Below, piece after piece: positions 1 through 64,000 of a DNA stretch of 64,000 nt. How positions within the stretch are numbered: the first letter of the stretch is position 1; each line of letters starts with the position of its first letter. Under the pieces are notes generated by a model, which was not told where the DNA came from, made no database searches, and saw only the letters and a list, made by a program, of their open reading frames with translations. Source of the DNA: Pseudomonas svalbardensis (GTDB taxonomy: Bacteria; Pseudomonadota; Gammaproteobacteria; Pseudomonadales; Pseudomonadaceae); the NCBI RefSeq assembly GCF_030053115.1, contig NZ_CP125619.1, forward strand, positions 869,001-933,000, given 5' to 3'. The position numbers were made by a program, and so were the translations under genes.

Positions 1-1626
1 CTCGAGCGTGCCCGCTTCGCTGATGGGCGGAAGCTGCGCACCGGCCTCATAGAAGTGCAGGTGTTCGGCGTGCGCACCGACCTGCTGCTCGGGCAGCAAG
101 AAGGCGCTGTCGTGCCAACCCAAACGGGTGACCAGTCGCGCCCGTTGCGCACTGTCGAAGCCACCAAGGTAACTCTGCAGGTCGTTGCGTGCGTTGCGCC
201 CCGAACGGCTTCCGGCTAGGCGCATGCCCATGTCCACCAATGGGCCGAGAACGTCCTTGCCGAAGTCGCCGGTCATGGTACGCGCCGGGATGTTCCAGCG
301 CTTCTTGGTGCCGTCCGGATCGTCGAACTCGACCAACAAGCCCCAGTTGTGACCCTTCTCGTCACGGGTGCGAGCAAGGATCGCTAGAGGCGAGCACACC
401 GGGCGTGCCTCGCCGTCGTCGCCAGCATAGAACACGCCCTCGGGCGTCAGGCGAAAGCCACTGGGCATCAGGTCATTTTTCGATTTTACGGGTCGCTTGG
501 CCGCCGTTTTCGTTTTCGGTTCGGCCTTGGTTTCAGCCTGCTCCGTTGCCGACTTTTCCACAGCCAAACCAAACAGTTCACCGCTGTTTTCCAGTTCGGC
601 GAAATGGGCCGCTGTCCAGCCTTTGGCGTGGGCATCGGCCGCGTCGTCGCCCTCATCCCATTGACCACCTTTGACGAAGATCGGTTGATTGTTCTTGAAG
701 GTAGGCTTGCGCTTGAAGGCATCCAAGGCGAGAACACGCACTGACGCGGCGCCGATCTGCTGCAGCTGTTTGGCGACGGCGTCCATGCAGCTTGCGCCGC
801 TGGCGTCGTTGTCTGGCCACAACACCACGCACCGACCTTTGAGCGGCGTCAGGTCAGCTTTGTGCCAGGAGTACGAGCCGTTCGGCCAGCACGTGGCCAC
901 GTAGTCGGGCAGCAAATTCGCCGCAGCGTCGGCGGCTTTTTCGCCTTCGCACAGCATCACCGGCGCCTCTGCGCGTTGCGCCAGTTCATCCAGGCGTAGC
1001 AGTGGGCGCGGCTCAGGCAGACCTTGCCAGCGCCATTGCTGCGTTTGACCGTCGGCACGTTTGCACCAGGTCAAAGGTGCAAACACCTTGCGCGGTTTGC
1101 CGTCTTCATCCGGGCCCAAATCAAAGCGGTAGAGCGCCATGACTGGCTGGCCCTGAGCGTCGCGATAAATCCAGACTTTAGACGGTGCGCCGTGTTGCCG
1201 GTGTTTGGCCGGGCACTTGCTCATGGCCTCGGCAGGGATCGGCTGAATGGCGAGCCATTCCGGTGTTTTGCTTTTGCTGGGGCTTGGCTTCGATTGAGCC
1301 GCCCCAGCGGTAACGTGCAGCAGATCCGCCAGCTTGTTGCAGGCTTCGACGTCGGTGCCGCCATCGAGATAGCGCACCAGATCGATCAGATCGCCGCCCT
1401 TGTCACCGGTGGCAAAATCCGCCCAGGTGCCTTTGCTCATATTGACCTTGAGGGAGCCGGCGCGCTTGTCGGCGCGGGTGGGATTGGCGGCGGTGTATTC
1501 CTTGCCGCCGTCGACGCGTTTACCGTTGGACAGCCAATGGGCAAGCACCCGGTCGATGTTCTGCAACGCAGCGCCTTTGACTTGGGCGAACGTAGGACGA
1601 CGGCTATTGGAGTGAGAGGCCTTCAT
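1..1626 (-). CDS. Toprim/DUF927 island replication protein (primase-helicase like), 3' end cut by window
   Basis: Reads leftward from ATG 1626 and stays open for 542 codons to the window edge, so the C-terminus is missing. Residues about 25-110 resemble the N-terminal region of phage/plasmid primases (GTWADFATGDKGGDLIDLV). Residues about 235-300 form a toprim-like domain (VMLCEGEKAADAA, then VVLWPDNDASG with an acidic pair). A basic linker rich in Lys/Ala follows. From about residue 390 the DUF927 domain starts (GFRLTPEGVFYAGDDGE), a region usually followed by a helicase-like ATPase, which would lie off the window. Proteins of this type initiate or drive replication of P4-like satellites and islands. 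The start overlaps the stop of the upstream gene (ATGA), so it is the last visible gene of a coupled operon. The family is fairly sure; a role in island replication is inferred from relatives. Confidence 0.85.
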   Translation of the reverse strand, partial: MKASHSNSRRPTFAQVKGAALQNIDRVLAHWLSNGKRVDGGKEYTAANPTRADKRAGSLKVNMSKGTWADFATGDKGGDLIDLVRYLDGGTDVEACNKLADLLHVTAGAAQSKPSPSKSKTPEWLAIQPIPAEAMSKCPAKHRQHGAPSKVWIYRDAQGQPVMALYRFDLGPDEDGKPRKVFAPLTWCKRADGQTQQWRWQGLPEPRPLLRLDELAQRAEAPVMLCEGEKAADAAANLLPDYVATCWPNGSYSWHKADLTPLKGRCVVLWPDNDASGASCMDAVAKQLQQIGAASVRVLALDAFKRKPTFKNNQPIFVKGGQWDEGDDAADAHAKGWTAAHFAELENSGELFGLAVEKSATEQAETKAEPKTKTAAKRPVKSKNDLMPSGFRLTPEGVFYAGDDGEARPVCSPLAILARTRDEKGHNWGLLVEFDDPDGTKKRWNIPARTMTGDFGKDVLGPLVDMGMRLAGSRSGRNARNDLQSYLGGFDSAQRARLVTRLGWHDSAFLLPEQQVGAHAEHLHFYEAGAQLPPISEAGTLE

Positions 1627-1907
1627 ACACCACCGCCTTGGGCCAATTGCAACCCGCTGGTAACGTCATCAATGATGGCCTTCGCCATCTCGCTCAAATA
1701 ATGCGAAGCCCAGACCATCGCGTCGTTGTCATTCTCCATGCCGCTCAAGAAAGTGAGCTTGTTTACACAATCCATGAGTAGAGAAGCTTGTTCGAGCGCT
1801 TCCTCGCACGATATGCCGGCATTGATACGGAACAGTGGCTGATTCTGAGCGTTGCACTTGGCAAAGGTGGCGCCCCCCACCGTATTGATCGCAATGGAAG
1901 GGTTCAT
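1623..1907 (-). CDS. DUF3077-like small protein
   Basis: A 94-residue protein. The middle reads LFRINAGISCEEALEQASLL, and a later stretch WASHYLSEMAKAIIDDV resembles the DUF3077 family, small helical proteins common in Pseudomonas mobile elements and of unknown function. The ORF extends upstream, but ATG 1907 is preferred because it overlaps the stop of the preceding gene as ATGA. Its own stop overlaps the next gene's ATG at 1626 in the same way. No signal peptide or membrane segment is visible. Its place between an immunity-like leader and the replication gene suggests a function in the island's early operon, which is inference only. Confidence 0.75.
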   Translation of the reverse strand: MNPSIAINTVGGATFAKCNAQNQPLFRINAGISCEEALEQASLLMDCVNKLTFLSGMENDNDAMVWASHYLSEMAKAIIDDVTSGLQLAQGGGV

Positions 1908-2185
1908 TGGGCGCCTCCACTCATGGGTGGCCGAGTGGAGTTGTCGGCGTGCATGGCGAGGGTGCGGATCAGTCCCAGCGTCCCTCGAACGTCCCACAGC
2001 GCCGCCGCGATGACATGGTTGGCCAGACGTGGTCCGTCGCACTCGAACTGATCTTCAAGAAGCAAGAGCACAGAGTTGGCTCGATCTACTGCACAGGTGA
2101 TGGCGTCAATCGGCACACCGGCTTCGGCGCCTTTGTGGACGCAAAGCAGGTCCTCGGGTAGGGAGAAGCTCATGGCTTGGTTCAT
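1904..2185 (-). CDS. Small island protein, function unknown
   Basis: A 93-residue protein starting MNQAMSFSLPEDLL. It is helical and rich in Ala and Leu, with no recognised motif. The central stretch CAVDRANSVLLLLEDQF is spaced like the paired helices of the DUF3077-like gene that follows, so the two may be distant paralogues, but this is weak. The long upstream extension of the reading frame covers the non-coding immunity-like region and is not believed to be coding. ATG 2185 overlaps the stop of the 52-residue gene (ATGA), and its stop overlaps the next start, both typical of translational coupling. Confidence 0.65.
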   Translation of the reverse strand: MNQAMSFSLPEDLLCVHKGAEAGVPIDAITCAVDRANSVLLLLEDQFECDGPRLANHVIAAALWDVRGTLGLIRTLAMHADNSTRPPMSGGAQ

Positions 2186-2340
2186 TGGGCACCGCCTGCG
2201 GCTTCGAGCGCGCGGGCTTTGGCCATATGGGCGTTGTATCGGGTGAGACGTGTAGCGAGGCTGGAGTTGGCGTGTAAAGCGGCGAGAGCCATTGCACGAT
2301 GGGCAGCGGCGCGATTTTTGGACGGATTGAGGGCGTACAT
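2182..2340 (-). CDS. 52-residue basic protein, first gene after the immunity-like leader
   Basis: Starts MYALNPSKNRAAAHRAMALA and ends with the stop overlapping the next ATG (ATGA). The protein is short, Ala-rich and basic with no domain that can be named. It has a good ribosome binding site (AGGAG, nine bases before ATG). That AGGAG lies next to the ACAATAGG core of the third repeat of the antisense-RNA region, so pairing there could block translation of this gene and of the coupled genes downstream. That regulatory idea is inference. Confidence 0.6.
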   Translation of the reverse strand: MYALNPSKNRAAAHRAMALAALHANSSLATRLTRYNAHMAKARALEAAGGAQ

Positions 2341-2351
2341 CTGGCGAAACT

Positions 2352-2555
2352 CCTATTGTTGAGGAGCTGCCACGTTCGTTACCAAGCGAATGGGTGGCAG
2401 CTGTGCGCAGGTTGGTAAACCGGGACAATAGGAACCCGGCAGACCCGAAGGTCTCCCACGCACAGCCGCCATAAAACGAAAATGCGGGCGTAAAAAAAGC
2501 GCCTGCAATCGGAATGGAGACGCCTGTGCGCCTATTGTTGAACGGGTTACCAAGC
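2352..2555 (-). promoter_or_regulatory. P4-like immunity region: seqA / seqB / seqC repeats
   Basis: Three related segments lie in the leader of the leftward operon. On the minus strand, segment A (2555-2531) and segment C (2387-2352) both contain CTTGGTAAC and, further on, AACAATAGG. The middle segment B (2432-2411) is the reverse complement of that pattern (CCTATTGT, then TTTACCAAC). A transcript of B can therefore pair with both A and C. This sense-antisense-sense order around a small RNA is the layout of phage P4 immunity, where CI RNA pairing causes premature termination of the replication operon. The repeats are seen directly; the mechanism is inferred by analogy. The stretch 2341-2711 otherwise holds no gene I can support. 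Confidence 0.65.
2405..2460 (-). ncRNA. Candidate CI-like immunity RNA
   Basis: Read on the minus strand, this stretch folds into two adjacent hairpins. The first is AGACC-TTCG-GGTCT (2454-2441). The second is CCGGG with a ten-base loop and CCCGG (2439-2420); its loop holds CCTATTGT, the bases complementary to the AACAATAGG motif of the flanking repeats. Exposing the pairing bases in a loop is what a trans-acting antisense RNA such as P4 CI needs. The exact 5' and 3' ends cannot be read from sequence, and CI RNA is made by processing in P4, so the limits given are approximate. Confidence 0.5.
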
Positions 2556-2650
2556 CCGGTCGCTGAATTTGCAGCGACGGCCAGAGAGTAACGTCCTGTT
2601 TTCAAAAGTGCAACCGTGCGGAGATCTTGCGCATTTTTTCGATGCGGCAT

Positions 2651-2680
2651 AAATTGTGCGGGCATGTAGATTTACCTCAA
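2651..2680 (-). promoter_or_regulatory. Candidate sigma-70 promoter for the immunity leader
   Basis: On the minus strand a -35-like TTGAGG (2680-2675) is followed after 18 bases by CAATTT (2656-2651). It sits about 100 bases upstream of segment A, where a leader promoter would be expected. The match is moderate and unproven. Confidence 0.3.
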
Positions 2681-2712
2681 CGCCTCCGGATCGCTCCCGG
2701 GGGCGTTTTCGT
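2679..2712. terminator. Hairpin after the alpA-side genes
   Basis: AACGCC(T)CCGG and CCGGGGGCGTT (approximately) form a GC-rich hairpin directly after the stop of the leftward gene at 2712. The T-run (GCGTTTTCG) is on the plus-strand side, so as a leftward terminator it is imperfect. It separates the alpA-side genes from the immunity leader. Confidence 0.4.
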
Positions 2713-3053
2713 TAGTGCTGGGTAGTGACGGGGCGGGCGAGGGTGAGCCATTGCAAGTGGTTCCCTTGGCGAGCCCTTTGCCGCATCTGGCGTAGCGCTT
2801 CGGGATTGCGCAGCAGGTTTGGAATCAGCTCGCGAGCGTCGTGAATTACCACGTCTGCCGGTGGCTGAACTGCTAACAAAGTCCACTCCAGGTTCTGCCA
2901 CAGCACGATCAGCACCTGAGCGCCGGCCGAGATCGCCTGATCGCGAAGGGCAAGCAAGCGCTGCCGACCTTTGATCTCTGCGGTAGAAGGCAGAGACGCC
3001 TCAAGTACACCGACGAGATCCAATGCTTGGTGGGGAAGAAAGGTCGGGGTCAT
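2712..3053 (-). CDS. Island protein of unknown function, 113 residues
   Basis: Starts MTPTFLPHQALDLVGVLEAS at ATG 3053, which overlaps the stop of the upstream gene (ATGA). The middle has an alternating hydrophobic strand (GAQVLIVLWQNLEWTLLAVQ) followed by a basic helix rich in Arg and Gln. No catalytic motif, signal peptide or membrane segment is apparent. I do not recognise the family. It is co-transcribed with the AlpA-type regulator and precedes the immunity-like leader, so a role in island control or excision is possible but not shown. Confidence 0.6.
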   Translation of the reverse strand: MTPTFLPHQALDLVGVLEASLPSTAEIKGRQRLLALRDQAISAGAQVLIVLWQNLEWTLLAVQPPADVVIHDARELIPNLLRNPEALRQMRQRARQGNHLQWLTLARPVTTQH

Positions 3054-3658
3054 GCTGCCTCCTGCACATTGGCAAGCCGCGGCAGTGGCGTTTCGCCTTT
3101 GAGCCAAGCCAAAATTTTGCTGTCCTCGACGCACCGTCGGCGGTGTTCTACCGCGAGCAGATCGCGCCGCTGTGCCAGGCATTCATCCACATAGCTGGTC
3201 AGATCGGAAGTCATGCGCATTTCACGGTGCAGGCGTTCGCTAGCGGTCTTTTCCTCAGCAAGATCCTGCTCGGTGATGTGTCGCCACACCGTCGGATCAT
3301 TCGCGTAACCAGTCGATTGATCGACCAGCCAATACGTGACCCAGTCGGTCATACCCAGCGATTTCAGGACGGTGCGACGGCCCTCTTTCATCGCGAAATG
3401 GCCCGTACCGTGGATGCTGGAAAACTCCCTGCGTACCGCGTTTTTGCGGATCAGTTCAGGCAATTCCCACGGATTGGGTTTAAGCGGAAGGACCAGGCCA
3501 TCAGGGTTGAAAAAGAAGGCTTCTTGTTCTTCCCCATTCCAGCTCACGCCCGCGATGGTGCGATGCCGCCAGTTGATCGCATCAGGTCGATAGATGCGGA
3601 ATCCTACGCTGTAGGAATCGAGAAATGGCCCCTTGAATGGGGAGTGGCTGCGTCTCAT
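3050..3658 (-). CDS. Island protein of unknown function, 202 residues
   Basis: Starts MRRSHSPFKGPFLDSYSVGF. It contains aromatic-rich segments (INWRHRTIAGVSWNGEEQEAFFF, quoted here in part) and a C-terminal charged helical region (residues about 130-190) that may form a coiled coil. No known motif is seen. The start overlaps the stop of alpA (ATGA at 3658) and the end overlaps the next gene. Proteins of this shape are common beside alpA in Pseudomonas P4-like islands, but I cannot assign a function. Confidence 0.6.
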   Translation of the reverse strand: MRRSHSPFKGPFLDSYSVGFRIYRPDAINWRHRTIAGVSWNGEEQEAFFFNPDGLVLPLKPNPWELPELIRKNAVRREFSSIHGTGHFAMKEGRRTVLKSLGMTDWVTYWLVDQSTGYANDPTVWRHITEQDLAEEKTASERLHREMRMTSDLTSYVDECLAQRRDLLAVEHRRRCVEDSKILAWLKGETPLPRLANVQEAA

Positions 3659-3975
3659 GCGGCCACCTGATCACGGGCTTCAATGCGGCTTTTTACCCAG
3701 CTCTGAACTTCAGAAAGTACCCATGCAACTGGTGCACCACGTGCGGTGCTGTTGCTCAGTTTCACTGGCCGTGGGAAACCACTTTCAGGGCACTGCATAA
3801 GCTTGTAGAGCGTCGAGCGCCTGAGCCCCGTAGTAATCTCAAGTCGTGGCATACGTATGAGGGTGGTAGCGGGGTCAAAAGGAGTGGCGAGGTTTGGAAC
3901 TGCAGAGGCTCCGCCGAGTGGTGTGGCCAGATCTGGAAAGGCAGGATTGAATCCGAATGGGGAGTGGCTAGTCAT
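3655..3975 (-). CDS. alpA: AlpA-family regulator / excisionase-like protein
   Basis: A 106-residue protein. The C-terminal 60 residues have the AlpA/MerR-like winged helix pattern: RMPRLEITTGLRRSTLYKLM, then FPRPVKLSNSTARGAPVAWV and EVQSWVKSRI. AlpA and P4 Vis act as transcription regulators of integrase genes and as directionality factors for excision. The first 40 residues are low-complexity (Pro, Ala, Thr) and unusual for the family. It is the first gene of the leftward operon; the 90 bases upstream contain no strong promoter that I can defend. Confidence 0.8.
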   Translation of the reverse strand: MTSHSPFGFNPAFPDLATPLGGASAVPNLATPFDPATTLIRMPRLEITTGLRRSTLYKLMQCPESGFPRPVKLSNSTARGAPVAWVLSEVQSWVKSRIEARDQVAA

Positions 3976-4067
3976 TGGTGTTGCTCTCGATTGGTTTGGA
4001 CTGACGAGAGCAATGATCTAAGTGTTGAAACGCCGTGAGCAGTTCACTTCCATTTGAAATTTCTGGT

Positions 4068-4925
4068 TTACAACACCTTGTGTTGTTTGAGGATGGCTTC
4101 CACTCGTTTGCGGGTTAGCGCCTTTGTTGTTTCGAGGGGGATCCAGTCGGGCCGCTCATCTTCGAGTTTGGCCACCTCCCTCTCAAGCCAGCGATGCACC
4201 GCTGTTGTGACAGCCCGACGTGACATACCATTTCTTAGCAAGCTCCGTGCTTGGTTGACGATGGCAGCATCACGTTCATTCATCTCATCCTTTCGATCTA
4301 TGCCGCTGAACACACCGCCCTTCTGCCGGGTCGCGGTTTTGATGGCTGCGGAAGCAAGATCGGTAATGTCATCGTCGTAAAGCGAGAGCAGCGAGGTCAC
4401 CACTTCCAAATGCGCCACATAGTTCTCTAATGCGTCAATGCGCTCATCTGGGTTGATGTCGCTCGCGACGGCTTGGCAGAACTCCTCCCAGGGCAACGCC
4501 AATATCCGCCAGTTCATCGAAACGGCTTGCTGTTCACTCGCCTGCATCCAGTCGCTGAGCGATTCAATAGCCTTTACTGCACAAGCCATTGCGTAGGCTG
4601 CATAAGCTTCTTCGTCGGACGCGGATTGGCAGCGAGTAACATTGCGAATTCCATCCGCTAAGAGGGATCTCGGAGGTGTTGTTGCACATCGGAAAATTGA
4701 CTCTTCGTACCTGACGGCTTCAATGCAGAGCGAATTCAGATAACTAGCTACTCCATTGGCCTGAATCCGAAATGCGCATTGGTCGAGTAAATGACAGGCA
4801 TCTCGGATTTGCTCGTCGCAGAGTGCATAGAGCGGCTGGGTCGATAAGTATTCAATCAGCCTAGCCGTAGGCTTCAAGCCCACCGCAAGATCAATGCCGT
4901 CAATTAATTCCAAGCGATCCTCCAT
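4068..4925 (-). CDS. Island cargo protein of unknown function
   Basis: From ATG 4925 the product has 285 residues, starting MEDRLELIDGIDLAVGLKPT. An alternative TTG at 4973 would add 16 residues. Neither start has a strong ribosome binding site, so the start is uncertain. The protein is soluble, helical and acidic in the middle (LYDDDITDLASAAIK); its last 80 residues are basic with a possible helix-turn-helix-like stretch (LLRNGMSRRAVTTAVHRWLE). I do not recognise the family. It lies between the integrase and alpA, the usual slot for accessory cargo such as anti-phage genes in P4-like elements. Confidence 0.6.
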   Translation of the reverse strand: MEDRLELIDGIDLAVGLKPTARLIEYLSTQPLYALCDEQIRDACHLLDQCAFRIQANGVASYLNSLCIEAVRYEESIFRCATTPPRSLLADGIRNVTRCQSASDEEAYAAYAMACAVKAIESLSDWMQASEQQAVSMNWRILALPWEEFCQAVASDINPDERIDALENYVAHLEVVTSLLSLYDDDITDLASAAIKTATRQKGGVFSGIDRKDEMNERDAAIVNQARSLLRNGMSRRAVTTAVHRWLEREVAKLEDERPDWIPLETTKALTRKRVEAILKQHKVL

Positions 4926-5042
4926 TTCGCCGAAGCGCTGGCAGTTGTCCCGCGCCCTGTGTTTCTGTAGCAAAGCCAGCGCGCCGAGCGTGGTCGCACG
5001 CGCCGGAAATGGCTAGCCAGCAGTGGCAATGATGGGCCCTCG

Positions 5043-5157
5043 GTGTAACACGGAGGGGAAGAGTTACACGACGTGTATGCCACAGCTCTCAACCGTGTTA
5101 CAGGCGTGAAGCTCAATATATTCAAGGGTTTGATGTCGCCCGTTACACCAGTAACAC
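5043..5157. repeat. Cluster of GTGTAAC/GTGTTAC heptamers
   Basis: Copies of GTAACAC, GTTACAC or their complements occur at 5043-5051 (two overlapping), 5063-5069, 5095-5101, 5142-5148 and 5151-5157. The last two form an inverted pair. The cluster lies in the gap just downstream of the integrase gene. Such repeats could be AlpA/Vis-type binding sites, integrase arm sites or replication iterons; sequence alone does not tell which. Confidence 0.5.
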
Positions 5158-5196
5158 GCGTAATACCGTTTTTGGAGGGGGGATGGATAAGCGATC

Positions 5197-6432
5197 TCAT
5201 ACCACCTTCCCAAACTGCCCATGAATGACATTTCCATGCTCCAGACCATCGAGGTAGTCGGCATACCATTGCATCATTGACGTTCGTTGCTTGATATAAA
5301 TCGCCTTGTTGTAAACACCAGCAACTCCATCTTTGACGTGTGAAAGCTGAGCTTCTACATGATTCTCCTCGAAGCCGTTTTCGTTCAGTGTGGTGCTGGC
5401 GATATGACGGAAACCGTGACCTGTTTGCCGACCCTCGTAACCTAGACGTCGCAGAGCCATCAGAAATACGGTGTTGCTGCGTGGTTTTGTGCGGTCATTA
5501 CGCCCAGGGAAGAGCAGCGGGTAGGCGCCGCTCAACGTGTGTAATTCGTTGAGCGCTTCGATAGCTTGTCGGGAAAGTGGCACCAGGTGTTCCCTACGTT
5601 TCTTCATGCGTTCTGCAGGGATGGTCCATAGCTTTTTATCGAAGTCGAATTCAGTCCATTTTGCTTCGCGTAGCTCTGAGGGGCGAGCCGCCACAAGAGC
5701 AAGAAGACGTAGACCCAAACGAACGTCTTTTGCATGTGGATATGAGGTGATTGCACGAAGCAGTGCGGGCAATTCTTCATTCGTTACGTGCGCGTAGTTT
5801 TCTGCTGCTCGGGTCTGTAAGAACTTGTGCAGTCCTTCGAGTGGGTTATGCACAGCCCGGCCGGTGACGCGGGCCAGATCGTAGATTTCTTTGCAAAATC
5901 CACGTACACGGCTCATTTGTTCCAGAATTCCTTTCTGCTCCATACCTCGCAGAAAATCCATCCATTCGAGAGGAAGGATCTCGGTGTAGATGCGCTTGCC
6001 GAAAACTGGAAACACATGGAGCTCTAGAGCCCCTATGACTCTAACGGCCGTGCCTTCCTCCCAGTTCTTGCGACGAGCTGTAAACCACTCTCGTGCCAGA
6101 GCTTCGAAGGTGTTGTTAGCCGCTTCGATTTCGGCGGCTTTGCGAACTTTTTTGGTAGCAATAGGGTTTTTGCCCTCCGCAGCATCACTGCGGAGTTCGG
6201 TCGCCTTTTTTCTTGCTAGAGAGCCCCCAACTTCAGGATATCCCCCGAGCCCCAGCCAGCTCCATTTGCCTGCCGGAGTTTTGTAACGCAACTGCCAGGA
6301 CTTTTGGCCATCAGGCTTCACGCGGAAATACAGGCCGTTGCCATCATGCTCTCGATATTCCTTGGCATCAGGCTCCAAGCCGAGCAGCGTGGTATCCGAG
6401 AGAGGGCGGCGCTTGATATCGGCACGCTTCAT
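5197..6432 (-). CDS. P4-type tyrosine integrase
   Basis: A 411-residue site-specific recombinase. The N-terminus has the DUF4102 arm-binding domain of P4-type integrases (NGLYFRVKPDGQKSWQLRY, residues about 32-50). The core SAM-like domain covers about 105-200, and the catalytic domain holds R250 (ARPSELR), H339-x-x-R342 (GHGFRH), H365 (LSHV) and the nucleophile Y374 (VYNKA). The catalytic set is complete, so the enzyme is probably active. It starts 170 bp from the 3' end of ssrA and points away from it, the usual layout of islands that use tmRNA as attachment site. AAGGG lies about 11 bases upstream of the ATG. Confidence 0.95.
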   Translation of the reverse strand: MKRADIKRRPLSDTTLLGLEPDAKEYREHDGNGLYFRVKPDGQKSWQLRYKTPAGKWSWLGLGGYPEVGGSLARKKATELRSDAAEGKNPIATKKVRKAAEIEAANNTFEALAREWFTARRKNWEEGTAVRVIGALELHVFPVFGKRIYTEILPLEWMDFLRGMEQKGILEQMSRVRGFCKEIYDLARVTGRAVHNPLEGLHKFLQTRAAENYAHVTNEELPALLRAITSYPHAKDVRLGLRLLALVAARPSELREAKWTEFDFDKKLWTIPAERMKKRREHLVPLSRQAIEALNELHTLSGAYPLLFPGRNDRTKPRSNTVFLMALRRLGYEGRQTGHGFRHIASTTLNENGFEENHVEAQLSHVKDGVAGVYNKAIYIKQRTSMMQWYADYLDGLEHGNVIHGQFGKVV

Positions 6433-6438
6433 TCGATG

Positions 6439-6487
6439 TGTATCCCTTCAGTTCAAATCTAGTACGAGGATACACAAGGGGATACAT
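6439..6487. repeat. Direct and inverted GGATACAC/T repeats upstream of the integrase
   Basis: GGATACAC at 6468-6475 and GGATACAT at 6480-6487 are direct repeats spaced by 12 bases, and TGTATCC at 6439-6445 is in the opposite orientation just before the integrase start. Sites like these next to an attachment site may bind the integrase arm domain or repress its gene. This is inference. Confidence 0.35.
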
Positions 6488-6531
6488 GGCGTGAAGATAT
6501 AGGGGTGGACAAGGGTGGATAGCCAGAAACA

Positions 6532-6562
6532 AGAAAGCCCGCACGGGGCGGGCTTCTTGGGG
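6532..6562 (-). terminator. Terminator of ssrA
   Basis: On the minus strand, AAGCCCGC-CCCGT-GCGGGCTT followed by TCTTGTTT forms a typical intrinsic terminator about 40 bases after the tmRNA 3' end. It lies on the island side of the attachment site, so it would have arrived with the element or been restored by it. Confidence 0.7.
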
Positions 6563-6601
6563 TGTTTCGTAGACTGTCTGAGACAGGTCTAGACTGCTAT
6601 T

Positions 6602-6632
6602 TGGTGGAGCCGGGGGGATTTGAACCCCCGTC
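6602..6632. other. Probable island attachment site (att) in the 3' end of ssrA
   Basis: The integrase is adjacent and points away from the ssrA 3' end, which remains complete down to CCA. P4-type integrases recombine at the 3' ends of tRNA or tmRNA genes and restore them on insertion. The matching second copy should lie at the far end of the island, outside the window, so the exact core cannot be defined here. Confidence 0.6.
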
Positions 6633-6995
6633 CGCCAGTACTCCGCTGTCGGTACTACATGCGTAGCCGTGTCTATTAAGTTAACCCTCAGCGACCCGAC
6701 GGGCAGGGTGCTTTGGGCGAGTTGTGTAAGTTTTAGCCGCTTCGTCCACAACGTACTGCACGGCGATTCTGTTCTATATGACAATCATTTTGGGTTTACA
6801 GACATCCCCTGATGATTGCTGGACCCGAAGGTACCAGGAGGGAAGGGCTAAGGCTGCTTACGCAGCGAGAGCGTATTCCCCGTAGGTTTCGTCATTGGCA
6901 ACTATAGAAAGTTGCAACAGTGGATTTACGAGTTCTGTTACCAACTCGGCATGCACCTAAAGTTTCGCAACCGGCGTCGAATCCTAAACGGCCCC
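6602..6995 (-). ncRNA. ssrA: Transfer-messenger RNA (tmRNA)
   Basis: A 394-base RNA. The 5' end GGGGCCG pairs with CGGCTCC before ACCA at the 3' end, forming the seven-pair acceptor stem of the tRNA-like domain, with GGTTCAAATCC as the T-loop region. The internal reading frame codes for the proteolysis tag ANDETYGEYALAA followed by TAA (about 6898-6857). tmRNA with SmpB rescues stalled ribosomes and marks the incomplete protein for degradation; smpB is nearby at 16203-16685. Its 3' end is the target of the adjacent integrase. Confidence 0.95.
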
Positions 6996-7060
6996 GAGCC
7001 TGTTGCTCTGTGAATCAAAGTGAGCAACAAGCCTGCGCAGTGTACGCCAACGTGGCTCAG

Positions 7061-7084
7061 AAGGCCAACCCGAAGGTTGGCCTT
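7061..7084. terminator. Bidirectional hairpin terminator
   Basis: AAGGCCAACC-CGAA-GGTTGGCCTT is a perfect ten-pair stem placed ten bases after the stop of the leftward gene at 7094. It should end that transcript before it reaches ssrA. Confidence 0.75.
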
Positions 7085-7093
7085 GAGCGGCTA

Positions 7094-7381
7094 TCAGGTT
7101 TTACCGCCTTTGTTCGCGTTCTGGATTTCCTGGATGGTTTGGGTGGTTTCCGAGATGCACTTCTCGGTGCCTTCCTTGGTGTTCATCGCTTGGTGGGCCT
7201 TGGCTTGCTGGACGCTGGCTTCGACACGGGCACTGATTTCCGGTGCTTGAATTTGTGACTTGGCATTGGCGATGGTCTGCAGGTTGGTTTCACAGAGATC
7301 TTCTGAGCCGCCGGCCGCAAACGAGGTGGACGCCATCAGTGAGGCAGTAACGAACAGACCTAACAGTACAGAACGTTTCAT
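7094..7381 (-). CDS. Small secreted protein, function unknown
   Basis: A 95-residue protein with a clear Sec signal peptide: MKRSVLLGLFVTASLMASTS, with likely cleavage after SFA (residues 20-22). The mature 70 residues are helical, hydrophilic and rich in Gln, Ala and Thr, with two cysteines (in EDLCETN and EKCISET) that could form a disulfide in the periplasm. It is monocistronic with its own terminator. Similar small proteins of unknown function are found next to ssrA in pseudomonads; I cannot name a role. Confidence 0.75.
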   Translation of the reverse strand: MKRSVLLGLFVTASLMASTSFAAGGSEDLCETNLQTIANAKSQIQAPEISARVEASVQQAKAHQAMNTKEGTEKCISETTQTIQEIQNANKGGKT

Positions 7382-7447
7382 GAGTATCTCCTTGAACTGA
7401 GGGTCCAGGCATCGCTGGCCGTCAGGACGGGCTGCCGAGTTTGGGTA

Positions 7448-7469
7448 AAGCCCGGTAATTTCCGGGCTT
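7448..7469 (-). terminator. Weak terminator of the lactate operon
   Basis: AAGCCCGG and CCGGGCTT form an eight-pair stem 30 bases after the stop of the D-lactate dehydrogenase gene; only a short T-run (TTTACCC) follows on the minus strand. Confidence 0.45.
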
Positions 7470-7500
7470 ACTCTGTGGACTACGACAGCGCATCAGGGTT

Positions 7501-10320
7501 CTATTTTTCGTACATAACCCTCGCCTGCGTTACCCGATCCACCAGATAGACTAGCCCGTGGTAATCAATTCCGCCGTGTTGTGTCAGACCTATCTCACAC
7601 GTGCGGCTGGTAGAAATCCCCTCGCTGCATTGCCGAACCGCGTCCTTGAGCGTTCTTAGCGAATGAGCGTTCAATTCCGGCGTAGTGAAACCCTTGTCCC
7701 CGGCAAATCCGCAACAGTGAATGCCTTCGGGGATGACCACCGTTTTGCTGCACTTGCGCGCCAGATCGATCAACGCCTGACTTTCCCCAAGGTGCTGGGT
7801 GCTACAGGTGACGTGCACTGCGATTGGCGCTTCCTGGGGCGTGAAATCCAGGCGATCCATCAGATGCGTACGAATGAAACGCACCGGGTCGTACAGGTCC
7901 AGGCGAACATCGGCAAGGTCCTGGGCCAGTCGCAAGGTGCAGGGGCTGGTGTCGCAGTAGATCGGGTCGAGCCCGCCGCGACTGGCGTGCAGCAAGGCGC
8001 CGATCAGTTCCTGGCGTTTGTGTTCGGCCTGTTCGGCGTAGCCCTTGGAGGCGAACGGTTGCCCGCAGCAGAGGTTGTCCAGATTGTCCGGAAAGACCAC
8101 TTGATAACCGGCCTTTTCCAGCAGCCCACGGGTTTTGTCGTACAGCGACATTTGCTCTTTATCACCCGCCGCCGGGCCCATTGCCCGCGACACGCAGGCC
8201 GCCAGGTACACCACTCGAGGGCGTTCGTCCGACACGGCCGGGCTGAAGCGAATGGCTTTTTCCGGTTGGGGCATGGCGTTGGTCCACTGCGGGACCTGAC
8301 CTTGGGATAGGCGCGTCAACGTTGCCGAAAGCTTTGCCAATCGTGGCGCCCCCAACAGCATCCGTGCACCGTTGGCCACGTGCAGGGTGAAACGCGCGCC
8401 TTGCAACGCAGTGGCGAAATTACCTTCCAGCCAATTGGCGGTTTTCGTATGAGTTGCCTTCCGGCTGCGGAGCTTTTTCACTAGCTCGCCGGTGTTGATT
8501 CCTACAGGGCAACGCTGCGCGCAGAGGCCGGTGGCGGCGCAGGTGTCGATGCCTTGGTATTCGTAAGCGGCTTCGAGTTCGGTGGTGTCCACGCCAGCGC
8601 GTTTCTTTGCCTGAATGTCACGCCAGATCACGATGCGCTGGCGCGGGCTCAGGGTCAGGCCTTTCGACGGGCAGACCGGTTCACAGAAACCGCACTCGAT
8701 GCACTTATCCACAATCTCATCGGCGGCCGGCAACGGCTTCAGGTGCTTGAGGTGGATTTGCGGATCCTCGCTGAGCACCACGTCCGGGTTGAGAATGCCG
8801 TTGGGGTCGAGCAGACGTTTAAGCTGCCACATCAACTGGTAGGCATCGGTGCCCCATTCCAGTTCGACAAAGGGCGCCATGTTGCGACCGGTGCCGTGTT
8901 CAGCCTTCAGCGAACCGCCGAATTCCACCGCTACCAGTTGCGCCACGTCGTCCATGAACGCCTGATAGCGTGCGACTTCTTCCGGGTTGTTGAAGCCTTG
9001 AGTGAAGACGAAGTGCAGATTGCCTTCCAGGGCATGTCCGAAAAGGATTGCTTCGTCGTAGTGATGTTTGTCGAACAGCTCAATCAGACGGTTTACGCCG
9101 ATGGCCAGTTGTTCAACCGGGAAGGTCACGTCTTCGATGATCACCGTGGTGCCGGTTTTGCGCACGGCGCCGACGGCGGGGAAGGTGTCCTTGCGGATTG
9201 CCCAGAGCCGGGCGTTTTCCACCGGGTCTTCGGTGAAGTCGACTTGTTTTTCCACCGGGAAAGAAGTCAACGACGCCATGATGTGCGCCAGTTGTTCCTG
9301 TAGTAAAGTGGACGATGCGGCGCGGGACTCGATCAGCAGCGCGCAGGCATTGTTCGACAGCTGTTGTACGAAAGCGGGCATGCCGGGTTTGTCCTGCACC
9401 GAACGCAGACTGCGCCGGTCGAGCAGTTCCACGGCCGACACCGGTTGGCTTTTCAGTACGGTGACGGCGTTGCAGCAGGTTTCCACATCAGGAAACACGA
9501 TCAACGCCGAGGCCTTGTTCGGATGATCGATCACCGTGTCGTAAGTCACCGCGCTGATGAAAGCGAGGGTGCCTTCGGAGCCCACCAGCAAGTGGCTCAA
9601 GATATCCACAGGCTCGTCGAAATCCACCAGCGCATTGAGTGACAGCCCGGTGGTATTTTTCAGACGGTATTTGTGGCGAATTCTCGCCGCCAATTCGGCA
9701 TTGGCGCGGGTTTCGCGGCCCAACGTTGCCAGGCGTTCAAGCAGCGAAGCGTGGCTCTCACGAAACGCCGCAACACTCGCCGCATCTTCGGTATCGAGAC
9801 GGCTGCCGTCGGCCAGCACCAGACGAATGCCAGCCAACGTGTGATAGGTGTTTTGCGCCGTGCCGCAGCACATGCCGCTGGCATTGTTGGCGACTATGCC
9901 GCCGATTTTGCAGGCATTGATCGACGCCGGGTCCGGGCCGATCTTACGTCCGAACGGCGCCAGCCACGCGTTGGCCTGCGCGCCGATCACGCCCGGTTGC
10001 AGGCGGATTTGCGTGCCTTGGCCACGGATCTCGCGACCGTTCCAGTTATCCCCCAGGACGATCAACACCGAGTCACTGATGGCCTGGCCGGACAGGCTGG
10101 TGCCGGCGGCGCGGAAGGTTACCGGGACTAGATCCCGTTGCGCCAGTTTCAGCAGCGCGACTACTTCATCTTCCGACTCGACACGAATCACCAGTTTCGG
10201 AATCAGCCGGTAGAAACTGGCGTCGGTGCCGAAGGCCAAGGTCGACAGCGGGTCGTCGAAACGTCGCTCCTGGGGAATCAGTTGCTGCGCATCTCGCAGG
10301 AAAGCCGCGGGTAGATTCAT
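7501..10320 (-). CDS. dld: FAD- and Fe-S-dependent D-lactate dehydrogenase (Dld-II / YdiJ type)
   Basis: A 939-residue flavoprotein likely to oxidise D-lactate to pyruvate and feed electrons to the membrane quinone pool. The N-terminal FAD-binding domain (about 40-260) includes AAGTSLSGQA and GGIVANNASGM. The FAD oxidase C-terminal domain follows (about 290-520), with LEGNLHFVF and EHGTGRN. Then come cysteine motifs for Fe-S clusters, CIECGFCEPVC (540-550) and CAATGLCAQRC (594-604), and two CCG motifs at 751 and 870. The start at ATG 10320 overlaps the lutC stop (ATGA); longer upstream starts are not needed. It is the last gene of the lldP-lutABC-dld operon, so it is probably induced by lactate through LldR. 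Glycolate or other 2-hydroxyacids are possible alternative substrates. Confidence 0.88.
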   Translation of the reverse strand: MNLPAAFLRDAQQLIPQERRFDDPLSTLAFGTDASFYRLIPKLVIRVESEDEVVALLKLAQRDLVPVTFRAAGTSLSGQAISDSVLIVLGDNWNGREIRGQGTQIRLQPGVIGAQANAWLAPFGRKIGPDPASINACKIGGIVANNASGMCCGTAQNTYHTLAGIRLVLADGSRLDTEDAASVAAFRESHASLLERLATLGRETRANAELAARIRHKYRLKNTTGLSLNALVDFDEPVDILSHLLVGSEGTLAFISAVTYDTVIDHPNKASALIVFPDVETCCNAVTVLKSQPVSAVELLDRRSLRSVQDKPGMPAFVQQLSNNACALLIESRAASSTLLQEQLAHIMASLTSFPVEKQVDFTEDPVENARLWAIRKDTFPAVGAVRKTGTTVIIEDVTFPVEQLAIGVNRLIELFDKHHYDEAILFGHALEGNLHFVFTQGFNNPEEVARYQAFMDDVAQLVAVEFGGSLKAEHGTGRNMAPFVELEWGTDAYQLMWQLKRLLDPNGILNPDVVLSEDPQIHLKHLKPLPAADEIVDKCIECGFCEPVCPSKGLTLSPRQRIVIWRDIQAKKRAGVDTTELEAAYEYQGIDTCAATGLCAQRCPVGINTGELVKKLRSRKATHTKTANWLEGNFATALQGARFTLHVANGARMLLGAPRLAKLSATLTRLSQGQVPQWTNAMPQPEKAIRFSPAVSDERPRVVYLAACVSRAMGPAAGDKEQMSLYDKTRGLLEKAGYQVVFPDNLDNLCCGQPFASKGYAEQAEHKRQELIGALLHASRGGLDPIYCDTSPCTLRLAQDLADVRLDLYDPVRFIRTHLMDRLDFTPQEAPIAVHVTCSTQHLGESQALIDLARKCSKTVVIPEGIHCCGFAGDKGFTTPELNAHSLRTLKDAVRQCSEGISTSRTCEIGLTQHGGIDYHGLVYLVDRVTQARVMYEK

Positions 10321-10988
10321 TGGTCCTCCAGGATCATGACCACGAGGTCTTTCGGACCGTGAGCGCCGTAGGCCAGGACCTGCTCGATATCGGCGGTTTT
10401 CGACGGGCCGGACACCAGCAGGGCGTTGGTCGGCATGCCTTGGACCCACTCGAATTCCTGCTGCACTTGATAGAAGTTGTCGCGGATTTCACTGGCCTTG
10501 AGCAGGGCGAAATGCACTGGCGGCACCAAGCTCATCAGGCGCGGTTCTTCCCGCGTAGGCCAGAGAATCAGACTACCTGTGGCGGCGATCGCACCGAGGG
10601 TGCCGGTCAGGCTGGCCGGCGTGTCGTTGAACAATTCGGTCTTCCATTCTTCAACCGGACGGTCGTAGGACTTGAGCGTTGGCAGATCAGGATTTTTCGC
10701 CCAGTGCTGAGTAACGCGTTGACCGTGAGGTGTAGTCGGTGCGATCAACAGACTCGGCAACTGACGGTCCCGCAACAACTGAGCAAGCAATGAAGGCCAA
10801 CCTTCGTCGGACGTCAGATGGATTTCGGTGTGCACCGCTTCCATCAGTTTGCGCAGCTGCGGGATGCGTTGCTCGGCGGTGTACGTGTAGGGCGCTGTCA
10901 CCAGTTCGACGTCAAATTCGTCAGGCACCGGCGTGGTACCCGTCAGACTTTTCCGTAACTTGGCGAGGATATTTTGCTTGGCGCTCAT
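10317..10988 (-). CDS. lutC: L-lactate utilization protein LutC (LUD domain)
   Basis: A 223-residue protein with the LUD (formerly DUF162) domain, seen in LTGTLGAIAATGSLILWP and VSGPSKTADIEQVLAYGAHGP. LutC works with LutA and LutB in L-lactate oxidation to pyruvate; the exact contribution of each subunit is not settled. ATG 10988 overlaps the last base of the lutB stop (TGATG), and its stop overlaps the dld start. A TTG three bases earlier is not preferred. Confidence 0.9.
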   Translation of the reverse strand: MSAKQNILAKLRKSLTGTTPVPDEFDVELVTAPYTYTAEQRIPQLRKLMEAVHTEIHLTSDEGWPSLLAQLLRDRQLPSLLIAPTTPHGQRVTQHWAKNPDLPTLKSYDRPVEEWKTELFNDTPASLTGTLGAIAATGSLILWPTREEPRLMSLVPPVHFALLKASEIRDNFYQVQQEFEWVQGMPTNALLVSGPSKTADIEQVLAYGAHGPKDLVVMILEDQ

Positions 10989-12442
10989 CAACGATCTCCC
11001 TGTTCGGCCAGATGCTCGCGGGCCATGTCATGCAGTGAGCGGGCAGCGGGTTTCGGTGCGCTGTGGTTTTGCGTCCATGGGCCGACATTGCTCGGCGCCA
11101 GTGCGCGCAAGCGTGTGGCGAAGAAGCCGAACAGTCGATAAAGCGTGGGTGAACTGTTGAGTTTCGCCCAGGCATTCCAGATAAACCGTTCTTTACGCGA
11201 GTACTTGCTGCCCTGGCCGCGCATCACTTGATGAGGGCTGTCCGGGGCTTTGACGTTCTCTTCCCGTAGACGACGCAGCAGCGCCGGAATCGGAATTTTT
11301 ACCGGACAGACTTCACCGCAGGCGCCACACAGCGACGAGGCACTCGGGTGGTCCGGGACTTTCGCCAGGCCAACCATGTGCGGGGTGATGATTTTTCCGA
11401 TAGGCCCAGGGTAAACCTCCCCATAGGCGTGGCCGCCGATTCGGGTGTAGACCGGGCAATGATTCATACAGGCGCCGCAGCGGATGCAGTTCAGGGTCTG
11501 GCGCAATTCGCTGTCGGCGAAGGCCTGGCTGCGACCGTTGTCGAGCAATACCAGGTGCACTTCCTGCGGGCCGTCGAGTTCATGTTCCTTGCGCGGGCCG
11601 GAGATCATGTTGACATAGGTGGTGATCGGCTGGCCGAGGGCTGAGCGGGTCAGCAGTGACAGCAGTGGCACCACATCGCGCAGGTTTTCCACGACTTTTT
11701 CGATGCCGGTGACGGCGATGTGCACCGGAGGCACGGTGGTGGTCATGCGGCCGTTGCCTTCGTTTTCCACCAGCAGCAGGGTGCCGGTTTCGGCCACGGC
11801 GAAGTTGACGCCGGAGACGCCGATGTCCGCTTCGAAGAATTTCTGCCGCAAGACCTTGCGGCCGATCTGAATGAGTTGGTCAACGTCCTTGGTGTATTCC
11901 ACGCCAAGTTTGTCGTGGAACAAGGACGCGACCTGACCGGCATTCTTGTGGATCGCCGGCATAATAATGTGTGAAGGCTTCTCGTGGTCGAGCTGGACGA
12001 TGTACTCGCCCATGTCCGATTCCAGGCATTCAATGCCCTGTTCAGCGAGGAAATGATTCATTTCCATCTCTTCGCTGACCATCGATTTGCCCTTGATCAC
12101 TTGCCGCCCCTCGTGAGCGCGGATGATCGAGAGGACGATGCCATTGGCCTCGTCCACCGTTTCCGCCCAGTGCACTGTCACACCGTTGCGGGTCAGGTTC
12201 TGTTCAAGCTGCTCGAGCAGGTCGGGCAACTTGGATAACGCACGGGCGCGGACAGCATTGCCCAGCGCTCGCAAATGTTCTCTTTCGTGGGCATCGCTGA
12301 AGGACGCTGCCCGTTTTGTCATCAGCGAATCCATCGCCGTGCGAAAGTTATTTCGCAGTTGCTCGTCACCCAACGCCTTTTGAGCCCGGGTGCGAAAATC
12401 TTCTTCCACGGCAACCGTAGGAATAATCGCGGAAGCGTTCAT
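10988..12442 (-). CDS. lutB: L-lactate utilization iron-sulfur protein LutB
   Basis: A 484-residue protein. The N-terminal LUD domain includes VSGVNFAVAETGTLLLVENEG (residues about 200-220, quoted in part elsewhere in the family). Two 4Fe-4S motifs follow near the C-terminus: CIRCGACMNHCPVY and CGACGEVCPVKIP. LutB is the iron-sulfur component that passes electrons during L-lactate oxidation. GGAGG lies seven bases before ATG 12442, supporting this start against the longer frame; the start overlaps the lutA stop (ATGA). Confidence 0.92.
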   Translation of the reverse strand: MNASAIIPTVAVEEDFRTRAQKALGDEQLRNNFRTAMDSLMTKRAASFSDAHEREHLRALGNAVRARALSKLPDLLEQLEQNLTRNGVTVHWAETVDEANGIVLSIIRAHEGRQVIKGKSMVSEEMEMNHFLAEQGIECLESDMGEYIVQLDHEKPSHIIMPAIHKNAGQVASLFHDKLGVEYTKDVDQLIQIGRKVLRQKFFEADIGVSGVNFAVAETGTLLLVENEGNGRMTTTVPPVHIAVTGIEKVVENLRDVVPLLSLLTRSALGQPITTYVNMISGPRKEHELDGPQEVHLVLLDNGRSQAFADSELRQTLNCIRCGACMNHCPVYTRIGGHAYGEVYPGPIGKIITPHMVGLAKVPDHPSASSLCGACGEVCPVKIPIPALLRRLREENVKAPDSPHQVMRGQGSKYSRKERFIWNAWAKLNSSPTLYRLFGFFATRLRALAPSNVGPWTQNHSAPKPAARSLHDMAREHLAEQGDR

Positions 12443-13263
12443 AGCACACCTCCGGTTCGCTGCCAAAGGAAGCTGGCCAGGTGTTGGCCGCGCAATGCTT
12501 CCTTCTGTTTCTCCAGCGAGCCGTTGATGTTCATCAGACAACCGCAGTCGGCACTCAGTACCTTGTGCGCGCCGGATTCCTTCAACGAGCGGGTCTTGTC
12601 AGCCACCATCGCGCCGGAAATGTCTGGCATACGGACGCTGAAAGTCCCACCGAAGCCACAGCATTCACTTTCATGGTTGTGGTCGACTTGCTCCACGTTA
12701 CGGAGCTGCGCCAACAACTCGCGACCATGCAAGTGGGTGTTCATCTCACGGCGTGCCGAGCACGACGTGTGCAGCGCTACTTTGACTGGCTCGCCACTGT
12801 CCTTGAGCTGCACCTTGCAGACAAACAGCAGAAACTCGGCCAGTTCATAAGTCCGGGCAGCCAGCGCCTGAACCTGTTTCAAGGTTTCCGGCTCGTCCTT
12901 GAACAAGTCGGCGTAGTGTTCGCGCAACATCCCGGCACACGATCCCGACGGCACCACCACCGGATAGTCTTCGGCAAACAGCGCCAGTTGCGAGCGTGCC
13001 ACGGTCCTCGCCTGCTCGGTGTAACCCGAGGTGTAGGCCGGTTGCCCGCAGCAGCTTTGCCCCTGCGGATATTCGACACGAATGCCTTCGCGTTCCAGCA
13101 AGTGAATCGCGTCCATCCCGGCGTCCGGGTAGAACAAATCCACCACGCAAGTTCCGAACAGGTAGACCCGTGACGGTTTTTGGCTGGGGTATTGCCGAGG
13201 CTGGGGCAGTGGCGGGGCGACGCGGGTCGCATTCGGCACAGCGTTGTAAAAAAGCTCGCTCAT
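12439..13263 (-). CDS. lutA: L-lactate utilization protein LutA (CCG-domain Fe-S subunit)
   Basis: A 274-residue protein with two CCG (cysteine-rich) domains: SCCGQPAYTSGY near residue 70 and ECCGFGGTFSVRMP near residue 200, plus FGTCVVDLFYP at the start of the first. This architecture matches LutA/LldE and the glycolate oxidase iron-sulfur subunit. It is the first of the three lut genes, 150 bp after lldP. ATG 13263 is chosen because GGAGA lies about ten bases upstream and homologues begin near here. Confidence 0.9.
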   Translation of the reverse strand: MSELFYNAVPNATRVAPPLPQPRQYPSQKPSRVYLFGTCVVDLFYPDAGMDAIHLLEREGIRVEYPQGQSCCGQPAYTSGYTEQARTVARSQLALFAEDYPVVVPSGSCAGMLREHYADLFKDEPETLKQVQALAARTYELAEFLLFVCKVQLKDSGEPVKVALHTSCSARREMNTHLHGRELLAQLRNVEQVDHNHESECCGFGGTFSVRMPDISGAMVADKTRSLKESGAHKVLSADCGCLMNINGSLEKQKEALRGQHLASFLWQRTGGVL

Positions 13264-13363
13264 CAGGCGTGTCTCCGGGTGGTCCCGGTTATCCGTCTGT
13301 TGTGGCTGCTGAATATAGAGAGGCAAGCTTTCAGCAGCCTTACAGACCGGGTTGTGAATAGCT

Positions 13364-13388
13364 GACGCCGGAATCGTGGTCCGGCGTC
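13364..13388. other. Hairpin between lldP and lutA
   Basis: GACGCCGG and CCGGCGTC form an eight-pair stem with a nine-base loop, about 25 bases after the lldP stop. The T-run (GGTTTTTGCTTTTT) is on the plus-strand side, so it is not a good terminator for the leftward operon. It may stabilise the lldP mRNA or reduce distal expression. Confidence 0.4.
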
Positions 13389-13414
13389 GGTTTTTGCTTT
13401 TTATCGTGTAGTAC

Positions 13415-15109
13415 TTAGTGCACCAGCATGCCGGTGAACCAGTAGGCCTGAGCCAGCGTGATCAGGCCGACGATCGTTGCAAAGAATAGGCTGTGTTTGA
13501 GGGTGAAACGGAACAGGTCCGATTCCTTGCCCACCAGACCAGTCGCGGCGCAGGCGACGGCGATCGATTGTGGCGAGATCATCTTGCCGGTCACGCCACC
13601 GCTGGTGTTCGCCGCAACCAGCAACACATCGCTCACACCGATCTGGTGCGCAGTGGTCGCTTGCAGCGAACTGAACAGTGCGTTGGACGAGGTGTCGGAA
13701 CCGGTCAGGAACACACCCAGCCAGCCGAGGAACGGCGAGAAGAACGGGAATGCTGCACCGGTGCCTGCCAGAACCAGCGCCATGGTCGAGGACATGCCCG
13801 AGTAGTTAGTGACGAAGGCAAAGGCGAGCACCATGCCGATGGACAGAATCGGCCAGCGTAGTTCGTAGAAGGTCTCTTTCAAAGTGGTCAGACCAATTTT
13901 GACATTGATCTTCAGTACCAGCATCGAGATCAGCGCAGAGAAGAAAATCGCCGTGCCGGTCGCGGAAATCGGGTCGAGTTTGAACACCGCCGGAATAGCG
14001 GTCGGGGCGGCCACGATCGGTGCGACCTTGATCACCATTTGGTCCAGGTGCGGGATGGCGAAGTTGAACACCCAGCTGTACATCGACCCGCCAGCGGCAA
14101 ACATCGCCTTGAAGGGTTTCAACGTCCAGATGGTCACCAGCACGGTGAGGATCAGGAATGGTGACCAGGCTCTGAGGATTTCACCGAGGCTGTAGGGCGA
14201 AGCCACGGTGCTGCGCGGCAGGCCGAAACCGCCGGTGCTGGCGCTCACCACGGAAGCCGAGACGGCACCGACGATGTGTTGGCCTGCGGCGCGCTTTGGC
14301 TGCCAGACTTTCAGGAACAGCGTCAGGGAAATCAGGCTGGCCAGGGCCGAGGTGATGTCCGGCAGTTCCGGGCCGATGAAGTTCGACGTGAAGTATTGGG
14401 TAATGGCAAAGCTCAAACCGGCTACCAGCGCTGCCGGCCAGGTTTCCCGCACGCCGCGCAGGCCATCCATCATGAACACCAGCCAGAACGGCACGAACAG
14501 CGACAGCAGCGGCAGTTGGCGGCCCGTCATGGCGCCGATCTTGAACGCGTCGATACCGGTGACTTGCCCGGCAACGATGATCGGAATCCCCAGGGCTCCG
14601 AACGCAACCGGCGCGGTGTTGGCGATCAGGCACAGGCCCGCGGCGTACAGCGGGTTGAAGCCCAGTCCTACCAACAGTGCGGCGGTAATCGCGACCGGCG
14701 CACCGAAACCGGCAGCACCTTCCAGGAAGGCGCCGAAGCAGAAGCCGATCAGCAGCACTTGCAGGCGCTGGTCGTCGGTGATCGACAGCACCGAGCTGCG
14801 GATCACTTCGAACTGACCACTCTTGACCGTCAGTTTGTAGAGGAATACCGCCGCCACGATGATCCAGGCAATCGGCCACAGACCGTAGGCGAAACCATAG
14901 CCGGCGGCGGCGAAGGCCATGTCGACCGGCATCTGGAAGGCGAAGATCGCCACGGCAATGGACAAGGCCAGCGTGATACTGCCGGCCACGTGTCCTTTGA
15001 GTCGGAACACGGCCAATGCCAGGAAGAAAAACACGATGGGGATAACGGCCGCGAGCGCGGACACGCCGAGACTGCCGAGCGGAGAATAAAGCTGTTGCCA
15101 GGTTTGCAT
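13415..15109 (-). CDS. lldP: L-lactate permease
   Basis: A 564-residue inner-membrane transporter of the LctP family that imports lactate (and often glycolate) with protons. Many hydrophobic helices are visible from [18 protein letters not shown] onward, and the family signature region [20 protein letters not shown] falls near residues 130-150. [17 protein letters not shown] near the C-terminus is also typical. It is the first gene of the lactate operon, divergent from lldR, with the LldR operator about 55 bp upstream of the start. Confidence 0.95.
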
Positions 15110-15161
15110 ATGGGGTGGCCCCTAATTGTTGTTGGTCAGGCACTGGTCAGCGTTCTTGGAT

Positions 15162-15178
15162 AATTGGTAATACCAATT
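15162..15178. promoter_or_regulatory. LldR operator
   Basis: AATTGGTAATACCAATT is a perfect palindrome (eight-base arms around one base) in the gap between lldP and lldR. It fits the AATTGGTnnnACCAATT type of site bound by LldR/PdhR family repressors. In P. aeruginosa-type LldR, L-lactate or D-lactate releases the repressor. Confidence 0.85.
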
Positions 15179-15371
15179 TACAATCGCTGTTGGGTAGGGT
15201 AAAAGCCTTGTAGGCGGCGTGTCAATTTGCCGCCCTAAAACTTTTGTCGAATACGTGGTGCAGAAGTCATCTGGTCCGCTCGACGACATGTCGTCTGGCA
15301 GGTGCTGATGCAGCGCTGATAGGCCAGAATAGAGACCCCGGCGAGCCGTCGGGATCGTGGAGAAATGAGTT

Positions 15372-16139
15372 ATGGGGTTTGATCAGATTCGTCAGCGCCG
15401 TTTGTCTGACGATATTGTCGAGCAGCTCGAGGGAATGATTCTCGAAGGCACGCTGAAGGCGGGTGAGCGCTTGCCGGCCGAACGTGCGTTGGCCGAGCAG
15501 TTCGGCGTGTCACGCCCTTCGTTGCGCGAAGCGATTCAGAAACTGGCGGCCAAGGGCTTGCTGGTCAGTCGCCAGGGCGGTGGCAATTATGTGGTGGAGT
15601 CGCTGGGGTCAACCTTCAGCGATCCGCTGCTGCATCTGCTGGAAAGCAACCCTGAAGCGCAGCGCGATCTGCTGGAATTTCGTCACACCCTGGAAGCCTC
15701 CTGCGCCTATTACGCAGCCATGCGTGCTACGGACGTTGATCGCGAGCGATTGACCGCGGCCTTCAACGAATTGCAGGACTGTTATACGCGTCACGACGAG
15801 GTGAGCCGGGCGGAAGAAGGGGCGGCGGATGCGAAATTCCACCTGGCAATTGCTGAAGCCAGTCACAACGCGGTGTTACTGCACACCATTCGCGGGTTGT
15901 TCGATCTGCTCAAGCGTAACGTGGTGACCAACATCGGCGGAATGTACAAACAGCGTACGGAAACCCGCGACATGCTGATCACACAGCACCGGGAGTTGTA
16001 CCTGGCGATTATTGAAGGAAGGGCCGAGCAGGCGCGGGAAGTCTCCAGCCGACATATCTTGTATGTGCAGGAAGTGCTGGAAGAAGTGCGTCAGGAAGTA
16101 CAGCGCATGGCTCGGGCGGAGCGGCGCAAGGGAATGTAG
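15372..16139 (+). CDS. lldR: FadR-type GntR regulator of lactate use
   Basis: A 255-residue repressor. The N-terminal winged helix-turn-helix (about 8-75) contains ERLPAERALAEQFGVSRPSL and GLLVSRQGGGNYV. The C-terminal FCD effector domain has the metal-binding His pattern (FHLAIAEASHN, then QHRELYLAI and SRHILYVQEVL). It is divergent from lldP and next to a perfect LldR-type operator, so control of lldP-lutABC-dld is well supported. The sequence is also similar to PdhR, which binds the same motif. Confidence 0.92.
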   Translation: MGFDQIRQRRLSDDIVEQLEGMILEGTLKAGERLPAERALAEQFGVSRPSLREAIQKLAAKGLLVSRQGGGNYVVESLGSTFSDPLLHLLESNPEAQRDLLEFRHTLEASCAYYAAMRATDVDRERLTAAFNELQDCYTRHDEVSRAEEGAADAKFHLAIAEASHNAVLLHTIRGLFDLLKRNVVTNIGGMYKQRTETRDMLITQHRELYLAIIEGRAEQAREVSSRHILYVQEVLEEVRQEVQRMARAERRKGM

Positions 16140-16149
16140 TCAGGAGGTT

Positions 16150-16177
16150 TGATCGTTCCCACGCGTGGGAACGATCA
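16150..16177. repeat. 28-bp perfect palindrome between convergent genes
   Basis: A perfect inverted repeat centred on ACGCGT with arms TGATCGTTCCCACG and complement. The core CGTTCCCACG resembles intergenic palindromes found widely in P. fluorescens genomes. It lies between lldR and smpB, which converge, and could end both transcripts. Confidence 0.7.
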
Positions 16178-16202
16178 GGTAAGGCGAACTCAAGGCAAAG
16201 AG

Positions 16203-16685
16203 TTAATCTTCCTTGCCCTTGTTGCGCACCGCACGCTGCAACTCGCGACCGGCGTCGCGTTCGCGTTCGGTATCACGCTTGTCGTATTCCTTCTTGCCCT
16301 TGCCCAGAGCGATCTCGCACTTGACCATGTGCTTGCTCCAGTACCAGGACAGGCATACGCAGGCGTAACCTTTTTGCTGCACGGCCGTGGCCAGCTTTTC
16401 CAGCTCGCGCCGGTTGAGCAGCAATTTTCGGGTGCGGGTCGGATCAGCGATGACGTGGGTGCTGGCGGTCATCAGCGGCGTAATGTGGCTGCCGAGCAAC
16501 CAGGCTTCGCCATCCTTGAGCAGTACGTAACTGTCGACCAGTTGCAGCTTGCTTGCCCGCAGACTTTTTACTTCCCAGCCGGCCAGGACCAGACCAGCCT
16601 CGAACTTGTGCTCGATGAAGTAATCGTGTCGCGCCTTTTTGTTTTGCGCGATGGTCCCTGTTGGGTGTTTCTTCTGTTTAGCCAT
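16203..16685 (-). CDS. smpB: SsrA-binding protein SmpB
   Basis: A 160-residue RNA-binding protein that delivers tmRNA to stalled ribosomes. Diagnostic stretches are [31 protein letters not shown] and [10 protein letters not shown]. The C-terminal basic tail ([14 protein letters not shown] onward) enters the decoding and mRNA channel in known structures. ATG 16685 is chosen; the longer upstream frame has no support. The partner RNA gene ssrA is about 9 kb away. Confidence 0.97.
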
Positions 16686-16803
16686 AGGGGCGGCATTATA
16701 GGGAGTTGCACGCGAGTCGGCTACGGTATCGCTACGTGCTTGAGCACGTTGATTGAATCCCGGACAATGCGGCCTCTTTTTTGAACGCTTGGGCGTGATA
16801 ACG

Positions 16804-18207
16804 ATGTCGACAGACAAGGTTTCTGTCCACGGCAGTTGGGCTAGCCGCTGGGTCTTCATACTCGCCGCGACCGGTTCGGCCGTGGGCCTGGGTAGTATCT
16901 GGAAATTCCCGTACATGGTCGGCGTCTACGGCGGCGGCGCCTTCGTGCTGATGTTCCTGGCCTGTATCGCGCTGATCGGTGTGCCGGTTATGTTGGCCGA
17001 AACCCTGATCGGTCGCCGTGCACGGCAGAGCCCGGCCAACGCCCTGAAGGTATTGGCGCTGGAAGCCGGGCATTCGGGTAAATGGTCCTGGGGCGCATTC
17101 GCCGGGATGATCACGGCGTTGCTGATCTTGTCTTTCTATAGTGTGGTTGGCGGCTGGTCGCTGGATTACATCATCGACATGGGCCGTGGCGACTTCCAGG
17201 GTGCAACACCTGATCAGGTCGGCGCGTACTTTGGAAATGTGATCGCCGACCCATGGCGCCTGACACTTTGGCATACGATTTTCATGCTGCTGTCGGCCGT
17301 GGTCATTGCCAAAGGGGTGGTTGCCGGCCTGGAGCGCAGCCTGCGGATCATGATGCCGCTTCTATTTGTGATGATTCTGGTGCTGCTGGGCTACAGCATG
17401 ACCACTGGCCATTTCATGGAAGGCGTGCATTTCATGTTCGACTTCCACCCGGAAAAAGTACTCGACGGCTTGCTGCCCGCCATGGGGCACGCGTTTTTTT
17501 CCCTCAGCGTGGGCGTCGGCTCGATCATGATCTACGGCGCCTATATGCCGAAGAATTCGTCGATTTCCGGCACCATCGTCGGCGTGGCACTGCTCGATAC
17601 CTTCGTTTCCCTGGTGGCTGGTCTGGCATTGTTTCCGATCGTGTTCGCCGCGGGCCTGAACCCGAGCGAGGGCCCTGGCCTGATGTTCGTCAGCCTGCCA
17701 TTTGCCTTTGGTAACGTAGCGTTTGGCCAGTTGATGGGCGTAGTGTTCTTCGTGCTCGTAGCGATTGCAGCCTGGAGCTCGGCGATTTCCTTGCTTGAAC
17801 CGATGGTGGCTTACCTGGTTGAGCGCACGAAAGTCAGCCGCGCCTGGGTGACCTTTTGGCTGGCATTTATCTGCTGGTTTGTCGGTCTGGGCACGGTGTT
17901 TTCCTTCAATATCTGGAAGGAAGCCAAATTTTTCGTGAACGAAGGCGGAATGTTCCACCTCTATCAATGGGGTGCGGCCGGTGGGCTGGACTTCTTTGGT
18001 GTGATCGATTTCTTCACCTCGCGGATCATGTTGCCACTCGGTGGTTTGTGTTTCGTGGTGTTTGCAGGCTGGGTGATGGGGCGTGAAGCGGTACGCGACG
18101 AGTTGTCGATCCGCAACCCTGCGTTGTTCGCCCTGTCCTTGTTCTTGATGCGCTATGTGGCGCCCATCGGCATTCTCGTAGTGTTTGCCGCCCAGCTGTG
18201 GAAGTGA
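16804..18207 (+). CDS. Sodium-dependent transporter (NSS/SNF family)
   Basis: A 467-residue inner-membrane symporter of the neurotransmitter:sodium symporter family. The first helix carries the family signature [20 protein letters not shown] followed by [17 protein letters not shown], which forms the substrate and sodium sites in LeuT. Around eleven to twelve hydrophobic helices follow. Substrates in this family are usually amino acids; which one cannot be read here. ATG 16804 is preferred over the upstream ATG 16753 because the family starts about 15 residues before the first helix. It is divergent from smpB and upstream of ratA. Confidence 0.88.
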
Positions 18208-18214
18208 CGCTGAC

Positions 18215-18649
18215 ATGACGACACACATTCAACGTTCGGCCCTGCTGCCGTATCCGGCACAAGCGCTGTATGACCTGGTCAACGACGTGGCGCGTTACCC
18301 GGAATTTCTGCCGTGGTGCTCATCGGCCGAAGTCCTGGAGAGTTCTTCTGAGCATATGCGCGCTAGCGTAGGTGTTGCCAAGGGTGGGCTGAGCCAGCAT
18401 TTCGTGACGCGCAACACGCTGGTGCCTGGGCATTCGATCGAGATGAATCTCGAGGAAGGCCCATTCAATCAATTGCATGGCGTCTGGGTGTTCAAACCGT
18501 TGGGCGAGAAAGCCTGCAAGATCAGTCTGGATCTGTCGTTCGATTACGCCGGGTCGATTGTCCGCGCGACCTTGGGGCCGTTGTTCAATCAGGCGGCCAA
18601 TACGCTGGTGGATGCCTTCTGCCAGCGCGCCAAGCAAATGCATGGTTGA
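18215..18649 (+). CDS. ratA: RatA-type START-domain protein (coenzyme Q-binding/toxin family)
   Basis: A 144-residue protein with the polyketide cyclase/START fold, seen in VARYPEFLPWCSSAEVLES and FKPLGEKACKISLDLSF. E. coli RatA was described as inhibiting 70S assembly, while eukaryotic and other homologues (Coq10 type) bind ubiquinone; the physiological role is uncertain. It starts seven bases after the transporter stop and overlaps the start of rnfH, a pairing conserved across gammaproteobacteria. Confidence 0.9.
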   Translation: MTTHIQRSALLPYPAQALYDLVNDVARYPEFLPWCSSAEVLESSSEHMRASVGVAKGGLSQHFVTRNTLVPGHSIEMNLEEGPFNQLHGVWVFKPLGEKACKISLDLSFDYAGSIVRATLGPLFNQAANTLVDAFCQRAKQMHG

Positions 18650-18956
18650 GGCCATGATCGACGTTGAGGTGGTGTATGCCGCCATTGATCGTCAGGTGCT
18701 CCTGTCGGTGTCGGTACCGGCAGGAACAGCCGTGCGGGCGGCTTTGCTGATGTCAGGTGTCGGCGAGGCGTTTGCGGAGTTGGATCTGGCCGATTGCCCG
18801 GTAGGAATCTTCGGCAAAGTGATCGCTGATCCGGACAAGCATCCTGTCCAGGCTGGAGATCGCATCGAGATATACCGGCCATTGCTGGCTGATCCGAAAG
18901 AGGTTCGTCGGTTGCGCGCAGCCAAGGCTGCTGAGGCCAAAACCCGGAATCAGTGA
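18642..18956 (+). CDS. rnfH: RnfH-family ubiquitin-like protein
   Basis: A 104-residue protein of the RnfH/UPF0125 family with a beta-grasp fold: IDVEVVYAAIDRQVLLSVSV at the start and DRIEIYRPLLADPKEVRRLR at the end. Its role is not established; it is probably paired with RatA. ATG 18642 overlaps the ratA stop by eight bases; ATG 18654 (after TTGAGG) is an equally possible start giving 100 residues. Confidence 0.88.
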   Translation: MVEAMIDVEVVYAAIDRQVLLSVSVPAGTAVRAALLMSGVGEAFAELDLADCPVGIFGKVIADPDKHPVQAGDRIEIYRPLLADPKEVRRLRAAKAAEAKTRNQ

Positions 18957-18977
18957 TTCGCTCAAGCGCTGGACAAT

Positions 18978-19004
18978 AAAAAACCCGGACATGCCGGGTT
19001 TTTT
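18978..19004. terminator. Bidirectional terminator between rnfH and bamE
   Basis: AAAAAACCCGG-ACATG-CCGGGTTTTTT is a perfect stem with A- and T-runs on both sides, so it can end both convergent transcripts. Confidence 0.92.
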
Positions 19005-19017
19005 ATTGCGTCGCAAA

Positions 19018-19545
19018 TTATTGCGGTGAGGTTTCCAGAGGTTCTGGAGTCGGGACTGGAACGGTTTCTACACCGTCGACATCCTTCTGGATCTGGTCCA
19101 GCAACGAACCTGGCTTGACCGGTTTTTCTGGTTTCGGCTTCTCGGCGTTTTCTGCTGGCGCATCAACTGTAGTGCCGCTGTCCTTGCCGAGAATGGCTTC
19201 GTCGCGGCTCACGCCTGGCATGAAATCACCAGAGAGGCTGACAAGTTGGTCATTTGGGTTGAAGATAACGCTAATGCGTTCCTGTTGGCGTTCACCGCCA
19301 CCCGGTTGCAGGCTGTACAGATAATCCCAGCGATCGGCATGGAACGTGTCGGTCAGCAGAGGGTTGCCCATGATAAACCGTACTTGCTTGCGGGTCATTC
19401 CCGGGCGTAACTGGTCTATCATGTCCTGCGTGACGACATTGCCCTGCTGGATGTCGATTTTGTAAACCCCGGGGAATGAACAACCGGCGAGTGCGAGCAG
19501 TCCCACAAAGGTGAAACTGGTTAGCAAGAGCTTGGTGTTTTGCAT
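19018..19545 (-). CDS. bamE: Outer-membrane assembly lipoprotein BamE (OmlA/SmpA)
   Basis: A 175-residue lipoprotein. The signal peptide ends in the lipobox LALAGC, with the lipidated cysteine at position 22. The BamE fold follows ([20 protein letters not shown] and [11 protein letters not shown]). Residues about 125-175 form a Pro/Glu/Lys-rich tail, longer than in E. coli BamE (113 residues) and typical of Pseudomonas OmlA. BamE is part of the BAM complex inserting beta-barrel proteins. It is divergent from fur, as in P. aeruginosa, where omlA and fur promoters overlap. Confidence 0.93.
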
Positions 19546-19642
19546 CGGTGGGCGACTTCCACTATCTTGGCTGGGACAACGTAAACGCCGATCATACCCG
19601 CATTAAGAGAAGCTGCGAAGCAGCATCGCGAGAAAGCTGACC

Positions 19643-20047
19643 ATGGTTGAAAATAGCGAACTACGCAAAGCCGGCCTCAAAGTGACCCTTCCACGGGTCA
19701 AAATTCTGCAAATGCTCGATTCCGCCGAGCAACGCCACATGAGTGCCGAGGACGTCTACAAGGCGCTGATGGAAGCTGGTGAGGACGTCGGTCTGGCCAC
19801 GGTTTACCGTGTCCTGACCCAGTTCGAGGCAGCAGGCCTTGTGGTGCGGCACAACTTCGACGGGGGCCATGCGGTCTTCGAGCTGGACGACGGCAAGCAT
19901 CACGACCATATGGTCAACGTCGAGACCAGTGAAGTGATCGAATTCTTCGACGAAGAAATCGAGCGACTGCAGAAGGCAATCGTCGACAAGTATGGCTTCG
20001 AGATGGTTGATCACAACCTTGTGCTGTACGTACGCAAGAAAAAGTAA
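19643..20047 (+). CDS. fur: Ferric uptake regulator Fur
   Basis: A 134-residue iron-responsive repressor. The winged helix covers residues 1-80 (KVTLPRVKILQMLDSAEQRH, then DVGLATVYRVLTQFEAAGLV). The metal-binding, dimerising half contains GGHAVFEL, HHDHMV and the terminal VDHNLVLYVRKKK. The sequence has no cysteine at all, so structural zinc by CxxC is impossible and metal must be held by His/Asp/Glu; P. aeruginosa Fur keeps one cysteine at the position where this has MVNVE. It is divergent from bamE and followed by a strong terminator. Confidence 0.97.
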   Translation: MVENSELRKAGLKVTLPRVKILQMLDSAEQRHMSAEDVYKALMEAGEDVGLATVYRVLTQFEAAGLVVRHNFDGGHAVFELDDGKHHDHMVNVETSEVIEFFDEEIERLQKAIVDKYGFEMVDHNLVLYVRKKK

Positions 20048-20081
20048 GCATGTCGCGCGAACTTAAGGTTCGCGAAACGAG

Positions 20082-20112
20082 CGAAGGCGACCCCGGGGTC
20101 GCCTTCGTGCTT
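20082..20112 (+). terminator. Terminator of fur
   Basis: A perfect 13-pair inverted repeat (CGAAGGCGACCCC and complement) followed by TGCTTTCT. It lies between convergent fur and recN and may serve both. Confidence 0.8.
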
Positions 20113-20122
20113 TCTGCCGGTC

Positions 20123-21796
20123 TTAAATTTTCGCGGTGACGACCATTTTCCTGGCATGAGCCAGAGATTCCTTTGTAAGGTCGATGCCTCCCAGCATCCG
20201 CGCCACTTCTTCTACACGATCGTTCTTGCTCAGCTTGGAGACGGCTGTGTGAGTGGCATCTTCGCCGCGCACTTTGTGTACGAATAGATGTTGATGCCCC
20301 TGCGCTGCGACTTGCGGCAAGTGAGTTACCGTCAATACCTGCCCGCGCTCCCCAAGTCGACGCAGCAATTGGCCCACGATTTCGGCGGTCGGACCACCGA
20401 TGCCCACGTCCACTTCGTCGAACACCAGGGTCGGTACGCGGGAGGTCTGCGCGGTGATCACTTGAATCGCCAGGCTGATCCGTGACAATTCGCCGCCGGA
20501 TGCCACTTTTGCCAGCGCTTTCAAAGGTTGACCCGGGTTAGCACTCACCAGTAGCTCTACCTGCTCAAGGCCATTGGGTAGCAGTTCATCGCTACTGTTG
20601 GGGCGCAACTCGATAGTGAAGCGCCCGCCAGGCATGCCCAGTCGCTGGATTTCATGCTCCACGGCGCTGGCCAGGCTGTTCGAGGCCTGATGGCGCAAAT
20701 CGCTGAGCTCGCGAGCCTTTTCCTGATAATGACGGGCATAGGAGGCCAGTTCATCGCTCAGTCGCTCGATGGATTCGTCGTTGGCATTCAGGGTTTCGAT
20801 TTCATCCAGCAAGCGTTGCTGCATCTCGGCCACTTCAGTCGGCTGGATGCGGTGTTTGCGCGCCATGGTATAGATCGCATCAAGGCGTTCCTCCAGGTAC
20901 TGAAGACGCGCTGGATCGGCATCGAAGTTATCAAGGAAGCGGTTCAGTTCTCCCACGGCTTCTTCAACCTGGATCTGTGCACTGGTCAGCAGGCTGCTGG
21001 CTTCACCCAGGGCACCAATCGAATTGTTGACGCTCGAAAGGCGATTGAGGCTGGCGGTGAGGGCGTTCAGCACATTCCCGGAATCACTTTCGCTGCATTG
21101 TTCGACCACTTGCCGGCAAATGCCCAGCAGGGTTTCGGCGTTGGTCAGGTTCTTGTGTTCCTGTTCCAGCTGCTCCAGCTCGTTTTCGCCGAGGCCGAGG
21201 TTTTCCAGCTCTTCGAGTTGATAACTAAGCAATTGATGGCGAGCGCGCTGCTCATCGCCGGAATTGGAAAGGCGTTCCAGCTCCTGGCGGGTCTGGCGCC
21301 AGCGTTGAGCGGCCAGGTGTACCTGGCGGGCAAGGTCCGTTGCACCAGCGTACTCGTCGAGCAGGCGGCGGTGCGTGTCGGTCTTGAGCAGGGATTGATG
21401 TTCATGCTGGCTGTGGATATCGATCAGCAGTTCACCCAGGGCTTTGAGGTCGCCGAGGGGGCAGGGCGTGCCGTTGATGTAGCCACGCGAGCGCCCTTCG
21501 GCGGTGATCACCCGGCGCAGGATGCACGGGCCGTCGCTCTCCAGGTCTCGCTCGGCCAGCCAGGCGCTGGCTTCTGGAATATCGACCAGGTCGAAGGTTG
21601 CCAGGATATCGGCCTTGTCGGCGCCGGGACGGACCACGCCGCTGTCGGCGCGATCGCCCAGGGTCAGGCCGAGGGCGTCGAGCATGATCGACTTGCCGGC
21701 GCCGGTTTCCCCAGTGATCACGCTCATCCCGCGATCGAGTTCGAGATCGAGATGTTCAACAATGGCGTAGTTATGTACGGACAGGTGCACCAGCAT
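20123..21796 (-). CDS. recN: DNA repair protein RecN
   Basis: A 557-residue SMC-like ATPase acting in double-strand break repair. The N-terminal half has the Walker A motif GETGAGKS (about residues 29-36) and YAIVEHLDLEL. The middle is a coiled coil (about 155-365). The C-terminal half has the signature and Walker B region (VASGGELSRISLAIQV and TLVFDEVDVGIGGPTAEIVG). It is divergent from grpE and probably SOS-controlled, although I could not confirm a LexA box upstream. Confidence 0.96.
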   Translation of the reverse strand: MLVHLSVHNYAIVEHLDLELDRGMSVITGETGAGKSIMLDALGLTLGDRADSGVVRPGADKADILATFDLVDIPEASAWLAERDLESDGPCILRRVITAEGRSRGYINGTPCPLGDLKALGELLIDIHSQHEHQSLLKTDTHRRLLDEYAGATDLARQVHLAAQRWRQTRQELERLSNSGDEQRARHQLLSYQLEELENLGLGENELEQLEQEHKNLTNAETLLGICRQVVEQCSESDSGNVLNALTASLNRLSSVNNSIGALGEASSLLTSAQIQVEEAVGELNRFLDNFDADPARLQYLEERLDAIYTMARKHRIQPTEVAEMQQRLLDEIETLNANDESIERLSDELASYARHYQEKARELSDLRHQASNSLASAVEHEIQRLGMPGGRFTIELRPNSSDELLPNGLEQVELLVSANPGQPLKALAKVASGGELSRISLAIQVITAQTSRVPTLVFDEVDVGIGGPTAEIVGQLLRRLGERGQVLTVTHLPQVAAQGHQHLFVHKVRGEDATHTAVSKLSKNDRVEEVARMLGGIDLTKESLAHARKMVVTAKI

Positions 21797-21956
21797 AAAG
21801 GCCGCTCCCAGGCTTTAGGTCTGGTTATTTATACAGTGTTTTGTTTCTGGCTGACAATGCCCTCCCTTAGCTCGATTTGCTTGATCCGACGAAATCCTTA
21901 GCGCGCCTGGGAATGACAATGCAGCTGTTTTTTGTAGGGTTAATAAATAAGCGCCC

Positions 21957-21984
21957 CTTGAAGCTGAATTTTGCGGCCCCATAT
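21957..21984 (+). promoter_or_regulatory. Sigma-32 heat-shock promoter of grpE-dnaK
   Basis: CTTGAA (21957-21962), 14 bases, then CCCCATAT (21977-21984) match the sigma-32 consensus CTTGAAA / CCCCATNT closely. It lies 54 bases upstream of grpE. Confidence 0.9.
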
Positions 21985-22037
21985 AGCTGGGCAGAAGCGC
22001 GAGTTGAGCTCGCGGACGATATTGAAAGGAGAAATCT

Positions 22038-22604
22038 ATGGCTGACGAACAGACAGTGGATACGCAAAATCTAGACGCCGATCAGGCTGCCCAGGATTCG
22101 GGTGATGAACTGGCGACTCGTGTTCAAGTGCTCGAAGAGCAATTGGCTGGCGCTCATGATCAGGCTTTGCGTGTAGCGGCTGATCTGCAGAACGTCCGCC
22201 GTCGCGCCGAGCAGGATGTAGAAAAGGCTCACAAGTTCGCACTGGAGAAATTCGCCGGTGACCTGTTGCCGATCATCGACAGCCTGGAGCGTGGTCTGGA
22301 GTTATCCAGCCCGGATGACGAAAGCATTCGTCCAATGCGCGAAGGCATCGAGCTGACCCTGAAAATGTTCCAGGACACCCTGAAGCGTTATCAGCTGGAA
22401 GCGATCGATCCGCATGGCGAACCGTTCAACGCCGTTCAGCATCAGGCAATGGCCATGCAGGAAAGCGCCGACGTCGAGCCGAACAGCGTGCTCAAGGTGT
22501 TCCAGAAGGGCTATCAGCTCAACGGTCGCCTGCTGCGCCCGGCCATGGTCGTGGTCAGCAAGGCTCCGGCACCGGTTTCGCCTTCGATTGACGAGCAGGC
22601 TTGA
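22038..22604 (+). CDS. grpE: Nucleotide exchange factor GrpE
   Basis: A 188-residue co-chaperone that releases ADP from DnaK. A long N-terminal coiled coil (about 30-90, [20 protein letters not shown] onward) leads to the beta domain with [20 protein letters not shown] at about 155-175. GAAAGGAGA precedes the ATG by nine bases. It is transcribed from the sigma-32 promoter just upstream, with dnaK 100 bp downstream. Confidence 0.97.
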
Positions 22605-22706
22605 AATTAGCCGCAAGGCCCCCATTTAGAAGTCAAGCGTTTAAGTGCTACCGCAGTTAGCCACCACTGCTGCGGCAACCAAATCCAAAGTTTCGGGAGA
22701 GTGAAC

Positions 22707-24623
22707 ATGGGCAAAATTATCGGTATCGACCTGGGGACTACCAACTCCTGCGTCTCCGTGCTTGAAAACGGCGTAGCCAAAGTTATTGAAAACGCTGAAG
22801 GCACGCGTACCACGCCGTCGATCATCGCTTACGCCAACGATGGTGAAATCCTCGTTGGCCAATCGGCCAAGCGTCAGGCTGTGACCAATCCGCACAACAC
22901 CCTGTATGCGGTGAAGCGTCTGATCGGTCGTAAGTTCGACGAAGAAGTCGTACAGAAAGATATCAAGATGGTCCCGTACAAAATCGCCAAGGCTGACAAC
23001 GGCGATGCATGGGTTGAAGTGAACGGCCAGAAAATGTCGCCGCCACAAATCTCGGCTGAAATTCTGAAGAAAATGAAGAAGACCGCCGAAGACTACCTCG
23101 GCGAGCCAGTGACCGAAGCGGTGATCACCGTTCCGGCCTACTTCAACGACAGCCAGCGTCAAGCCACTAAAGACGCCGGCCGCATCGCGGGCCTGGACGT
23201 AAAACGTATCATCAACGAACCAACCGCCGCCGCTCTGGCTTACGGTATGGACAAGGCGAAGGGCGATCACACCGTGATCGTTTACGACTTGGGCGGCGGT
23301 ACTTTCGACGTTTCCGTGATCGAAATCGCTGAAGTCGATGGCGAGCACCAGTTCGAAGTACTGGCCACCAACGGTGACACGTTCCTGGGCGGTGAAGACT
23401 TTGACATTCGTCTGATCGACTACCTCGTCGACGAATTCAAGAAAGAAAGCGGCATGAACCTTAAAGGTGACCCGCTGGCCATGCAGCGCCTGAAAGAAGC
23501 CGCTGAAAAAGCCAAGATCGAACTGTCTTCGAGCAATTCGACCGACGTGAACCTGCCGTACATCACTGCAGACGCTACCGGTCCTAAGCATTTGAACGTG
23601 AAAATCTCCCGCGCCAAGCTCGAAGCGCTGGTAGAAGACCTGGTTCAACGCACCATCGAACCTTGCCGCATCGCTCTGAAAGACTCGGGCATCGACATCG
23701 GCGCCATCAACGACGTGATCCTGGTCGGCGGTCAGACCCGTATGCCACTGGTTCAGAAGCTGGTGACCGAGTTCTTCGGTAAAGAAGCGCGTAAAGATGT
23801 GAACCCGGACGAAGCGGTTGCCATGGGTGCTGCTATCCAGGGCGCGGTATTGGCCGGTGACGTGAAAGACGTTCTGCTGCTGGACGTCAGCCCGCTGACT
23901 CTGGGCATCGAAACCATGGGTGGCGTGATGACCGCGCTGATCGAGAAAAACACCACGATTCCTACCAAGAAATCGCAAGTGTTCTCGACTGCCGACGACA
24001 ACCAGGGCGCTGTGACCATTCACGTGCTGCAAGGTGAGCGTAAGCAAGCCGCTCAGAACAAGTCTTTGGGCAAGTTCGACCTGGCCGAGATTCCACCAGC
24101 ACCACGTGGCGTGCCACAAATTGAAGTGACCTTCGACATCGACGCCAACGGCATTCTGCACGTAGGCGCCAAAGACAAGGCTACCGGCAAGACTCAGTCG
24201 ATCGTGATCAAGGCCAACTCCGGTCTGTCCGAGGAAGAGATTCAGCAGATGATTCGCGATGCTGAAGCCAACGTCGACGCAGATCGCCAGTTCGAAGAGT
24301 TGGCCGCCGCTCGTAACCAGGGCGATGCGCTGGTTCACTCGACGCGCAAAATGGTCGCTGACGCTGGCGACAAAGTGACCGCTGAAGAGAAGACTGCAAT
24401 CGAAGCCGCAGTAGTTGCCCTGGAAGCCGCCGTCAAAGGCGACGACAAGGCTGCTATCGACGCCAAAGTTGAAGAACTGTCGAAAGTCTCCGCGCCAGTG
24501 GCTCAGAAAATGTACGCCGAGCAGGCTCAGCCCGCTGAAGGCGCTGCACCGCACGACGAAAAAGCTGAAAAGGCTGACGACGTTGTCGACGCTGAGTTTG
24601 AAGAAGTCAAAGACCACAAGTAA
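22707..24623 (+). CDS. dnaK: Hsp70 chaperone DnaK
   Basis: A 638-residue chaperone, the same length as E. coli DnaK. The ATPase domain (1-385) has [18 protein letters not shown] and [14 protein letters not shown]; the linker [15 protein letters not shown] begins the substrate-binding domain, and the lid ends in [12 protein letters not shown] 22707 follows GGGAGAGTG; the GTG six bases earlier would add two residues and is not preferred. DnaK works with GrpE and DnaJ encoded on either side. Confidence 0.98.
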
Positions 24624-24677
24624 GTTGTTGGTCGCCCGGTTGACTGCCTTCAGGCGGTGACTGGTAGGATGTCGCCG

Positions 24678-24697
24678 CGCGGGAGCTTGCTCCCGCG
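24678..24697. repeat. REP-like palindrome between dnaK and dnaJ
   Basis: CGCGGGAGC-TT-GCTCCCGCG is a perfect nine-pair hairpin of the GGGAGC type scattered through Pseudomonas genomes. It has no T-run, so it is a weak terminator at best. The remaining 220 bp before dnaJ show no gene or clear promoter. Confidence 0.6.
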
Positions 24698-24920
24698 TTG
24701 GCGTGTCTGGAGTTAGCGAATTTTTACAGCATGCGACAAGGCTCGTGTGTTGGCGGTATGGCCGGGAATGCTCCTGCTTTTCGAGCCGAAAGTACCGCAT
24801 CGAATCAAAGACCAGGATCGTTGAATTGACGTGAGTTGGGTCCGGGCCTGTATTGGGGCTCAACGAGTTTGGCAAGGCTCAGGAGAGGTTTGCCGAACGT
24901 CCTTAAGAGTGCAAAGACTT

Positions 24921-26045
24921 ATGGCAAAGCGTGACTATTACGAAGTATTGGGTGTTGAGCGTGGCTCAAGCGAAGCAGACCTGAAAAAGGCCTACCGTCG
25001 CCTGGCGATGAAGCACCACCCGGACCGTAATCCCGATGACAAAGCGTCGGAAGATATGTTCAAGGAGGCCAACGAGGCCTACGAAGTGCTGTCCGATTCC
25101 AGTAAGCGCGCGGCCTACGACCAGTACGGTCATGCCGGTGTCGACCCGAGCATGGGTGGCGGCGGTGCCGGGTTTGGCGGTCAGAACTTCTCCGACATCT
25201 TTGGTGATGTCTTCAGTGACTTCTTCGGCGGCGGTCGCGGCGGTTCTCGTGGCGGCGCTCAGCGCGGCAGCGACCTGCGCTACACCCTGGAACTGAATCT
25301 GGAAGAAGCGGTGCGCGGTACAACCGTGAATATCCGTGTTCCGACATTGGTCAACTGCAAGCCGTGCGACGGTTCGGGTGCCAAGAAAGGCTCCTCGCCG
25401 ATCACTTGCCCGACGTGTGGCGGTATCGGTCAAGTCCGTATGCAGCAGGGCTTTTTCTCGGTGCAGCAGACGTGCCCGCGCTGCCATGGCCAGGGCAGGA
25501 TCATTTCCGATCCGTGCGACTCTTGCGATGGTCAAGGTCGTGTCGAAGAGTACAAAACCCTCTCGGTGAAAGTGCCGGCCGGTGTCGATACCGGTGACCG
25601 CATTCGTTTGTCCGGCGAAGGCGAGGCGGGGGCTCAGGGTGGTCCGACTGGCGACCTGTACGTGGTGATCAACGTGCGTGAGCACGCGATTTTCCAGCGC
25701 GACGGCAAGCACCTGTTCTGCGAAGTGCCGATCAGTTTTGTCGATGCCGCGCTGGGTGGTGAGCTGGAGATTCCGACCCTTGATGGTCGAGTCAAACTGA
25801 AAATCCCTGAAGGAACTCAGACCGGCAAGCAGTTCCGTGTTCGCGGCAAGGGCGTTGCGCCAGTGCGCGGCGGCGGTGCTGGTGACTTGATGTGCCGAGT
25901 GGCTGTCGAAACCCCTGTCAATCTGGGGCGTCGTCAGCGCGAACTGCTGGAAGAGTTCCGTAGCTCGCTGGCAGATGACAACAGCCATTCGCCTAAAACC
26001 ACTGGTTGGTTCGAAGGCGTGAAGCGCTTCTTCGGCGATTTGTAA
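24921..26045 (+). CDS. dnaJ: Co-chaperone DnaJ (Hsp40)
   Basis: A 374-residue protein. The J domain (1-70) has the HPD motif (KHHPDRNP), followed by a Gly/Phe-rich region (about 75-120). Four zinc-finger repeats follow: [24 protein letters not shown] and CDSCDGQG. The C-terminal domains bind substrate. DnaJ stimulates the DnaK ATPase. ATG 24921 gives the family-standard start [12 protein letters not shown]; the 30-residue upstream extension is not believed. Confidence 0.98.
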
Positions 26046-26861
<816 letters not shown>

Positions 26862-26875
26862 GATGCGCCCGAAAT

Positions 26876-26908
26876 CGGGTTCAAATAGTGTGTTTGAGCC
26901 CGGTTTTA
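26876..26908 (+). terminator. Terminator of dapB
   Basis: CGGGTTCAAA and TTTGAGCCCG pair around a seven-base loop and are followed by GTTTTAC. Confidence 0.8.
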
Positions 26909-26971
26909 CTCCGTCAAGCGACGTCCTGTCGCATTCCCCGGCCTTTAAGGCTCATTGGCGGTAGACCAGAA

Positions 26972-27124
26972 ATGCCTTTTTCTGTAAGCTACAGCTTTAG
27001 TGTGTCCACTAAAAGCGCGCAGAATTATTCGGTGAAGAAGCGGGGTGACGTGTCCATACGTCACTCCGCTTTTTTACAACCTGCGATCGCCCTTTCAGGC
27101 TTTATTTACGGGAGGTCTTCTTGA
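26972..27124 (+). CDS. Possible leader ORF upstream of carA
   Basis: An open frame of 50 codons starts [20 protein letters not shown] at ATG 26972, runs through the attenuator-like hairpin and stops with TGA overlapping the TTG start of carA. There is no good ribosome binding site before its ATG. It could be a leader peptide coupled to carA, as attenuation systems use, or a chance frame. Leader control of carAB by pyrimidines and arginine in pseudomonads is established in general terms, but this ORF's role is inferred. Confidence 0.35.
27038..27075 (+). terminator. Attenuator-like hairpin before carA
   Basis: AAGCGGGGTGACG and CGTCACTCCGCTT form a 12-13 pair stem followed by TTTTT, 45 bases before the carA start. 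A strong intrinsic terminator between the likely promoter and the gene suggests transcription attenuation. Confidence 0.75.
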
Positions 27125-28257
27125 CTAAGCCAGCCATACTCGCCCTTGCTGATGGCAGCATTTTTCGCGGCGAAGCCATTGGAGCCGACGGTCAAACCGT
27201 TGGTGAGGTGGTGTTCAACACCGCAATGACCGGCTATCAGGAAATTCTTACCGATCCTTCCTACGCCCAACAGATTGTTACCCTGACTTACCCGCACATC
27301 GGCAACACCGGCACCACGCCGGAAGACGCCGAGTCCGACCGCGTCTGGTCCGCGGGTCTGGTTATCCGTGACCTGCCACTGGTTGCGAGCAACTGGCGTA
27401 ACACGATGTCTCTGTCCGACTACCTGAAAGCCAACAACGTTGTGGCAATCGCTGGTATCGACACTCGCCGCCTGACGCGCATCCTGCGTGAAAAAGGCGC
27501 GCAGAACGGCTGCATCATGGCCGGTGACAACATTTCCGAAGAAGCCGCCATCGCCGCCGCTCAGGGTTTCCCTGGCCTCAAAGGCATGGACCTGGCGAAA
27601 GTCGTCAGCACCAAAGAGAAGTACGAGTGGCGCTCGACTGTCTGGGATCTGAAAACCGACAGCCACGCAACCATCGAAGCCTCTGAGCTGCCGTACCACG
27701 TGGTTGCCTACGACTACGGCGTCAAGCTGAACATCCTGCGCATGCTCGTCGATCGCGGTTGCCGCGTGACCGTAGTGCCGGCTCAAACTCCAGCTGCTGA
27801 AGCTCTGGCTCTGAAACCGGACGGTGTGTTCCTGTCCAACGGCCCTGGTGATCCGGAGCCTTGCGATTACGCGATCCAGGCGATCAAGGATGTGCTGGAA
27901 ACCGAAATTCCGGTCTTCGGTATCTGCCTTGGTCACCAACTGCTGGCCCTGGCCTCCGGTGCCAAGACCCTGAAAATGGGTCACGGCCACCACGGTGCCA
28001 ACCACCCGGTCCAGGATCTGGATACCGGTGTGGTGATGATCACCAGCCAGAACCATGGTTTTGCGGTAGACGAAGCGACCCTGCCAGCCAACGTTCGGGC
28101 GATCCACAAATCGTTGTTCGACGGCACCCTGCAAGGTATCGAGCGTACCGACAAGAGCGCCTTCAGCTTCCAGGGTCACCCTGAAGCCAGCCCTGGCCCG
28201 AACGACGTAGCACCACTGTTTGATCGCTTCATCAATGAAATGGCCAAGCGACGCTGA
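27121..28257 (+). CDS. carA: Carbamoyl-phosphate synthase small subunit
   Basis: A 378-residue glutaminase subunit supplying ammonia to CarB for carbamoyl phosphate, shared by arginine and pyrimidine synthesis. The C-terminal class I amidotransferase domain has the nucleophile in [18 protein letters not shown] and a His/Glu pair in [11 protein letters not shown]. The start is TTG at 27121, preceded by GGGAGG with normal spacing; the next residues [16 protein letters not shown] match other Pseudomonas CarA N-termini. Unlike in P. aeruginosa, no extra gene lies between carA and carB. Confidence 0.97.
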
Positions 28258-28376
28258 TCGCTCGCCTTGATGCAGCAAAGCTTGAGGGTGGTCCCGACAC
28301 ACGGTGGCCCCCTCAGGTCTTCAAAGATTGAACAAGACGGCTTGCCGACTGACCTGCGGATTTGAGTGACAAACCC

Positions 28377-31594
<3,218 letters not shown>

Positions 31595-31598
<4 letters not shown>

Positions 31599-32071
31599 TC
31601 AAATACCCAATGACCGTCCAGGGCGCTAAAGCCCTGGAAGAAGAACACGCTCACCTGACTAAGGTCGTCCGTCCGAAGCTCAGCCAGGACATCGGTACGG
31701 CCCGAGAGTTGGGTGACTTGAAAGAAAACGCCGAATACCACGCTGCTCGCGAGCAGCAAGGTATGGTCGAGGCGCGGATCCGCGACATCGAAGGCCGCAT
31801 GCAAAACGCGGTGATCATTGATGTCACGACCATTCCTCACACCGGCAAGGTGATCTTCGGCACCACCGTTGAAATCGCCAACGTCGAGACGGATGAAAGC
31901 GTCACTTACCACATCGTTGGTGAGGATGAGGCTGACTTCAAGCTCGGCAAGATTTCGGTCGGCTCGCCATTGGCCCGCGCCTTGATTGCCAAGGAAGAGG
32001 GTGATGTGGTTGCCGTGAAAACGCCTGGCGGCGTTATCGAGTACGAGATTGTCGAAGTTCGCCACATCTAA
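31595..32071 (+). CDS. greA: Transcription elongation factor GreA
   Basis: A 158-residue factor that rescues backtracked RNA polymerase by stimulating transcript cleavage. The N-terminal coiled coil (about 1-75) carries the acidic tip in [20 protein letters not shown]. The C-terminal FKBP-like domain contains [20 protein letters not shown]. It starts inside the carB stop codon (ATGA), so its translation is coupled to carB. Confidence 0.97.
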
Positions 32072-32076
32072 GCGCA

Positions 32077-32099
32077 GGCGCCCGCTACGTGCGGGCGCC
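32077..32099 (+). other. Hairpin abutting the next start codon
   Basis: GGCGCCCGC-TACGT-GCGGGCGCC is a perfect nine-pair stem whose last base directly precedes ATG 32100. It takes the place of a ribosome binding site. No T-run follows, so it is not a standard terminator. Confidence 0.7.
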
Positions 32100-32504
32100 A
32101 TGCTTTGGCAACTGACTCAGATGTTGTGGGTTGGTGGTCTGTGGCTGTTGCACATCGGTCTGCTGCCGGTGCTGGGCAAAATTGGCCTGGCACCGCTGCT
32201 GATCGACGAAATCGCAGGCATGCTTGATGCGCTGATGGTGGGGTTCGCCGCAACGTGTGTGATTTTTCAGGCTTTGGTGCTGGTTCAGACCGAGGGCCTT
32301 GCCAGTCTATGGCGCGATATTCGCGGGCAACTGCTGCTGATGGCGCTTTATGCGTGTGCGATGTATGCCGCGGTGCTTATTGGCTGGCCAGATGCCGTGC
32401 GTTGGCAGGTGTTCAGCTATCTTGTTCTGGGCTTTTCCGGGCTGGTGCTGGTGTTGCAGCCGGTGCCTGGATGGAGTGGCAGGGTGCGCGAAGCACACCC
32501 TTGA
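32100..32504 (+). CDS. DUF4149-type small membrane protein
   Basis: A 134-residue inner-membrane protein with four hydrophobic helices: MLWVGGLWLLHIGLLPVLG, the stretch around MLDALMVGFAATCVIFQALV, LLLMALYACAMYAAVLIGWP, and FSYLVLGFSGLVLVLQ. It resembles the DUF4149 family of unknown function. The start is uncertain: ATG 32100 lies immediately after a GC hairpin and has no ribosome binding site; ATG 32121 is an alternative. The position between greA and yhbY is conserved in Pseudomonas. Confidence 0.75.
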   Translation: MLWQLTQMLWVGGLWLLHIGLLPVLGKIGLAPLLIDEIAGMLDALMVGFAATCVIFQALVLVQTEGLASLWRDIRGQLLLMALYACAMYAAVLIGWPDAVRWQVFSYLVLGFSGLVLVLQPVPGWSGRVREAHP

Positions 32505-32513
32505 CCCTTGCCA

Positions 32514-32822
32514 TCACTTGAAGCGATGGACGTTCGACAGCTGCTTGTTGACGCTGAAGTTCTTGCGGTAAATCAGTGCCATCTTGCCGATGACCTGAAC
32601 CAGGTCCGCTTTGCCGACCTTGCACAGTTCTGCGATGTTCGCCAGGCGCGACTCGCGATCGAGGATGTTGAGCTTGATTTTAATCAGCTCGTGATCCGCC
32701 AAAGCGCGTTCAAGTTCGGCTAACACACCTTCAGTCAAACCGTTGTCAGCCACAGTTAAAACTGGTTTCAGATGGTGGCCAATGGATTTGTATTGTTTCT
32801 TCTGCTCTTGAGTGAGCGGCAT
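32514..32822 (-). CDS. yhbY: YhbY-family RNA-binding protein (CRM domain)
   Basis: A 102-residue protein with the CRS1/YhbY (CRM) fold: LTQEQKKQYKSIGHHLKPVL, then ELERALADHELIKIKLNILD and GKMALIYRKN. E. coli YhbY associates with the large ribosomal subunit precursor. It converges with the DUF4149 gene (nine-base gap) and is divergent from rlmE, the arrangement seen in many gammaproteobacteria. Confidence 0.93.
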   Translation of the reverse strand: MPLTQEQKKQYKSIGHHLKPVLTVADNGLTEGVLAELERALADHELIKIKLNILDRESRLANIAELCKVGKADLVQVIGKMALIYRKNFSVNKQLSNVHRFK

Positions 32823-32928
32823 AATCTGACCCCTGCGTCTGATCTTGTAAAAAGCGGCGGCCAGTTTACCCGAGCGAGTCCGGGACCGCCCAGTTAATCA
32901 CGACCCGTTTTATTTTTTGAGGTGGCCC

Positions 32929-33561
32929 GTGGCCCGTTCCAAGACAAGCCTTAAATGGCTGCAAGAGCATTTCAACGACCCATTCGTGAAAATGGCGCAA
33001 AAAGACGGGTATCGCTCCCGTGCCAGCTACAAGCTGCTGGAGATTCAGGAAAGAGACCGTTTGATCCGTCCAGGCATGAGCGTGATCGACCTGGGCGCCG
33101 CCCCGGGTGGCTGGTCCCAGGTGACCAGTCGTCTGATTGGTGGGCAAGGCACGCTGATCGCTTCCGACATCCTGGAAATGGACAGCATCCCGGATGTGAC
33201 CTTCATTCAGGGCGACTTCACCGAGGACGCCGTACTGGCGCAGATTCTCGAAGCGGTCGGAAAAAACGAGGTGGACCTTGTGATTTCCGATATGGCCCCC
33301 AATATGAGTGGATTGGCGTCTGTTGATATGCCTCGATCGATGTTCCTGTGTGAGTTGGCACTGGATCTTGCGACTCGGGTGTTGAAGCCAGGTGGTGATT
33401 TTTTGATCAAGGTCTTCCAGGGTGAAGGCTTCGATGAGTACCACAAGAGCGTGCGCAAGCAGTTCGAGAAGGTCACGACGCGCAAGCCGAAATCGTCGCG
33501 CGACCGTTCCCGAGAGCAGTACCTGCTGGGCCGTGGTTTCCGTGGTCGCAGTGAGGAATAA
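32929..33561 (+). CDS. rlmE: 23S rRNA 2'-O-ribose U2552 methyltransferase RlmE (FtsJ)
   Basis: A 210-residue methyltransferase. The SAM motif is [14 protein letters not shown] (about 57-70). The catalytic set K-D-K-E is represented by YKLLEI near residue 35, [12 protein letters not shown] near 120 and [15 protein letters not shown] near 155. The start is GTG 32929 after TGAGGTGGCCC; an in-frame TTG 12 bases upstream is less likely. It precedes ftsH as in E. coli. Confidence 0.95.
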
Positions 33562-33751
33562 GAGGTTTTTGACCGGGGTGATAGGTTTTTCGTATTTCGC
33601 CCAGTGAGCATTAGCGAATATTGTGTAGAAAGTGTTTCACAAAGGGTTACAGACGGCGCCTGCCAGAGCCGTAGGTAATGTAGTAAGTTAGGCCGGTGAA
33701 TATCATGCGAAGCGCGCGCCATTAGCGGAGCTTGCTTCAGAGGGTAGTTAA

Positions 33752-35671
33752 TTGAACGATATGGCAAAGAATCTGATCCTGTGGTTGATCATCGCGGCTG
33801 TCCTGGTGACAGTGATGAACAACTTCTCCAGCCCTAACGAGCCGCAGACCCTCAACTATTCCGACTTCATCCAGCAGGTCAAGGATGGGAAGGTCGAGCG
33901 CGTAGCGGTTGACGGCTACGTGATTACCGGCAAACGCAACGATGGCGACAGCTTCAAGACCATTCGTCCGGCAATCCAGGACAACGGTCTGATCGGCGAC
34001 CTCGTGGACAACCATGTCGTAGTCGAAGGCAAGCAGCCTGAACAGCAAAGCATCTGGACTCAGCTCCTGGTGGCAAGCTTCCCGATCCTGGTGATCATCG
34101 CCGTGTTCATGTTCTTCATGCGGCAGATGCAGGGCGGCGCCGGTGGCAAGGGCGGGCCGATGAGCTTCGGCAAGAGCAAGGCGCGCCTGCTCTCCGAGGA
34201 TCAGGTGAAAACCACCTTGGGTGACGTTGCCGGTTGTGACGAAGCCAAGGAAGAAGTCGGTGAGTTGGTCGAGTTCCTGCGTGATCCGGGCAAGTTCCAG
34301 CGTCTGGGCGGCCGTATTCCACGCGGCGTGCTGATGGTGGGACCTCCGGGGACCGGTAAAACGTTGCTCGCCAAAGCGATTGCAGGCGAAGCAAAAGTAC
34401 CGTTCTTCACCATTTCCGGTTCCGATTTCGTCGAAATGTTTGTCGGTGTCGGTGCCAGCCGTGTTCGTGACATGTTCGAGCAGGCCAAGAAGCACGCGCC
34501 ATGCATCATCTTCATCGATGAGATCGACGCCGTCGGTCGTCATCGTGGTGCCGGGATGGGTGGCGGTCACGATGAGCGCGAGCAGACTCTCAACCAGTTG
34601 CTGGTAGAGATGGACGGCTTCGAAATGAACGACGGCATCATCGTCATCGCTGCAACCAACCGTCCGGACGTACTGGACCCTGCGTTGCTGCGTCCAGGCC
34701 GCTTCGACCGTCAGGTAGTCGTTGGTCTGCCAGATATCCGTGGTCGCGAACAGATTCTCAAGGTTCACATGCGAAAAGTGCCAATGGGTGACGACGTCGC
34801 TCCGGCTGTGATCGCTCGTGGTACCCCTGGTTTCTCCGGTGCCGACCTGGCTAACCTGGTGAACGAAGCGTCGTTGTTCGCGGCCCGTGCCGGCAAGCGC
34901 ATCGTCGAAATGAAAGAGTTCGAATTGGCCAAAGACAAGATCATGATGGGCGCCGAGCGCAAATCCATGGTCATGTCCGAAAAAGAGAAGCAGAACACCG
35001 CTTACCACGAGGCAGGTCACGCTATTGTTGGGCGCGTTGTGCCTGAGCATGACCCGGTCTACAAGGTGTCGATCATCCCGCGCGGTCGTGCGCTGGGTGT
35101 GACCATGTTTCTGCCGGAAGAAGATCGCTACAGCCTGTCCAAGCGTGCATTGATCAGTCAGATCTGCTCGTTGTACGGCGGTCGTATTGCTGAAGAAATG
35201 ACCTTGGGCTTCGACGGCGTCACCACCGGTGCGTCAAACGACATCATGCGTGCCAGCCAGATTGCACGGAACATGGTAACCAAGTGGGGCTTGTCGGAAA
35301 AACTCGGCCCGTTGATGTACGCAGAAGAAGAGGGCGAAGTGTTCCTTGGTCGCGGCGGTGGCGGTCAGGGTGCAAGCTTCTCCGGTGAGACAGCCAAGTT
35401 GATCGACTCCGAAGTGCGCAGCATCATTGATCAGTGCTACGGCACGGCGAAGCAGATCCTCACCGATAACCGTGACAAGCTCGACGCCATGGCTGATGCC
35501 TTGATGAAGTACGAAACGATCGACGCTGATCAGATCGACGACATCATGGCGGGTCGTACGCCTCGTGAACCTCGCGACTGGTCAGGCGGCACCGGTACCT
35601 CCGGAACTCCTCCGGTGGCACAGGATCCGCGTCCGGAAACACCGATCGGCGGTCCGGCTGCTGACGTTTAA
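33752..35671 (+). CDS. ftsH: ATP-dependent zinc metalloprotease FtsH
   Basis: A 639-residue membrane protease degrading misfolded membrane proteins and regulators such as sigma-32. Two transmembrane helices (about 5-24 and 105-124) flank a periplasmic domain. The AAA module has GPPGTGKT (Walker A) and [12 protein letters not shown] (Walker B), and the zinc site is HEAGH at 419-423. A TTG start at 33752 fits the ribosome binding site AGAGGG with seven-base spacing; the ATG at 33761 is an alternative. The C-terminal tail is Gly/Pro-rich. Confidence 0.97.
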
Positions 35672-35679
35672 GGTTTGAA

Positions 35680-36531
35680 ATGACTTCTGTTCAGTCCTCG
35701 ACCCGATTGCCTTGCGGCAATCGGGTTCTTGATTTAGCCCTGACGCACGTCATGGGTATTCTCAATGTCACTCCCGATTCCTTCTCTGATGGCGGCCAAT
35801 ATAGCCAGCTCGATGCGGCCTTGCGCCACGCTGAGGCTATGGTGGCGGCCGGCGCGACGTTGATTGATGTCGGTGGCGAATCGACCCGGCCGGGTGCCAG
35901 GGTGGTTTCACCGCTGGAAGAGCTTGAGCGCGTAGCTCCGGTCGTCGAGCGAATACACCGCGAGCTGGATGTAATTATCTCGGTCGACACTTCCACGCCA
36001 GCTGTGATGCGCGAAGCCGCACGACTTGGCGCGGGGTTGATCAATGATGTGCGCTCGCTGCGGCGCGATGGCGCGCTGGATGCGGCCGCAGCCACTGGCC
36101 TGCCGGTCTGTCTGATGCATATGCTCGGTGAGCCGAGCGACATGCAGGATAATCCGCAGTATCAGGACGTCACGAAAGAGGTGGGCGAGTTCCTAGCCGA
36201 GCGCATGGCTCAGTGTGCGTCGGTAGGAATTACAGCGGATCGGATCATCCTTGATCCGGGCTTTGGCTTCGCAAAAAACTTGCAGCACAATCTAAGCTTG
36301 TTCAAGCATATGGAGGCCCTGCATGCCTTGGGGCGGCCCCTGTTGGTCGGGGTCTCGCGAAAGAGCATGATAGGTCAGGCATTGAATCGTCCAGTTGGCG
36401 AGCGTCTGCATGGTGGTCTGGCGCTTGCAGCGCTGGCTTCGGTCAAGGGCGCGCGTATATTGCGCGTCCATGATGTGGCCGAAACCGTCGATGTGGTGCG
36501 GATGATCGCTGCAGTGGAATCAGCCGAATAA
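35680..36531 (+). CDS. folP: Dihydropteroate synthase
   Basis: A 283-residue folate enzyme joining the pterin to p-aminobenzoate; the target of sulfonamides. Signatures are [19 protein letters not shown] and [31 protein letters not shown] and [10 protein letters not shown] are further substrate-binding parts. It starts eight bases after ftsH and precedes glmM, the conserved ftsH-folP-glmM order. Confidence 0.97.
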
Positions 36532-36547
36532 GAATGATGGAGTACTT

Positions 36548-37885
36548 ATGACTAAGAAATACTTTGGCACCGACGGCATTCGTGGTCGGGTCGGCGAATA
36601 TCCGATTACCCCTGACTTCATGCTCAAGCTTGGCTGGGCTGCTGGTATGGCGTTCCGCAAAATGGGCGCCTGCAAGGTGTTGGTGGGCAAGGACACTCGG
36701 ATCTCCGGATACATGTTCGAATCTGCGCTCGAGGCCGGGCTTACTTCGGCAGGTGCTGATGTCATGCTCCTGGGGCCGATGCCGACACCGGCCATCGCCT
36801 ACCTGACTCGTACCTTCCAGGCCGAAGCGGGCATCGTGATCAGTGCCTCGCACAACCCTCACGATGACAATGGCATCAAGTTTTTCTCCGGGAAGGGCAC
36901 CAAGCTTCCGGATGAAGTCGAGCATATGATCGAAGAATTGCTCGATACCCCAATGACTGTGGTTGAGTCGAGCAAGATCGGCAAGGTATCGCGTATCAAC
37001 GATGCTTCAGGCCGTTATATAGAATTCTGCAAAAGCAGTGTCCCGACCGGCACCAGCTTCGCGGGCCTGAAGATCGTGATCGACTGCGCCCATGGCGCTA
37101 CCTACAAGGTGGCGCCTAGTGTATTCCGGGAGCTGGGGGCCGATGTCGTTGTGCTTTCTGCTCATCCTAACGGCCTGAACATCAATGAAAATTGCGGTTC
37201 GACCCATATGGGGCCGCTGCAAGCTGCTGTATTGGCCGAGCATGCTGATTTGGGTATCGCCTTTGATGGTGATGGTGACCGCGTTCAGATGGTTGATCAT
37301 ACCGGTACTGTTGTCGACGGAGATGAGTTGCTGTTCATCATTGCTCGCGACCTGCATGAGCAGGGTAAGTTGCAGGGGGGGGTGGTCGGTACGCTGATGA
37401 GTAACCTGGGGTTGGAATTGGCCCTGGCGGATCTGGCAATTCCTTTTGTGCGGGCCAATGTTGGCGACCGGTACGTAATCTCCGAGTTGCTGGAGCGCGA
37501 TTGGCTGGTGGGTGGTGAAAATTCGGGCCACATTGTCTGCTTCAACCACACCACCACCGGTGACGCGATCATTGCCGCATTGCAGGTATTGATGGCGCTG
37601 AAGACCCGCTCCGAGGGGCTGGCACAATCGCGTCAGGCGCTGCGCAAGTGCCCTCAGGTGCTGATCAATGTACGATTCGGCGGCGGTGCGAGCCCTCTTG
37701 ATCATCCGTCCGTCAAGGAGGCAAGCGAGCGCGTTACCAAGGCTATGGCTGGTCGTGGGCGCGTGCTGTTGCGCAAGTCCGGGACGGAGCCTCTGGTGCG
37801 GGTCATGGTCGAAGGCGAGGACGAAACACAGGTTCGCGGCTACGCCGAAGAGCTGGCAAAACTGGTTACTGAAGTTTCTGCCTGA
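36548..37885 (+). CDS. glmM: Phosphoglucosamine mutase
   Basis: A 445-residue enzyme turning glucosamine-6-phosphate into glucosamine-1-phosphate for peptidoglycan and LPS. The phosphoserine site is S101 in [17 protein letters not shown], the metal loop is [13 protein letters not shown], and [18 protein letters not shown] binds phosphate. The start follows AATGATGGAG. The length is standard. Confidence 0.97.
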
Positions 37886-37951
37886 TTTCGGCTTGCCAGC
37901 CATGATTGTGTTGGGTAACATCTGCGCCCACTTTGACCGACGAGGTACAGC

Positions 37952-38707
37952 ATGCGTCGCCCTATGGTAGCTGGTAACTGGAAGATGCACGGTACCCGCG
38001 CCAGCGTCGCTGAGCTGATCAATGGCCTTCGTCATCTGGCCTTGCCGAGCGATGTTGATGTAGCGGTATTCCCGCCTTGCTTGCATATCAATCAAGTGAT
38101 TGATGGCTTGGAAGGAAAGTCGATTTCGGTCGGCGCGCAGAACTCTGCGGTGGAATCCATGCAAGGTGCGTTGACCGGTGAAGTTGCGCCGAGTCAGTTG
38201 GTGGATGCAGGTTGTTCCCTGGTACTTGTCGGGCACTCCGAGCGCCGCCAGATAATGGGTGAGCAGGGCGGAATGCTGATTCGCAAGTTCGCAGCGGCAC
38301 AGGCATGCGGCTTGATTCCGGTGTTGTGCGTAGGGGAAACCCTTGAAGAGCGCGAAGCTGGAAAAACTCTTGAGGTTGTCGGGCGTCAGCTAGGCAGTAT
38401 CATAGAGGAGTTGGGTGTTGGTGCCTTTGCAAAGGCAGTAATCGCTTACGAGCCGGTCTGGGCCATTGGTACCGGGCTGACTGCTTCGCCGCAACAGGCG
38501 CAGGATGTGCATGCAGCCATTCGCGCTCAGTTGGCGGCAGAGAATTCTGAGGTCGCACAAGGTGTGCGGCTTCTATACGGCGGCAGCGTGAAGGCGGCCA
38601 ATGCGGTCGAACTGTTCGGCATGCCGGATATCGATGGGGGGCTCATTGGTGGAGCTTCCCTGAATGCAGATGAGTTCGGTGCGATTTGTCGCGCCGCGGG
38701 AAACTGA
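37952..38707 (+). CDS. tpiA: Triosephosphate isomerase
   Basis: A 251-residue glycolytic enzyme. Catalytic residues are seen in GNWKMHG (Lys), VGHSERR (His) and [11 protein letters not shown] (Glu). The phosphate-gripping loop and [12 protein letters not shown] follow. It lies between glmM and secG, an order typical of Pseudomonas. Confidence 0.98.
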
Positions 38708-38711
38708 AAAA

Positions 38712-39095
38712 ATGCTGGAAACAGTCGTAGTCGTTTTTCATCTGCTGGGTGCGTTGGGCGTAGTTGCTCTGGTATTGCTGCAGCAGGGTAAAGGTGCGGA
38801 TGCTGGCGCGTCTTTCGGAGCAGGTGCTTCAAATACTGTGTTCGGAAGCCAAGGTTCCTCTACCTTTCTCAGTAAGTTTACTGCTATACTTGCCGCCGGT
38901 TTCTTCATAACCAGCTTAGGGTTAGGTTACTTTGCTAAAGAGAAGGCTCAACAGCTGACTCAAGTAGGTTTGCCAAATCCAGCGGTGTTGGAAGTTCCAA
39001 AGCAACAACCGGCTTCTGATGATGTACCGGTGCTTCAAGAGCAAAAGTCGGCTACTCCAGCGACTGACGTGCCTCCAGCTCAAGAGCAAAAGTAA
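38712..39095 (+). CDS. secG: Protein translocase subunit SecG
   Basis: A 127-residue membrane protein of the SecYEG channel. Two hydrophobic helices (about 2-22 and 53-73) flank the conserved loop [20 protein letters not shown]. The C-terminal 45 residues are a Pro/Gln-rich tail. ATG 38712 lies four bases after the tpiA stop. The tRNA-Leu follows, as in E. coli secG-leuU. Confidence 0.95.
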
Positions 39096-39117
39096 GAAGG
39101 GTTTCAAACGTAGTATT

Positions 39118-39203
39118 GCCGAGGTGGTGGAATTGGTAGACACGCAACCTTGAGGTGGTTGTGCCCATAGGGTGTAGGGGTTCGAGTCCCCTTCTCGGTA
39201 CCA
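39118..39203 (+). tRNA. tRNA-Leu (GAG)
   Basis: An 86-base class II tRNA starting GCCGAGG and ending CTCGGTACCA. The anticodon stem CAACC/GGTTG encloses the loop TTGAGGT, giving anticodon GAG. A long variable arm (GTGCCCATAGGGTGT region) and the T-loop GGTTCGAGTCC are present. CCA is encoded. Confidence 0.96.
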
Positions 39204-39213
39204 ATTATCAGGA

Positions 39214-39238
39214 GAGCCCGCTGTTGCGGGCTTTCTTG
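39214..39238 (+). terminator. Terminator after tRNA-Leu
   Basis: AGCCCG-CTGTTG-CGGGCT followed by TTCTTG, directly after the tRNA. Confidence 0.8.
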
Positions 39239-39299
39239 TAGGTGGAAGGTTACATTGACCCTGTCAGGGATCGGTCGTATACTTCCGCCCCAGCTTTGT

Positions 39300-39376
<77 letters not shown>

Positions 39377-39384
39377 GTTTAAGG

Positions 39385-39407
39385 AGCCCCTTTTAAGGGG
39401 CTTTTTG
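39385..39407 (+). terminator. Terminator after tRNA-fMet
   Basis: AGCCCCTTTTAAGGGGCT followed by TTTTG forms an eight-pair stem with a short loop. Confidence 0.85.
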
Positions 39408-39421
39408 TTAGCTGGATACTT

Positions 39422-39475
39422 TCAACGCCGCTGTTCGACGGCGTTTCAAGGATGGGCGTTTCGCCCATTTTTTTA
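39422..39475 (+). terminator. Double hairpin upstream of rimP
   Basis: Two stems in a row: AACGCCG-CTGTT-CGACGGCGTT (about 39424-39444) and ATGGGCG-TTT-CGCCCAT (39452-39468) followed by a run of seven T. The second is a strong intrinsic terminator only 40 bases before the rimP start. Confidence 0.8.
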
Positions 39476-39514
39476 TTTTGCACAGCATGCACATACATGC
39501 ACGAGGGGGTTCAG

Positions 39515-39973
39515 GTGTCGAGCAAGCTAGAAGAGTTGCAGGCCTTGCTGGCCCCGGTGGTCGTGGCCCTAGGCTATGAATGCTGGGGTATTGAGTTTTC
39601 GGCTCAAGGTCGCCACTCAATGTTGCGCGTTTATATCGATAAAGAGGGCGGTGTGCTGGTGGACGATTGTGCCATTGTCAGCCGTCAGATCAGCGGTGTT
39701 CTGGATGTTGAAGATCCAATCGCCTTTGAATACACCCTTGAAGTTTCCTCGCCTGGCATGGAACGCCCGCTGTTCACTATTGAGCAGTTTGCAAAATTTG
39801 CCGGTGAACAAGTGAAGATCAAGCTGCGCTCGCCTTTTGAAGGCCGACGCAACTTTCAGGGCCTTCTGCGCGGTGTAGAAGAGCAGGACGTCGTGGTGCA
39901 GGTAGAAGACCATGAGTTCCTGTTGCCGATCGATATGATCGACAAGGCCAACATTATTCCCAGTTTTGACTGA
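39515..39973 (+). CDS. rimP: Ribosome maturation factor RimP
   Basis: A 152-residue factor needed for 30S subunit maturation. It contains the conserved [20 protein letters not shown], then [18 protein letters not shown] and [18 protein letters not shown] 39515 follows GAGGGGGTTCAG and gives the family-standard start [12 protein letters not shown]. The ORF stays open upstream into the terminator, which is not coding. It is the first gene of the rimP-nusA-infB operon. Confidence 0.95.
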
Positions 39974-40020
39974 GACGCGGATCCCGCGGATCCAATGGCT
40001 TGCGAAAGGCGAGGCGTACG

Positions 40021-41502
40021 ATGAGCAAAGAAGTACTGCTGGTTGTTGAGTCGGTATCCAATGAAAAGGGCGTACCGGCAAACGTAATTTTTGAAGCGCT
40101 GGAGCTGGCTCTGGCCACTGCTACCAAAAAACGTTTCGAGGACGAAGTCGATCTGCGTGTGGAAATCAATCGCCACACCGGTGCTTACGAGACATTCCGT
40201 CGCTGGACTGTCGTCGAAGAAGCAGACCTGGACGATCCGGCCATCGAAACCTGGCCGAGCAAGGTTGCAGAAACGCATCCTGGTGCTCAGGTTGGTGATG
40301 TAGTCGAAGAAAAGATCGAGTCCATTGAGTTCGGCCGCATCGCTGCACAGACTGCCAAGCAAGTCATCGTGCAGAAAGTTCGCGAAGCCGAGCGCGCTCA
40401 AGTCGTTGATGCCTATCGCGAGCGCCTGGGAGAAATCATCTCCGGCACCGTGAAGAAAGTGACCCGCGACAACGTGATCGTCGACCTGGGCAACAACGCC
40501 GAAGCGTTGCTGGCTCGTGAAGACATCATTTCTCGCGAAACCTTCCGGGTTGGCGTGCGTCTGCGTGCGCTGCTCAAGGAAATCCGCACCGAGAACCGCG
40601 GCCCGCAGCTGATCCTGTCGCGTACTGCGCCGGAAATGCTGATCGAGTTGTTCCGCATCGAAGTGCCGGAAATCGCTGAAGGCTTGATCGAAGTAATGGC
40701 TGCGTCCCGTGATCCGGGTTCGCGCGCCAAGATCGCGGTCCGCTCCAAGGACAAACGCATCGACCCGCAAGGCGCTTGCATCGGTATGCGCGGTTCGCGC
40801 GTCCAGGCAGTGTCGGGTGAGTTGGGCGGCGAGCGTGTGGACATCGTCCTGTGGGACGACAACCCGGCTCAGTTTGTGATCAATGCAATGTCGCCGGCTG
40901 AAGTGGCGGCAATTATCGTTGACGAAGATGCCCATGCAATGGACATCGCCGTTGGCGCAGACAATCTGGCTCAGGCCATTGGTCGGGGTGGTCAGAACGT
41001 GCGTCTGGCTAGCCAGTTGACTGGCTGGACCCTGAACGTGATGACCGAATCGGACATCCAGGCTAAGCAGCAAGCAGAAACCGGCGACATCCTGCGCAAC
41101 TTCATCGACGAGCTGGAAGTCGACGAAGACCTGGCACAGGTGCTGGTAGATGAAGGCTTTACCAGCCTGGAAGAGATTGCCTACGTACCGTTGGAAGAAA
41201 TGCTCAACATCGACGGCTTTGACGAAGAAACCGTCAACGAGCTTCGCGCTCGCGCCAAGGATCGTTTGTTGACCAAAGCCATCGCTACTGAGGAAAAGCT
41301 GGCAGACGCCCATCCGGCCGAAGACCTGCTCTCGCTTGAGGGTATGGACAAGGATTTGGCGATGGAACTGGCGGTGCGCGGCGTAATTACCCGCGAAGAC
41401 CTGGCCGAGCAGTCTATTGACGACCTGCTCGACATCGACGGCATTGACGATGATCGTGCCGGCAAGTTGATCATGGCCGCCCGAGCCCACTGGTTCGAGT
41501 AA
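40021..41502 (+). CDS. nusA: Transcription termination/antitermination factor NusA
   Basis: A 493-residue RNA polymerase-binding factor of standard gammaproteobacterial length. The N-terminal polymerase-binding domain covers about 1-125, the S1 domain about 135-200 ([20 protein letters not shown]), two KH domains about 230-345 ([17 protein letters not shown]), and two acidic C-terminal repeats about 360-490 ([20 protein letters not shown]). It affects pausing, termination and rRNA antitermination. Confidence 0.97.
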
Positions 41503-41529
41503 TTAGGCGCGGCCTGAGGAGAGAAGTGC

Positions 41530-44058
41530 ATGACGCAAGTCACGGTGAAACAACTGGCCGATGAGGTCAAAACACCGGTAGAGCGCCTGTTGCAGCAGAT
41601 GCGTGAGGCAGGTCTGCCGCACACCGCCGCCGAAGAACATGTGACTGACAGTGAGAAGCAATCTTTGCTGACTCACTTGAAAAGCAGCCACAAGGCGAAA
41701 GTGGAAGAACCACGCAAGATCACACTGCAGCGTAAAACCACCAGCACCCTGCGTGTTGCTGGCAGCAAAAGCATCAGTGTTGAAGTACGTAAAAAGAAAG
41801 TTTTCGTACAGCGCAGCCCGGAAGAAATCGAAGCCGAGCGCAAACGCGAACTGGAAGAACGTCGAGCAGTAGAAAATACTGCACGTCAGAAGGCTGAAGA
41901 AGAAGCCAAGCGTCGCGCCGAAGAAGAAGCGCGTCGCCAGCCTGCTGCTGCGCAATCCGCTACTAACGACGCCGTTGCAGCACCTGCTGCAGTTGCCGAG
42001 CCAGTACGTGAAAGCGCGCCGGTTGTGGCTGCTGCACCAGCGCCGTCTGCCGATGTTCGCAACAAGCAGAACGAACAGCGCCGTCCGGACAAACCACGTG
42101 CCGACGATAACAGTCGTCGTGGCAGTGGCGATGGCGAGCGCAAAAACGCTCCGCATCGTGCTTCGGTCAAAGAGAAAGCGCCTGCTCCACGCGTTGCCCC
42201 ACGTACTACCGACGAAGAAAGCGATGGCTTCCGTCGTGGTGGTCGCGGCAAGGCCAAGCTGAAGAAACGCAACGCTCACGGTTTCCAGAGCCCAACCGGC
42301 CCTGTCGTGCGTGATGTGCAGATAGGCGAGACCATCACTGTCGGCGATCTCGCCCAGCAGATGTCGGTCAAGGCTGCTGAAATCATCAAGTTCATGTTCA
42401 AACTGGGTACGCCAGCGACCATCAACCAGGTGCTCGATCAGGAAACTGCTCAACTGGTAGCTGAGGAGCTGGGCCACAAAGTGACCCTGGTCAGTGACAC
42501 CGCCCTGGAAGATTCCCTGGCCGAGTCCCTGAAGTTTGAAGGTGAGACGTTCTCCCGTGCACCGGTCGTGACCGTAATGGGCCACGTTGACCACGGTAAA
42601 ACCTCGCTGCTCGACTATATCCGTCGTGCCAAGGTAGCTGCAGGCGAAGCCGGCGGTATTACCCAGCACATCGGTGCGTACCACGTTGAAACTGATCGCG
42701 GCATGGTCACGTTCCTCGATACCCCGGGTCACGCTGCGTTTACCGCAATGCGTGCTCGTGGTGCCAAGGCAACTGACATCGTGATCCTGGTCGTTGCAGC
42801 GGACGACGGCGTAATGCCGCAGACCATTGAAGCGGTCCAGCACGCCAAGGCTGCCGGTGTTCCACTGGTAGTTGCAGTGAACAAAATCGACAAGCCGGGC
42901 GCTGATCTCGATCGCATCCGTAGCGAACTGTCGGTTCACGGTGTGACCTCGGAAGAGTGGGGCGGCGACACCCCGTTCGTATCGGTTTCGGCGAAAGTCG
43001 GTACGGGTGTGGACGAGTTGCTCGAAGCCGTTCTGCTGCAAGCCGAAGTTCTGGAACTGAAAGCAACGCCTTCGGCTCCTGGCCGTGGCGTCGTGGTTGA
43101 ATCGCGTCTCGACAAGGGTCGTGGTCCGGTTGCAACCGTTCTGGTTCAAGACGGTACCCTGCGTCAAGGCGACATGGTATTGGTCGGTTCGAACTATGGC
43201 CGTGTACGTGCCATGCTCGACGAGAACGGCAAGCCAATCAAAGAAGCGGGTCCTTCCATCCCTGTCGAGATCCTCGGCCTGGACGGTACCCCGGACGCTG
43301 GCGATGAGATGAGTGTGCTGTCGGACGAGAAGAAAGCCCGTGAAGTGGCTCTGTTCCGTCAAGGCAAGTTCCGCGAGGTCAAACTGGCTCGCGCTCACGC
43401 CGGCAAGCTTGAAAACATCTTCGAGAACATGGGCCAGGCAGAGAAGAAGACGCTTAACATCGTCCTCAAATCTGACGTCCGTGGTTCGCTGGAAGCGTTG
43501 AACGGCGCCTTGAACGGCCTGGGTAACGACGAAGTGCAAGTGCGTGTTGTCGGTGGCGGTGTCGGTGGTATCACCGAGTCCGACGCCAACCTGGCACTGG
43601 CCTCCAACGCTGTACTGTTTGGCTTCAACGTGCGTGCCGATGCTGGCGCTCGTAAGATCGTCGAGCAGGAAGGTCTGGATATGCGTTACTACAACGTAAT
43701 CTACGACATCATCGAAGACGTCAAGAAAGCCCTCACCGGTATGCTGGGCAGCGATGTTCGCGAGAACATCCTGGGTACCGCTGAAGTGCGTGACGTGTTC
43801 CGTTCGCCGAAGTTTGGCGCGATCGCCGGATGCATGGTTATCGAAGGTGTTGTTCACCGTAACCGTCCAATCCGTGTACTGCGTGAAGACATCGTTATCT
43901 TCGAAGGCGAGCTGGAATCCCTGCGCCGCTTCAAGGATGACGCGTCCGAAGTACGTGCCGGCATGGAATGCGGTATCGGCGTGAAGAGCTACAACGACGT
44001 TAAAGCTGGCGACAAGATCGAAGTCTACGAGAAGGTTCAGGTTGCTCGCAGCCTCTAA
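41530..44058 (+). CDS. infB: Translation initiation factor IF-2
   Basis: An 842-residue GTPase that places initiator tRNA on the 30S subunit. The N-terminal region (1-270) is a small IF2-N domain and long charged, Ala/Glu/Lys-rich linker. A second IF2-N domain follows, then the G domain with GHVDHGKT at 351-358, DTPGHAAF and NKID. The C-terminal domains bind fMet-tRNA. An internal start giving a shorter isoform, as in E. coli, is possible but not identified. Confidence 0.97.
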
Positions 44059-44129
44059 CTCGCGCACTTCAAGGGCCACGGCGAGCCGCCGCATGCAAGT
44101 GCGCGGCACGGCGTCAGGACTCTAAACGC

Positions 44130-44164
44130 AACGCCCGGTCTGGCTTTTGTCAGGCCGGGCGTTT
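44130..44164 (+). terminator. Hairpin between infB and rbfA
   Basis: AACGCCCGG(T)CTG and CAGGCCGGGCGTT pair around TTTTG-rich bases and are followed by TGCC. The T-run is short, so it is probably a partial terminator or an mRNA processing/stability element inside the operon. Confidence 0.5.
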
Positions 44165-44217
44165 GCCGCTTTCAGACCCTTCGGGTTTCACCGTGGGGCA
44201 GTAACAGGTAACAAGAC

Positions 44218-44619
44218 ATGGCAAAAGAATACAGCCGTACCCAACGTATCGGCGATCAGATGCAGCGTGAGCTGGCACAGCTGATCCGTCGTGAAGTCAA
44301 AGACCCGCGTGTCGGCTTGGTCACCATTACCGCTGTTGAAGTCAGCCGTGACGTCGGTCACGCGAAGATCTTCATCACCGTGATGGGGCAGGACAACGCC
44401 GAAGACATCGCGCAAAGCATCAAGGTGCTCAACTCCGCCGCCGGTTTCCTGCGCATGCAGTTGGCTCGCGAAATGAAGTTGCGCAGCGTTCCGCAGTTGC
44501 ACTTTCACTACGACGAAAGCGTCGTGCGTGGTGCTCATCTGTCGGCATTGATCGAACGTGCAGTAGCTGAAGACAATCAGCATCCGGTTGCGGCAGAAGC
44601 CGAAGACACCAAGGAGTAA
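44218..44619 (+). CDS. rbfA: Ribosome-binding factor A
   Basis: A 133-residue KH-fold protein for 16S rRNA processing and cold adaptation. Conserved parts are [38 protein letters not shown] and [14 protein letters not shown]. It precedes truB by three bases. Confidence 0.96.
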
Positions 44620-44622
44620 TCG

Positions 44623-45540
44623 GTGGCTCAGGTCAAACGTATCCGTCGTAACGTCAGCGGCATCATCCTGCTCGACAAACCACTGGGGTTCACCTCCAAT
44701 GCGGCGTTGCAGAAGGTCCGCTGGCTGCTGAACGCCGAGAAGGCCGGGCACACCGGCAGTCTCGATCCGCTGGCCACCGGCGTGTTGCCGTTGTGCTTCG
44801 GTGAGGCCACCAAGTTTTCGCAGTATCTGCTCGATTCCGACAAGGGTTACGAAACCCTGGCGCAACTGGGCAAGACCACCACCACGGCCGATGCCGAGGG
44901 TGATGTGTTGCTGGAGCGCCCGGTGACCGTTGGTCGCGCCGATGTCGAAGCAGTACTGCCGAAATTTCGTGGGCAAATCAGTCAGATACCGCCCATGTAC
45001 TCGGCGCTCAAACGTGATGGCCAGCCGTTGTACAAGCTGGCCCGGGCAGGTGAAGTAGTGGAGCGCGAACCGCGTTCTGTTACTATTACGCGCTTGGAAT
45101 TACTGGCCTTTGAAGGTGATACTGCGCGGCTTGCAGTGGATTGCACCAAAGGTACCTATATCCGCACCCTGGTGGAGGATATCGGTGAGCAACTCGGTTG
45201 TGGCGCTTACGTTGCTGGACTGCGACGTACCCAGGCCGGGCCTTTCACGCTGGCCCAGACGGTCACGCTTGAAGAGTTGGAAGCGGTGCATGCTGAAGGC
45301 GGCAACGAAGCGGTCGATCGCTTCCTGATGCCATCGGACAGCGGTCTGCTGGATTGGCCACTGTTGCAGTTCTCGGAGCACAGCTCGTTCTACTGGCTTA
45401 ACGGCCAACCGGTACGAGCCCCGGATGCACCGAAGTTCGGCATGGTACGGGTACAGGATCACAATGGTCGCTTCATCGGTATCGGTGAAGTGAGCGAAGA
45501 CGGGCGCATCGCGCCACGTCGACTGATTCGGTCAGAATGA
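44623..45540 (+). CDS. truB: tRNA pseudouridine-55 synthase
   Basis: A 305-residue enzyme that makes pseudouridine 55 in the T-loop of tRNAs. The catalytic aspartate is D48 in [12 protein letters not shown]. Further motifs are [16 protein letters not shown] and [20 protein letters not shown]. The start is GTG 44623 after AAGGAG. Confidence 0.96.
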
Positions 45541-45657
45541 CCGAACGAGGGTGGCTGTTAACAGGCACGGTCACTACTCATTTTTAGATACAGGGATTTG
45601 TCCCTGGCCTGTTGAAGCTGTTTCTTTGAAACAGTTTCCTGATAAAAGGATTGCCTC

Positions 45658-45927
45658 ATGGCTCTCGACGTTCAAGAAAAAGCTCAAATCGTAGCTGACT
45701 ACCAGCAAGCTGTTGGTGACACTGGTTCGCCAGAAGTGCAAGTTGCACTGCTGACCCACAACATCAACAAGCTGCAAGGTCACTTCAAGGCCAACGGTAA
45801 AGATCACCACTCCCGTCGTGGTCTGATCCGCATGGTAAACCAGCGTCGTAAGCTGCTGGACTACCTGAAAGGCAAGGATCTGGGTCGTTATCAGGCTCTG
45901 ATCGGTCGCCTGGGTCTGCGTCGCTAA
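45658..45927 (+). CDS. rpsO: 30S ribosomal protein S15
   Basis: An 89-residue primary 16S rRNA-binding protein ([20 protein letters not shown] and [20 protein letters not shown]). The 117-base leader contains two small hairpins (CAGGGATTTGTCCCTG; GAAGCTGTTTC-TTT-GAAACAGTTTC), where S15 could repress its own translation as it does in E. coli. Its relation to pnp downstream is conserved. Confidence 0.98.
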
Positions 45928-46124
45928 TAAGCGATTGCGCTAGAGGTTGGTTGTCTGTCGTACGTCAGTGGGTTTCCCGCTGGTGTATGGCAGGCTCCCA
46001 GCCTCAAGTTTTATCTGGATACCTGCTTTACCTGGACAATGACAGTCGGGCCGATTCCCGGTGTTGCCCAAGAATTTCGCAAGAAGACAAGTTCCCCAAG
46101 AGCCACAAAAGAAGGTAGGACACC

Positions 46125-48230
46125 GTGAACCCGGTAATCAAAAAATTCCAGTTCGGTCAGTCGACCGTTACCCTCGAGACTGGCCGTATCGCCCGTCAGG
46201 CCTCCGGCGCAGTATTGGTCACCGTTGACGACGACGTCAGCGTATTGGTGACTGTGGTCGGCGCCAAGCAAGCTGATCCAGGCAAGGGCTTCTTCCCTCT
46301 GTCTGTTCACTACCAGGAAAAAACTTACGCTGCCGGTAAGATCCCTGGCGGTTTCTTCAAGCGTGAAGGCCGTCCTTCCGAGAAAGAAACCCTGACTTCC
46401 CGACTGATCGACCGTCCGATCCGTCCGCTGTTCCCAGAAGGCTTCATGAACGAAGTGCAGGTTGTCTGCACCGTCGTTTCCACCAGCAAGAAGACCGATC
46501 CGGACATCGCTGCGATGATCGGTACCTCGGCTGCGCTGGCCATTTCCGGCATTCCTTTTGATGGCCCGATCGGCGCTGCCCGCGTTGCGTTCCACGAAAG
46601 CACCGGCTACCTGCTGAACCCGACTTACGAACAACAGAAAGCTTCGAGCCTGGACATGGTCGTTGCCGGTACTTCGGAAGCCGTGTTGATGGTTGAATCG
46701 GAAGCCAAAGAGCTGACTGAAGACCAGATGCTGGGCGCGGTACTGTTTGCTCACGACGAGTTCCAGGTGGTGATCAACGCCGTTAAAGAACTGGCTGCCG
46801 AAGCTGCCAAGCCAACCTGGACCTGGGCTCCTCAACCAGAAGCCACCGCTCTGCTGGGCGCTATCCGTGCCGAGTTCGGCGACGCGATCTCCCAGGCTTA
46901 CACCATCACCATCAAGGCCGACCGTTACGCTCGTCTGGGCGAACTGAAAGACCAGGTGGTTGCCAAGCTGTCCGGTGAAGAAGGTCAGCCTTCCTCCAGC
47001 GAAGTCAAAGCGGCTTTCGGCGAAATCGAATACCGCACCGTTCGCGAAAACATCGTAAACGGCAAACCACGTATCGACGGTCGCGACACCAAGACCGTAC
47101 GTCCTTTGAACATCGAAGTCGGTGTTCTGCCGAAGACCCACGGTTCGGCGTTGTTCACCCGTGGCGAAACCCAGGCTCTGGTCGTTGCAACACTGGGCAC
47201 CGCCCGTGATGCACAGCTGTTGGACACCCTGGAAGGCGAGAAAAAAGACCCGTTCATGCTGCACTACAACTTCCCTCCGTTCTCGGTAGGTGAGTGTGGT
47301 CGCATGGGTGGTGCTGGTCGTCGCGAAATCGGTCATGGCCGTCTGGCCCGTCGTTCGATTGCAGCCATGCTGCCTGCCGCTGACGTGTTCCCGTACACCA
47401 TCCGTGTTGTGTCGGAAATCACCGAATCCAACGGTTCGAGCTCCATGGCTTCGGTCTGCGGCGCTTCCCTGGCTCTGATGGATGCCGGCGTTCCGATGAA
47501 GGCACCGGTTGCCGGTATCGCCATGGGGCTGGTTAAAGAAGGCGAGAAATTCGCCATCCTGACCGACATCCTGGGTGACGAAGACCACCTCGGCGACATG
47601 GACTTCAAAGTAGCCGGTACCGCCAAAGGTGTTACCGCGCTGCAGATGGACATCAAGATCAAGGGCATCACCGAAGAAATCATGGAAATCGCTCTGGGCC
47701 AAGCCCTGGAAGCGCGCCTGAACATCCTCGGTCAGATGAACCAGATCATTGGCCAGTCGCGTACCGAACTGTCGGAAAACGCTCCGACCATGATCGCGAT
47801 GAAAATCGACACCGACAAAATCCGTGATGTCATCGGTAAAGGCGGCGCGACCATTCGTGCGATCTGTGAAGAGACCAAGGCTTCGATCGATATCGAAGAC
47901 GACGGCTCGATCAAGATCTTCGGCGAAACCAAGGAAGCGGCTGAAGCAGCACGTCAGCGCGTTCTGGGCATCACCGCAGAAGCTGAAATCGGCAAGATCT
48001 ACGTTGGTAAGGTTGAGCGCATCGTCGACTTCGGCGCATTCGTCAACATCCTGCCTGGCAAGGACGGTCTGGTTCACATCTCGATGCTGAGCGACGCTCG
48101 CGTAGAGAAAGTGACCGACATCCTGAAAGAAGGCCAGGAAGTGGAAGTACTGGTACTGGACGTGGACAACCGCGGCCGTATCAAGCTGTCCATCAAAGAC
48201 GTAGCAGCAGCCAAGGCTTCGGGTGTTTAA
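46125..48230 (+). CDS. pnp: Polyribonucleotide nucleotidyltransferase (PNPase)
   Basis: A 701-residue phosphorolytic 3'-5' exoribonuclease and degradosome component. Two RNase PH domains (about 1-220 and 310-540) are followed by a KH domain ([15 protein letters not shown]) and an S1 domain ([20 protein letters not shown]). The start is GTG 46125 ([12 protein letters not shown]). The 197-base gap after rpsO carries inverted repeats that may be processing sites, as for RNase III in E. coli, but none is certain. Confidence 0.98.
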
Positions 48231-48261
48231 TCACTCCCACGCCTGACCGCTTCAACGTTGT

Positions 48262-48300
48262 AAAAAATGCCCCGCAGTGAAAGCTGCGGGGCATTTTTTT
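48262..48300 (+). terminator. Terminator of pnp
   Basis: AATGCCCCGCAG-TGAAAG-CTGCGGGGCATT followed by TTTTT: a strong intrinsic terminator closing the nusA-pnp cluster. Confidence 0.95.
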
Positions 48301-48368
48301 GCCTGCAAAAAAATGAGACGAGGCATGAAGTTGCCTGACCCCAAAGTCAGTGCTAGGTTTAGCCCACT

Positions 48369-48441
48369 GCCCGTGTAGCTCAGTCGGTAGAGCAGCGCAC
48401 TCGTAACGCGAAGGTCGCAGGTTCGATTCCTGTCTCGGGCA
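48369..48441 (+). tRNA. tRNA-Thr (CGT), atypical copy
   Basis: A 73-base tRNA from GCCCGTG to CTCGGGCA with D-loop, T-loop (GGTTCGATTCC) and anticodon loop CTCGTAA, giving anticodon CGT. Two oddities: the base after the anticodon loop is C, leaving an A-C mismatch at the top of the anticodon stem where T is normal, and the 3' end reads CGA instead of an encoded CCA. The acceptor and T stems are intact. It may still be functional if CCA is added enzymatically, or it may be a decaying copy. Confidence 0.8.
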
Positions 48442-48491
48442 CGAGCGACACGTTGTTTTCAGATGATCCCGAATGGTTCTGAAGGCCAGGC

Positions 48492-48517
48492 AAACCGGGC
48501 TTCAAACGGTTTTTTTG
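48492..48517 (+). terminator. Terminator after tRNA-Thr
   Basis: AAACCG-GGCTTCAAA-CGGTTT followed by a T-run of five more bases, about 50 bases after the tRNA. Confidence 0.65.
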
Positions 48518-48578
48518 CGTCAGAGAGATCCTTGATGATCCAGATCCATCTTCCATTCCCCAGATCAAAGAGAACGCC

Positions 48579-48884
48579 ATGACCGTTAAAGAATTGACCC
48601 AAGAAGCCAGACACGCAGAAGCGCTGAAGAAGTACTTGCTGGAATCGCCCCAGCTAGCTGAAGAGATCAAGGACTTGCCAGCCGATGATCAGAAAGACCA
48701 GATCCAGTGGGCGTTCGAGGATGAGGCAGAGTCTCAGGGCTTGCAGCCGTGGGAGCTGACGCTCAAGTACACCTCAACCCCTGAAGAGTTCGAGGCTGCG
48801 CGCCTTGTTCTGCACAAGGAGGCTGCCGAGGTGTTGGGCGTCGAGTGGGAAGAGTACTGCGAGATGAATAATCTGGTGGTCTGA
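48579..48884 (+). CDS. Small acidic conserved protein (DUF6388-like)
   Basis: A 101-residue, strongly acidic, soluble protein beginning MTVKELTQEARHAEALKKYL. The C-terminal half (PWELTLKYTSTPEEFEAARL and EAAEVLGVEWEEYCEM) resembles the DUF6388 family of pseudomonads, which has no known function. It is monocistronic, with AGAGAA upstream and a strong terminator downstream. Confidence 0.75.
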   Translation: MTVKELTQEARHAEALKKYLLESPQLAEEIKDLPADDQKDQIQWAFEDEAESQGLQPWELTLKYTSTPEEFEAARLVLHKEAAEVLGVEWEEYCEMNNLVV

Positions 48885-48885
48885 T

Positions 48886-48917
48886 AAAAACGCCAGCCTC
48901 ACGAGGCTGGCGTTTTT
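48886..48917. terminator. Bidirectional terminator
   Basis: AAAAACGCCAGCCTC-AC-GAGGCTGGCGTTTTT serves both the rightward small gene and the leftward nadC, which converge here. Confidence 0.95.
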
Positions 48918-48934
48918 CATTCACACCGGCGTAA

Positions 48935-49783
48935 TCAAAGGCTCAGGCGCATCGACAGATCGACAGCCTTCACATCCTTGGTCATCGCACCAATCGAGAT
49001 GTAATCCACCCCGGTTTCGGCGATTGGTAGTAGCGTGCTTTCGTTGATACCGCCGCTGGCCTCCAGTTTCGCCTTGCCGCCGTTCAGGCGCACGGCTTCG
49101 CGCATATCATCCAGACTCAATTCATCGAGCATGATGATGTTGGCACCGGCCGCCAGGGCTTCCTTCAGCTCCTCCAGGCTTTCCACTTCGATCTCCACCG
49201 GTTTGCCCGGGGCAATCTTGTGCGCGGCTTTGATGGCCTCCGGGATGCCACCGCAGGCGGCAATATGGTTTTCCTTGATCAGGAAGGCGTCGTACAGGCC
49301 GATGCGGTGGTTATGGCACCCGCCGCAGGTCACGGCGTACTTCTGCGCCAGACGCAGCCCCGGCAAGGTTTTACGGGTGTCGAGCAACTTCACCTGAGTC
49401 TCGGCAACGTAATCCGCCAGGTACTGCGCACGCGTGGCCACGCCAGAAAGCAACTGCAGGAAGTTTAGTGCACTGCGTTCGCCCGTCAGTAGCGAGCGCG
49501 CCGGGCCTTCGAGGTGGAACAGCACCTGATTGGGTTTCACCCGCTCGCCATCGCGCACCTGCCAGTGCACCGCAACACGTGGATCCAGCTGCCGAAACAC
49601 TGCATCAACCCAGGCTGTGCCGCAGATGACGGCAGCGTCGCGGGTGATGATCGTGGCTTTGGCCAGGCGTTCGGCCGGGATCAGCTGAGCGGTGATGTCG
49701 CCGCTGCCGATGTCTTCGAGCAACGCACGGCGCACGTTGGCTTCGATTTCGGCGGTCAAATCGGCGAGACGTAGATTCGGCAT
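48935..49783 (-). CDS. nadC: Quinolinate phosphoribosyltransferase
   Basis: A 282-residue enzyme of de novo NAD synthesis that turns quinolinate and PRPP into nicotinate mononucleotide. Signatures are [40 protein letters not shown] and [23 protein letters not shown] 49783 is preferred over the longer frame. The 285 bp between nadC and the next gene hold divergent promoters; I see no gene there. Confidence 0.96.
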
Positions 49784-50068
49784 AACGGACTCCACAAACA
49801 AAGTGGCCCGATTATAGGGCCATGGCGCTGGGCAACCCAAGGCATCAGAGGCGTTCCCATCGCTCTGAAACCTGCATTTGGTCGATTCGCTTGAGCAATC
49901 GGCACTAAGTCAGCGCCTGCCATAAGCGTCTATTTCAATGGGAAACGCAGAGTCTGCTGGTAGAGGGGGCATCTTTTGCAAGATAATTCGCCTTGCTTTT
50001 GACGTCATGGCTTTGACGTGGATTTGGATTGACGACTATTCGAAGACTCACCGTTTCAGGAGGCCTGA

Positions 50069-52279
50069 ATGCACAACGACGGGAATGTAGTGCCTTTGCA
50101 CAAGGTTGCTACCGACCAGGCGACTCACTCGCCGCTCGCCCGCCTGCCTGTGATTCTGCTTCAGGTTCGCGACAAGGCCGCCCAACAGCTCAGGCGTGGT
50201 TTGCAGGAACTGTTCGATAACGCCGACGACACGCTGTTCGAAATGGCCGACCGGGCCCGCAATGACGTCGAACAGAACATCTTCTTCGAAGCCATGCGCG
50301 ACTTGCGCCTCAAGCGCAAAAACATCGAACGCGGCTTTCTCGAACAATTTTTCGAGGCTTTTGTCAGCCTCACCCAGTACGACATCACTCAGTCTGCCTC
50401 GCCCCAGTCGTTGGCCTTCGACACCTCGGTGGCGCTGCCCAATGACGACGTGGAGCGCAGCGTGGCAGTGGAGGCGATGGTCAGCAAAGTGCTGAACCGC
50501 GACGGCTTCGCCCTGGAGCAACTGACTGCCCGACTCAGCGCACTGCTGGGCAGGGAACTGCTCGATCGGCACAACCCCATGGGGCCGGCGATGCTCTGCG
50601 AATATTTTTTGCAGGCCGGGCGTAACCTGGGGGTGGAGATCAAGGTCAAGCTGATCATCCTCAAACTGTTCGAACGCTATGTGCTCAGGGATGCCAGTCA
50701 GCTCTACGCCGAAGCCAATCAATTGCTGGCTGCCACCGGTGTTTTACCCGACCTTAAGCCCGCCCCTGCGCGTCGGGCCACGGATCGTGCGGCTGCCGGC
50801 GTCGCTACTGATCCCGCACAGGCCAGCACTCGCGTCGGTGGCCCGCCGATCGACGACAGCGTGCAGGAAGTCTTTGCGGCGTTGCAGGAGCTGCTGTTTC
50901 ACGTGCGTGGCAGTGTCGCGCCAACCCTTGAAGCCAGTGCCCGGACACAGCCGATTTCCACCCGTGACCTGATGCGCCTGCTCTCGCACTTGCAGCAATA
51001 CGTGCCGGCGCCGGCAGCCCAGGACGACTTCGATCTGCGAAACCAGCTCGAACAACTGCTGACCCGGGTCAGCGTCAAAAGTGGCAAGTCACGCGTGGTT
51101 GGGGTGGCTGACGAAGACGTGATCAACCTGATCGCCATGCTCTTCGAATGCATCCTCGATGACCGCAACCTGCCGGACTCGCTCAAGGCGTTGATCGGCC
51201 GTTTGCAGATCCCGATGCTGAAAGTGGCGGTGCTCGACAAGAGCTTCTTCAGCCGCAGCAGTCACCCGGCCCGACGCCTGCTCAATGAAATCGCCACCGC
51301 AGCCATGGGTTGGGGCGAGTGCGATGACCATGAGCGCGACAGCCTGTATCTGCGCATCGAGCAAGTGGTGCAACGGTTGCTGAACGATTTTGTCGATGAT
51401 CCGGCGATCTTTTCCGAATTGCTCGCAGATTTTCTCGCCTTCACCAGCGACGAGCGCCGTCGCAGTGAGCTGCTGGAGCAACGTACCCGTGACGCCGAAG
51501 AAGGCCGCGCCAGGACTGAACTGGCCCGTCAGAGCGTCGAACAGGTGCTGAATCAGGCCTTGTTGGGCAAAGTATTGCCGCAGCGGGTGGTCGTGTTTGT
51601 CCAGGAAGCGTGGAGCCAGGTGCTGCTGCTGACCTGTCTCAAGCACGGCGATCAGTCGGCCGAGTGGCACGCCGATGTGCAGTCCATGGAGCAATTGATC
51701 TGGAGCGTGCAACGTCATGATGAATCCGATGCGAGCCTGCGCTTGTTGGCGCTGGTGCCTGGATTGCTCAAGTCGTTGCGCGACGGGCTGAGCAGTTCGG
51801 CCTTCGATCCGTTCGCCACCAGCGAATTTTTCAGTGAGCTGGAAGCCTTGCACGTTCAGCTGTTCGAACGTCCAGGGCAAAAGCTTGAGCAGTCTGTCGA
51901 TACTCCGGTAATGGTCGAGGTGCTGCAGGGAATCGTCCTGCGAACCGCCGACGAAGGGCCGGTCGATACGCCGTCAGTGCGCTTGCCGGAAGACGATGCC
52001 GGTCTGCTTCAGGTCGATCAACTGCGGTTGGGGTGCTGGGTCGAGTTTCAGGAAGACGAGGAAAACACCCTTCGCTGCAAGCTGGCGGCGATCATTGAAG
52101 CCGCCGGCAAGTACATTTTCGTCAATCGCACCGGGATGAAGGTGCTGGAGCGCAGCCGCACCGGTCTGGCGCTGGAATTTCGTCGTGGCGCAGTGCGCGC
52201 GCTGGACGACACCTTGCTGTTCGACCGGGCGCTGGAGTCGGTGATCGGCAACCTGCGGCGCCTCAATCGCGGCAAGTGA
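50069..52279 (+). CDS. DUF1631 protein
   Basis: A 736-residue soluble protein matching the DUF1631 family of unknown function (sometimes misnamed thymidine phosphorylase). The N-terminus has VILLQVRDKAAQQLRRGLQE. The core (LLNEIATAAMGWGECDDHER and FVQEAWSQVLLLTCLKHGDQ) is helical. The last 90 residues (LGCWVEFQEDEENTLRCKLA then YIFVNRTGMKVLE) look like a small beta barrel, possibly PilZ-like, though no RxxxR motif is evident. An AGGAGG site lies seven bases before the ATG. The position between nadC and ampD is conserved in pseudomonads. Confidence 0.8.
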   Translation: MHNDGNVVPLHKVATDQATHSPLARLPVILLQVRDKAAQQLRRGLQELFDNADDTLFEMADRARNDVEQNIFFEAMRDLRLKRKNIERGFLEQFFEAFVSLTQYDITQSASPQSLAFDTSVALPNDDVERSVAVEAMVSKVLNRDGFALEQLTARLSALLGRELLDRHNPMGPAMLCEYFLQAGRNLGVEIKVKLIILKLFERYVLRDASQLYAEANQLLAATGVLPDLKPAPARRATDRAAAGVATDPAQASTRVGGPPIDDSVQEVFAALQELLFHVRGSVAPTLEASARTQPISTRDLMRLLSHLQQYVPAPAAQDDFDLRNQLEQLLTRVSVKSGKSRVVGVADEDVINLIAMLFECILDDRNLPDSLKALIGRLQIPMLKVAVLDKSFFSRSSHPARRLLNEIATAAMGWGECDDHERDSLYLRIEQVVQRLLNDFVDDPAIFSELLADFLAFTSDERRRSELLEQRTRDAEEGRARTELARQSVEQVLNQALLGKVLPQRVVVFVQEAWSQVLLLTCLKHGDQSAEWHADVQSMEQLIWSVQRHDESDASLRLLALVPGLLKSLRDGLSSSAFDPFATSEFFSELEALHVQLFERPGQKLEQSVDTPVMVEVLQGIVLRTADEGPVDTPSVRLPEDDAGLLQVDQLRLGCWVEFQEDEENTLRCKLAAIIEAAGKYIFVNRTGMKVLERSRTGLALEFRRGAVRALDDTLLFDRALESVIGNLRRLNRGK

Positions 52280-52343
52280 TCGCGCCCCGAGGGTCTATCG
52301 CGGCATACTGGGCGCCAACACAGTCGTCGTTGAAGGAACCTGT

Positions 52344-52913
52344 ATGCAGTTGGACCCCGCGAGCGGTTGGTGTCAGGGCGTAGATATTTGCCCCTCGCCC
52401 AACTTCAATGCGCGCCCCTCGGACGAAGTTTCCCTGCTGGTGATCCACAACATCAGTTTGCCGCCTGCGCAATTCGCCACCGGCAAGGTGCAGGAATTTT
52501 TCCAGAATCGTCTGGATGTCACGGAGCATCCCTACTTTGAAGGGATCGCCGACCTGCGTGTGTCTGCGCACTTTCTGATCGAACGTGACGGCACCGTCAC
52601 TCAGTTTGTCTCTTGTCTTGAGCGTGCCTGGCATGCCGGCGTCTCGAGTTTCGAAGGGCGGGAAACCTGTAACGATTTTTCCGTGGGCATCGAACTTGAA
52701 GGCACGGATGATCTGCCGTTCACCGACGCTCAGTATCAAGCGTTGACGACCCTGACCCGGCAGCTGCAAAGCGCCTTCACGGCCATCACCGTAGAGCGCA
52801 TCTGCGGGCATTGCGACATCGCACCCGGGCGCAAGACTGATCCGGGACCGGCGTTTGACTGGGCACGCTATCGCGCGGCTCTGGCAAAAGCTGCTCTGGA
52901 AAATAAGGAGTAA
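52344..52913 (+). CDS. ampD: 1,6-anhydro-N-acetylmuramyl-L-alanine amidase AmpD
   Basis: A 189-residue cytoplasmic zinc amidase of peptidoglycan recycling. Zinc ligands are seen in LLVIHNISLPP (His) and ERICGHCDIAPGRKTDPGPA (His and Asp); SAHFLIERDGTVTQFVS carries the fold signature. Loss of AmpD derepresses AmpC in species with AmpR. No signal peptide is present, in keeping with the cytoplasmic enzyme. ampE follows after two bases. Confidence 0.96.
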   Translation: MQLDPASGWCQGVDICPSPNFNARPSDEVSLLVIHNISLPPAQFATGKVQEFFQNRLDVTEHPYFEGIADLRVSAHFLIERDGTVTQFVSCLERAWHAGVSSFEGRETCNDFSVGIELEGTDDLPFTDAQYQALTTLTRQLQSAFTAITVERICGHCDIAPGRKTDPGPAFDWARYRAALAKAALENKE

Positions 52914-52915
52914 CA

Positions 52916-53752
52916 ATGAGTTTTCTGGTGTTGCTGTTGGCGGTCTGGATCGAGAAGTTCTCGGCCCTGCGTCATCGGATTCAGCGCGATGGTGGATGGG
53001 TTCGCGAGCTGAACAAGCTTGAGGTCAGTCCGCGTCTGGCGAAAAGTCCGTGGCTGATCTTGGTCATACTGGTGTTGTTGCCAGTGGCATTGCTGGGTTT
53101 GCTGCTACTGGTACTGGACCCGGTGGCTTACGGTCTGCTGGCGTTGCCGGTGCACCTGCTGGTGGTGATTTACAGTCTGGGCCGCGGTGATCTGCTGGCC
53201 GGTCTCGGGCCGTTTCGCGATGCCTGGCGCCGGGAAGACCTGCAAGCTGCCGCTCATGTAGCGGACCGCGATGTGGGTATCTGCGCCGATAGCGGCGAAC
53301 AATTGCTGGAACGGGTCGAAGGGCATTTGCTGTGGGAGGCTTATCAGAGCTTTTTTGCGGTGATTTTCTGGTACTTCCTGCTGGGGCCGGTCGCGGCCCT
53401 GAGCTATCGACTGCTGGCCCTGGCCGAAGAACACGGGCAGAACCCGGCCGTGGTCGAGCGCGCGGCAAAACTGCGTCATGCGTTCGACTGGGTGCCGGTG
53501 CGTCTGCTGGCGGCGAGTTTTGCGTTGGTCGGCAACTTTGTCGCGGTCAGCCGGGTGATGCTGCACGAACTGCTGAACTGGAACATCAGCGCCGCCCAAT
53601 TGATCGAGAAGGTCGGGCTGGTGGCCGGTGAAATCCCGGCACCGGTGGTCGGGCCTGACGGCATCAACAGCCTCGACCGGATCTGGGAACTGCTGCTGCG
53701 CGCGGCGGTGCTCTGGTACGCCGGTTTTGCGTTGTGGACCGTCCTTCCGTAA
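52916..53752 (+). CDS. ampE: Regulatory signalling modulator protein AmpE
   Basis: A 278-residue inner-membrane protein with four hydrophobic segments (about 1-15, 42-85, 145-175 and 255-278). It is encoded with ampD as in enterobacteria and P. aeruginosa. Its exact role is unclear; it is reported to influence beta-lactamase regulation. SLGRGDLLAGLGPFRDAWRR and FDWVPVRLLAASFALVGNFV are conserved parts. Confidence 0.93.
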   Translation: MSFLVLLLAVWIEKFSALRHRIQRDGGWVRELNKLEVSPRLAKSPWLILVILVLLPVALLGLLLLVLDPVAYGLLALPVHLLVVIYSLGRGDLLAGLGPFRDAWRREDLQAAAHVADRDVGICADSGEQLLERVEGHLLWEAYQSFFAVIFWYFLLGPVAALSYRLLALAEEHGQNPAVVERAAKLRHAFDWVPVRLLAASFALVGNFVAVSRVMLHELLNWNISAAQLIEKVGLVAGEIPAPVVGPDGINSLDRIWELLLRAAVLWYAGFALWTVLP

Positions 53753-53763
53753 GCACGCTGACC

Positions 53764-53888
53764 CCTGCAGCTGGCGCAGCCTGCGTCCGGCTGCGCAGCA
53801 GTCGCCAACTCAGTCACTGCGGTTTGTCTGGCTCACTGCGTAATCTTACGACTGCTGCGCAGCCGGACGCAGCCTTCGGCAGCTGCTA
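53764..53888. repeat. REPIN (paired inverted REP sequences)
   Basis: A perfect 24-base inverted repeat occupies 53781-53804 and 53849-53872 with a 44-base spacer. The outer parts also mirror each other: GCAGCTGGCGCAGCCTGCG on the left and CGCAGCCTTCGGCAGCTGC on the right. The right REP has the GCAGCCTTCGGCAGC form common in P. fluorescens genomes. It follows ampE and can act as a transcription barrier. The insertion sequence begins at its outer right edge. Confidence 0.85.
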
Positions 53889-53929
53889 TGTATGGACTCG
53901 CCCCCACTGTCTACCCGCTTTTAAAAAAA

Positions 53930-54125
53930 CTGCCGCCCCGTTGCATCTATGTATTAGGCCTACTCGAGGAAGCCGTCGTCGGCTTCTGGCCAAAATTGGA
54001 AGAGCTCGTGGCATGCCGATTACAGTCAGGCCTCGAAGGCCACTAGCAGCTTAGGCATCTATCCACGCCGGTCTTACCAGGGGTCAATGTTTTTTCAGCA
54101 ACAGGTTGGTCAGTAGGTACCTCGG
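53930..54125 (-). ncRNA. Predicted bridge RNA of the IS110 element
   Basis: Read on the minus strand in the 3' non-coding end. First loop (target binding): outer stem ATGCC/GGCAT (54058-54054 with 54017-54013), inner hairpin GGCC-TTCGA-GGCC (54041-54029), left strand containing AGCTGCTA (54051-54044) and right strand containing CTGTA (54025-54021). These match the left target AGCTGCTA and, as complement, the right target TACAG. Second loop (donor binding): hairpin GAAGCCG/CGGCTTC (53986-53969), left strand with CAATT and right strand with ATACATA (53954-53948), which is the complement of TATGTAT at the element's left end. Exact ends are not known. Confidence 0.7.
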
Positions 54126-54142
54126 TGGCAGAACTCGGTGGA

Positions 54143-55246
54143 TCAGTGGCTCATCGTCGCTTGCTGGCCGTCGGCGGGCTGGCGACGATAAGTCTGGTCA
54201 TTCTGTAAAAGCACCCAGACGATGCGCAGGTTGCGATTGGCCAACCTGACCGCTGCGTCCTTGCGGCCCAATCGGCTCATCCAGCGCAACAAACGGCGGT
54301 CGTCGGGCTGTTGGGAATCAGGTCGCAACTGCTGCAATACCGCGTGGGCACCCTGGATCATCAGGCTGCGCAAATAGCTATCGCCTCGCTTGGTCATGTC
54401 CCCCAGTTGAATCGTCTTCCCGCTGCTGTGCTGATCAGGGACCATGCCGAAGTACGCGGCGAACATGCGAGCATTGGGAAAACGCTCAGGCTTGGTTTCC
54501 TTGGCCACCAGCGCCGTAGCGGTGATTGGGCCGATACCGCGCACAGTCATCAACCGTTTGGCTGTCTTGTCGGCGTTCGCGGCCACTTCCAGGCGTCCCG
54601 TCAGGACGTTGATGCGCTCGCCCAAATGGCGCCACTCGGCCAACAGTTCGTCGATCAGTTCGCGCAACATGGCAGGCACCGGCTGAGTGGCATCCTCCAA
54701 TATCCGCGGGATTCTCTGGCTGATCGCGACGTCGCCCTGTGCCAGCGCAATCCCGTGCTCAAGCAGCAGGCCGCGCATCTGATTACTCACGGCGGTGCGG
54801 CGACGCACGTAACCTTGACGAGCGCGATGCAGTGCCTGCATGGCCAGCGCTGCGACACTTTTGACCGGCACTGCGCAGATCTTTTCGTCGCGACCGGCAC
54901 GCAGGATTGCCAGCGCATCGTTACGATCATTTTTAGGGCCGCTGCGATGCTTGGCCACCAGACCGGCAGGAAGGATCCGCGCCAGGTTGCCTTGATCCTG
55001 CAACTGCCGGGCCCAAGCTTGAGCGCCCGGGCCGGTCTCCATCAGGACCACGACATGAGGCGGCAGCTGGCGGAGAAACTCGTAGAACGCCTCGCGCGAC
55101 TTGATCCGCTGCTCATAATGCACCTTGCCGAGGGCGTCTTCGCCGGCGAGCTGGAAAACATGCTTGGCCAGGTCGACCGCCACGGTAGTGCAGGCCGATA
55201 AATCGGCAGAAGACAAAGATTGATCAATCGAAGTATGCTTTTTCAT
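54143..55246 (-). CDS. IS110-family transposase (RuvC-like plus serine domain)
   Basis: A 367-residue recombinase. The N-terminal DEDD domain begins at VAVDLAKHVFQLAGED (first Asp) and includes VVLMETGPGA and the DRNDALAI pair. The C-terminal transposase_20 domain has MTVRGIGPITATALVAK and FAAYFGMVPDQHSSGKT, the latter holding the conserved serine. All motifs look intact, so the element may be active. The ATG lies exactly at the base of a 12-bp inverted repeat that could hide the start. Confidence 0.93.
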   Translation of the reverse strand: MKKHTSIDQSLSSADLSACTTVAVDLAKHVFQLAGEDALGKVHYEQRIKSREAFYEFLRQLPPHVVVLMETGPGAQAWARQLQDQGNLARILPAGLVAKHRSGPKNDRNDALAILRAGRDEKICAVPVKSVAALAMQALHRARQGYVRRRTAVSNQMRGLLLEHGIALAQGDVAISQRIPRILEDATQPVPAMLRELIDELLAEWRHLGERINVLTGRLEVAANADKTAKRLMTVRGIGPITATALVAKETKPERFPNARMFAAYFGMVPDQHSSGKTIQLGDMTKRGDSYLRSLMIQGAHAVLQQLRPDSQQPDDRRLLRWMSRLGRKDAAVRLANRNLRIVWVLLQNDQTYRRQPADGQQATMSH

Positions 55247-55321
55247 GGACTCGCCCTCGCTGTCGTTGGCTGTTTAGACTGCCACCGTGGCGCATTGACG
55301 CCTCGGCGTGGGCGAGTCCAT
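55245..55321. repeat. 12-bp inverted repeat enclosing the transposase start region
   Basis: ATGGACTCGCCC at 55245-55256 and its exact complement at 55310-55321 are separated by 53 bases. The first copy overlaps the transposase ATG. The same 12-mer occurs at the other end of the element (53892-53903). Confidence 0.85.
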
Positions 55322-55471
55322 TCAATTACAGGACCGCGTACGCCGTGTCGTTAACCTTAAGTTACAAAACCTCTCGCCGATTTGAGCTATACAGAGACAG
55401 CGCCGAATAGTGGCTATCTGCTCTCGACCCGCGCCTGCCAATAAAAATAAGAAATCAAAGGGAGACTTCCA

Positions 55472-57502
55472 GTGAAGAGCTTGCTCTATCCCGCCGTCGC
55501 GCTGATGAATCGCCTGAGCTTTGGCATGAAGTTCAGCCTGATCAGCGTGCTGTTCCTTGTGCCGATGTTGGTGACCAACTTCTATCTGGTGCGCGATTCT
55601 TATCGAGAATTCCAGGGCACCCGGGTCGAACTGCAAAGCCTCGACCTGCTGGGCAGCAGCCTGACGTTACGGCGCGATCTGGAAACCCTGAACAATCTGG
55701 TGCAGATCAACGTCACCCTAGGTCAGTCCGGCAAGGCCGGCAATATCGAGTCGCAGATCAGTACCTTGGGGCAAAGTGTGTTGACCCGTTTGCAAGGGCT
55801 GACGGCGATGACCACTGACCCCGAGCAAATCATGGTTTTTGATGGCAAGCGCGATGAAATGATCGCCGCGTTCAAGGCCCAGCAAGCGGAAAATTCCCTG
55901 CAAAGCAAAAGCGCGATGATCGGCAAGTTGCTCGGCAACGCACAAATTTTCAGCCAGATCATCGCCAGTCAGGCCGGCCTCAGCCGCGACACCCAGAGCG
56001 ACATGCGCCAGCTGAGCGAACTCATTACCAATGTCACCCCGCCCGTTACCCAGCTTCTGGGCGAAGGCCGGGCGATGGGCTCTTTTTCGCTGGGGCAGGG
56101 CTTTCTCAACTCAGCATCGAGTACCCGTTTTGATGAGTTGCTGGCGCAGATCGAAAAACTGCAGGCCGAATATGCCCTGAAGTTGCAGGACGCACTGGGC
56201 TCCAGCAAAGCGGCACGGGAAACCCTGGCCGCTCAGGCCGATAACAGCAAGGCATCGTTGAAAAAGGCCAGTGAACTGTTCGAAGAGCAGGTAGTGATGG
56301 CCGACACGCTGGATGCGCCGTGGCAGGGCTTTTACGATCAGGTCACGGGCCTGATGGACCAGACCTACCAACTCAATGAAGCCACCCTGAAGTTTCTCGG
56401 CACCCAGTTACAGCTGCGACTGGAGCAGAACCGCACGCATATGGTCTTGCAGGCCGTGGCGCTGTCGGTGGTGTTTGTGTTGATTTTTTACCTCTACGGC
56501 GGCTTCTACGCTTCGACCCGCACCACCCTCAAGCGTCTTGGCGCGGTGATGGACAAAGTCGCGGCCGGCGACATGACGGTGACCTTCAGCGCCAACAGCC
56601 GGGATGAACTGGGCGAGTTGGGCGAGGTGTTCAATGGCACCGTGAAGAAAATCCATGACCTGATCGAGCGGGTCGGCCAGACCGTCAGTGAGGTCGAGCG
56701 TCAGGCCGGGCAGGTGGAGAGCGTTTCCGCCCAGAGCAACCAGGCGGTGGCGGGGCAGCGCACGCAGATCGAGCAGGTTGCCACGGCCATGAACCAGATG
56801 TCGGCCACGTCCCTTGAGGTGGCACGCAGTGCCGCCGCGGCGGTCAGCAGCGCCCATAGCGTCAACGACGAGACCATCAGCGGTCGAGGGCTGGTGGAAT
56901 CCCAGCAGGGCAGCATCGCTGCACTGGCCAGTGAGATCGATCAGTCGGTGCTGGTGATCAATCAACTGGCCAGCGACAGCCAGTCCATCAGCCGTGTGCT
57001 GGAGGTGATCAAGAGCATCGCCGAACAGACCAACCTTCTGGCCCTCAACGCCGCCATCGAAGCTGCTCGGGCTGGTGAGCAGGGCCGTGGTTTTGCGGTG
57101 GTGGCCGATGAGGTCAGAACCCTGGCCAAGCGCACCCAGCAATCGACCGAGGAAATCGAGCAGATGATCGCCAAGCTGCACAGCGGTGTCGGCGCTGCGG
57201 TGAAGGCGATGGGTACCAGTCATCAGATGGCCAACGGCACGGTGGGGCAGTCGGAAAAGGTTCAGCAAGCGCTGGAAAACATCCTCGGTGCCGTCGGCAT
57301 GATCGTCGATCAGAACCAGCAAATCGCCGCCGCGGTAGAGCAGCAGACCGCCGTGGCTCACGACATCGACCAGAATATTGTCGAAATCAACCGCGCCGGT
57401 GAGCGTACTGCCGAAGGTGCACACCAGACCGAGGATGCCAGTCGCGCGTTGTCGGCTCAGGTGGTGGAGTTGAAGCAACTGATCAGCGCGTTCCGGGTCT
57501 GA
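55472..57502 (+). CDS. Methyl-accepting chemotaxis protein
   Basis: A 676-residue membrane receptor. Transmembrane helix 1 is at about 19-40 ([20 protein letters not shown]) and helix 2 at about 325-350 ([20 protein letters not shown]), enclosing a large periplasmic helical sensing domain of about 285 residues. A HAMP domain follows (about 350-400), then the cytoplasmic signalling domain with the conserved tip [20 protein letters not shown] and [17 protein letters not shown]. The ligand cannot be read. The start is GTG 55472 after AGGGAGA. The IS ends 144 bp upstream and may have displaced its promoter region. Confidence 0.93.
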
Positions 57503-57515
57503 AAAACACCCCGGA

Positions 57516-58292
57516 TCACCAGTTGAACAGCTCACAAGCATTGGCAGTGCTGGCGGCGGCCAATTGCTCAGGGCTGATCGCCATGATCCCGGCCAGTGCC
57601 GAGCAGATGGCCGGCAGATGCGCCGGGCTGTTGCGTTGGCCGGGGAACATGGCGGGCGCCATGTCCGGCGAATCGGTTTCCAGTACCACCGATTCAAGCG
57701 GCAAGTCGGCCAGCACGCGATGCATGCGTAACGCCTGAGGCCAGGTCGCGGCTCCGCCCAGGCCCAGTTTGAAGCCGAGCTTGATGTATTCGCGGGCTTC
57801 TTCTTTGCTGCCGGCGAAGGCATGAATGATCCCCGCGCGTTTCAAGCGAAACCGTTTAAGCGTGGCAATCACCGCCGCGTGGCTGCGTCGCACATGAATC
57901 AGCGCGGGAAGATTGAAGTCCGCCGCCAGTTGCAGTTGCGCATCGAACAGTACCTGTTGACGTTCACGGTCCAGGGTTTCGATAAAGTAATCCAGACCGA
58001 TCTCGCCCACCGCGCACAACTGCCGATGACCCGCCAATCGGGTCAGCCAATCACCCAGTTCGTGTAAATCTTCAGGGCGATGATCATCCAGATACACCGG
58101 ATGCAAACCGAACGCCGCATACAGGTCGGGATCGCTTTGCACCAGATCCCAGACCCGCTGCCAATTGCCCTGATAAACCCCCAGCACCACTATTCGCCGC
58201 ACGAAGAGGGCGCGGCTCTCGGCCAACAACGCCGTGCGATCCTCGTCGAAGTCCGGAAAATCCAGATGAGTGTGGCTGTCGATCAGCTCCAC
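57516..58292 (-). CDS. tatD: TatD-family metal-dependent hydrolase
   Basis: A 258-residue TIM-barrel nuclease-like protein. Metal ligands are visible in IDSHTHLDF, AVGEIGLDY, LIHVRRSH, IIHAFAG and VLETDSPD. Members act as 3'-5' DNases or D-aminoacyl hydrolases; the precise role is unknown. It starts three bases after the cra stop, so both are likely one leftward unit. Confidence 0.92.
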   Translation of the reverse strand: MELIDSHTHLDFPDFDEDRTALLAESRALFVRRIVVLGVYQGNWQRVWDLVQSDPDLYAAFGLHPVYLDDHRPEDLHELGDWLTRLAGHRQLCAVGEIGLDYFIETLDRERQQVLFDAQLQLAADFNLPALIHVRRSHAAVIATLKRFRLKRAGIIHAFAGSKEEAREYIKLGFKLGLGGAATWPQALRMHRVLADLPLESVVLETDSPDMAPAMFPGQRNSPAHLPAICSALAGIMAISPEQLAAASTANACELFNW

Positions 58293-58295
58293 GGT

Positions 58296-59291
58296 TCAGT
58301 CCTGGCGAATACGCTGCTTGAAGGTCCGCGCGATGGCCTGCACGCCGGGTCGGTAGTCCGATTGCTCGATGGCGGCCAAGGCCAGTTCCAGCGCTTTGTC
58401 GGCGATAAGCTGATGCTGCTGGGCCATGGCGTTGACCGGCAGCGGCAGGAAATCCAGCAGCTGCGTGTCGCCGAATGTGCCGAGGCGCAGTGGGCGGGTT
58501 TTGAGCGGGAAGTCGTGCAAGGCATCGAATACGCCCTGAAGCAGCACGTAGGAAGTCGTCACCAGCGCATCCGGCAAATGGCCCAAACGCTGTAGCAGTT
58601 CTTCCATCAACTGTTTGCCGCACTCACGGCTGAACGACTCGCCGTGTTCGATCAGCACCTCGCCTTTGAACCCGTCCAACGCTTCTTTGAAACCGCCCGC
58701 TCGCTCCTGGCTGATGCTCAGTTCGGGGCGTGCGCCGATCAGTGCGATCTGCTTGGGCAGCGGCGCCAGTAGACTGCGGGTCAGTTGCAGGCTGGCCTCG
58801 CGGTCATCGCTGATCACCGAACAGAAATGCTCAGGCTCCATGACCCGGTCGATCGCGATGATCGGAATGCCCTTGGCCTGCAATTGGTGATAGCTGTCAT
58901 CGCCGGCTGGCAGGCAACTGGCAACGATCAATGCATCGCAGCGCCGGGCCCGGAACAGTTTCAGCAATTGCCGTTCGCTGTCCGGTGCATCGTCGGAACT
59001 GGCGATCAACAGCTGATAGCCGCGAGCGCGGGCGCCTTGTTCCAGCAGTTTGGCGATGCGCGCGTAACTGGGGTTTTCCAGGTCCGGCAGAATGAAACCC
59101 AAGGTGCGGGTGTGCCGACTGCGCAGCCCAGCAGCTTGGGGATTGGGCGTAAAGCCATGTTGTTCGACGACCGCGCGCACGCGCTCGACGGTGGCACTGC
59201 TGATACGTTGTTGTTCTGCCTTGCCATTGATGACGTAGCTGGCGGTGGTAACGGACACACCGGCCAACTGGGCGATATCACTGAGTTTCAA
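58296..59291 (-). CDS. cra: LacI-family repressor Cra (FruR)
   Basis: A 331-residue repressor. The N-terminal helix-turn-helix and hinge read KLSDIAQLAGVSVTTASYVI (residues 2-21). The periplasmic-binding-like core binds fructose-1-phosphate, as shown for P. putida Cra. It is divergent from the fru operon with a perfect Cra-type site in between, so it most likely controls fruBKA. Confidence 0.93.
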   Translation of the reverse strand: MKLSDIAQLAGVSVTTASYVINGKAEQQRISSATVERVRAVVEQHGFTPNPQAAGLRSRHTRTLGFILPDLENPSYARIAKLLEQGARARGYQLLIASSDDAPDSERQLLKLFRARRCDALIVASCLPAGDDSYHQLQAKGIPIIAIDRVMEPEHFCSVISDDREASLQLTRSLLAPLPKQIALIGARPELSISQERAGGFKEALDGFKGEVLIEHGESFSRECGKQLMEELLQRLGHLPDALVTTSYVLLQGVFDALHDFPLKTRPLRLGTFGDTQLLDFLPLPVNAMAQQHQLIADKALELALAAIEQSDYRPGVQAIARTFKQRIRQD

Positions 59292-59435
59292 CCCGGGTTT
59301 TCCTTGTTTTTTCGAGCTTGCCTCGACATTGTCGCCAATCCTACCCGATTAAGGCAGACGACCATCGTCGCGACGCATCCGACAATTGGACTTCAAGGAT
59401 GAGACATTATCGAGTAACGTGCCAATCATTCTAGA

Positions 59436-59447
59436 TTAAACGTTTCA
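59436..59447. promoter_or_regulatory. Cra operator of the fru operon
   Basis: TTAAACGTTTCA matches the Cra operator described for P. putida exactly and extends as GATTAAACGTTTCAGC. It lies in the 301-bp gap between cra and fruB. A weaker palindrome TGAATCATTCA is at 59541-59551. The rest of the gap shows no gene. Confidence 0.88.
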
Positions 59448-59592
59448 GCAAGCGTATTTTCTACGTTACAGGCTCCTTTGCCGGTTCTGCCGCGAAACCG
59501 CCAAAACTGCCCCTGAAAAGGTGTGCCTAAGAGCCTAAGCTGAATCATTCAAAACAATACCTGGCGTCACAAGGCGCCAAAAAGGAGAAAGC

Positions 59593-62454
59593 ATGCTCGA
59601 GCTCACCATAGAGCAGATATCCATGGGCCAATCGGCTGTGGATAAGTCCGCAGCGTTGCACCTGCTGGCGCAGCATCTGGTCACCGATGGCCTGGTGGCC
59701 GAGGGTTATCTCGCCGGGTTGCAGGCGCGCGAAGCCCAGGGCTCGACCTTTCTCGGTCAAGGTATTGCCATCCCCCACGGTACGCCGGAAACCCGCGACC
59801 AGGTGTTTTCCACCGGCGTGCGGTTGATGCAGTTCCCTGAAGGCGTGGACTGGGGCGACGGTCAGATCGTCTACCTGGCGATTGGTATTGCGGCCAAATC
59901 CGACGAACACCTGCGTCTGTTGCAATTGCTGACCCGCGCCCTCGGCGAAACCGACCTGGGCCAGGCGCTGCGCCGCGCCAGTTCCGCCGAAGCCTTGCTG
60001 AAATTGCTGCAAGGCGCGCCGCAAGAACTGGCGCTGGATGCACAGATGATCGGCCTCGGTGTGTCCGCCGATGACTTCGAAGAGCTGGTCTGGCGCGGTG
60101 CACGTTTGCTGCGCCAGGCCGACTGCGTGAGCAACGGTTTCTCTGCCGTGTTGCAGCAGGTCGACGCGCTGCCGCTGGGCGATGGCTTGTGGTGGCTGCA
60201 CAGCGAGCAAACGGTCAAGCGTCCGGGCCTGGCCTTCGTCACGCCGGATAAACCCATGCGCTACCTCGGCCAGCCGCTCAGCGGTCTGTTCTGTCTGGCC
60301 AGCCTCGGTGAAGCCCATCAGGCCTTGCTCGAGCTTCTTTGTGCGTTGCTGATTGAAGGTCGCGGCCACGAATTGGGCCGCGCCACCAGCAGCCGTAAAG
60401 TCCTCGAAGTCCTGGGCGGTGAGCTGCCGGCCGATTGGCCCAGCGCTCGCATCGCCCTGGCCAACGCCCACGGCTTGCACGCGCGCCCGGCGAAGATCCT
60501 CGCGCAACTGGCGAAGAGTTTTGAAGGTGAAATCCGCGTACGCATCGTCGATGGCCAGGACAGCGCGGTGTCGGTGAAGAGCTTGAGCAAACTGCTCAGC
60601 CTCGGTGCTCGTCGCGGTCAGGTGTTGGAATTTGTCGCCGAACCGAGCATCGCCGCCGATGCCTTGCCAGCCTTGCTGGCCGCCATCCAAGAAGGCCTCG
60701 GTGAAGAAGTCGAGCCGCTGCCAGCCGTGAGCCAGCAGCGCGAAGTGATTGCCGATGTGGCCGAAGTGGTCCTCGCACCAGCCTCCGGCAGTCTGGTTCA
60801 GGCCATCGCCGCCGCACCGGGCATCGCCATCGGCCCGGCGCACATTCAAGTGCTGCAAACCATTGAGTACCCGCTGCGCGGTGAGTCTGCCGCCATCGAG
60901 CGCGAGCGTCTCCAACAGGCGTTGGCGGACGTGCGTCGCGACATCGAAGGCCTGATTGAACGCAGCAAGTCCAAGGCCATTCGCGAGATCTTCATCACCC
61001 ACCAGGAAATGCTCGACGACCCGGAATTGACCGATGATGTCGACACCCGTCTCAAGCAGGGCGAAAGCGCCGAAGCGGCGTGGATGGCGGTGATTGAAGC
61101 GGCGGCCAAACAACAGGAATCGCTGCAGGACGCCTTGCTCGCCGAGCGCGCCGCCGACTTGCGCGACATCGGCCGTCGAGTGCTGGCGCAACTGAGTGGC
61201 GTCGAAACCCCGAGCGAGCCTGAGCAACCGTACATTCTGGTGATGGATGAAGTCGGTCCGTCCGACGTCGCCCGCCTTGATCCGGCCCGTGTCGCTGGCA
61301 TCCTCACTGCCCGTGGCGGCGCCACCGCTCACAGTGCAATTGTCGCCCGAGCCCTCGGAATTCCGGCGTTGGTCGGCGCCGGCCCGGCCGTGTTGCTGCT
61401 GGCACCGGGCACGCCGTTGCTGATTGATGGCCAACGCGGTCGCCTGCACGTGGACGCCGACGCGGCGACCTTGCAGCGCGCCACCGAAGAGCGCGACACC
61501 CGCGAGCAACGTCTGAAAGCCGCCGCAGAACAACGTCATCAACCGGCACTGACCACTGACGGCCATGCAGTCGAAGTGTTCGCCAATATCGGTGAAAGTG
61601 CCGGCGTGACCAGCGCGGTGGAGCAGGGCGCCGAAGGCATTGGCCTGCTGCGCACCGAACTGATTTTCATGGCTCACTCGCAAGCGCCGGACGAGGCGAC
61701 CCAGGAAGTCGAATACCGCCGCGTACTCGATGGCCTGGCCGGTCGGCCGCTGGTGGTGCGCACCCTCGACGTTGGTGGCGACAAGCCGTTGCCGTATTGG
61801 CCGATCGCCAAAGAAGAAAACCCGTTCCTCGGCGTGCGCGGAATTCGCCTGACCCTGCAACGTCCGCAGATCATGGAAGCGCAATTGCGTGCCTTGCTTC
61901 GCGCTGCGGACAACCGGCCATTGCGGATCATGTTTCCCATGGTCGGCAGCGTTGATGAGTGGCGTCAGGCGCGGGACATGACCGAACGTCTGCGTCTGGA
62001 AATTCCGGTGGCGGACCTGCAACTGGGGATCATGATTGAAGTGCCGTCAGCTGCATTGCTGGCGCCGGTGCTGGCCAAAGAGGTCGACTTCTTCAGCGTC
62101 GGCACCAATGACCTGACCCAATACACCCTGGCCATCGACCGTGGTCATCCAACCTTGTCGGCCCAGGCTGACGGCTTGCACCCGGCGGTGCTGCAACTGA
62201 TCGACATCACCGTGCGCGCGGCGCATGCCAACGGCAAGTGGGTCGGCGTGTGCGGCGAGTTGGCGGCCGATCCGCTGGCGGTGCCGGTGCTGGTCGGACT
62301 GGGTGTGGACGAGCTCAGTGTCTCAGGTCGCAGCATTGCCGAGGTCAAGGCGCGGGTTCGCGAACTCAGCCTGGCCCAGACCCAAATTCTTGCCCAACAG
62401 GCCCTGGCCATGGGCAGCGCAAATGAAGTGCGCGCATTAGTGGAGGCCCTGTAA
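59593..62454 (+). CDS. fruB: Fructose PTS multiphosphoryl transfer protein (EIIA-HPr-EI)
   Basis: A 953-residue fusion carrying the whole phosphate relay. EIIA-Fru is at about 1-145 with H62 (AIPHGTPE). HPr is at about 285-370 with H296 (GLHARPAK). Enzyme I is at about 395-950 with H580 (GGATAHSAIVARAL), and the PEP-binding part holds the Cys of GVCGELAADP. It takes phosphate from PEP to the FruA membrane permease. AAGGAGA precedes the ATG. It is the first gene of fruB-fruK-fruA, under Cra. Confidence 0.97.
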   Translation: MLELTIEQISMGQSAVDKSAALHLLAQHLVTDGLVAEGYLAGLQAREAQGSTFLGQGIAIPHGTPETRDQVFSTGVRLMQFPEGVDWGDGQIVYLAIGIAAKSDEHLRLLQLLTRALGETDLGQALRRASSAEALLKLLQGAPQELALDAQMIGLGVSADDFEELVWRGARLLRQADCVSNGFSAVLQQVDALPLGDGLWWLHSEQTVKRPGLAFVTPDKPMRYLGQPLSGLFCLASLGEAHQALLELLCALLIEGRGHELGRATSSRKVLEVLGGELPADWPSARIALANAHGLHARPAKILAQLAKSFEGEIRVRIVDGQDSAVSVKSLSKLLSLGARRGQVLEFVAEPSIAADALPALLAAIQEGLGEEVEPLPAVSQQREVIADVAEVVLAPASGSLVQAIAAAPGIAIGPAHIQVLQTIEYPLRGESAAIERERLQQALADVRRDIEGLIERSKSKAIREIFITHQEMLDDPELTDDVDTRLKQGESAEAAWMAVIEAAAKQQESLQDALLAERAADLRDIGRRVLAQLSGVETPSEPEQPYILVMDEVGPSDVARLDPARVAGILTARGGATAHSAIVARALGIPALVGAGPAVLLLAPGTPLLIDGQRGRLHVDADAATLQRATEERDTREQRLKAAAEQRHQPALTTDGHAVEVFANIGESAGVTSAVEQGAEGIGLLRTELIFMAHSQAPDEATQEVEYRRVLDGLAGRPLVVRTLDVGGDKPLPYWPIAKEENPFLGVRGIRLTLQRPQIMEAQLRALLRAADNRPLRIMFPMVGSVDEWRQARDMTERLRLEIPVADLQLGIMIEVPSAALLAPVLAKEVDFFSVGTNDLTQYTLAIDRGHPTLSAQADGLHPAVLQLIDITVRAAHANGKWVGVCGELAADPLAVPVLVGLGVDELSVSGRSIAEVKARVRELSLAQTQILAQQALAMGSANEVRALVEAL

Positions 62455-63395
62455 TGGCCAAGATCCTGACCCTGACCCTCAACCCGGCGCTGGACCTCAC
62501 CGTCCAGTTGCCGCTACTTGCCCCCGGCCAAGTCAACCGTAGCGACGAGATGCACACGCATGCCGCCGGCAAAGGCGTGAACGTGGCACAAGTGCTGGCG
62601 GACCTTGGGCATCAGCTCACGGTCAGCGGTTTCCTCGGGGAGGACAACCTTCAAGCGTTCGAAACCCTGTTCGCCAAACGCGGTTTTGTCGACGCGTTCA
62701 TCCGTGTTCCGGGTGAGACGCGCAGCAACATCAAACTGGCGGAAAGCGATGGGCGCATCACCGACATCAACGGTCCCGGCCCCTTGGTGAGTGAAGCCGC
62801 GCAGCAGGCGTTGCTTGATCGACTTGATCAAATTGCGCCCGATCATGACGCGGTCGTCGTTGCCGGCAGCCTGCCTCAAGGCATCAGCCCGCAATGGTTG
62901 CAGGCGTTGATTGTGCGTTTGAAAAATCTCGGTTTGAACGTGGCGCTGGACACCAGTGGTGAAGCCTTGCGAGCAGCGCTCAACGCCGGCCCGTGGCTGA
63001 TCAAGCCAAACACCGAAGAGCTGGCCGACGTGCTGGGCTGCGAGGTGGTTTCGGTGGCTGCGCAAGCGCAAGCCGCGAGCCGCTTGCACGCTCAAGGCAT
63101 CGAGCACGTGGTGATCTCCGACGGCGCCGATGGTGTGAACTGGTTCAGTGTCGGCTCGGCGATGCATGCCACGCCGCCCAAGGTCAGTGTCGTCAGCACC
63201 GTGGGCGCAGGCGATTCGTTGCTGGCCGGCATGCTCCACGGTTTGCTCAGCGCCGACACGCCGGAACAGACCTTGCGCACCGCCACGGCGATTGCCGCGA
63301 TGGCGGTCACCCAGATCGGTTTCGGTATTGGCGACGCCACGCAGTTGGCGCGGCTCGAACAGGGCGTGCGCATGCGCACCCTGACAGAACAATAA
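62454..63395 (+). CDS. fruK: 1-phosphofructokinase
   Basis: A 313-residue PfkB-family kinase that phosphorylates fructose-1-phosphate to the 1,6-bisphosphate. Signatures are AAGKGVNVAQVLADLG near residue 38 and the catalytic STVGAGDSLLAGMLHG near residue 247. Its ATG shares a base with the fruB stop (TAATG), indicating coupling. Confidence 0.97.
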   Translation: MAKILTLTLNPALDLTVQLPLLAPGQVNRSDEMHTHAAGKGVNVAQVLADLGHQLTVSGFLGEDNLQAFETLFAKRGFVDAFIRVPGETRSNIKLAESDGRITDINGPGPLVSEAAQQALLDRLDQIAPDHDAVVVAGSLPQGISPQWLQALIVRLKNLGLNVALDTSGEALRAALNAGPWLIKPNTEELADVLGCEVVSVAAQAQAASRLHAQGIEHVVISDGADGVNWFSVGSAMHATPPKVSVVSTVGAGDSLLAGMLHGLLSADTPEQTLRTATAIAAMAVTQIGFGIGDATQLARLEQGVRMRTLTEQ

Positions 63396-63406
63396 GAGGG
63401 TTTGTC

Positions 63407-64000
63407 ATGAAGTTAGCCATTGTTACGGCCTGCCCGAACGGCATGGTCACCAGTGTGCTGTGCGCCCGTTTGCTTGATGCGGCGGCCCAGCGTCAGGGCT
63501 GGAGCACCAGTGTCGAAGTCAACGATGCCGCGCACCCTGAACGCCAATTGTCGGCGGCCACGATCGAGGCGGCCGAGTGGGTATTGCTGGTGACCAGTGC
63601 GCCGGTGGATATGTCGCGATTCGTCGGCAAGCGGGTGTTCCAAAGCACCCCGGCGCAAGCCCTGCAAGATGTTGAAGCGGTGCTGCGTCGCGGTGCTGAA
63701 GAGGCTCAGGTTTACATCGCCCCCGACGCCGTGGCCGAGCCTGCCGCACTCGTAAAAAACGCCCCGCGTTTGGTCGCGATTACTGCGTGCCCGACTGGCG
63801 TCGCTCACACCTTCATGGCCGCTGAAGCCTTGCAGCAAGCGGCCAAGCGTCTGGGCTACGACCTGCAAGTGGAAACCCAGGGCTCGGTCGGTGCCCGCAA
63901 TCCGTTGAGTGCAGCGGCGATTGCCGATGCGGACGTAGTGCTGCTGGCCTGCGATATCGAAGTCGCCACCGAGCGTTTTGCCGGCAAGAAGATTTACCGT
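63407..64000 (+). CDS. fruA: Fructose PTS permease EIIBC, 5' part
   Basis: Only the first 198 codons are in the window. Two EIIB-Fru domains in tandem are visible: the first starts with VTACPNGMVTSVLCARLL (Cys 9) and the second with ITACPTGVAHTFMAAEAL (Cys 128, the likely phosphorylated residue). The membrane EIIC domain should follow beyond the edge. The start 12 bases after fruK is preceded by AAGAGGG. Confidence 0.95.
   Translation, partial: MKLAIVTACPNGMVTSVLCARLLDAAAQRQGWSTSVEVNDAAHPERQLSAATIEAAEWVLLVTSAPVDMSRFVGKRVFQSTPAQALQDVEAVLRRGAEEAQVYIAPDAVAEPAALVKNAPRLVAITACPTGVAHTFMAAEALQQAAKRLGYDLQVETQGSVGARNPLSAAAIADADVVLLACDIEVATERFAGKKIYR

Follow-up and report, generated by a model that had tools for sequence, protein, structure and literature searches.

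The window analysed here, a 64,000-nucleotide stretch of the 6.36 Mb Pseudomonas svalbardensis genome, contains an insertion sequence of the IS1111 type (IS110 family), which interrupts an inverted pair of REP sequences. Its overall layout is as follows (a slash in a sequence marks the insertion point or element boundary).

53889 to 55328, minus strand: insertion sequence, IS1111-type, IS110 family, 1440 bp (ends taken from six copies in one genome and from uninterrupted GTA/GCAGCT REPs)
Within 53889 to 55328, minus strand: left extension TAATTGA (7 bp) and right extension ACA (3 bp), outside the sub-terminal inverted repeats
53892 to 53903, minus strand: sub-terminal inverted repeat of the right end, 12 bp
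55310 to 55321, minus strand: sub-terminal inverted repeat of the left end, 12 bp
53887 to 53888, no strand: core TA at one junction (other copy at 55327-55328)
53769 to 53888, no strand: target, a BIME-like inverted REP pair with its GTAG tag cut at the TA (window sequence and uninterrupted relatives L172-L177)

Ends and insertion site of the element

Six normal copies in this genome read, in gene orientation, left flank-TGTA/ATTGA-ATGGACTCGCCC ... GGGCGAGTCCAT-ACATA/GCAGCTG. Because uninterrupted REPs of the same genome read GTA/GCAGCTG (ten sites in six stretches), the element is placed at the TA common to both sides, inside the GTAG tag by which one REP super-family is defined, according to the description in PMC3733652. 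The convention described for IS1111 elements, with 7 bp and 3 bp beyond the inverted repeats (PMC11187229), sets the bounds at 53889-55328, giving the extensions TAATTGA and ACA outside repeats of 12 bp each, within the 11-13 bp usual for the group. The right-end repeat is identical in 19 of 23 elements read and one base off in the other four, and the non-coding sequence is longer downstream of the recombinase gene tnp (254 bp) than upstream (82 bp), as in IS1111 elements. No orthologous empty site with the same REP was found in 57 genomes; matches to the flanks were present, the one spacer that was read (L170, genome G011) contains another REP, and same-class REPs left uninterrupted elsewhere in the own genome were used as a stand-in. 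Plasmid searches returned only short pieces by blastn (6 records) and only matches below 60% identity by tblastn (2567 records), so that no close relative can be named from them.

Two irregular copies were also seen. A 93% copy in the same genome (L014, G000:C1:5182509-5185259) has a right end made of the repeat followed by a left end in inverted orientation (CCAATTACAAGGG), an arrangement that could have arisen if the sequence between two repeats of a tail-to-tail pair was deleted. At the 3' end of the element in genome G255 (L087), the right end is tandemly duplicated and joined exactly at a TA to TAGGCCTGATACATA, a sequence within the element's own RNA gene, which may reflect self-targeting.

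The recombinase gene, its leader and a putative junction promoter

54143 to 55246, minus strand: tnp, encoding a DEDD/Transposase_20 recombinase of 367 aa (PF01548, PF02371, NF033542)
55245 to 55256, minus strand: third inverted-repeat copy, which overlaps the start codon of tnp and pairs with 55310-55321 in the leader RNA
53908 to 53913, minus strand: putative -35 element TAGACA of a promoter complete only once the right and left ends join (CATAAT, 17-bp spacing)

The Tnp protein combines the DEDD/RuvC and Transposase_20 domains of the IS110 family (PF01548, 43.7 bits; PF02371, 82.7 bits), and matches NF033542 at 281.6 bits (cut-off 140), the family model beginning at residue 21. Its translated motif GMVPDQHSSG fits the C-terminal G--P----S(t)G motif that is described as characterising the IS1111 group (PMC11187229), with M where IS1111 has L. 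The length of 367 aa lies outside the 330-350 aa of IS1111 transposases, a range given in the same description as their usual spread and not as a criterion (PMC11187229). Residues 140-273 also give a sub-threshold match to the TIGR-Tas endonuclease model NF052498 (25.1 bits, cut-off 100). Tas and IS110 proteins are reported kin, with which this match agrees.

The third, inner repeat copy is identical in 11 of 23 elements, with at least one base altered in the rest. The predicted fold of the leader (55245-55328; -43.2 kcal/mol, z -5.7, none of 200 shuffles as good) places the start codon and the ribosome-binding region inside a 12-bp stem, and by analogy with ISPpu9 the leader may limit translation. 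The putative junction promoter reads TAGACA-17-CATAAT here, and all 23 elements read (a raw count) have a candidate -35 with at least four of six consensus bases at a spacing of 17 or 18.

The non-coding region and its conserved fold

An original prediction, made from the window sequence alone, had proposed that the 3' non-coding end contains a bridge RNA with guides for its own insertion site.

53936 to 54089, minus strand: conserved core of the candidate bridge RNA/seekRNA in the 3' non-coding region (18-sequence alignment, covariation and covariance model R1)
54007 to 54067, minus strand: target-binding stem-loop, comprising the next three helices
54063-54067 with 54007-54011, minus strand: basal helix CGTGG/CCACG of the target loop (changes on both sides in three of five pairs, 100% of cells paired)
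54054-54058 with 54013-54017, minus strand: stem ATGCC/GGCAT of the target loop
54038-54041 with 54029-54032, minus strand: apical GGCC/GGCC of the target loop (hairpin GGCC-TTCGA-GGCC, 54029-54041)
53957 to 53999, minus strand: donor-binding part, GGCC 53988-53991 with GGCC 53957-53960 and an inner GAAGC/GCTTC hairpin (alignment and covariation)

Every string quoted in that prediction is present in its place on the minus strand (ATGCC/GGCAT, GGCC-TTCGA-GGCC, AGCTGCTA, CTGTA, ATACATA, and CCAATT at about 53995-53999). The two stem-loops, in the order expected of a bridge RNA, are likewise borne out by the alignment, where they are conserved with compensatory changes; a 3' end lacking conserved structure had been named as evidence against the prediction. 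The RNAalifold consensus has 32 pairs, six with changes on both sides, and across the 24 pairs of both loops 99.3% of cells pair, with six pairs changed on both sides. Against shuffles, this 24-pair structure was equalled in 0 of 500 on four of five measures and in 4 of 500 on the fifth, and slid versions also fell far below it. Most of the covariation signal comes from the basal helix of the target loop, while the outer helix of the donor loop is invariant and hence uninformative on structure. Minimum-energy folding of this single sequence does not return the two-loop structure, its best fold being another, and the single-sequence energy is unremarkable for both the non-coding region and the core (63 and 33 of 200 shuffles as good, respectively).

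When existing models were searched, as the prediction had proposed, Rfam returned no family above its gathering score and five sub-threshold matches, none to a bridge RNA. Among these, mir-4672 and MIR8622 lie on the REP inverted pair (53768-53885), not in the non-coding region, and were dismissed as palindrome artefacts. Since no Rfam family matched, a covariance model, R1, was built in this analysis from 18 RNAs, with the flanks not used. Searched at class level against 369 genomes, the RNA model matched in 5 apart from the own. In the distant RNA relatives from other families (L151-L157), a homologously placed segment agrees with the flank; read by eye and without statistics, the match spans 7 nt in L152, L153, L156 and L157, 9 nt in L154 and only 5 nt in L151, that is, 7-9 nt in five of the six loci read.

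Covariation of the target guide with the flank

54044 to 54051, minus strand: target guide AGCUGCUA, 8 nt including the core TA, pairing with the top strand TAGCAGCT of the right flank (guide/flank comparisons)

On the minus strand, AGCTGCTA (54044-54051) is identical to the plus-strand left flank at 53881-53888, so that the claimed identity of the guide with the left flank up to the TA core extends over 8/8 positions. TGTA stands to the left and GCAGCTG to the right of all six normal copies in the own genome, and their right flank is complementary to the guide; the seventh copy, the abnormal L014 with its rearranged right end, scores 0/8.

The comparison was extended to relatives through a protein search (30 loci from genome contigs; 18 of 398 genus genomes with a match; at most five copies scored per genome in the genus search) and through a search with the RNA model (loci in 14 of 398 family genomes; 30 loci, of which six lie in genomes seen before, L134 and L143 are unscored and 22 are new). 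Left out were L019-L024, which seem to come from the G129 assembly itself; L031, L032 and L120, in whose loci no right end was found; the fragments L033-L044; and G022, G069, G187, G269 and G270 (fragments or about 40% identity).

Of 62 copies scored in 17 genomes, 57 match at 8/8, four at 7/8 (L084, L102, L117 and the sole copy of G046, which has a truncated tnp), and only L014 at 0/8. When each genome is represented by a single copy, guide and target agree at 101 of 102 non-core positions; shuffling the targets among genomes gives a mean of 74.5, and none of 100,000 shuffles reached 101. In 16 of 17 genomes, the approximately 250-nt non-coding region contains the reverse complement of the 8-nt target just once, and in the homologous position, the miss being G046. 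The ninth position is mismatched in all 62 copies listed, and the guide is therefore taken to end at 8.

Replication on the 22 new loci gave 20 matches at 8/8, the exceptions being L132 (5/8) and L133, for which an extra T has to be allowed at the junction. A single copy from each genome gives agreement at 66 of 66 non-core positions across 11 genomes (regular copies of G469 and G667 used), and inclusion of the two irregular copies gives 159 of 168 across 28 genomes; neither figure was reached in 100,000 shuffles. Relatedness makes such shuffles optimistic, and repeated changes are therefore the better argument: a 25-row protein tree (L132 and G046 entered with their own irregular targets) requires at least 11 guide changes and at least 11 target changes. 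Over all loci there are nine guide types, AGCUGCUA and AGCUCCUA among them; the types CGGUCCUA and CCAUCCUA, new from the RNA-model loci, each come with the predicted flank. The guide thus covaries with the target, as is expected of a bridge RNA. Copies in discordant flanks had been named as the other ground for rejecting the prediction; instead, the six normal own-genome copies agree, and relatives with other flanks carry correspondingly altered guides.

The second target guide and the donor guides

54021 to 54025, minus strand: second target guide, read as CUGUA, of which only GUA is constant on both sides
53948 to 53954, minus strand: right-donor guide AUACAUA, equal to the right end ATACATA (7/7 in 17 of 17 genomes)
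53995 to 53999, minus strand: left-donor guide CCAAU (4/5 against the left end ATTGA of this element)

The prediction of guides for target as well as donor is upheld, with a second target guide that shrinks to GTA and a left-donor guide that is imperfect here. The CTGTA proposed as complement of the right-flank TACAG is present, and its GTA is constant in both RNA and flank, but the T and C before it do not covary among the 59 copies with both parts readable, and a guide beyond GTA was not supported. Six copies have C in the guide at the T place, and the flank of every one has T. At the C place, C stands in the flank of 27 of the 40 copies that have C in the guide, and also of 11 of the 19 that have A there, an agreement of 28/59. 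As in seekRNAs, the segment matching the top strand (AGCUGCUA) lies 5' of that matching the bottom strand (CUGUA), the latter being weak.

The right-donor guide, predicted as ATACATA complementary to TATGTAT, is sound: one of the 17 genomes has a matching change on both sides (ATATATA), and the match is 7/7 in 10 of 11 new genomes and 6/7 in G554. The left-donor guide had been read as CAATT; its CCAAT part covaries with the left end, with one mismatch here (CCAAT for the expected TCAAT), and the next two bases (TT here, GT in others) mismatch the TA core. Over 17 genomes, 75 of 85 positions agree (12 of 20,000 shuffles as high), with matching changes in CCGAU/ATCGG and CUGAU/ATCAG; the match is 3/5 in helleri, G255 and G012, and 4/5 in five of the 17 genomes including this one. 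Covariation of guides with the donor ends, a further mark of bridge RNAs, is therefore seen for both, imperfectly for the left.

Guides and REP classes

REP classes are described as differing between clades of fluorescent pseudomonads (PMC3686654). Sites of five kinds (TGTA followed by GCAGCT, GGAGCT, GGAGCC, GGAGCG or TGTAAGAGCG) were counted in 11 genomes. GCAGCT sites number 167 in the own genome (G000) and 154 in G129, the only two that carry the corresponding guide; each of the remaining nine has between 1 and 7. In 10 of the 11 genomes, the class that matches the resident guide counts 70 sites or more, and in seven it is the commonest of the five, the exceptions being G129, G182, G264 and G275. 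In G182, all five scored copies lie in GGAGCC (153 of 794 sites) though 615 GGAGCG sites are present (binomial tail 2.7e-4), in G264 four of five lie in AAGAGCG (12 of 927 sites; 1.4e-7), and in G275 four of five lie in the class of their own guide. The evidence for site choice is weak in G000 (0.043) and G012 (0.035), and G255 (0.093), G098, G104, G139 and G230 are uninformative. The copies L100-L104 of G264 have the guide CGCUCUUA and lie in another repeat (TGTAAGAGCGAAACCATAAG...), not in GTAG REPs.

These counts bear on the possibility that REPs are recognised by the recombinase protein without help from the RNA, whose match would be an inherited coincidence. All these elements use GTA on the left, and REP specificity of insertion sequences was described before guides were known (PMC1525189). 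Near-identical proteins (above 89%) nevertheless use GCAGCT (G000, G129) or GGAGCT (ERMR, lini, G275), exactly as the guide base differs, and in G129 all five scored copies lie in GCAGCT (154 of 1949 counted sites; binomial tail 3.1e-6) despite 867 GGAGCT and 904 GGAGCG sites, making recognition by protein alone very improbable.

For guide-directed choice, an explanation to which we give even chances is that the guide is anchored on the invariant GTAG tag while its following bases read the class-specific REP stem, so that changes of one to three bases would move the element to the REP class proliferating in the host it currently occupies. In that case the lineage would be tracking REP/RAYT turnover from host to host, and in G264 would have abandoned REPs for another repeat, amounting to natural, replicated bridge-RNA re-targeting driven by host repeat content.

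Proposed mechanism

The 3' non-coding region very probably encodes a seekRNA/bridge RNA that, with the recombinase, selects both DNA partners. The ends, the core, the identity of guide and flank, their covariation and that of the RNA helices can be read directly from the compared sequences, and the joint change of guide and landing site constitutes strong comparative evidence that the RNA picks the site. In the proposed mechanism, the bridge RNA would bind the recombinase and select target and donor: in the target loop, AGCUGCUA would pair with the top strand of TAGCAGCT, the right half-site of the REP, with GUA agreeing with the left half-site, while in the donor part AUACAUA and CCAAU would pair with the right and left ends, which are joined in the excised circle. 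Recombination at the common TA would then place the element in the GTAG tag of REPs, always in the same orientation. In relatives, small guide changes would have switched the target to other classes of REP and, in one genome, to a different repeat. Transcription and processing of the RNA, its binding by the recombinase, the circle intermediate and strand exchange are presumed from ISEc11, ISPa11 and IS621.

That the region is instead a regulatory sRNA, with the guide-like match as a by-product, has a precedent in Ssr9 of ISPpu9, described as a sense sRNA of about 180 nt downstream of tnp that pairs with the antisense Asr9 (PMC8450116). A regulator would have no reason to track the external flank at 8 bases in nine types, and a purely regulatory RNA appears as improbable as recognition by protein alone; the two roles are not exclusive and may coexist. 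Capture of a functionless flank copy, from which identity to the current flank would follow, can practically be discounted, as up to six copies per genome with one guide lie in different places and surroundings with the same 8 bases, and the identity stops there, at the mismatched ninth position.

Relation to known systems and significance

Bridge RNAs or seekRNAs of IS110 and IS1111 elements, natural re-direction (ISEc11/ISXne4) and the REP-targeting IS1111 element ISPa11 are already published (PMC11187229, PMC11208160), and the element therefore belongs to a known kind, adding a further member to a guide mechanism known since 2024. Compared by its published description, ISPa11 (IS1111 group, P. 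aeruginosa REP, seekRNA sequenced) shares the downstream non-coding region, sub-terminal repeats, REP target and a top-strand-matching segment preceding the bottom-strand-matching one (PMC11187229). ISEc11/ISXne4 (IS1111 group, natural and experimental re-direction) likewise combine a guide change with a target change among relatives; as described, they form one pair with 3 of 13 target bp in common, (PMC11187229), whereas nine guide types, several of them differing by a single base, are linked to REP classes here. IS621 (IS110 group) is described with a two-loop RNA, target and donor guides, a 2-bp core and a DEDD + SG recombinase, but differs in having its non-coding region upstream and in lacking long sub-terminal repeats (PMC11208160, PMC11208158); the PDB sequence match of Tnp to the IS621 structures covers only residues 225-297. 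ISPpu9 and ISPpu10, IS110-family occupants of P. putida REPs, share the family and the REP target, but their described ends and core differ (PMC1525189, PMC8450116). ISPpu9 also has a 5' leader limiting translation, a role that the leader here may share, but its leader is 244 nt long and the element has an AG direct repeat (PMC1525189, PMC8450116).

A literature search (without preprints, with few subscription journals, and hence no proof of absence) found no paper on guide changes following REP classes in Pseudomonas. Less expected than the mechanism itself are the small guide changes that appear to move the element between REP classes, with GCAGCT abundant only in the two of 11 counted genomes that use that guide. 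The covariance model supplies bridge RNAs of this IS1111 branch with a descriptor that Rfam lacks. The family also provides a natural experiment for RNA-guided recombinases, in which relatives differing by a single guide base insert in REP classes differing by the matching base, fixing the effective guide at 8 nt, with the 7/8 copies indicating mismatch-tolerant positions, and linking the programming of a mobile element to the repeat content of its host.
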